The notes beneath the pieces were generated by a model, which saw nothing but the letters and a program-made list of their open reading frames with translations, searched no databases and was not told the origin of the DNA. From Alkalinema sp. RU_4_3 (lineage in GTDB: Bacteria > Cyanobacteriota > Cyanobacteriia > Leptolyngbyales > Leptolyngbyaceae), in assembly GCA_012031975.1 (NCBI GenBank), contig JAAUSA010000022.1:1-34306 (forward strand): a stretch of 34,306 nt of DNA, written 5' to 3'. Both the position numbers and the translations under genes were made by a program. This document shows, in pieces, positions 1 through 34,306 of this stretch (position 1 is the stretch's first letter; each line of letters begins with the position of its first letter).

Positions 1-126
1 CCATGGCGATCGCATGCCGAAGGGTTGCAGTATGAATCCCTCGGGATAGCCCTCCGGCAGTCCCTCGAAACCTGGCGTCAGGAGGATTGGCTCAAAAGAA
101 GCGCGATCCGTTGGGGTCTTCCTTGA
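1..126 (+). CDS. C-terminal end of an unrecognised protein (partial)
   Basis: Frame 1 is open from the first base to a TGA at 124-126, while the other two plus frames close within about 50 bases. The roughly 41 visible residues look like a real protein end: amphipathic and helical, with Gln, Arg and Trp, finishing in RSAIRWGLP. The gene begins outside the window. I do not recognise the family. It lies 46 bp upstream of ycf37 on the same strand, so the two could be co-transcribed. The call rests only on the open frame and its composition. Confidence 0.35.
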   Translation, partial: PWRSHAEGLQYESLGIALRQSLETWRQEDWLKRSAIRWGLP

Positions 127-172
127 GCTAGGCTTAAAGCATGTCTTTTAACAAATTGCCTTAGAACTCTCC

Positions 173-688
173 ATGTCTTCTGAATCCCTGCCTCTCTTGT
201 ATGTTGCGGTTTTGTTTGGGCTACTGGTGGTGGCCGCTGTGGTGATCTTCCAGCAGGTGTTCAAAACACGCCGCCTCGATAGCAGCCTGAACCGCCTGCA
301 AAGCAAACTCAATAAGGAAAAGGGCACGGGCCTTGAGTATTACGAGCTGGGCAGCGTGCAACTGGACAAACGACTCTATTCCCAGGCGATTGTCAATCTA
401 CAGAAGGCGATCAAGGCGAAAGACATCGAAGGCCCTACCCTGGCTCCGGTTTACAATGCCCTGGGCTATGCCTACTTTGCCCAGGAGAAGTTCGATCAGG
501 CGATGAAGAACTACAAAGAGGCCCTAAAGCTCCTGCCAGATTATGTGACGGCTCTGAATAATCTGGGTCACACCTACGAGCGCAAGCAAATCGCCAATAA
601 GGCCCTTGAGTGCTATGACGAGGCCCTTAGGCTAGAACCGGGTAATGCGACCGCTAAGCGGCGATCGGAGGCACTGAAAAACGTTTAG
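173..688 (+). CDS. ycf37: Ycf37-type TPR protein, photosystem I assembly
   Basis: The 171-residue protein has one N-terminal membrane helix (about residues 8-28) followed by three tetratricopeptide repeats, at about 53-84, 91-123 and 125-157. Each repeat carries the usual small/aromatic pattern (YxxLGxxx, YNALGYAYF, LNNLGHTYE). Length, single anchor and three TPRs match Ycf37, a thylakoid-bound protein known in Synechocystis to help assemble or stabilise photosystem I. It is followed by a very strong two-way terminator at 719-760. The ATG at 173 leaves the anchor at the very N terminus. No clear Shine-Dalgarno sequence precedes it. Other membrane-anchored TPR proteins are the only real alternative. 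Confidence 0.75.
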   Translation: MSSESLPLLYVAVLFGLLVVAAVVIFQQVFKTRRLDSSLNRLQSKLNKEKGTGLEYYELGSVQLDKRLYSQAIVNLQKAIKAKDIEGPTLAPVYNALGYAYFAQEKFDQAMKNYKEALKLLPDYVTALNNLGHTYERKQIANKALECYDEALRLEPGNATAKRRSEALKNV

Positions 689-718
689 CACCTTCTGCTT
701 AGGTGGTTTAGGTTAGAT

Positions 719-760
719 AAAAAGAAGGGGTTCGACGTTAACGTCGAACCCCTTCTTTTT
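719..760. terminator. perfect 42-bp palindrome, bidirectional terminator
   Basis: The two 21-base arms are exact reverse complements with no spacer, and TTAA at the centre would form the loop. The stem is GC-rich (GGGGTTCGACG) and is flanked by five A on the left and five T on the right, so it can end transcription in both directions. It sits between the convergent ycf37 (stop 688) and the fecR tail (stop at 770-772). Confidence 0.9.
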
Positions 761-769
761 CGGTCATCA

Positions 770-2258
770 CTAATTAGATGTTGAGATGGTTGGATCAGGG
801 CGAACGTTTGTCTCAGGAGTCGTTGTCGGGGCTGCCGGGGTATTCCCTAAAAGTGGTGCCGCCGGGGTGTTGCTGACCACTGGTGCCGCCGGGGTGTTGC
901 TGACCACTGGCGCCGCTGGGTTGTTGTTTAGTCCTGGAGGTCCTGAATTGTTGTTCACCACTGGCGCTGCTGGGGTATTGTTTACTACCACTGGCGCTGC
1001 TGGGGTATTTACCACTGGAGTCACTGGAGTGGTACTTACCACTGGAGCCACTGGAATGTTGTTAACTGGCGCTGCTGGAGTGTTGTTTACCACTGGCGCT
1101 GCTCCGCCGCCTAAAGTGGGATTTGGGTTGCCGATCGGCGGCGTGGTCGTCACGGGTGGCGTGGTCGTCACGGGTGGCGTGGTCGTTACGGATGGCGTGG
1201 TCGTCACGGGTGGCGTAGAAGGCAAGGTCGGCCCTACCACAGGTGCCGGACGCACTTCGCCCACCACACCCGGCACCGTTACACCCCCATTACCCCCAGC
1301 CACTGGGCTAGGTGTGGTCGCTGCCTGGGGAGGAGAGGGAACTAGGGGCTGCTGGGGAGCCGCCGCCGGAGCCGAAACAGCCGCCGCTGGAGCCGAAACA
1401 ACCACAGGCGGCGCAATCACACTGCCATTCTGCTGGCGATTGAATTCCTGGAGCGTCAAGGTCTTCTCAGAGTCCTGCTGGCCAAGATTGAAGGGGCCTG
1501 GGCTGGGGGGCCGAAAGTAAGACGGGGCTGGCGGCCACATCCTGGGCCGTCAGGGGCGACTGGGTGCCCAGGGCAGCAATGGTCTCCGCCTGCACCGCCG
1601 CGATCGCCGGATCCTCATTCACCTGCCCCGAGGTCCCCTGCAAATCGAGACCCTCCACCATGCTGCTGGTCCTGTAGAAGGTACGCAGGTCAAAGTCCAC
1701 CACCGAAACCTGATTATTCTGGACGATCGCCATCTGGCCCGCATTGATCGGCAGCACCTGCTTGCCATCGGGGGTGGTGATCTCCATCGGCCCCTGGGGA
1801 TTGTTCGTTAGCGCCCCCACGATCGTCGTCTGGGTTTCCTCATTCACCCGCACAAACAGGGCTGAGCCCCGGATGCCCGCCGAGCCGTAGGGCGTTTTAA
1901 TCCGGCTAGGTCCCTGGCCTGGGCGGATTAGAAATAGACCCGTGCCGCTCTGCAATACCTGATCGCGGGTGCCTGGGACAAAATTCCAAACGGACAGTTC
2001 ACCGAGGCGAGCCAAGGATCCGTCATTGAGCTGGACATCCGATCGCGACTTAATTCTGGTTCTGAGGGCATCGCCTCGGGAAAGTGGATCATTCACCTGA
2101 GCTGGTTTCCAACTGCTGCCCCCCCGGCGAATGCCCACCTGGTTCACAACCCGCCGCACCGTTGCTGAAGTGATGGGAGTCTGGGCCAGGAGCTGCTGCG
2201 CGGGCCATAGAAGACCGCAGCCAAGCACAGTGAGCGTAAGTAGTGGTGTATGACGCAT
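770..2258 (-). CDS. secreted FecR-domain protein with repeat-rich tail (frameshift at 1505-1510)
   Basis: The first part (2258 to about 1510) has a signal peptide (about residues 1-25, ending in LLAQ), then a FecR-like domain. That domain shows RGDALRTR, a DVQLNDGS segment, and TPYGSAGIRGSALFVRV. The second part (about 1510 to 770) is in another frame. It holds LGQQDSEKTLTLQEFNRQQ, then a long Pro/Thr/Ala/Val/Asn-rich tail. The frames join if the six-base G run at 1505-1510 is read as five, giving a single product of about 495 residues. I therefore treat them as one gene. FecR domains in cyanobacteria often occur in secreted or periplasmic proteins of unknown role. The tail contains 18-bp tandem units at 1140-1211 and looser AAPVVNNTP repeats. 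It is divergent from the outer-membrane barrel gene at 2784. Function is inferred only at domain level. Confidence 0.75.
1140..1211. repeat. four tandem 18-bp units in the fecR tail
   Basis: GGCGTGGTCGTCACGGGT occurs four times head to tail, and the third copy has two changes. On the minus strand each unit encodes a PPVTTT-like hexapeptide in the low-complexity tail of the FecR protein. Looser repeats of the AAPVV/NNTP type continue down to about 820. Confidence 0.85.
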
Positions 2259-2783
2259 TGGTAAAAGCTAAGGGGAATGGACAAATGAATGTCGTATCGA
2301 GTTCAATGGCAGTCCCTTGGGGAAACTCCCCGATCGCTGGAGAAAGTAAAGTCAAGTGCTACTAGCGAAGGGTAGAAAACTGTGAAACCCGAGGGTTTCA
2401 CCCAACTTTCCTGACATTTACCTACAAGCTTAACAAAAGCTTTGGAAAGATGCTTATCTCTTTAGATAGATTTATTGTAAGCGAGCGCCAAACCATCGGG
2501 TTAACTGATCTTCCCGTTTGGGCGTTACCATCAATCTGGGCTCGGGTGCCTCTCGCTGATGACTAGCTAATCACACAACATTGACTTGGCCGTTTAAAAT
2601 CTACCCTAGACCTGATGGCAAGGGTTAGATGAAAATGTTGGTGTAGAAAAAAGATTTGATTTACAGTGCATTTTGGTTCCGTTTGACTAGATCGGCGGTT
2701 TTCCCTCGGGTTTAATCCAACTGGACCATCAGACTTACGATGACCGATCGGCGGATTTGTTTTGGTAGCTGGACCCTACGTGA
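2259..2783. promoter_or_regulatory. 525-bp divergent intergenic region
   Basis: No gene is supported here. It separates the FecR gene (minus) from the barrel gene (plus) and is more AT-rich than its flanks. It should hold both promoters, but no convincing -35/-10 pair with good spacing was found. It contains a short perfect dyad at 2382-2401 and a repeated ATCGGCGG motif near 2690 and 2748. Confidence 0.5.
2382..2401. repeat. inverted repeat, 9-bp arms
   Basis: GTGAAACCC and GGGTTTCAC are perfect reverse complements separated by two bases. The loop is too small for a comfortable hairpin and no T tract follows, so a protein-binding dyad upstream of the FecR gene is more likely than a terminator. 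No regulator is known. Confidence 0.5.
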
Positions 2784-4168
2784 GTGAAGAGTGATTTGTT
2801 GAAGGAATTAAGTGATTGCTCAGTGGCACAGCATTGTCCCGTGCCCAAATTCGTTTCACCCCGCTCAGCGCTTCGGATTGAGGTAGGGTTGGTTTGGCGG
2901 TCAATCTTGCTGGTGCTGGGCTGTTGGGCCATGGTGCCGCCGATGGTAGCCCAGGGCAATGAGGGACTGGATGAAGGCGTTGCCATCGAGGCGCCCAGGA
3001 TCGAGGCACCCAAGATTGAGGTACCCAAGATCGAAACACCCAAAATCGAAACACCTAAGATCGAGACACCTAAGATCGAGACACCAATACAGCCAGTTCC
3101 ACCTAAGACAATCAGTTTGTCGGAATCGGATCGGCCCATGGAAGGCCAATTAGAGGATGCTGAACTCGGTCACCTTAAGCTTCGCCCCAAGGCCCTGGCT
3201 GGCCCAGAAACCCTGCCCCCGGAAAATGCGCCCGCTGTGCCTCCGGCCACTTTAATCCGCGATGACCTATCACCCACAACCCAACCGCCCCCAACACCCC
3301 TCATCCCGCCCAACGACCCAGAACTCGGCCAAATTCAAACCCGTCCCCCGGAAAGCGATGAACTGGGCAAGATTCTAATTCGCCCAAAACCCAAGCCTCC
3401 GGCCGCTGCTAAGTCGAAATCCGTCTACCTGCTGGCCCATGCGGACTATTTCACCACCGCCAATGCGTTTTCCGCCAAGGATCGCATCTCCGACGGCCTG
3501 ATCCGCACCGGGGCAACGTTGTTCTATGCTCCGGCCCTGGGACCTTCGACCTACCTGATCACCTCCGCCGATGCCAATATCGCCCGCTATACAAAGCTAT
3601 CGCAGCTCAATTACAACGAGTTGCGGTTTCGGGCCGGGATCTCCCAACGCCTTTCCCCGGTGATGTTTGGGGAATTGGGCTGGAGTAATCAGCAGTTGTT
3701 TGCCACGGAGCGGGGCTTTACGGGGACCTTTCGGGGCGATCGCTACCTGAATGACAATTCCCTACGCTTCGAGCTGAGCCGCCGGGATAGACTTTCCCCC
3801 AAACTGAACCTGGTCACCTTCTATCAATTAAGACGCAGCTTCACCGACAGGTCCGATAGCGATCGCCTGAGCAATACCCTCTATGCCTCCCTCGCCTACA
3901 AGGCCACAGCCAAGCTTGAACTGGCCCTGAACTACCAATACAACCGCTCGGACTACATCAGCCGCGATCGCGCGACTACTTCCACCAGGTGCTCGGCCAA
4001 CTCTCCTGGAGCACTACCAAACAGCTGCAAACCAACCTATTCGCGGGCTACAGCTTTGGGTCTTCCTCCGACGATCGCCAGCTCTTCGGCCAGGCGGGCA
4101 ACCAGAAGATTGATTTTAGGGGCTGGACCCTCGGGATTAATCTCGTGCTGAACACCCCCCTCTTCTAA
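2784..4168 (+). CDS. outer-membrane beta-barrel protein with Pro-rich repeat linker (frameshift near 3970)
   Basis: The gene opens at a GTG at 2784. A hydrophobic stretch (WRSILLVLGCWAMVPPMVA, about residues 36-54) looks like a signal peptide, so the true start may lie further downstream. Six PKIET-like pentapeptides and a Pro-rich linker lead to a C-terminal region with many alternating aromatic/polar strands (for example SVYLLAHADYF, LELALNYQYNRSDY), typical of a barrel. The uncorrected frame ends at 4151 with an unbarrel-like Ser/Arg tail. Shifting at about 3968-3973 (one base missing) gives RDYFHQVLGQLSW and a natural end in TPLF at 4166-4168. A final Phe is the classical outer-membrane sorting signal. 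Corrected length is about 461 residues. The stop lies 6 bp from the convergent petJ. Substrate is unknown. Confidence 0.65.
2994..3083 (+). repeat. six 15-bp tandem repeats encoding PKIET
   Basis: Units read PRIEA, PKIEV and then PKIET four times. They form a rigid, charged linker between the signal peptide and the barrel, resembling the Pro-Lys/Pro-Glu segments that let proteins span the periplasm. Nearly identical 15-bp units make this stretch prone to copy-number change. Confidence 0.9.
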
Positions 4169-4174
4169 TCCGGC

Positions 4175-4576
4175 CTACCAGCCCGCATCGGCCTGTTCAA
4201 GAACATAGCCCGCAACGGCATCAATCTGGTCAGGGGTGAGGCGATCGCCAAAGCCAGGCATGGCATTTTTGCCCTGGGTGACCTGCTGCTTGATCGCCTC
4301 CACGGAATCCATGGCGTATTTTTCCAAGGCCTCCTGGGTCAGGGTCTTCTTGGGCACGATTACATTGGTCCCGCCGATATGGCAGGCGGAACAGGTATTG
4401 GAAAACACCTGTTGCCCCGGATTCACCGGAGGCACTGGCGCATCTGGGGACTGGGCTGGTGCTAAGCCCGTCGCCCCGGAATCAGCCTGGGCTAGACCGA
4501 CAGTTACAAAACTCAACATAAATATTGCCATCGCCAAGACCATCGCTCGATAGAAGCGGCCTTGATATTTCCCCAT
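4175..4576 (-). CDS. petJ: cytochrome c6 precursor (cytochrome c553)
   Basis: Soluble lumenal c-type cytochrome carrying electrons from cytochrome b6f to photosystem I, an alternative to plastocyanin. The heme site CSACH is followed by the conserved KNAMPGF, whose Met is the second heme ligand. The C terminus (LTPDQIDAVAGYVLEQA) is the usual c6 helix. A hydrophobic signal (AMVLAMAIFMLSFVTVGLAQA) precedes an unusually long Ala/Pro spacer before the cytochrome fold. I chose the ATG at 4576. The frame stays open to a TTG at 4609, which is less likely as a start. It lies just downstream of petE on the same strand, with a petE terminator in between, so it probably has its own promoter. Confidence 0.93.
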   Translation of the reverse strand: MGKYQGRFYRAMVLAMAIFMLSFVTVGLAQADSGATGLAPAQSPDAPVPPVNPGQQVFSNTCSACHIGGTNVIVPKKTLTQEALEKYAMDSVEAIKQQVTQGKNAMPGFGDRLTPDQIDAVAGYVLEQADAGW

Positions 4577-4631
4577 CACATTCTTCACCCGGCCCACCCT
4601 ACTACACAAAGTTCATACTGGCTCAATTTCC

Positions 4632-4661
4632 ATTCTAGGGCGATTCCTAGCCCATCTCAAA
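4632..4661 (-). promoter_or_regulatory. possible petJ promoter
   Basis: On the minus strand TTTGAG (4656-4661) and TAGAAT (4632-4637) are spaced by 18 bases, upstream of petJ. The spacer holds a short dyad (CTAGG ... CCTAG). The -35 match is modest, so this is tentative. Confidence 0.35.
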
Positions 4662-4670
4662 GTAACCCAC

Positions 4671-4709
4671 AAAAATGGGGAGCGCTCCCGTAGGAACGCC
4701 CCCCCATTT
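4671..4709 (-). terminator. rho-independent terminator after petE
   Basis: On the minus strand AAATGGGG/GGCGTTCC pairs with GGAGCGCTCCCCATTT around a TACG loop, with one wobble pair and one bulge, and TTTT follows. It lies 25 bp below the petE stop and should separate petE from petJ transcription. Confidence 0.8.
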
Positions 4710-4733
4710 AACCCAATGTTAAGGTTTTAGCTT

Positions 4734-5138
4734 CTATTGGACGGTAATTTTACCCACCATGCCAGCACCCCGGTGGGGCATGCAGAAGTAGGTATAGTCA
4801 CCCGCAGGCGCATCAGCGGGGAAAACCACGCTGAAGGTACCACCCGAACCTTCTAAACCCTTGTGGGAAAGGCTAGCTGCCAGGGCCTTATCATCGCCAG
4901 GCACCTTTTCAAATTGCACGTTGTGGGGGGGCAATTGGCCCACGTTGAAGTTCACCGTATCACCGGCGCTAATCGCTAGGGCAGCAGGCTCAAACACTAG
5001 ACCCTTAGCACCACCCATGACGACATCATGGCTGGCGGCTGACGCTGGCGCAGCGGTCAGGAAGAAGCTACCGACCAGCAGCAACATGGCGCAAAATGCG
5101 ACGGAAAACCGCTTGGCGGCAGAAGACAGAGATTTCAT
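4734..5138 (-). CDS. petE: plastocyanin precursor
   Basis: Blue copper protein of the thylakoid lumen that carries electrons from cytochrome b6f to photosystem I. All four copper ligands are visible: His in PPHNV, and Cys, His and Met in YFCMPHRGAGM. A twin-part signal peptide ends in PASA before ASHDVVMG. The frame has two ATGs, at 5144 and 5138. A GAGG at 5147-5150 sits only 2 bases from the first but 8 from the second, so I chose 5138. It is followed by a good terminator and then petJ. In many cyanobacteria petE and petJ are switched by copper; here they are neighbours. Confidence 0.96.
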   Translation of the reverse strand: MKSLSSAAKRFSVAFCAMLLLVGSFFLTAAPASAASHDVVMGGAKGLVFEPAALAISAGDTVNFNVGQLPPHNVQFEKVPGDDKALAASLSHKGLEGSGGTFSVVFPADAPAGDYTYFCMPHRGAGMVGKITVQ

Positions 5139-5193
5139 AACCATGGCCTCGAAAAGAAAGATTGATTGATTGAACTTCCAGTCATTAGTCTAG

Positions 5194-5234
5194 ATCATAC
5201 CCCAGACAGGTTGTCCTACGACGAACGGTCGTAG
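5194..5234 (-). promoter_or_regulatory. petE upstream region: -10 box and 7-bp dyad
   Basis: On the minus strand a TATGAT (5194-5199) resembles a -10 box about 55 bases ahead of the petE start. Just upstream, CTACGAC and GTCGTAG (5216-5222 and 5228-5234) form a perfect dyad with a 5-base centre. No T tract follows, so an operator is as likely as a weak psbV2 terminator. No regulator gene for it is in the window. Confidence 0.4.
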
Positions 5235-5241
5235 TTTCCGA

Positions 5242-5761
5242 TTAAAAGCGAGCGGTTCCCCAGCCGGGGGCGGTTTCGGCGGCCCGCAGGACAAAGGCGG
5301 CGATCTGCTCTAGGTCAGCATCGTTGATCCAGGCGGCATCCACTTTACGGCAGGCATAGCTTTCCTCACTGCCGTCCGCCATGATCGGATTGCGCATGTA
5401 GTCCATCAGGGCAGCGATCGAATCCCGAGGGGTATCCATGGCCTTGAGGTTGTCTAGACTCAGGGCCAGCTCTGGACTAGCGATCGTCGCCCCCCCCCAC
5501 ATGGCAGCTCAAACAGGTGCTGCCAAAGCGATCTTTGCCCGCGAGCAGTTCGTCATAGCTAAAGGATTTTGTGCCGCCATGGCCATCATTCAGTTCTGCC
5601 TGCTGCCCAGGTAATACTTTGAGGTACTGGGCCACATAGGGGTCCGTCACGGCCCAGGCTGGTAGATCGATCGCCACACCTAAGGCCATTATTAGCACCA
5701 AGCTGAGGAGGACATCCCGCAGCCTACCCATCCGTTGATTGATCCACTGATTGATCCACAT
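5242..5761 (-). CDS. psbV2: cytochrome c550-like protein PsbV2 (frame broken in a G9/C9 run)
   Basis: Two frames together match the PsbV2 family. The N-terminal frame has a signal peptide (LLSLVLIMALGVAIDLPAWA), then a PsbV-like body and the heme motif CLSCH. It is broken right after this motif by a nine-base run (5490-5498, C on plus). With eight bases the reading continues as HVGGATIASPELALSL through to the stop at 5242. The position of the second heme ligand, His in PsbV, is a Cys here (SYACRKVD), which fits the His/Cys heme ligation reported for PsbV2 of Thermosynechococcus. An AGGGAG at 5769-5774, seven bases ahead, favours the ATG at 5761 over those at 5791 and 5731. Corrected length is about 172 residues. 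It lies between psbV and petE. Confidence 0.82.
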
Positions 5762-5854
5762 GCTACGTCTCCCTTGACGTTTTTTGCCCATCCATCAACC
5801 TAGCTGATTCAACCCAACAATCCAAGCAACCTGTTGAATAAAAAAGCCATCTAA

Positions 5855-5894
5855 CAAAAAACCGACTCCCTTGGGAATCCCCCTAGGAAATCGG
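5855..5894 (-). terminator. rho-independent terminator after psbV
   Basis: On the minus strand CCGATTTCC pairs over nine positions (two wobbles) with GGGAGTCGG, and TTTTTT follows. It lies 30 bp below the psbV stop, so psbV is probably transcribed apart from psbV2. Confidence 0.9.
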
Positions 5895-5924
5895 CTCAAC
5901 AATCCTAATTCAGCGTCAATGGGC

Positions 5925-6416
5925 TTAGTAGTAAATCTTACCGCCGCCCCACTTATCGCCCACAACCTTCGGCTGCATCAAGACATGGCCAGCAATTGCT
6001 ACCAAGTCTTCTTCATTTAGGTTGCGCATCACGGGGAAAATATCCTTGCTCTTCAAGCTCGGATGGGCCTCCGCGATGGACAGGGCACCGTCATAACTAG
6101 TGGGGTCCTTCATGTAGCTCACCAGTGCCTCCACGCTATTGCGCTTGGGAGTGGCTAGCTCTAGGGCCTCGGGATCGAGACCGACATTCGGGTCGGTTTT
6201 GGTAACGCCGCCCGCATGGCATTGGGCACAGGCGTAATTAAACAGTCGCTTACCTTCCTTCACCTGCTTAAGGGATAGGGTAATGGTGTCCCCAGCGGGA
6301 TTGAGGGGGACGGTCCGGATTTCCTTGGTCAATTCCGTGGCGCCAACGCTAGGCACAAGGGCCTGGAGCGTAAAGACAACGGTTACTACCGCCAGCCAAA
6401 ACAATTTCTTAAGCAT
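5925..6416 (-). CDS. psbV: cytochrome c550, extrinsic photosystem II subunit
   Basis: Lumen-side subunit that stabilises the oxygen-evolving complex. A 26-residue signal ends in SVGA before TELTKEIRTV. The heme motif CAQCH gives mature His41, and His118 of the precursor (AEAHPS) corresponds to mature His92. Both positions match the bis-His ligands known for PsbV. The C terminus ending in GGGKIYY is typical and the length (163) is normal. A clear AAGGAG (6421-6426) sits four bases ahead of the ATG. It heads a minus-strand series psbV, psbV2, petE, petJ. Confidence 0.97.
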   Translation of the reverse strand: MLKKLFWLAVVTVVFTLQALVPSVGATELTKEIRTVPLNPAGDTITLSLKQVKEGKRLFNYACAQCHAGGVTKTDPNVGLDPEALELATPKRNSVEALVSYMKDPTSYDGALSIAEAHPSLKSKDIFPVMRNLNEEDLVAIAGHVLMQPKVVGDKWGGGKIYY

Positions 6417-6560
6417 GGTTCTCCTTCAGACCTGGCTCACTTCTCTCAAAATGATCGCAACACAACAAATGCTTCTATTACTACTACCACGGACTGCCCC
6501 ACTCCTTGACGGAATATTAGAGACAGGGGCCATAGTCGTTACATTTGTTCATAATTTGAA

Positions 6561-7493
6561 TTAGCCCTCGATGGAACTCAAGGTTTTTAGGTCCGGCAGG
6601 TGGTGCATGACCAGCTTGGATGGCACCGTAGGCGGGCTTTGGTGGAGTCGCAGCAGTTGGCCGAGTGTCTTGCGCAATTGGGTGCGGGGGACAATCGCAT
6701 CAATAAATCCCCGACCCAGCAGGTACTCAGCGGTCTGAAAATCATCGGGGAGTTTTTCGCGGATGGTCTGTTCCACCACGCGGCGGCCCGCAAAGGCGAT
6801 CGTGGCCTTGGGTTCGGCCAGGATAATGTCACCCAGCATGGCGAAACTGGCCGTGACGCCCCCGGCGGTCGGGTGGGTGAGTAGGGGAATGTAGAGTAAA
6901 TTCGCCTCGCGGTGGCGCTCTAAGGCCCCGGAAATCTTGGCCATCTGCATCAGACTCAACATGCCTTCCTGCATGCGGGCACCGCCAGAGGCACAGACAA
7001 TCAGCACAGGGATCCGCTGCTGGGTGGCCCGCTCAATCAGGCGCGTCAGCTTTTCCCCCACCACCGAACCCATACTGCCGCCCATGAACCGAAAGTCCAT
7101 GACGCCCAGGGCCACGGGATTGCCTTCGATTTTGCCGAGGCCTGTCTGGACCGCATCGGTGAGCTTGGTTTTGTCCTGGGTTTCGCGGACGCGATCGCTG
7201 TAGGGTTTGCGATCGCGGAATCCCAGGGGATCCAGGGGCAGGAGCTGCTCATTCATCGGCTGCCAGCTATCAGGATCCAGGATTTGCCGGAGGCGTTCGT
7301 CGCTGAACACACGCATATGGTGGTTGCACTCCAGGCAAACCATCTGATTGGCCTTGAGATCTTTGGTGTAGGTGAGGGCGCTACATTTGTCGCACTTGGT
7401 CCAAAGGCCGTCGGCAATATCCCGTTCGGGCTGGGCCTGAATTTCCGGTTCCTTTTTTTGCCGATTAGCAAACCAATCAAATAAAGAAGACAT
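6561..7493 (-). CDS. accD: acetyl-CoA carboxylase carboxyltransferase beta subunit
   Basis: With AccA it forms the carboxyltransferase that moves the carboxyl group from biotin to acetyl-CoA, the first step of fatty-acid synthesis. A four-Cys zinc ribbon is present (Cys34, Cys37, Cys53, Cys56: CDKC and CLEC). The crotonase-type core shows [25 protein letters not shown] and [17 protein letters not shown]. The length (310) is usual for cyanobacteria. The partner accA lies about 14 kb away at 20791-21774, also on the minus strand. The ATG at 7493 starts the standard SLFDWF N terminus. Confidence 0.97.
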
Positions 7494-7824
7494 ACAGACT
7501 CACCGCTATCTAAGGGTTTCAAGCATCATGGCGGTTGGGTAGACCCCGCGTGGTCCAAGCCCGCGAATAAATGTAACTGAGGGACCGCCTTGCATTATAG
7601 GACCGAGGGTCTAGCAAGAAAAGCGTGGGTTTTCCACCAATCCTAATTTCTGGAGGTTGGATTGTCACGAACTGCAACATTCATCCCTAAGAAATAATTC
7701 TAGAATTTAAGGTGAATTTAATAACGTTCCCGGTGGGTGGGCAGGGCCTCAGCCTTGCGGCTGAATGTCCATAGACCTCCCATCAGCGCGATCACTTGAG
7801 ACTTAAATTTTCCGAGGTTGCCCC
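7494..7824. promoter_or_regulatory. divergent region between accD and usp
   Basis: No gene is supported. It should carry both promoters. A short hairpin TCAGCC-TTGC-GGCTGA lies at 7749-7764 in the leader of the stress-protein gene, and GTGG-GTTTT-CCAC lies near 7626. Neither is followed by a T tract on the plus strand. No convincing -35/-10 pair was seen. Confidence 0.4.
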
Positions 7825-8666
7825 ATGATTGAGAAAATCCTGCTTGCCGATTCGGGTACAGGGCATTCAGAAGAAATGCTCCAGGCACTGATGGCGATTC
7901 CTGGGCTGAAGCGCGCCCATGTCACATTGCTCCATGTGGTACCTGCCCAGGTGATCGCCGAAGATACGGCCCAGAAGTGGGCCGAGGGCGAAGCGCTGAT
8001 GGCGAAGGCCCTGGAGCGACTCAAGTTGGATCCCGGCCATTTCACGACAATTATTCGAGAAGGCGATCCGAAGGATGTGGTATGCCATGTGGCGGAGGAA
8101 ATCGACACCGATTTGATCATCATGGGATCGAGAGGTCTAACACGCCTAGTCTCGATTTTAGAAAATTCGGTCAGCCAGTACGTCTTCCAGCTCTCACCCC
8201 GGCCCATGCTGCTGGTCAAGGATGACATTTATATTCGATCGATCCAGCACATCATGGTGGCGGCCAACCAATCGGCGGCGGCCCAGAAATGTCTGGAGCT
8301 GGCCCTCTTCCTACTGCGGGATATTCCCGATGGGCGCTTGGATCTGGTGCATGTGGATGTGAATGTCAAGGAAGCCGCCTCCGGGGCGGCGGCGGAGCGC
8401 GATCCGGTTTTTGCCAATGCGATCGCCCAGGCTAAGCGCTTCAATGTGAAGTACCGCTGCCATGTCAGTGGGGGCAATGCCGGGAAGGTGATCTGCCGTC
8501 TGGCGGAGGAGAACCGCAGTGATCTCTTGATGCTGGGCTCCCCCGATCGGCGGCCTTCGATTGCCAAAACCTGCCGGACCTCGATCGCCTGTTGGGGTCA
8601 TCGCTGTCCGACTATGTGCGGGTCCATGCGAACTGCCCGGTGCTTCTGGCCCGAACCGGAGGCTAG
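7825..8666 (+). CDS. tandem universal stress protein (UspA family; frameshift at 8566-8569)
   Basis: Two Usp domains in one chain. The first (about residues 1-132) runs from KILLADSGTGHSEEML to the nucleotide-binding loop GSRGLTRLVSILENSVSQYV. The second begins at IRSIQHIMVAANQSAAA. Near its end the frame is lost after GSPDRRPSIAK. Adding one A to the A4 run at 8566-8569 restores NLPDLDRLLGSSLSDYVRVHANCPVLLAR, the expected Usp C terminus, with a TAG at 8664-8666. Corrected length is 280. The uncorrected frame would run to 8679 and overlap the convergent gene, whereas the corrected one leaves a short gap. Role in stress tolerance is family knowledge; ligand and trigger are unknown. A GAGG precedes the ATG. 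Confidence 0.85.
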
Positions 8667-8671
8667 GGTAC

Positions 8672-9625
8672 CTAGTTAAGCGAATAGACCTGGCCGTCAA
8701 GGAGCATGCGAGTAATGCCCTTGGCGACTAGGTATTGCACGGTTTTATTGACAATTTGGCTGTCGGGGACCTTGATGACGCGGTGGGTGCGGCTGTTGGA
8801 GAAGCGCTTGGCCACGCGGTGATTGTCAAACACAGGCAGGGTCTTAATATCCGCCTCCTGGGCGCTCAAACTACCCAGTTCCGCAAACTCCCGCAGGGGC
8901 GGTGCCACCAGTTCAGCGGAGCGATCGATCACCAGGTAGCAGACCCGAGGCAGGGCGGCCTCGCGGAAGGGCCGGACGGTGATGATCGCCTGGGCCTCTA
9001 GATGGATGGCGGGCAGATCGCGATCGTCCCCATCATCCCCATCGTCATCCTCTTCATCGAAATCATCATCGTCATCCTCATCTTCGTCCAGCAACCGTGG
9101 GGCATGGCTCAATTCCGCCGCCACATCCTGGAACTCAGCCGCATCCATGGTCGGCGGCACGGTCAGCTCATCTTCGTCCTCATCAAACTCGTCGTCTTCG
9201 ATGGGCTCCGGGGCCGGGGCCGACCGAGAGGAGATGATCTTCTTTTTCGGCAGGGGTTTTGACGAACTGATGGGGACCGGCGGGGCGGGTTCGACGATCT
9301 CGGGCTCGAGTTCGACCAAGGGCGCTGGCTTGACAATATCTTTGACCCGACTGATGCGGGGTTTTGTCGTCGTGGGTGGGCTTTCAGGGAGAACGGGCGG
9401 GGGGGTGACTTCGGGAATGTCTATGGTGTCTTCAATAAAACCCCGTCGCTTGGCCTGGAGTAGGGCATCGAATTCCTCCTCCGGAATCGCCGTTTTTAGA
9501 ATCCGACCGATGGTGGAATTGCTCACACCAAAGCGATCGGCAAGTTCTGTGGCATTTTCCCCAGACTGACGGTAGAGGGCCACTACTGCTTGTTTTTCCG
9601 ATGCCGTTAGTCTACGAGAACTCAT
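8672..9625 (-). CDS. conserved cyanobacterial HTH protein with acidic linker
   Basis: The N-terminal 60 residues form a helix-turn-helix of the transposase/Trp-repressor type (LTASEKQAVVALYRQ, then NATELADRFGVSNSTIGRIL). A long disordered middle follows: Pro-rich, then very rich in Asp and Glu (about residues 140-210). The C-terminal domain (CYLVIDRSAELVAPPLREF, then a TVQYLVAKGITRMLLDG end) has no catalytic DDE pattern. Related proteins occur across cyanobacteria and are often mislabelled transposase. No inverted repeats flank it, so I favour a DNA-binding protein of unknown role. I chose the ATG at 9625 because SSRRLTASEKQ is the expected N terminus; the frame is open to 9658. Confidence 0.7.
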   Translation of the reverse strand: MSSRRLTASEKQAVVALYRQSGENATELADRFGVSNSTIGRILKTAIPEEEFDALLQAKRRGFIEDTIDIPEVTPPPVLPESPPTTTKPRISRVKDIVKPAPLVELEPEIVEPAPPVPISSSKPLPKKKIISSRSAPAPEPIEDDEFDEDEDELTVPPTMDAAEFQDVAAELSHAPRLLDEDEDDDDDFDEEDDDGDDGDDRDLPAIHLEAQAIITVRPFREAALPRVCYLVIDRSAELVAPPLREFAELGSLSAQEADIKTLPVFDNHRVAKRFSNSRTHRVIKVPDSQIVNKTVQYLVAKGITRMLLDGQVYSLN

Positions 9626-9780
9626 GCTATGCCCAGGGGAGAAGGAAATCAGCCTCATACATTCTATGCCGAACGGCTCCAGAGGACTATCTTTCCGTCG
9701 AACCTCTGCGCTATTGTTGGAAGCACTTTTTGGTTGAAGCTGGATTTGGCCAAGGAGATTGAGTAAGTTGTTCAGGTGGA

Positions 9781-11763
9781 ATGCCCGTGAAGAAGCGATC
9801 GCTGATAGTTCTCGTGGGACTATGTCTGGCCTTAGGTTGGATAGGAGTGGGTTTGCTGAGCCGCTTCCAGCCGGAGGTCGGCAGCTTTGATAGCATTGTG
9901 ATCGATTTCCGCGAAGATGCGGGGGGCCTGCGGATCACGGAGCAGCTTGAACGGATTGCCCAGGTCCATAGGGTCCGGCCCCGGCTCAATAGTGAATTCT
10001 CGGAAGTAGACCATGTCTATGTTTTAGCGGGAGATCGCGCCCTTCTTCAGTCCCTGCGCAACTCCCCGACGGCCCAGTACGCTGAGTTTATTGAGCCCAA
10101 TTATCTCTACAGTATTCCCGAGGCCAGCCAGGGGACGGGCAGCATTCCGCCGGGTAAGGATATCGGCCGTCGTAAGGAAGCAAACTTTGCCCCGCCCAAT
10201 GATCCCCTCTATCCCCAGCAGTGGAACCTCAAGGCAATCAATATTGAGCCCGCCTGGGCGGTGACCCGAGGCAAGGGGGTGACGGTCGCCGTGATCGACA
10301 CAGGCATTGCCAAGGTGACGGACCTAGATGAGGAGCGCCTGGTGCCGGGCTACGACTTTATCAACGATGAGGTGAACGCCTCCGACGACCAGGGCCATGG
10401 CACCCATATGGCAGGCACCATCGCCCAGATGACCAACAATGGCTACGGCGCCGCAGGCATCGCCCCGGCGGTTAAGCTGATGCCGATGAAAGTGCTGACC
10501 GTGGGGGGCAATGGCACCGTGGCAGACCTGGCCGAAGCCATTCGCCTGGCCGCCGATCGGGGCGCTCAGATTATTGCCCTAGGCTGTAGCGGCAGCGGCC
10601 ACAGCCGCCTGCTCCACCAAGCCATCAATTATGCCCACAACAAGGGCCTGGTCCTGTTTGCCCCGGCGGGCAACGACAATCGGCCAGAGGCCGCCTACCC
10701 AGCCCGCTATCCCCATGTGATTGGCATGACGGCTACCTCGCCCCAGAATCTGCGATCGCGCTACGCCAACTTCGGCGCCTGGGTGGATCTGGCGGCCCCA
10801 GGTGGGGAGATATTGGGGGAACAGGCGATCGGCGGCATTGTCCAAAACACCTTTGATTTCCGCAGCAAAGAAGGGATTTTTGCGGTCTACCAGGGCACCA
10901 GCTTTGCCACAGCCCACGGCGCGGGCGTGGCGGCCCTGATTCAATCGATCAAACTGCTCAAACCCCAGGAAGTGGCGGCTGTTTTGTTCAATTCCGCTGA
11001 GGTAGCGGGCCGCGATCCCCTCAATCAACTGGGCTGGGGCCGCCTGAATGCGGGCAAGGCGATTGAACTGGCCCAAAAGCCCAAGCTGCCGAGCCTAAGC
11101 TGGAGCGATCGCTTGGAGGACCTGGCGATTTGGCCCCGCCCCCTGTGGTTTGATGGCCAGGCCATTTCCTTTGTCGAACCCCTGTCGATTCTGCTGGGGG
11201 CGATCGTCTGGGCCTATTTCCTGCGGGGCCGTCGCTGGCGCTATTTGTTTGAACCCAGCCTGCTGATGGGTTTGGGCTTTGGGGGCTGCGGTTTGTTCTT
11301 TCTGAAGGGGCTCTATCTCTACCAGTTCCCCCCAGTGGCCCCTGCGCCTGCTCGGCACCTCCCTGCCGGAGCTGGGCCAAAATCTGCTCGGCAGTACCTT
11401 GCTCGAACCTGCAACGGCGAGTCTATTGCCGATCGGCCTGATGATGGCCGTGACCTGGCGCTGGCTGCCGGGGCTGCGGTTTACGTTGGGCTGTGCGATC
11501 GCTCGGGGTTGGCCCTCGGGACCGCCATGGTCTTCCACCCCGAGATGCAGGGCATCCCAGAGATCTGGACGAGCCGAGCATTCCTCGGCATCAACGGCCT
11601 ACTCAGCCTGAGCCTCGCCCAATGGCTCCAAAAAAACCGTTTCCCCAACCCGCCCCGCCGTAAAAAGCAGCGCCCCCAAGCCGCGAAGGCCCCAGGGCCT
11701 AACTCAGGAAAGGGTGGCGACGCAGATCCGTCGGCTTTGACTTCACCACCACCTCGCTCATGA
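9781..11763 (+). CDS. S8 subtilisin-like serine protease with C-terminal membrane segment
   Basis: After an N-terminal hydrophobic helix (about residues 6-27) and a propeptide-like stretch comes a complete subtilisin domain. The triad is Asp173 (VAVIDTGIA), His206 (GHGTHMAG) and Ser374 (GTSFATAHGAG), with Asn298 (PAGNDN) as oxyanion residue. The usual GTSxATPH has Ala instead of Pro. Beyond about residue 460 there are hydrophobic helices (SILLGAIVWAYFL and others), so the enzyme is probably membrane-held with the protease outside. Two indels seem to cancel: an extra C in the C6 run at 11328-11333 and a lost base near 11500. Between them the other frame reads LPIGLMMAVTWRWLPGLRFT, a much better membrane segment. 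The stop overlaps the convergent gene by 65 bp. Confidence 0.85.
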   Translation: MPVKKRSLIVLVGLCLALGWIGVGLLSRFQPEVGSFDSIVIDFREDAGGLRITEQLERIAQVHRVRPRLNSEFSEVDHVYVLAGDRALLQSLRNSPTAQYAEFIEPNYLYSIPEASQGTGSIPPGKDIGRRKEANFAPPNDPLYPQQWNLKAINIEPAWAVTRGKGVTVAVIDTGIAKVTDLDEERLVPGYDFINDEVNASDDQGHGTHMAGTIAQMTNNGYGAAGIAPAVKLMPMKVLTVGGNGTVADLAEAIRLAADRGAQIIALGCSGSGHSRLLHQAINYAHNKGLVLFAPAGNDNRPEAAYPARYPHVIGMTATSPQNLRSRYANFGAWVDLAAPGGEILGEQAIGGIVQNTFDFRSKEGIFAVYQGTSFATAHGAGVAALIQSIKLLKPQEVAAVLFNSAEVAGRDPLNQLGWGRLNAGKAIELAQKPKLPSLSWSDRLEDLAIWPRPLWFDGQAISFVEPLSILLGAIVWAYFLRGRRWRYLFEPSLLMGLGFGGCGLFFLKGLYLYQFPPVAPAPARHLPAGAGPKSARQYLARTCNGESIADRPDDGRDLALAAGAAVYVGLCDRSGLALGTAMVFHPEMQGIPEIWTSRAFLGINGLLSLSLAQWLQKNRFPNPPRRKKQRPQAAKAPGPNSGKGGDADPSALTSPPPRS

Positions 11764-12073
11764 AGCGGCGTAGGGCGCGCTCCCGCGTCTTCATAAATTC
11801 CGACCAAAAACCGGGCTGAAACTCATCCATGGTCTTGGCTAAGGCCCAGACATCCACCGCCAGAATATTGTTGAGCGTCTCATCTTCGCGGCGGAGGGAA
11901 TCGAGCTTGGCCAGCAGCGTATCGTGGTCTTCGCTGCTCGGGCTAAAACTAGTCAGGCGGGCGGCGGGCAGAGGCGGTGAGGCGGGCTCAGCCTGGGCAG
12001 CGGGCGAAACATCGGCGGACGGTCGATCGGGAGAGGATAGCATAGCAGGGAACCCCAGATGGATAGTTGTCAA
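11699..12073 (-). CDS. small conserved cyanobacterial protein, unknown function
   Basis: The 124 residues comprise a Pro/Ala/Ser-rich N-terminal third and a helical, charged remainder: KLDSLRREDETLNNILAVD, then a VWALAKTMDEFQPGFWSEFM segment and a basic end. The FQPGFWxxFM stretch looks conserved and recalls small cyanobacterial hypotheticals I have seen, but I cannot assign a function. There is no signal peptide or membrane helix. The start may be the internal Met at 12043, where the sequence reads MLSSPDRPS. It is convergent with, and overlaps, the subtilisin gene, and divergent from the DUF2854 gene. Confidence 0.6.
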   Translation of the reverse strand: MTTIHLGFPAMLSSPDRPSADVSPAAQAEPASPPLPAARLTSFSPSSEDHDTLLAKLDSLRREDETLNNILAVDVWALAKTMDEFQPGFWSEFMKTRERALRRFMSEVVVKSKPTDLRRHPFLS

Positions 12074-12088
12074 GCATTAAAGCTGAAA

Positions 12089-12200
12089 ATTAAGCTCTAT
12101 GAAGTCAGCGATAAAACCTTTTTCACAGAAATATTCTTGTATTGAACAGTCGCCCAGTCAGAATCTGACCTGCTTCTAAATCTATCTTATAGAGCTTTAT
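12089..12200. repeat. nested inverted repeats in an intergenic gap
   Basis: AAGCTCTAT near 12093 and its exact complement ATAGAGCTT near 12188 bracket about 85 bases. Within them lies GTCAGA-A-TCTGAC. There is no coding potential. The arms could close a structured RNA, but no T tract follows and no known RNA family is recognised. Confidence 0.3.
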
Positions 12201-12350
12201 CTTGGGTTGCCCTCCCCTCCAGATATGGACATACAGAAATTTCATACAAAACTCCGCAAAAGCCCGGAAAGAGATGTTTTTGTTTATGGAAAAAAGATGT
12301 TCCCACTCAGGGGTGATAATAATAGTTAACTTTTATGACTAAGACTCTCC

Positions 12351-12923
12351 ATGGCAATTCTTCAGCGTATTCCCTTGGCCCTCGTGGCGATCATTGTGGG
12401 TGGTATTTTGACGGTGGTGGGGATTGCCGCCTATGCCCTGGACTATGCGACGCTTAATCTGGCGGGCTTTTTCTACGGGATTCCGCTCTTCCTGGGGGGA
12501 CTGGCCTTCCGGGTGACGGAGATTAAGCCCGTGCCGATCGTCGCCCCCGCCACCCCGGAAATCGATGCCCTGCGGCCCACCCAGGCCACAGAAACTCAGC
12601 AGAAAATTTTGCAGTCGGTGACGATCTACCGCTATGGCCAAAAGGCCCATATGGATGATGTGCTGTCCCACCTGGGTTTGAGCCCGATCGAGAAACAGCG
12701 TCCGATGCTGGTCGGGATCCGCGAAGGGATTGTGGAGGGGGCCTACGCCCTGGTGCTGATGTTTGAGTCGGACTTTGTGCCCTATCCAGAATGGCAGAAG
12801 CGGGAAACAAAGATGAACGCTTTCTTCGGCCCCGGCGTCCGTGTGGCCCTCGCCAACCCCGAGGAGGGCTATGTGCAGCTATCGCTGATCTCAACCCCTG
12901 AAGTGGTCGCTCCTGTTAGCTAG
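12351..12923 (+). CDS. DUF2854 family protein (cyanobacteria/plastid conserved)
   Basis: The 190-residue protein begins with two membrane helices close together (PLALVAIIVGGILTVVGIAAY and LNLAGFFYGIPLFLGGLAF). A soluble domain follows that ends in VRVALANPEEGYVQLSLIS. The TLNLAGFFYGIPL core is what I associate with DUF2854, a family restricted to cyanobacteria and plant plastids and of unknown function. The gene stands alone, divergent from the 124-residue gene across a 277-bp AT-rich gap. The ATG at 12351 is the first in frame and places the helix directly at the N terminus. Confidence 0.75.
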   Translation: MAILQRIPLALVAIIVGGILTVVGIAAYALDYATLNLAGFFYGIPLFLGGLAFRVTEIKPVPIVAPATPEIDALRPTQATETQQKILQSVTIYRYGQKAHMDDVLSHLGLSPIEKQRPMLVGIREGIVEGAYALVLMFESDFVPYPEWQKRETKMNAFFGPGVRVALANPEEGYVQLSLISTPEVVAPVS

Positions 12924-12989
12924 CCAAAAGAACGGGACGTGAAAAACCAACGTCCCCGGCCAGTCATAACTAAGTTTTTCCGGGGCGTC

Positions 12990-13640
12990 TTAAGCCATGC
13001 TGTTCTCTATTGCCCAGCGAGCCAGCTCCGTGCGGTTGTGTAGGCCTGTTTTGCCCAGCATGTTGCTGACGTGACTTTCAATGGTGCGCTGGCTGACATT
13101 GAGTTCTTCGGCGATCTCGCGGTTGGCCATGCCTCGGGCCACGTACTGCACGACCCGCAGTTCCGTGGGGGTGAGTTCCACATCGAAGGGCACCTGGATC
13201 TTGGGGGCGCCGTCGCCGAGCTTGGAATCCTTGTGCTGAATCAAGCGAGAGGCCTGCTTCAGGGAAGACTCCACCTGGGCCACGAGTTCCTCGGGCTCAA
13301 AGGGCTTGACCATATAGACATCGGCACCAATGTTGAGACCCTTGACGCGATCCTGGCTCTGACCTTTGGCCGACAGGAATAGGACCGGAATCCAGCTGGT
13401 CTTGGGGTCCGATCGAATCGTACTGACCAAGGAATAGCCATCCATCTCAGGCATCATCACATCACAGATGATCATGTCCGGCGTATTGCTCTCCAATACC
13501 TCAAGGGCTTCACGGCCATTTTCCGCCGTGATCACTTCGTAGCCACGAAATTCTAGATAGTCCTTCACCAAGAGGATGAGATTCGGATCATCATCAATGA
13601 GGAGGAGCTTTTTTTGATTACCCACACTTGCGTCCTTCAT
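12990..13640 (-). CDS. NarL/FixJ-type response regulator
   Basis: The receiver domain (about residues 11-127) has the acidic pair in LLIDDDPN, the phosphoacceptor Asp60 (MIICDVMMPEMDG), a Ser in SAKG, and Lys in YMVKPFEPEE. After a short linker, a LuxR-type HTH (about 152-214) carries LTPTELRVVQYVARG and NREIAEELNVSQRTIESHV. It therefore binds DNA when phosphorylated. The sequence resembles the cyanobacterial/red-algal Ycf29 group in the receiver, but I cannot tell which of the conserved cyanobacterial NarL regulators it is. No sensor kinase lies nearby, so it is an orphan here. Its targets are unknown. Confidence 0.88.
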   Translation of the reverse strand: MKDASVGNQKKLLLIDDDPNLILLVKDYLEFRGYEVITAENGREALEVLESNTPDMIICDVMMPEMDGYSLVSTIRSDPKTSWIPVLFLSAKGQSQDRVKGLNIGADVYMVKPFEPEELVAQVESSLKQASRLIQHKDSKLGDGAPKIQVPFDVELTPTELRVVQYVARGMANREIAEELNVSQRTIESHVSNMLGKTGLHNRTELARWAIENSMA

Positions 13641-13979
13641 GCTGTGCTTACTCGCTTCTGACTGGCTTTAAAAGAGTGAACAAACCTTGGATGACTGAGT
13701 CCGGAAAAGAATCGAGCTAGCAGTATCGCCCCATTCTACTGAACTCCCTCTGAAATGCTACGCCTGGGCGAAAGATAGTATTTTTCTCTCACCTAGAACT
13801 AGAATTCCCAGGCTTCACCAAAACTGCTCACAATCTGGGCACTTATACAGAGAACCTTTTACATTGAGTGACATTGTATACGAGACCATCCAAACGATAC
13901 GTATTCAAGGGGAAATTTAGGGGGAAGTTTCGATCTCCGGGGCGATCTGGGCTTCGTATTCTGGGGGGCAATGGGGCGG
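13641..13979. other. 339-bp gap, no gene seen
   Basis: It lies between the ferredoxin gene end and the response-regulator start, both on minus. Only short spurious frames are present. It should hold the promoter of the response regulator and the terminator of the ferredoxin gene, but neither could be picked out with confidence. Confidence 0.5.
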
Positions 13980-14336
13980 CTAGGAAGGCATAGTCCTCAC
14001 GATTTGGTTTTGAAGTAGGTGTTCTTGGATGATGCGTTCGATCACTTCGGGGGTGACGGAGTGGTACCATACCCCGTCGGGATAGACCACCATGATCGGT
14101 CCCGATTGGCAGACGCGCAGACAGTTGGCCTTGGTGCGAAAGATACAGTTAGGGCCAGAATCACCCTGGGGCTGATCTAGGCCCAGTTCCTTCAGCCGTC
14201 GCTTCAGGTATTCCCAGGCGTTTAGGCTGACCGCCCCGGCGCAGCAGAGGGGCTTACTGGGGTCGGCGCAGAGAAACAGGTGGCGATCGATGCGGTCAAG
14301 GCCTAGTTTTTCAACGGCGCGATCGAGATGGGACAT
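13980..14336 (-). CDS. thioredoxin-like [2Fe-2S] ferredoxin domain protein
   Basis: At 118 residues this is a compact thioredoxin-fold ferredoxin. Conserved Cys occur at [14 protein letters not shown] (residues 23, 31, 32), GPNC (64) and [10 protein letters not shown] (72 and 76). The C-x3-C pair followed by GP and [15 protein letters not shown] is characteristic of the NuoE-like, stand-alone (2Fe-2S) ferredoxin group. It probably acts as a small soluble electron carrier or iron-sulfur scaffold, but its partners are unknown. It stands alone on the minus strand, divergent from psaK. The ATG at 14336 gives the standard SHLDR-type start. Confidence 0.88.
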
Positions 14337-14591
14337 GGGTTTGGGAGAACTGGATGGAGAAGCCTGGGTGAGGTGTCATAGCCCTCACAGGAGAGTACTG
14401 TATCAAACCTCTGGAATTTGTGCGCCTATCTCAGGGTAGATACTGATGGGTAGTATCGGGTTGCCTAGGTGATGGGGGAAAGTGTTAAGGCAGTTTACGG
14501 AGCGTTAACTATTGATGCGATCTGAGACGGGGATTCAGGCTGTCGGCAACAATTAGAGGCAAGAATTTTGATGCCTCTATTAAGGAGTTTG

Positions 14592-14873
14592 ATGCTCGTG
14601 ATTACCCATTCCTTCTTGACGCTACCTTTGCTCGCTGCCATGGGCCAGACCGTTGCCTGGAGTCCTAAGGTGGCTGTTGTGATGATTATTTGTAATGTGC
14701 TGGCCATTGCGATCGGCAAGTATACGATCAAGCATCAGAATGTGGGCCTGGGTCTGCCTTCTGCCGAGTTGTTTGGTGGGATGGGCCATGGGGCGATGCT
14801 GGGTGTGACGAGCCTGGGCCATGTGATTGGGGCTGGGGCAATTTTGGGCCTGGCTAGCATGGGTGTGCTGTAG
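14592..14873 (+). CDS. psaK: photosystem I reaction-centre subunit PsaK
   Basis: Two membrane helices flank a polar loop. WSPKVAVVMIICNVLAIAIGKYTIK is the first and its loop, and a Gly-rich second helix ends in GHVIGAGAILGLASMGVL. This is the PsaK signature at the edge of photosystem I, where it helps antenna energy reach the core. An AAGGAG at 14582-14587 sits four bases ahead of the ATG at 14592, so I prefer that start. The frame is open to 14568 with another ATG at 14571. A strong terminator follows. A second psaK is at 18101-18364 on the other strand. Confidence 0.93.
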   Translation: MLVITHSFLTLPLLAAMGQTVAWSPKVAVVMIICNVLAIAIGKYTIKHQNVGLGLPSAELFGGMGHGAMLGVTSLGHVIGAGAILGLASMGVL

Positions 14874-14916
14874 ATCACGGCCTGTGTTTTTGATGTTCTG
14901 ATGTCTCGAACGTGGG

Positions 14917-14944
14917 GCCGGGGTTGTGTGACCCCGGCTTTTTT
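14917..14944 (+). terminator. rho-independent terminator after psaK
   Basis: GCCGGGGT and ACCCCGGC form a perfect 8-bp stem around TGTGTG, followed by TTTTTT. It lies 43 bp after the psaK stop. Confidence 0.95.
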
Positions 14945-14970
14945 GTTTTGGGTGACGCGGCGGCGCGCCC

Positions 14971-15918
14971 CTACGGGGTTTTGTGGGCGGTGATGGTGCG
15001 GTGGCGCGGATCGCTTTCGCAGGTTTGGATCTGGGTGAATCCGGCGGTTCGGAGGGCGGTTTCGACATCAAAGGTGTAGTAGTCGTCGCTCCAGGGTTCG
15101 GTGCTTTTCATGAGGGTGAATAGGACTGGGGGGAGGTTTTGGATCACCTGGGATTGGGGGTTGTTATCGACGAGGGCGATCGATCCACCGTCCTTGAGTA
15201 GGCGATAGATTTCTCGGAAGATGTCGGCAGTGGCTTGACGGGGGAGTTCGTGGATGACGAACTGGAGGGTGATTAGATCGAAGCTTTGATCGGGCAACCC
15301 CGTCTGCTCCGCCGGGCCGTGGCGCCAGGTGATTTCGTTGTGGCTGTCGCGGTGGTTGGCCACGGTGAGCATGTAGGGGGAGAGATCGAGGCCTGTGGTG
15401 GTGACGGCGGGGTTTTGGGCTTGGTAAAACCTGTGGAGGGCGATTGTGGAGATGCCGACGGAGCAGCCGATGTCGAGAATGGTTTGGACGGGGCGAGTAA
15501 TGGTTTGGGCAAGCACCTGGTGGAAGCTCGATCGCAGCCTCTCTTGGGCCGCTTCCCAGGTGAGATTGTCGCTGGGCCAGACGCGCAGGGCCATGGCGTA
15601 GGTGGCGGATTCGGCCTCGAAGGCGGCGTCCCAGCAGAGGTTGCCTTGGTCGTAGGCATGGAAGGGGACGTTGTAGTAGTCGGGGTAGGTGATGTCGGGG
15701 TTGGTGATCTGGGGGAGCTGGGCAGTGAGGTTTGATTCAGAGAGATTTTTGTAGGTGTTACGCCAGGGGACACCATTTTTCTCGGCGGTTTTGATCAGCA
15801 CTTTGCGGGCCTGCTGCTTCATGAGGGCGTAGATCGGTTGAGAGCCGATTAGCAGATTGACGGCGCGCGATAGGAGGTCTTCTCCGGCCCAGTCGGGTTT
15901 GAGTTTGGTGCTGTCCAT
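14971..15918 (-). CDS. class I SAM-dependent methyltransferase
   Basis: The Rossmann-type SAM-binding core starts with ILDIGCSVGISTIALHRFY (motif I). It continues with TGLDLSPYMLTVANHR (motif II acidic position), GPAEQTGLPDQSFDLITLQFVIHELP and the later LLKDGGSIALVDNNP. An N-terminal helical extension of about 140 residues (SRAVNLLIGSQPIYALMKQ and on) is shared with cyanobacterial methyltransferases of unknown substrate. The 315-residue length is normal for that group. The 3' end is near the psaK terminator and the 5' end abuts the M50 protease gene, which is on the same strand 39 bp upstream, so the two may be co-transcribed. The substrate cannot be read from sequence. Confidence 0.85.
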   Translation of the reverse strand: MDSTKLKPDWAGEDLLSRAVNLLIGSQPIYALMKQQARKVLIKTAEKNGVPWRNTYKNLSESNLTAQLPQITNPDITYPDYYNVPFHAYDQGNLCWDAAFEAESATYAMALRVWPSDNLTWEAAQERLRSSFHQVLAQTITRPVQTILDIGCSVGISTIALHRFYQAQNPAVTTTGLDLSPYMLTVANHRDSHNEITWRHGPAEQTGLPDQSFDLITLQFVIHELPRQATADIFREIYRLLKDGGSIALVDNNPQSQVIQNLPPVLFTLMKSTEPWSDDYYTFDVETALRTAGFTQIQTCESDPRHRTITAHKTP

Positions 15919-15957
15919 AGGTGCGGTTTTAAACAGGTTTTAAATGCCTCACCCATA

Positions 15958-17178
15958 CTACATTTCCTGGGCGGCCTGGGCGATCGATGCCAACTGTAAT
16001 CCCGGTGGATATTGGCCCGAGCTTTTGATCTGCTGGAGGGCTTCGTCGGAGAGGCTAAAGCCCAGCTTGCCCGCCACCACGCGGATGATGTCGCTGCGAT
16101 CGATCATGCCCGCCACCGCACCCGCCGGGGAAAGAACGGTGATGGCGCGATCGCTCTGCTGCTCTAGCTGGTTGATTACCTGGGCGAGAGCCGTGGTTTC
16201 GGTCACGGAGGGGATATTGCTGAGGGGCCGGGCGATCGCGCTGAGGGTTTGGGTCTCCCACTGGCTGCGTTCGATCTGCTGGACTTGGTTTAGATCGACC
16301 CGGCCCCGGTAGCGTCCGTCATGGGCGGCGAAGTAGGCGCTGGGTTCATCTAGGGCGACGATCGCATGGTCGGCGAATTCGCGCAGGTTCCAGTTGCCGT
16401 CGAGGACTCGGAAATCGCGGCTCATCACGTCCTGGGCCTTGAGATCGAGGAGAATCTGCTGGAGGTTGGCGACCTGGGTGTAGCGATCGGCGTTGCGGAC
16501 CATGAAGCTGCCGATCAGGACGGCCCAAAGACCGCCAATGGTGGGGATGCCAAACTGCTGGCTAATCCCGAAGATGTCGGCTAGTCCCAGGGCCGCGATG
16601 CCATAGCCGAGGAAGCGGCCACTGCGGGCGGCAATCAGGGTGCCTTTGATGTAGGAGCCCGTGCGTTTCCACATGGCGGCTTTGAGCACTTGGCCGCCGT
16701 CGAGGGGCAGGCCAGGTACGAGGTTAAAGATTGTCAGGACCAGGTTGAGAGTGGCGATTCGCAGGAGTAGAACGCCAAGGACTGGGTTTGTGATGGGTGC
16801 AAAAAAGACGATCGCCCCTGCAATTAAGGCCAGGGACAAACTGACGAGGGGACCTGCGATCGCCACCTGGAACATTTTACCCGGTGTCTTGGATTCGGAT
16901 TCGATGGTGGCGACGCCGCCGAAGAGGAAGAGGGTGATCGAGTTGACGTTGATGCCCTGGGATTTGGCAACGAGGCTGTGGCCGAGTTCGTGGAGCAGCA
17001 CAGAAGCAAACAGGAGCAGCGCCATGGCTAGGCCAGCGCTGTAGGCGATCGGCGCGCCCCAGGCCCGCTGAAATTCCATGCCGTCGCGCAGGGTGATCCA
17101 GCCGACGATTAGGAACCATGTCGGGTCGATATAGAGGGGAATATTGAAGATAGAGCCGACGCGCCAACCGTTTTGCAT
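15958..17178 (-). CDS. site-2 protease family (M50) metalloprotease with CBS domains
   Basis: Intramembrane zinc protease. From the chosen start it has the HExxH site at residues 63-67 (LLHELGHSLVA) and the third ligand at Asp160 in FNLVPGLPLDGGQVL. There are five or six membrane helices between residues 15 and 225. The soluble C-terminal half carries two CBS-like segments (from AQDVMSRDFRVLDGN, and from LSNIPSVTETTALAQV to AGMIDRSDIIRVV), which usually sense nucleotides. I start at the ATG at 17178, where QNGWRVGSIFNIPLYI is the family N terminus. The frame extends to 17358 but that part is unlike the family. Substrates are unknown; anti-sigma factors or membrane regulators are typical. Confidence 0.9.
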   Translation of the reverse strand: MQNGWRVGSIFNIPLYIDPTWFLIVGWITLRDGMEFQRAWGAPIAYSAGLAMALLLFASVLLHELGHSLVAKSQGINVNSITLFLFGGVATIESESKTPGKMFQVAIAGPLVSLSLALIAGAIVFFAPITNPVLGVLLLRIATLNLVLTIFNLVPGLPLDGGQVLKAAMWKRTGSYIKGTLIAARSGRFLGYGIAALGLADIFGISQQFGIPTIGGLWAVLIGSFMVRNADRYTQVANLQQILLDLKAQDVMSRDFRVLDGNWNLREFADHAIVALDEPSAYFAAHDGRYRGRVDLNQVQQIERSQWETQTLSAIARPLSNIPSVTETTALAQVINQLEQQSDRAITVLSPAGAVAGMIDRSDIIRVVAGKLGFSLSDEALQQIKSSGQYPPGLQLASIAQAAQEM

Positions 17179-17264
17179 GGGGGGTTTGGGAGAAAGATGG
17201 AATTTGGGATTGATTCTGTTACCAGTGTAACGATGTTCTTCCTGGGACAGGGTACGTCTATCCC

Positions 17265-17293
17265 CACAAAAAAAATGCTGGTTATCCCAACTT
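17265..17293. repeat. direct repeat copy A, half of a terminator
   Basis: CTGGTTATCCCAACTT preceded by CAC and an A tract is found here and again at 18025-18052. The core of 16 bases is identical. The second copy is one arm of the psaK2 terminator; this copy lacks the matching arm. Confidence 0.8.
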
Positions 17294-17375
17294 TGGCGTT
17301 TAACGACAAGCGCGACAGGGGTACTTGGATCTAAATCCTCTAAAATGATTTGTATCAAGCTTTAGTGATGATGCC

Positions 17376-17750
17376 ATGAGCACTGATGAACTTCTTAAAG
17401 CCGTAGACAATCTGAGTGAGCCGGATCTTGCCAACCTCGTCAAGCGAGTGATGTTCGTGCGGGCAAAACATCAAGCCAACCGTTCGATCGCAGAAGAAAC
17501 TACCCTACTCCAAGAGATTCGCAAGGAGATTCCACCTGAACTCAACGATCGCTATGAGCAGCTATTAGACAAGCGAGATGATGAGACCTTGACTGAAACC
17601 GAATACGCAGAACTCCTGGACCTGAGCCGCCAGATTGAGTGCTTCGGCGTAACCCGCGTTGAAGCCCTGGCCAAACTCGCCACCATCCGCCAGGTCCCAC
17701 TCCTCAAACTCATGGACGACCTGGGGATTCAGAGTCCTGGGGTTCGGTAG
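17376..17750 (+). CDS. small conserved cyanobacterial protein upstream of an HNH remnant
   Basis: The 124-residue, fully helical, charged protein is composed of STDELLKAVDNLSEPDLANL, a middle RKEIPPELNDRYEQLLDKRDDETLT and an end LATIRQVPLLKLMDDLGI. This pattern (helical N terminus, LLDKRDxxTLTxxEYxELLxL, then a predicted Leu-rich end) recurs in cyanobacterial genomes, often directly before a small HNH nuclease gene. Whether the pair acts as antitoxin and toxin is not established as far as I know. The remnant of just such a nuclease starts immediately after it here. There is no signal peptide or metal site. The ATG at 17376 is the first in frame. Confidence 0.65.
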   Translation: MSTDELLKAVDNLSEPDLANLVKRVMFVRAKHQANRSIAEETTLLQEIRKEIPPELNDRYEQLLDKRDDETLTETEYAELLDLSRQIECFGVTRVEALAKLATIRQVPLLKLMDDLGIQSPGVR

Positions 17751-17764
17751 GACGATCGCAACCT

Positions 17765-17946
17765 ATGCCACGAGCCAGAGTTTCTTGAACTGGGATGACC
17801 ACTTTATCTGGAGCGAGGAATCGACACAGATGCTCGGGACAACGGCGATCGGGCGGGCTACCGTGGAGCTGTTGCAGACCAATCGGGAGGGTATGATCAA
17901 CCTACGGTGGGCGCTGCATCAACTAGGACTCCATCCGCCGGATTGA
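17765..17946 (+). pseudogene. HNH endonuclease with internal deletion
   Basis: At 17765 an ATG begins MPRARVS, the usual start of small cyanobacterial HNH nucleases, but a TGA follows at once. Directly after it, in another frame, comes WDDHFIWSEESTQMLG, then TAIGRATVELLQTNR, and an end in LGLHPPD. These are the C-terminal hallmarks of the same family. The roughly 100 central residues with the Cys pairs and the HNH site are missing. So this looks like one gene that lost its catalytic middle, and no nuclease can be made. It lies 14 bp after the upstream small gene, in the usual order for this pair. Confidence 0.6.
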
Positions 17947-18024
17947 CTGGTTTCTCGATCGCCCAACTTCAAACCCTCCAAGCCGAATATCTCTAAGTCT
18001 TTAACCCATTGATCTGCCCATCAT

Positions 18025-18052
18025 CACAAAAAAATTCTGGTTATCCCAACTT
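18025..18052. repeat. direct repeat copy B
   Basis: This is the second copy of the A tract plus CTGGTTATCCCAACTT, 760 bp from copy A in the same orientation. The two copies bracket the small conserved gene and the HNH remnant. Confidence 0.8.
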
Positions 18053-18068
18053 AGGGGACCAACCAGAA
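18028..18068 (-). terminator. rho-independent terminator after psaK2
   Basis: On the minus strand TTCTGGTT and AACCAGAA form a perfect 8-bp stem with a short inner stem (TCCC/GGGA), followed by seven T. It lies 32 bp below the second psaK stop. Part of it is repeated at 17265-17293. Confidence 0.9.
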
Positions 18069-18100
18069 CCATGACAACACTTTCAAAACTTGTTGAAGCC

Positions 18101-18364
18101 CTACAACAGACCCGCGTTGGCCATGCCCAGGATCATCCCAGCCCCCAAAATATGGCCAAAGCTCATCGTACCGAGCATCTCAGCCACCCCAAAACCCTGG
18201 AGATAGGAAGGCGTCGCACTGCCAAGACTGGCACTAACCCCACGATTCTTGATCGCGAACCGACCGATAATCACCGAGAACAGGCAACAGGTGATCATCA
18301 CGATCGAAACCTGCGGCGACCAGGTGACAGTATGCTGAAGCGCTAGAATCAGAGTCGGGTGCAT
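18101..18364 (-). CDS. psaK: second photosystem I PsaK subunit
   Basis: The 87-residue protein has the PsaK pattern: TWSPQVSIVMITCCLFSVII, then GRFAIKNRG, and a second helix ending in SFGHILGAGMILGMANAGLL. The loop (SASLGSATPSYLQGFGVAEM) differs clearly from the copy at 14592, so the two are paralogs rather than a recent duplication. In Synechocystis one of two PsaK forms is induced by high light and aids energy transfer from phycobilisomes; which role applies here is unknown. A GAGG sits seven bases ahead of the ATG at 18364. It is divergent from trpF across 169 bp. Confidence 0.92.
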   Translation of the reverse strand: MHPTLILALQHTVTWSPQVSIVMITCCLFSVIIGRFAIKNRGVSASLGSATPSYLQGFGVAEMLGTMSFGHILGAGMILGMANAGLL

Positions 18365-18533
18365 TTAAAAACCTCTTTGAGGAGCCAGTAAAAAATTAGG
18401 ACTCGGCAGGTATTGCCCAGCCATGATGTGATTATAGACAGCCGATTTTCCAGAACCACGATCGCCCCCCAGATTGTTTGAAGAGTTAACACTTGTGGTT
18501 AAGTTTAGATACGAAACCTCAACAAAACAGCCC

Positions 18534-19205
18534 ATGGCCCCAAACCTCCGCGTCAAAATCTGCGGCATCACCCAGGGAACCCAAGCGATCGCCATCACCC
18601 AAGCCGGGGCCGACGCCCTAGGCTTCATCTGCGTGCAGCAGTCGCCCCGGTACATCACAGCGGAAAAGATTCGATCGATCGTAGACAAACTGCCAGAAGC
18701 GGTCGCCAAGATTGGGGTGTTTATGAACGCCGATCTGGACGGCCTGAAGGATTTTGTGACCGCAACGGGATTGACAGCTATTCAGCTCCATGGCGGGGAA
18801 GAGCAGGACTATTGCAAGGAACTGCGCGATCTGCTGCCCGAGATAGAAATAATTAAGGCCTTTCGGATCAGGCGCTTGGACGACTTGGAGTGGGCCGAAA
18901 CCTTTGCCGAAGAAGTCGATTGGTTCCTGCTGGATGCCTACCATCCCGACATGGGCGGTGGCACGGGGAAAACCTTGGACTGGGGGGAACTCGATCGCTT
19001 CCGACCCAGTAAACCCTGGTTCCTGGCCGGAGGATTGAACCCCAACAACATCCGCGCAGCGTTAGCGCTAACCAACCCCAACGGCATCGACCTATCCAGC
19101 GGCGTAGAAAAGCGCCCAGGTGACAAGGACCTGGACGCTGTTAAAGCTCTATTTGAGCAATTGGTTCGATTTAGAAGAAGGAAGGCTGGTGACGGATCAG
19201 GTTGA
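18534..19205 (+). CDS. trpF: phosphoribosylanthranilate isomerase
   Basis: Third step of tryptophan synthesis. The TIM-barrel shows the family motifs in order: LRVKICGIT with the catalytic Cys, [20 protein letters not shown]-like [19 protein letters not shown], the acid [27 protein letters not shown] and [15 protein letters not shown] chose the ATG at 18534 ([10 protein letters not shown]); the frame opens at 18474 but that part is unlike the family. The end overlaps the convergent folE by 35 bp, and the last dozen residues are Arg/Gly-rich and not conserved. It is a single gene, away from other trp genes. Confidence 0.95.
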
Positions 19206-19806
19206 GGAACTCCTCACGGGTCTTCAGGTCTTCCTGGAAGCAACCCACCATGGAACTGGTCACCGTCCAAGCCCCCGGCTTCTGGACCCCCCGCATCGCC
19301 ATACACATATGGCTCGCCTCCATCACAACAGCAACCCCACGGGGCTGCAACACATCCTGAAGCGCCTCCGCCACCTGCTTCGTCAGACGCTCCTGTACCT
19401 GGAGCCGACGGGAATACATCTCCACAATCCGCGCCAGCTTACTCAGGCCCACCACCTTCTGGTTCGGAATATAAGCCACATGCGCCCGACCCATGAACGG
19501 CAACATATGGTGCTCACAGAGACTGAAGAAATTAATATCCCGCACCAGCACCATCTCATTGTGACCCTCATCGAAGATCGCATCATTGAGCAACACCTCC
19601 AGCGACTGTTCATAGCCACTCGTCAAAAACTGCATCGACTTGGCCACCCTGAGCGGCGTCTTCAACAGCCCCTCCCGGTCCGGGTCCTCCCCCACACCAA
19701 TAATCATCGCCCGCACCGCCGCCTCCATAGCCGACGTATCCTCACTCCGTTTCACCTCCGCCTCAAGCGTCGTCTTCAGCGGATTCATATCATTTGCAAG
19801 AGTCAT
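19171..19806 (-). CDS. folE: GTP cyclohydrolase I
   Basis: Converts GTP to 7,8-dihydroneopterin triphosphate, the first step of folate and tetrahydropterin synthesis. Zinc ligands are Cys97 and His100 ([10 protein letters not shown]) and Cys168 (SHMCMAMRG), with the same 3 and 68 residue spacings as in the E. coli enzyme. [40 protein letters not shown] and [11 protein letters not shown] are the other signatures. The length of 211 is normal. It follows the SDR gene at 41 bp on the same strand, so co-transcription is possible. It overlaps the convergent trpF end. Confidence 0.97.
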
Positions 19807-19847
19807 AAATCAAACCTGATGGGTAATCAAAACAGGACAAACCAACA

Positions 19848-20576
19848 CTAAAATGTGCCTGCATTCGGCATCAAAATCAAATCCTCGATCGCCGCCTGAG
19901 CCGGCATCAAAGCCGCATGGACCACCGACTCCGCCACCATCTCCGGCGTCAACATGGCGGTGCGATCGAAATCAGCATCCACCGTATCGGTATCCCACAG
20001 CGGCGTATTCACCGAACCCGGCGATACCGTCATGGCCCGAATCCCGTTGCTCCGCTCCTCCTGGGCCAAGGCCTTGGTCAGCGCCATCAGCCCAAACTTA
20101 CTGACGCAATAGGGTCCCCAGCCGGGGAACACCTGATGGCCCGCAATGGAAGAGATGTTCAGAATCGTGCTGGAAGCGGATTGCGATCGCAGCGTTGGCA
20201 AAACCCCCTGAATCACCAGAAACACCGCCGTCAGATTCAAGTCCATGACCCGTTGCCAGTCAGCAAGCGTCGTGTCGATCAGATTCCCGGTGTGGCCCAT
20301 CCCCGCGTTGTTGATCACAATATCGAGATGGGGCAAACCCTGGGCGATCGCCTGAATCTTTTCCTTAAGGTTGGATAAATCCGTCAAATCGACCACCTGG
20401 CATTCAGTCTTGACACCAAATACCTGGGCTTCGGTCGCCACCGCCTCTAACTTACCGAGCGTGCGTCCCACCAAAACAAGATGCACGCCAGAACGGGCAA
20501 ACGCCAGGGCGATCGCCTTACCAATACCGCTACCTGCACCTGTGATCAGGGCATAGCGTTCCGTGGGAGAAGTCAT
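19848..20576 (-). CDS. short-chain dehydrogenase/reductase
   Basis: Classical SDR fold of 242 residues. The cofactor loop is TGAGSGIG (residues 12-19), the NNAG motif is at 89-92, and the catalytic Ser142/143, Tyr156 and Lys160 lie in NISSIAG and YCVSK. Arg38 after the second strand (VLVGRTLGKLE) suggests NADP(H). It resembles the FabG/3-ketoacyl reductase-like group common in cyanobacteria, but the PGSVNTPLWDTDTVDADFDR substrate loop is not diagnostic. Being just upstream of folE it could act in pterin metabolism (sepiapterin-reductase-like activity is known for some SDRs), yet that is only context. Substrate unknown. Confidence 0.88.
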   Translation of the reverse strand: MTSPTERYALITGAGSGIGKAIALAFARSGVHLVLVGRTLGKLEAVATEAQVFGVKTECQVVDLTDLSNLKEKIQAIAQGLPHLDIVINNAGMGHTGNLIDTTLADWQRVMDLNLTAVFLVIQGVLPTLRSQSASSTILNISSIAGHQVFPGWGPYCVSKFGLMALTKALAQEERSNGIRAMTVSPGSVNTPLWDTDTVDADFDRTAMLTPEMVAESVVHAALMPAQAAIEDLILMPNAGTF

Positions 20577-20790
20577 TGAGGACGTAAACTCTCTAAAGCT
20601 GAGGTGACAAGCTAGAAAAATGAGAAAAATTTATCGATCGCTGCGTCACTTCTCAGGTTATCGGAGTATCAAAACCCCAAAACCTGCAAAGCAGAGGGCG
20701 ACCTGTTAATTAACGGAATTATTAACGAATGTAACAGCTTGGATTATAGCACCATTGGCTGTGGCGCTGTATACCGCAGAATCAATCCAA

Positions 20791-21774
20791 TTAAGCAGTC
20801 AAACTCGCCTCAGCAAACACGCCAATGCTGCGGAACTTCTGGTAACGCAAATCCTTACGCTGCTGGCTGCCCATGCTCGATAGCTCCGCCAAGGTCCGAA
20901 TCAAAGCATCTTTCAGGATCTCCGTCGCCTGTAAAGGGTCCGCATGGGCCGCCCCGATCGGCTCCGGCAGAATCTCATCAATAATGCCCAGCCGCTGTAA
21001 GTCCTCCGCCGTAATCTTCAGCGCATCCGCCGCCTGGGCCGACTTGCCCGCATCCCGCCAGAGAATCGCCGCGCAGGCCTCCGGGGGGGCCACACTATAG
21101 ACCGAATGCTCCAGCATAATCACCCGATCGCCCACGCCAATCCCTAGGGCACCGCCCGAACCGCCCTCGCCAATCACGGTGCAAACGATCGGCACCTCGA
21201 ACTTAAACATCTCTCGCAGGTTATAGGCGATCGCCTCACCCTGGCCAAACTGCTCCGCCTCGATGCCCGCCCAGGCCGCAGGCGTATCAATAAAGGTCAA
21301 AATCGGCATGCCAAAGCGATCGGCATGTTCCATCAGTCGAATCGCCTTGCGATAGCCCCCAGGGGAAGCCATGCCAAAATTTCGGGCAATATTGTCCTTG
21401 GTGTCCCGACCCTTCTGCTGGCCCAGCATCACCACGGGCTGACCGTTGAAGCGGGCCACACCGCCGACGACTGCGGGGTCATCGAACCCGCGCCGATCGC
21501 CATGCAACTCCATCCACTCATCGCTAATCGCCTGAATGTAATCAAGGGTGCTGGGCCGCCGGGGATGCCGCGCAACTTGCAGCCGTTGGGTGGGGGTAAG
21601 GTTGCTAAAAATTTCCTTGCGCAGCTCTAAGGCCCGCGCCTCTAGTTGATAAATCTGGTCAGAATAATCGACCCCGTTTTCCTCGGCCAGTTCCCGAATT
21701 TGCAGGATTTGGCTGTCAAGCTCAGCCAGTGGTTTTTCAAAGTCAAGCAGGATGCGGCGATCGTTGCTGGCCAT
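20791..21774 (-). CDS. accA: acetyl-CoA carboxylase carboxyltransferase alpha subunit
   Basis: Partner of AccD in the carboxyltransferase of acetyl-CoA carboxylase. The N-terminal helical part ([21 protein letters not shown]) leads to the conserved [22 protein letters not shown]. The core follows with [33 protein letters not shown] and [15 protein letters not shown]. The length of 327 is typical for cyanobacteria. It stands apart from accD by 13 kb, as is common in this phylum. The ATG at 21774 is the first in frame. No terminator was clear in the 214-bp gap below it. Confidence 0.97.
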
Positions 21775-21961
21775 AGGTTCAGTTCAGGATTTACAGTTCA
21801 CAACAACTAGGGAACGCTCACGGGTCTTTGGATTGCTCCCGATGCGCGATTAGCATATCACTTTCCCCTGCCCCCAATGGAACGCGATCAAAAACAGGCC
21901 GTGCAAATCAGCTTGCAGACCCTAAGGAATAGTTGAGTGATGGTTTTGAGAGCCTCAGCGC

Positions 21962-22648
21962 TTAATCGCGGGAGGAGAGCTGCATCAGCAGTTGCAACAC
22001 ATACCAGAACAACAGCGCCACCGAGGCAAACAGCTCTAGGGAAGCCGCCACATGCTGATCGACGCCGTAATGTTGCATCACCTTCGAGGTGTCATAGAGG
22101 ATTGAGCCCGAGGCCACCAGAATCATTGCGGCGGAGAACCATACGCCCAAATTGAACCCAAAGATCGCACTGCAAATAATCAACCCCAGGGCAATAAACC
22201 CGGCGATCGTCAAAGCGCCCCCAATAAAGGTGAAATCTTTCTTAGTCGTAAACACAATGGCGGTCAACCCCGCAAACAGCAGCGCCGTAAAAATCCCCGC
22301 CGTCGGAATAATCGTCGGGTCAAAGAAGGTGGCCGCCATCCAAATCAGCGGGGCAAACACTAGGGCCTCGGCCACCACATAGACCCCGAGGCCAATGTAC
22401 TGGGTTTTGACATCGGTTTTTTCCGCCCAGCTACGGGCCATCCAGCCCAGAACCCCGAAGGCCGCAATCACACCGAGCCAGGCGAACCGACTGGAGAAGA
22501 CCATCTGGGCGATCGCCCCGGCGATCCCCGAGGTGAACAGAAAAACCTCTAGGAGCGTAAAGGCCCCAACGGCACCCGCGAGGTGGGTGTAGGTGTTTTT
22601 GATAAATCGGGCGCGTTCCGATGGACGGGACTCAGCAACAGAGAGCAT
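21962..22648 (-). CDS. Bax inhibitor-1/YccA family membrane protein
   Basis: The 228-residue protein has about seven membrane helices. The N terminus (SERARFIKNTYTHLAGAVGAF) is the family's entry motif. Acidic residues near the end of the last helices (SILYDTSKVMQHYG) match the di-Asp region that BI-1 proteins use for pH-gated calcium leak. In bacteria the role is uncertain; control of ion balance or of membrane proteases has been proposed. It lies upstream of accA on the same strand with 187 bp between, so it probably forms its own unit. The ATG at 22648 follows a GGAG-like sequence (TCTCC at 22655-22659 on the plus strand). Confidence 0.9.
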   Translation of the reverse strand: MLSVAESRPSERARFIKNTYTHLAGAVGAFTLLEVFLFTSGIAGAIAQMVFSSRFAWLGVIAAFGVLGWMARSWAEKTDVKTQYIGLGVYVVAEALVFAPLIWMAATFFDPTIIPTAGIFTALLFAGLTAIVFTTKKDFTFIGGALTIAGFIALGLIICSAIFGFNLGVWFSAAMILVASGSILYDTSKVMQHYGVDQHVAASLELFASVALLFWYVLQLLMQLSSRD

Positions 22649-22856
22649 AGATTTCTCCTGGAATTTTCAGCAACGTTGGCTAGTACTTCTACATTAACGA
22701 ACTAAATCCAAACGGGTCGTCAGTAGATAGCCCTAGGGCCGGGCAAGCTATGCAATCGACGGATGGGAACAATGGAACTACGGATTCGTCGTTAAGGCTG
22801 GTAAGGCTGGATACCGATCGATGGACCTTTGAATACCCTTTTGGACCTAAATCTCT

Positions 22857-23474
22857 ATGCTGAATCTTCCTAAGCTGAATCTTGCCAATCTGTGGCCGAT
22901 CGCCCTGGGTTTGACTATCCTGACAGGAGCGTTCCTGGTCGAAACCACAACCGCCCAACCCGCCAGCGCCGCCCGCAAATGTCGCGGCCGCAAATGCCCG
23001 CCGCCCAAGTCTGCCCCAAAACCCGCCCCAACCAGTTCCAGCAGTCTCCAGACGGAACTCCTAGCCGCCCATAACAAGGTGCGTTCCCAACATGGTTTGC
23101 CCGCACTGACCTGGTCCAGTGAACTGGAGTCCCTGGCCCAGGACTGGGCCAACCAAATGACCCGCACGGGCAAATTCGATCACCGCCCCAATAACCGCTA
23201 CGGCGAAAATCTCTTCTGGGGAAGGGGCCGGGACTACAGCGGCACCTATGCGATCGAATCCTGGGCCAGCGAAGCATCGGGCTACAACTACGCCAACAAT
23301 AGTTGCCAAGGCGTCTGCGGCCACTACACCCAACTTGTCTGGAAAAACACCACCCAGGTCGGCTGCGCGGTGGGCAAGGTGCGCGATGAAGTCTACTGGG
23401 TCTGCAACTACAATCCCCCCGGCAACTACGTGGCCAGAAGCCCTACTAGCGACCGATTAGCTGGAAGGAATTGA
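22857..23474 (+). CDS. secreted CAP/SCP domain protein
   Basis: A signal peptide (about residues 1-33, [21 protein letters not shown]) is followed by a basic, Cys/Pro-rich spacer and a CAP domain. The domain motifs are [19 protein letters not shown], the cavity His in [36 protein letters not shown] and [10 protein letters not shown]. These contain the paired His and Glu of the CAP metal-binding pocket and Cys for a disulfide. The protein is probably extracellular or periplasmic; substrates of bacterial CAP proteins are mostly unknown. Its end overlaps by 29 bp the convergent Pro/Ser-rich protein gene. The ATG at 22857 starts a normal signal. Confidence 0.92.
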
Positions 23475-24150
23475 GATAGCCTTCGATACTCTTGGCTAGA
23501 TTGCGATCGCTCTTCGTGGTCGCAATCACCAAGTAAAGGCGTTTCTCCACGATGTAAACCCGGATGCGCGTGGTTGTGCCATTGGCGAGCTTGGCTTGAA
23601 TTTCCTGGCCGGGGTAGGTGCCGATCGTCAGGGGTTTAGTCGCGAGAATTTTACCGCCTTCGTCGGTGATGCCCTGGATTGTGCCCGCGAAGGCTTCTTT
23701 GACGCCGTCTTTTTCTGTGGTTGGATCGCTTGCAAAGTCCACATAGGAGACCGTATAGCTGGCGGCTTCCTGGGGGCGATCGACCCGAAAGGCCGTCACA
23801 TCATCACTTTTTGAAACCTTGGCATCCCCCGGCATCAGCACTTTAAAACCTCCCACCTCGGAGGTAAACAACCGCCAAATCGAATTAGAGGCCTTCGGCG
23901 GGGGCGTTGTTTGCGGTGCGGGTTTAGGGGTTGGGCTGGGCGAGGGTTTGGGAGAAGGTGAGGGACTGGGACTGGGCGTGGGGCTAGGCGAGGGTTTGGG
24001 AGAAGGTGAGGGGGTTGGACTGGGTGACGGCGTGGGCGGCGGTGAAACTGACGGTGCGGGCGTAGTCGCCAACGATCGAGGGCCAATCGTCACCATCGCT
24101 GCCGCAACCGCAACCATGATCAAACTGCTAAACTTCCACGCGCGTTTCAT
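23446..24150 (-). CDS. exported protein with Pro/Ser-rich linker, unknown domain
   Basis: A signal or anchor helix (about residues 8-28) is followed by a 60-residue [10 protein letters not shown] linker and a globular domain of about 150 residues. The domain runs from [21 protein letters not shown] through [29 protein letters not shown], and ends in [14 protein letters not shown]. This domain, with its opening FKVLMPG and closing YLNSFQL, is common in cyanobacterial exported proteins and recalls PsbP-like/Mog1-like folds, but I cannot name it. It shares the minus strand with the unknown gene upstream (40 bp) and hisD, so one transcript is possible. It overlaps the convergent CAP gene. Confidence 0.75.
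23941..24012. repeat. duplicated 24-bp unit in the Pro/Ser linker
   Basis: An identical 24-base string starting CGAGGGTTTGGGAGAAG occurs at 23941-23964 and 23989-24012. The 48-bp offset is 16 codons, so the reading frame is kept. It encodes [15 protein letters not shown]-like text and is likely to vary in length between strains. Confidence 0.8.
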
Positions 24151-24190
24151 TGGTTTACCATTCCATCAAAAGAGCATTTCGCCAAAACCC

Positions 24191-25291
24191 CTACTCCCAC
24201 TGGCCCACTTCCAAGGGCTCATCTTCCGGACGATCGTCTTCAATCTTAAGTCGGATTTGCCGGGACCAACCCTCTCCGGCCGCATCCCCGAGGGTGGTTG
24301 TGATGGACTCCCCGGAGAGTACATCCAGGGCATTGAGCAGCGATCGCAGGTGGGGTGTGCTGGCACCCGTATCGACGTAGAGGCGATCGCTGAGCTGGTT
24401 GAGCCGCCGCCAGGTGCCGTAGAGTTTGGCGATCAGCTGCTCCATTTGGGCGGCTTGGTTGACCAGTTCGGCGGTGGAGTTTAGACATCCCAATCGGAGG
24501 GATTCTTCCAGGGCCTGTTCCAAATCTAGGTTGGTTTCGGTGAGGAGTTTGACCTGCTGGGCGGATTCCAGGTAGCGGGCCAGGTAGCGGGCCTCGGCGG
24601 TCACCTGCTTGAGGGTCTCCATGTCGGGGGTTTCGGCGACGGTTTCGCGCAGGGCCACCTGGTGGATTTCTGGCAGCTTTTCCATCTGCTTGACCAAAGG
24701 CGCCAGGTAGCGGGCCGGAATGGTTTGGTTGGCCGCTTTCTCGCGCATCACCTCGGGCAGTAAGTCCGAAGACATGGCCGTCCATTCGTCGGAGAGCTGG
24801 CGCACCTCCCGACGGGTAATTCGGTTGCCCTCCTTGGCCGAATCGCTGATCATCTGCTGGACCGGGGCCGGGGACTGGGCGGTCTCTACGAAGGCTCGCT
24901 TGGTGAAGTGATTGACGTCGTCGCCTTCGAGGTAGCCGTCGGCCAGCATTTGATCGGCACTGTTGGCCAGCTCGATCAAGTTATAGGCATTGCTCTTGCT
25001 GATCTCGCGATCCTTCAGCCAGTTGAGAAACCCCGTGCCGCGATCTTCGCCCAGGGCCTTTTCGCGATCGCGCACCGCCCGCAGAATCTTGCCGCGCAGA
25101 ATGTCGGTCTGGAGATCCATGCGATCGCAGATCTGCCAGGCCTGCTCAATTTGCTGCTGGAAGTCGTAGTCGCTAATTTCTTTGTTTTCCGGGTCCGGGA
25201 CGATCACATTGAGATCAATGCCGAGGCCCGCCGCCATAAGATCCTTCGGAAGCTCGTTTGGGGGCGTTTTTGCCTTTGCTTTCGTTGCCAT
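24191..25291 (-). CDS. conserved cyanobacterial protein, unknown function
   Basis: The 366-residue protein is almost wholly helical. Residues about 40-110 (QQQIEQAWQICDRMDLQTD, then GKILRAVRDREKALGEDRG, FLNWLKDREISKSNAYNLIEL) resemble the winged-helix/HTH region seen in DUF3102-like and ParB-adjacent proteins, where SKSNAYNLIELA would be the recognition helix. The rest holds long amphipathic helices, perhaps coiled coil (LLTETNLDLEQALEESLRLG). There is no signal, membrane helix or metal site. I chose the second Met (25291, ATKAKAKTPP); the frame opens at 25309. It lies downstream of hisD with a short gap. A DNA-binding role is only an inference. Confidence 0.65.
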   Translation of the reverse strand: MATKAKAKTPPNELPKDLMAAGLGIDLNVIVPDPENKEISDYDFQQQIEQAWQICDRMDLQTDILRGKILRAVRDREKALGEDRGTGFLNWLKDREISKSNAYNLIELANSADQMLADGYLEGDDVNHFTKRAFVETAQSPAPVQQMISDSAKEGNRITRREVRQLSDEWTAMSSDLLPEVMREKAANQTIPARYLAPLVKQMEKLPEIHQVALRETVAETPDMETLKQVTAEARYLARYLESAQQVKLLTETNLDLEQALEESLRLGCLNSTAELVNQAAQMEQLIAKLYGTWRRLNQLSDRLYVDTGASTPHLRSLLNALDVLSGESITTTLGDAAGEGWSRQIRLKIEDDRPEDEPLEVGQWE

Positions 25292-25333
25292 CGCACATTC
25301 ATCACGCAAACTGCGGGCCTATTATTGCACGGT

Positions 25334-26651
25334 TTATCCAATTGCCCCATGGCTTTGTGAATCGACGCGGCGTTTGACCGATTGGCCGTGGGAGGGCAGG
25401 CCTTCGGCCTGGGTCAAGGCATCGATGGCCCCGGCAATTTTCTGGAGGGCCGTGGGGGAATATTCGATCAAGCTGGAATGCTTCAGGAAGGTTTCAACGC
25501 CCAGGGGTGAACTGTAACGGGCTGCCCCAGAGGTTGGAAGCGTATGGTTTGGTCCCGCTAAATAGTCACCCACCGCCTCAGGGGTCGAATGGCCGAGGAA
25601 GATCGCGCCCGCATGGCGAATCAGGGGCAATAGATCCCAGGGCGCATCGACTTCCAGTTCCAAATGTTCCGGCGCAAAGAGGTTTGACAGTTCCGCCGCC
25701 TGCTCCAGGGTATCGACCACAATGATCACGCCAAAATTGGCAATGGACTTTTCCGTCAGGAGTTTGCGCGGATGATCGACGAGCTGGGCCTCCACCTCCA
25801 CCACCACCTGGCGGGCCAAATTGCCATCGGTGGTAATCAACACCGCCGCCGCCAGGGAGTCATGCTCCGCCTGGGCCAGCAGATCGGCCGCCACATGGCT
25901 GGCCTGGGCATTGCCGTCGGCAATGACTAAAACCTCCGAGGGTCCGGCCAGGGAGTCGATCCCCACGGTGCCGTAGACATGCTTTTTGGCCAGCATCACA
26001 TAGATATTGCCGGGACCTGTGATCACATCAACCTTAGGAATGGTCTCCGTCCCGTAGGCTAGGGCGGCGATCGCCTGGGCTCCCCCCACGCGATAAATCT
26101 CCGAAATCCCCGCCTCCTGGGCCGCCACCAGCACCGCTGGACTGACCTTGCCATCGGGTCCGGGCGGCGTCACCATCACCGTGCGAGGCACCTGGGCCAC
26201 CCGCGCCGGGATCGCATTCATCAACACCGTACTGGGATAGGTGGCCCTACCGCCGGGCACATAGATACCCGCGCGATCGACCGGCGTATAGCGCTTACCC
26301 AGCACCACATTATCTTCGGCAAAATGCACCCACCCCTGGGGCACCCGCATGCGGTGGAAGGCTTCAATTTTGTCCCGCGCCATGCGAATCGCCGCAATCA
26401 AATCCGGCGAAACCTGCTGATAGGCCGCCTCTAGCTCGGATCCCGTCACACGCAGTTGATCCGCACTCAGGGCCTGCTTGTCAAACTCCAAGGTGTAGGC
26501 CAGCACCGCCTGATCCCCCTGGCGCTGGACTGCCTGCAAGCACCTCGCGCACCGTCGATTCCTTGTGGAAAATAGAATCATCCTGGGTGCGATCGCAAAT
26601 GCGGCGCAATTCTGCCTTGGCTTCGGTCCACTGGGTAATGATTCGCAGCAT
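25334..26651 (-). CDS. hisD: histidinol dehydrogenase (frameshift near 26538)
   Basis: Last two steps of histidine synthesis, oxidising histidinol to histidine with NAD and zinc. Family motifs are YVPGGRATYPSTVLM, TGPGNIYV, GIDSLAGPSEVLVIAD, AQAEHDSLAAAVLIT and the catalytic FAPEHLEL. The N-terminal 38 residues (LRIITQWTEAKAELRRI, then FHKESTVREVL) are in another frame. Removing one A of the AA at 26538-26539 (T on the gene strand) joins REVL to QAVQRQGDQAVLAYT. Corrected length is 438 against about 430 for the family. The start at 26651 (LRIITQW) is standard; an earlier Met at 26666 is possible. It is divergent from rpsT. Confidence 0.93.
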
Positions 26652-26847
26652 TGGGTTGGTTGTCACAGAAGATGAGGGCGATATAGGGAGGGCTAATTTC
26701 TAAGGTCTAACAACTTCGCTTCTAAGTTCATCTTAGCGATTTCGTCCAAGACTCGCAGTGTCATTTCTGAACAATTTTAGATTTTTGTACGGTCCTGTAA
26801 CAAAATCGGCCAGCCCATGCCAGGGACCAGAAAATTCATCCAAAGCA

Positions 26848-26876
26848 TTGAGAAAACCACCTTGCTGTGCTAGCAT
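26848..26876 (+). promoter_or_regulatory. probable rpsT promoter
   Basis: TTGAGA (26848-26853), 17 bases, then TAGCAT (26871-26876) preceded by TGC, an extended -10. It lies 52 bases ahead of the rpsT GTG and fits a sigma-70-type promoter. Confidence 0.5.
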
Positions 26877-26928
26877 TATAGGCCTGGAAAAACTTGCATA
26901 TCACCCTAAAAAGCAAAAGCAAAGCACC

Positions 26929-27234
26929 GTGCCTAACATTAAATCCGCCGAAAAACGCGTTCAGATCGCCGAGCGCAACCGCCTCCGCAACAAGTCCTAC
27001 ACCTCCGCTGTGAAGACCTTGATGAAGAAGTGCTTTAGCGCCGTTGAAGCCTACAAGCTCACCCCCACCCCTGAGGCCCAGAAAGAAGTGCAGACCACTA
27101 TTTCTGCCGCCTACAGCAAGATTGACAAGGCCGTCAAGCGCGGCGCCCTGCATCGCAACACGGGTGCCCGTCGTAAATCCACCCTAGCCGCAGCGGCCAA
27201 GGGTGCTTCTAGCAAAGCATTTGCCAAGGCATAG
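26929..27234 (+). CDS. rpsT: 30S ribosomal protein S20
   Basis: Small basic primary rRNA-binding protein of the 30S subunit. [21 protein letters not shown] is the invariant N terminus, and [19 protein letters not shown] the conserved C-terminal helix, with 101 residues in all. The start is a GTG at 26929. The frame stays open upstream to 26758 but that part is not S20-like. No Shine-Dalgarno sequence is obvious, and the leader is purine-rich. It precedes tatD by 16 bp and then the rpo genes, an order shared with many cyanobacteria. GTG initiation is often linked to low translation and autoregulation of S20 in other bacteria. Confidence 0.95.
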
Positions 27235-27250
27235 GAACTAGGGTGCCAGC

Positions 27251-28043
27251 GTGCAACTGATTGATACTCACGTTCACGTCAATTTTGACTCCTTTGTACC
27301 AGATCTTGAGGCCGTGGCGGATCGTTGGCGATCCGCTGGGGTGGTGGGTCTGGTGCATTCTTGCGTGGATCCAAGTGAGTTTGAGCGGACCCGCGCCCTG
27401 GCCGATCGCTTCCCCGAGCTGTTTTTTTCCGTGGGGCTCCATCCTTTAGATATGGAGCTGTGGTGTCCTGAGATGCCGGAGCTGATTCAGCGGTTGGCGC
27501 AGTCGGACAAGCGGGTGGTGGCGATCGGGGAGACGGGTCTGGACTTTTTTAAGGCGGACGATCGGACTGAGCAGTTAAATGCCTTTGACGCCCAGTTACG
27601 GATTGCCCAATTCCTAGACCTGCCTGTGATTATTCACTGTCGGGATGCGGCGGCGGCAATGTATGAGCATTTGCAGCAGTTTTGGCAGGTGCATGGCCCC
27701 GTGCGGGGCGTGATGCATTGCTGGGGCGGGACACCGGAGGAGACGGCTAGGTTTTTGGAGCTGGGGTTTTACATCAGCTTCAGTGGCACCGTCACCTTTA
27801 AGAAGGCCGAGCAGATTCAGGCTTCGGCCCAGATGGTGCCGATCGATCGGATCCTCGTGGAGACCGACTGCCCCTTCCTCTCTCCGGTGCCCAAGCGAGG
27901 TGAGAAACGCAATGGAGCCTGCCTATGTGCAATATGTTGCAACCCAGGTGGCCCAACTGCGGAACCTAGAACCGGAAGTACTCGCCCGCCATGCCAGCCA
28001 AAACGCCTGTGATCTCTTCCGGCTGCCGATCGTACTGGATTAG
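27251..28043 (+). CDS. tatD: TatD family metal-dependent hydrolase (frameshift at 27914)
   Basis: TIM-barrel metallo-hydrolase with nuclease activity in studied members. Metal site residues are visible: the HxH in IDTHVHVNF, Glu in [10 protein letters not shown], His in [14 protein letters not shown], and the Asp in ETDCPFLSP. The frame fails after KRGEKRN. Dropping one G at 27914-27915 gives [18 protein letters not shown], matching the family's RGKRNEPAYV, and the stop at 28041-28043. Corrected length is 263. The start is a GTG at 27251. It follows rpsT at 16 bp, so the two are likely one transcript. Confidence 0.9.
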
Positions 28044-28353
28044 TCCACCCAAGGTCTGACGCATAGAACAAATTTCTCAATTCGTCAAGGCACAAAAGTG
28101 GCAGCCTGCGTAATAATGGATAGGGTCATTCTGGCTGCAAACTATAATTTTTCTTCCTAAACCTTCCGTAAGCCACCTACAAAACTTTGACGTAATCCCT
28201 GTAATGCTTACGCTTGAACCCATTATTGCCTACCTACAACTGCCCTAATGCCTCCTCCTTCTTAACAACTTTGACAAAAACTAGCGTCGTCCTGCCCCTT
28301 AGCCCGGATCCTCAAATCCCCTTGAGCCGATTCCAAACTTCTGTGGCATGGCG
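28044..28353. other. tatD-rpoB spacer, no gene seen
   Basis: No coding frame, tRNA or obvious terminator was found. It is AT-rich, with a likely promoter at its downstream end (28354-28382). Confidence 0.5.
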
Positions 28354-28382
28354 TTGACTTATTACTGCACATACCCTAAAAT
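28354..28382 (+). promoter_or_regulatory. probable sigma-70 promoter of rpoB
   Basis: TTGACT (28354-28359), an exact 17-base spacer, then TAAAAT (28377-28382). It lies 39 bases before the rpoB ATG, and an AGAGGAA ribosome-binding site at 28411-28417 follows. This is the best promoter match in the window. Confidence 0.7.
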
Positions 28383-28421
28383 CTGGGGCTCGCCCTAGGC
28401 CGCAACCTGTAGAGGAACCGC

Positions 28422-31738
<3,317 letters not shown>

Positions 31739-31751
31739 TTTTTGTGACTGC

Positions 31752-31784
31752 TGGGGGGATGGTTTCGTCCCCCAAAACTTTTTT
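31752..31784 (+). terminator. terminator-like hairpin between rpoB and rpoC1
   Basis: TGGGGGGA pairs with TCCCCCA (one G unpaired) around an 8-base loop, and after ACAAA-like spacing six T follow (31779-31784). It lies 14 bp past the corrected rpoB stop. Since rpoC1 has no other visible promoter, it may act as a leaky attenuator. Confidence 0.55.
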
Positions 31785-31834
31785 GATAAACCACGCCTGC
31801 ATAACACAAGCCCAACGTAAGGAAGTAGAACGCG

Positions 31835-33708
31835 ATGCCCAAGATCGAACAGCGCTTTGACTACGTGAAAATTGGTCTGGCTTCTCCTGAGCGGATCCGT
31901 CAGTGGGGCGAGCGCACCCTCCCCAACGGTCAAATCGTCGGTGAAGTCACCAAACCCGAGACCATCAATTACCGCACGCTCAAGCCTGAGATGGACGGCC
32001 TGTTCTGTGAGCGGATTTTTGGTCCGGCTAAGGATTGGGAATGTCATTGTGGCAAGTACAAGCGGGTTCGCCATCGGGGTATTGTCTGCGAGCGCTGCGG
32101 GGTGGAAGTCACCGAATCCCGCGTTCGCCGCCACCGCATGGGCTATATCAAGCTGGCGGCGCCTGTGGCCCACGTTTGGTATCTGAAGGGCATCCCTAGC
32201 TACATGGCCATTTTGCTGGACATGCCCTTGCGCGATGTCGAGCAAATCGTCTACTTCAACGCCTACGTGGTGCTGAATCCTGGCAACGCCGACAACCTCA
32301 GCTACAAGCAGCTCCTAACTGAAGATCAGTGGATGGAGATTGAAGATGAGATGTACAGCGAAGATTCCAAACTCCAGGAAGTGGAAGTCGGAATTGGAGC
32401 TGAGGCCTTGCAGCGCTTACTCCAGGACATTCCTTTGGATGAGGAAGCTGAGCGTCTGCGCGAAGAGATCGCCACCTCCAAGGGGCAAAAGCGCGCTAAA
32501 TACATCAAACGCCTGCGGGTGATCGACAACTTCATCGCCACGGGATCCCTACCCGACTGGATGATCCTGGACTACATCCCGGTGATTCCGCCGGACCTGC
32601 GTCCGATGGTGCAGCTTGATGGGGGCCGTTTTGCCACCTCGGACTTGAATGACCTGTACCGCCGCGTGATCAACCGCAACAACCGTCTGGCCCGCCTCCA
32701 GGAAATTCTCGCCCCGGAAATCATCGTCCGCAACGAAAAGCGGATGCTCCAGGAAGCCGTGGATGCCCTGATCGACAATGGCCGTCGTGGTCGGACCGTC
32801 GTGGGGGCCAACAATCGCCCCCTCAAGTCCCTCTCCGACATCATCGAAGGGAAGCAGGGTCGTTTCCGTCAGAACCTGCTGGGTAAGCGGGTGGACTACT
32901 CGGGACGCTCGGTGATCGTGGTCGGTCCCAACCTGAAGATTCACCAGTGCGGTCTGCCGAAGGAAATGGCGATCGAACTCTTCCAGCCTTTTGTGATCCA
33001 CCGCCTGATCCGTCAGGGCCTGGTGAACAACATCAAGGCGGCGAAAAAACTGATTCAGCGCAACGATCCCCAGGTTTGGGACGTACTGGAGGATGTGATC
33101 GAAGGGCACCCCGTCATGCTGAACCGCGCACCGACCCTTCACCGTCTTGGGATTCAGGCCTTCGAGCCGATCCTGGTGGATGGCCGCGCGATCCAATTGC
33201 ATCCCCTGGTTTGTCCCGCGTTCAACGCGGACTTCGATGGGGACCAAATGGCGGTTCACGTGCCTTTGTCCATTGAAGCCCAGGCTGAAGCGCGTCTGCT
33301 GATGCTGGCCTCCAACAACATCCTGTCTCCGGCGACGGGCGTCCGATCGTCACCCCCTCCCAGGATATGGTCCTAGGCTGCTACTACCTGACCGCCGAGA
33401 ACCCCAAGGCCACCAAGGGCGAAGGCAGTTACTACGCCAACCTGGACGATGCGATCATGGCCTACGAACAGCATGAAGTCGATCTGCATGCCTACGTCTG
33501 GGTGCGCTTTGACGGCATCATCGAGTCCGACAAGGACGACAGTGATGTGCTCAAGGAAGTCAAGGGCGACGACGGCACCGTCACCCGCACCTACCAGTTC
33601 CGCCGCCGCCGCGAAGATGCCGACGGCAATCTGATCTCCCAGTATGTGCGCACAACACCGGGCCGGATTATCTACAACAAGACCGTGATTGACGTGTTGT
33701 CGGATTAG
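31835..33708 (+). CDS. rpoC1: RNA polymerase gamma subunit, beta-prime N-terminal part (frameshift near 33340)
   Basis: Cyanobacteria split beta-prime into RpoC1 and RpoC2. The zinc site (Cys70, Cys72, Cys85, Cys88 in CHCGKYKR and VCERCG), the [16 protein letters not shown] region and the magnesium loop [12 protein letters not shown] (about residues 463-474) are all present. After LSPATG the frame breaks. One missing base near 33337-33341 restores [20 protein letters not shown]. The joined gene ends at 33706-33708 and has 624 residues, the usual RpoC1 length. The real sequence must be intact in a living cell, so this break is very likely an error. Confidence 0.96.
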
Positions 33709-33709
33709 A

Positions 33710-33750
33710 GGGGCGGGGTTTGCCTCCGTTGGATACAAACCCCCTCCCCC
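33710..33750 (+). promoter_or_regulatory. hairpin in the rpoC1-rpoC2 spacer
   Basis: GGGGCGGGGTTTG and CAAACCCCCTCCCC form a long, nearly perfect stem. No T tract follows, so it is probably an RNA processing or stability element rather than a terminator. Confidence 0.5.
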
Positions 33751-33771
33751 AATCCAGCTTGCAATTCTTAA

Positions 33772-34306
<535 letters not shown>

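Follow-up and report, generated by a model that had tools for sequence, protein, structure and literature searches.

The 34,306-nt stretch of the draft genome of Alkalinema sp. RU_4_3 analysed here (the window; contig JAAUSA010000022.1) carries an open reading frame for a small helical protein, directly followed by pieces of an HNH nuclease gene. This raises the questions of whether the two genes belong together, what such a pair may do, and how this copy came to its present state. An earlier note made from the letters alone had described the locus as a decayed two-gene module.

The copy in the window

The module consists of the following features:
17376..17750, + strand: small partner gene, open, 124 codons (124 aa), a putative antitoxin-like partner
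17765..17785, + strand: what is left of the 5′ end of the HNH nuclease gene, encoding MPRARVS, ATG at 17765 and TGA at 17786, assigned by eye against intact starts
17786..17787, + strand: deletion junction at which the frame is broken, placed from the sequence and the HNH profile match
17788..17946, + strand: what is left of the 3′ end of the HNH nuclease gene (the 3′ remnant), in another frame, 52 codons and the stop, model positions 90-141

This HNH module is widespread, and the window contains a disarmed remnant of it. The earlier note had recognised the MPRARVS start and the C-terminal end of the nuclease with an out-of-frame junction between them, and its coordinates proved right. The 3′ remnant matches positions 90-141 of a 12-row HNH profile with an E-value of 1.1e-21, so the match is not due to chance, and it retains all 13 columns that are invariant over that stretch in 12 intact relatives. 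Compared with the intact gene of Leptolyngbya sp. NIES-3755 (L008; BAU15690, annotated as 'HNH endonuclease' and paired with BAU15689 on plasmid1), the window gene lacks codons 8-89, i.e. 82 codons or a net loss of about 244 nt. The loss had been put at about 100 residues including the active site; the size has to be reduced, but the invariant HNH-core residues C, C, H, C, C and N do fall within the missing segment. These metal-binding residues are present in the intact copies, whereas in the window the entire core is deleted, and with the core gone and the frame broken this copy can make no active nuclease. Internal deletions that drop the HNH core and keep the 3′ end are seen in different genomes (L001, which is the window copy, L010, L026 and also L119); the first 7 codons are left at the 5′ end in the window, the first 9 in L010 and, judged by eye, most of the first 7 in L026.

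The small gene is intact, as the earlier note had it, and its product is 61-68 % identical over the full length to its five closest relatives. The deletion next to it looks recent from the sequence comparison, because pN/pS of the 3′ remnant is no higher than that between intact copies: it is 0.25-0.33 against four intact copies, 0.25-0.38 among those four (six pairs) and 0.25-0.47 against all ten copies compared. After a recent deletion an intact neighbouring small gene is expected even without selection, and its good state is by itself no evidence of selection.

Pairing of the nuclease gene with the small gene

We read 85 loci with the HNH gene, comprising all of the first 67 matches listed by the profile search and 18 lower ones (three more from genome G000 and fifteen sampled). 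The gene was full in 78 loci and damaged in seven (L009, L019, L027, L033, L075, L077 and L089). An intact small gene lies directly upstream on the same strand in 76 of the 78 full loci, mostly overlapping the HNH gene or a few bases apart, which is the arrangement of two adjacent co-oriented small genes found in type II toxin-antitoxin modules. The linkage and common order of the two genes, which the earlier note had assumed, are thus borne out. In one of the two exceptions (L018) the small gene lacks its 5′ half and adjoins a sequence that we read as transposase-like, and in the other (L050) it is frameshifted near the 3′ end. At the seven damaged loci the small gene is open in five and damaged in two (L075 and L089), so the partner or its remains stand directly upstream in all 85 loci. 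The HNH genes of one subclade, which had seemed solitary, turned out to have the partner with a longer overlap. The possibility that the C-terminal segment is a complete small protein was rejected, as in the loci read it is always part of a full HNH gene or of a remnant.

The intact HNH protein matches Pfam family PF01844 with an E-value of 1.9e-12 and solved HNH chains from 1.3e-7. Among 58 cyanobacterial genomes searched with the HNH profile, 38 have matches at E 1e-20 or better and 57 at E 1e-8, although for 19 of the 57 this rests on weak matches which may be other HNH proteins; the module seems to be common in cyanobacteria. A genome may have several divergent copies. In that of the window (G000) six more sites match the small protein (L002-L007), with a full HNH gene behind each (the match at L007 is weak and belongs to another partner type), and the HNH profile has 13 matches at E 1e-8 or better. 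Relatives of the HNH gene were also found on 34 plasmid records, and the 30 listed are cyanobacterial by name. A phage-borne family was ruled out: ten loci on viral contigs match mainly the HNH core, and the phage collection gave two records of one Lactobacillus phage, matching residues 3-70 only.

Some loci deserve separate mention. On plasmid pP880101 of Rippkaea orientalis PCC 8801 (L186), an IS4-family transposase gene stands between the small gene and the HNH gene, and a HicA/HicB toxin-antitoxin pair lies in the vicinity. An apparently intact pair (L189) is found on a contig of 104 kb (JAKEEU010000194.1) assigned by binning to candidate division KSB1, which represents either a transfer outside cyanobacteria or a binning error. 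A further HNH match, a partial one, immediately precedes the small gene at L040, L078 and L084, which suggests tandem modules.

The small protein and its partner types

The AlphaFold model of the window small protein consists of helices only (pLDDT 86). Searches against Pfam and NCBIfam gave no family, its profile found seven PDB chains with a best E-value of 0.058, none convincing, and fold comparison returned generic helical hairpins with no hit reaching Z 8 and nothing specific. No DNA-binding domain was recognised in it by the Pfam, NCBIfam, PDB and fold searches.

Five partner alignments, compared as profiles, revealed a common C-terminal helical hairpin preceded by differing N-termini. 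The six hairpin comparisons gave E-values from 3.5e-5 to 7.5e-9 with hhalign probabilities of 72-96 %. The best value is that of the window type against the ribbon-helix-helix (RHH) type (7.5e-9), where some RHH-like members of the window-type alignment carry the match on into the N-terminal part. The Phd/RelB-like type against the RHH type gave 6.6e-8 and the window type against the 'QPSSW' type 3.9e-7, and the other three comparisons gave 2.0e-7, 5.2e-6 and 3.5e-5 (the last at the probability of 72 %).

For an RHH-type partner, the predicted structure (pLDDT 88) has VapB, CdbA and CopG as its top Foldseek hits (prob 0.92-0.96, E above 2), and RHH chains (PutA, CopG, Arc and the CopASO antitoxin) align weakly to about residues 1-47 of the model, with Z about 3. 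The RHH-type profile found N-terminal matches in the PDB, which we take to be RHH proteins, and a hairpin match to YnzC, at E 0.1-0.5. For some partner types single sequences gave Pfam matches to HicB, FitA-like RHH and RelB-like families, all below the cut-off. The two-helix hairpin of YnzC (UPF0291) from Bacillus subtilis resembles the C-terminal part of the partners. Against the RHH-type model L081 it aligns at Z 5.1 over 52 residues with 2.2 Å, but the matches are not significant by profile (E 0.14-0.39) or, for the window model, by Foldseek (prob 0.77-0.82, E 2.9 and more), and the likeness may be that of a mere common hairpin. We know of no HNH partner of YnzC/UPF0291.

Small genes without an intact nuclease

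We then looked at the pairing from the side of the small gene. In total 116 loci were collected, 36 from the initial searches and 80 from a class-wide search of 291 genomes, in which up to 15 candidates were scored per genome and the counts are lower bounds; all 80 new matches listed down to E 4.8e-20 were used and weaker ones excluded. Four loci were set aside, three at contig ends (L031, L136 and L166) and one cut by the edge of the sequence examined (L139). Partner genes of types other than that of the window were assigned by position and by eye rather than with a family model, and L076 on its position alone.

Among the 112 evaluable loci the HNH gene is intact in 60, damaged in 15 (L027 and L129 included) and absent in 37, which leaves 52 without an intact nuclease gene, or 49 of 108 when four in which the small gene is damaged are excluded too. 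Collecting pairs from other genomes, as the earlier note had proposed, thus shows that order and co-occurrence hold from the HNH gene to the small gene and not in reverse. The difference between 52/112 and the 2/78 full HNH genes lacking an intact small gene gives a Fisher p of 1.6e-12, a value to be read with the loci being related and not independent and the two samples coming from different searches. Operon polarity could explain part of this asymmetry, as the small gene comes first and the HNH gene overlaps it, and losing the former may silence the latter.

Small genes lacking the nuclease also appear to be under selection. The median dN/dS is 0.18 for pairs in which both lack the HNH gene (14 pairs; the highest value is 0.51 for L032 with L174), compared with 0.14 for pairs in which both have it (49 pairs, one involving L027, which is counted as damaged). 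The small genes L147 and L159 have the same gene downstream and differ with a dN/dS of 0.21; their HNH gene probably disappeared before the two diverged. The low dN/dS in the absence of HNH means that small genes often seem to be kept for a function without their own nuclease, and judging from these sequences the solitary genes would fit protection against, or regulation of, related nucleases. The idea of a disarmed toxin-like copy with its protective partner kept therefore gains ground for the family; in the window, where the deletion looks recent, the intact small gene is no evidence of such protection.

Three solitary small genes stand beside genes of toxin-antitoxin type, namely ParE (L029), a nucleotidyltransferase with HepT (MNT-HepT, L120) and DUF433 (L128). 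The gene at L032 (G056:C112) joins the small-protein domain to a C-terminal extension which we read as a DUF433-kind antitoxin, for which a Pfam search gave no family, and we also read a PIN-like frame on the opposite strand.

Position between direct repeats

What the earlier note overlooked is the insertion of the module between direct repeats. The flanks contain:
15958..17178, - strand: M50 peptidase gene, left neighbour, which with psaK forms the gene order interrupted by the module
17269..17293: 25-nt direct repeat beside the module, left-hand copy, agreeing with the other at 24 of 25 positions
18028..18052: right-hand copy of this repeat, starting 759 nt after the start of the left-hand one
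18101..18364, - strand: psaK (photosystem I), right neighbour, gene order kept in several relatives

The 15-nt core of the repeat has two exact matches in the assembled 5.25 Mb genome, both flanking this module. The order of M50 peptidase and psaK was found in seven of the 29 loci read in relatives (psaK being incomplete in one), and the other 22 have no psaK within the stretch examined. In the six relatives measured, the gap between the two genes is about 100-210 bp, compared with 922 bp in the window; subtracting the repeat spacing of 759 from 922 leaves 163, an ordinary gap. The span in the window plus the deleted length amounts to about 1.0 kb, and the other repeat-flanked copies span 0.92-1.13 kb. 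A single copy of the 25-nt repeat was not recognised in the peptidase-psaK gap of six relatives, where the gaps are too diverged. A further gene of the psaK family (PF01241) lies at 14568-14873 (+), about 3.2 kb from the one at 18101-18364 (-), so that the two flank the peptidase gene and the module; in the region of these two genes there is 72 % complementarity over 79 nt.

Direct repeats scoring 14 or more flank 12 of 73 loci, as opposed to none of 300 mismatched control pairings, and the number may be low because for many of the later loci only 200 nt upstream were examined. The repeats are clearest at L123 (82 nt), L025 (77), L003 (56), L164 (53), L004 (41), L019 (33) and in the window (25), and weak at four of the 12 loci (L022, L033, L117 and L023). 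The repeat of L146 (66 nt) is dispersed in many copies and is for that reason no evidence of a target duplication. The flanking repeats differ in sequence between loci; the core of the L003 repeat occurs only twice in G000 and the L025 repeat only twice in G024. In the repeat-flanked loci that were inspected, the space between the repeats is taken up by the two genes, with no transposase or integrase and no fixed ends, and both repeat length and the distances from genes to repeats vary.

An apparent empty site was found for L123 of genome G105. The congeners G196 and G056 have the unique 1.6 kb right flank and one repeat copy (85 nt) but no module, and past the single repeat the sequence that follows the other repeat copy in G105 continues for about 120 nt in G196 and 39 nt in G056. 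The module is also absent in G225, G166 and G190, where the repeat copy is shortened, while in G280 the site is occupied, with a damaged HNH gene and without the right repeat copy; G083 shares only the left side. An exact gain or an exact loss of the unit at this site is likely from the comparison. One flank is unique, and the left flank next to the repeat is a sequence dispersed in the genus; part of the repeat also stands upstream of small genes at other places (G166 and G142). Given this dispersed flank and the repeat beside other small genes, homologous exchange between repeats (e.g. integration of a circle) may account for the duplication just as readily as target duplication. The ~150 nt sequence adjoining the site has dozens of copies in genus g41, many of them clustered at about 3.50-3.53 Mb of G201:C1. 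No empty site was found for L164, where the flank diverges before the repeat, for L025, the flank of which has no match in three congeners, or for L146 with its dispersed repeat.

Proposed function and alternative explanations

We consider it somewhat probable that the small gene and the HNH gene form a type II toxin-antitoxin-like pair with an HNH effector. The first gene would encode the small helical protein, with its variable N-terminal part dimerising and, in the RHH types, binding the promoter of its own operon (autoregulation). The conserved C-terminal hairpin would bind and restrain the HNH nuclease encoded by the second gene (neutralisation). A nuclease released from its partner may cut DNA and so harm or arrest the cell (toxicity), or it may cut invading DNA. 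In the window a single internal deletion took the HNH core and broke the frame, leaving no active nuclease; production of the small protein probably continues, and it might counteract related nucleases encoded elsewhere in the genome (cross-protection).

Type II modules with RHH or Phd/RelB-type antitoxins include VapBC, ParDE and FitAB. The pair resembles them in its two small, often overlapping genes with the small partner first, in its occurrence on plasmids and its patchy multi-copy distribution, in partners that are often left alone and in partner N-terminal domains that differ and are in part DNA-binding-like. It differs in that the second gene is HNH and not PIN, RelE/ParE, MazF or Fic, that the partner in the window has no recognised DNA-binding part and that the pair is known from sequence. 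To our knowledge, HNH nucleases are not among the usual type II toxins.

The nearest rival to this reading, which we regard as unlikely although the two are not mutually exclusive, is a restriction-like defence effector in which the HNH protein would cleave incoming foreign DNA, with the small protein as a sensor or a specificity or inhibitory subunit. The best PADLOC matches of the HNH protein are to PtuB of Septu (E 5.6e-13), with a type IV methyl-directed enzyme lower down (1.7e-7), and several divergent copies per genome, such as the 13 of G000, would suit defence. The HNH core is indeed shared with Septu PtuB, McrA, the HNH domains of Cas9/IscB and the HNH endonuclease 4h9d, but the nuclease of the module is ~140 aa long and has a conserved W..HF...GRATV...HPP tail, and its neighbour is a small helical protein and not PtuA or Cas proteins. 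In Septu the PtuB-like HNH gene directly follows that of the PtuA ATPase, whereas the immediate upstream neighbour at the 85 HNH loci is the small gene or its remains and no ATPase; moreover, there is no obvious reason why purifying selection should preserve a sensor on its own. The repeats raise instead the quite unlikely possibility of a selfish mobile unit, in which the nuclease would cleave target sites and bring about the insertion of the ~1 kb module while the small protein controls expression or targeting. The 12/73 loci against 0/300 controls, the single repeat copy at the apparent empty site in sister species and the interrupted peptidase-psaK order in the window speak for it. The variable repeat lengths and module-repeat distances without fixed ends count against it, as do the dispersed repeat of L146 among the 12, the 61 of 73 loci without a clear repeat (200 nt upstream being examined at later loci) and the empty site that is unique on one flank only, where homologous exchange is possible.

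A bolder combination, to which we give a little less credence again, would make the pair a minimal self-spreading element of ~1 kb without a transposase, with mobility and addiction as one system. The HNH protein would make or exploit breaks at which the module is captured with a target duplication of 25-85 nt, the small protein would tame the nuclease and punish loss, and nuclease-dead copies such as that in the window would be an immobile, harmless end state. We find it very improbable that the nuclease is an ordinary gene with a translationally coupled leader-type ORF and that the solitary small genes are passive leftovers. The short gaps or overlaps between the genes would agree with this, but the C-terminal part common to small proteins with differing N-termini, and dN/dS values well below 1 for small genes that stand alone, would not. 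Hardly credible, finally, is an assembly or sequencing error in the window: the genome is a draft in 362 contigs and the only one of its genus among those searched, but a clean internal loss of ~244 nt is untypical of read errors and internal losses recur in other genomes (L010, L026 and L119).

Relation to described systems and implications

The closest precedent for the repeats in the literature searched is a ParE/ParD-like module of Microcystis aeruginosa PCC 7806, which lies next to MaOC1 between two direct repeats. It is likewise a cyanobacterial two-gene module with overlapping genes and the antitoxin first, but its repeats are 152 bp long and identical and its toxin is of ParE type and not HNH (PMC7935541). 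An HNH toxin is not named in the accessible portions of Makarova et al. 2009 (PMC2701414) and of a survey of type II systems in Synechocystis (PMC4963859), and those of PMC6293099 and PMC10440598 gave no account of the pair. The earlier note had believed the function of the pair not to be described, and this agrees with the literature searched: among the matches listed, with thin coverage of subscription journals, we found no description of the pair or of an HNH effector in a toxin-antitoxin system.

If the pair is toxin-antitoxin-like, it would be a common cyanobacterial system with an HNH effector that we have not found described as such. The broken copies could reveal the role of the pair, as naturally disarmed copies with the small gene kept offer a direct test of whether a lone small protein protects against the nucleases of paralogs. 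The repeats and the apparent empty site provide a starting point for finding out how small modules of this kind move.
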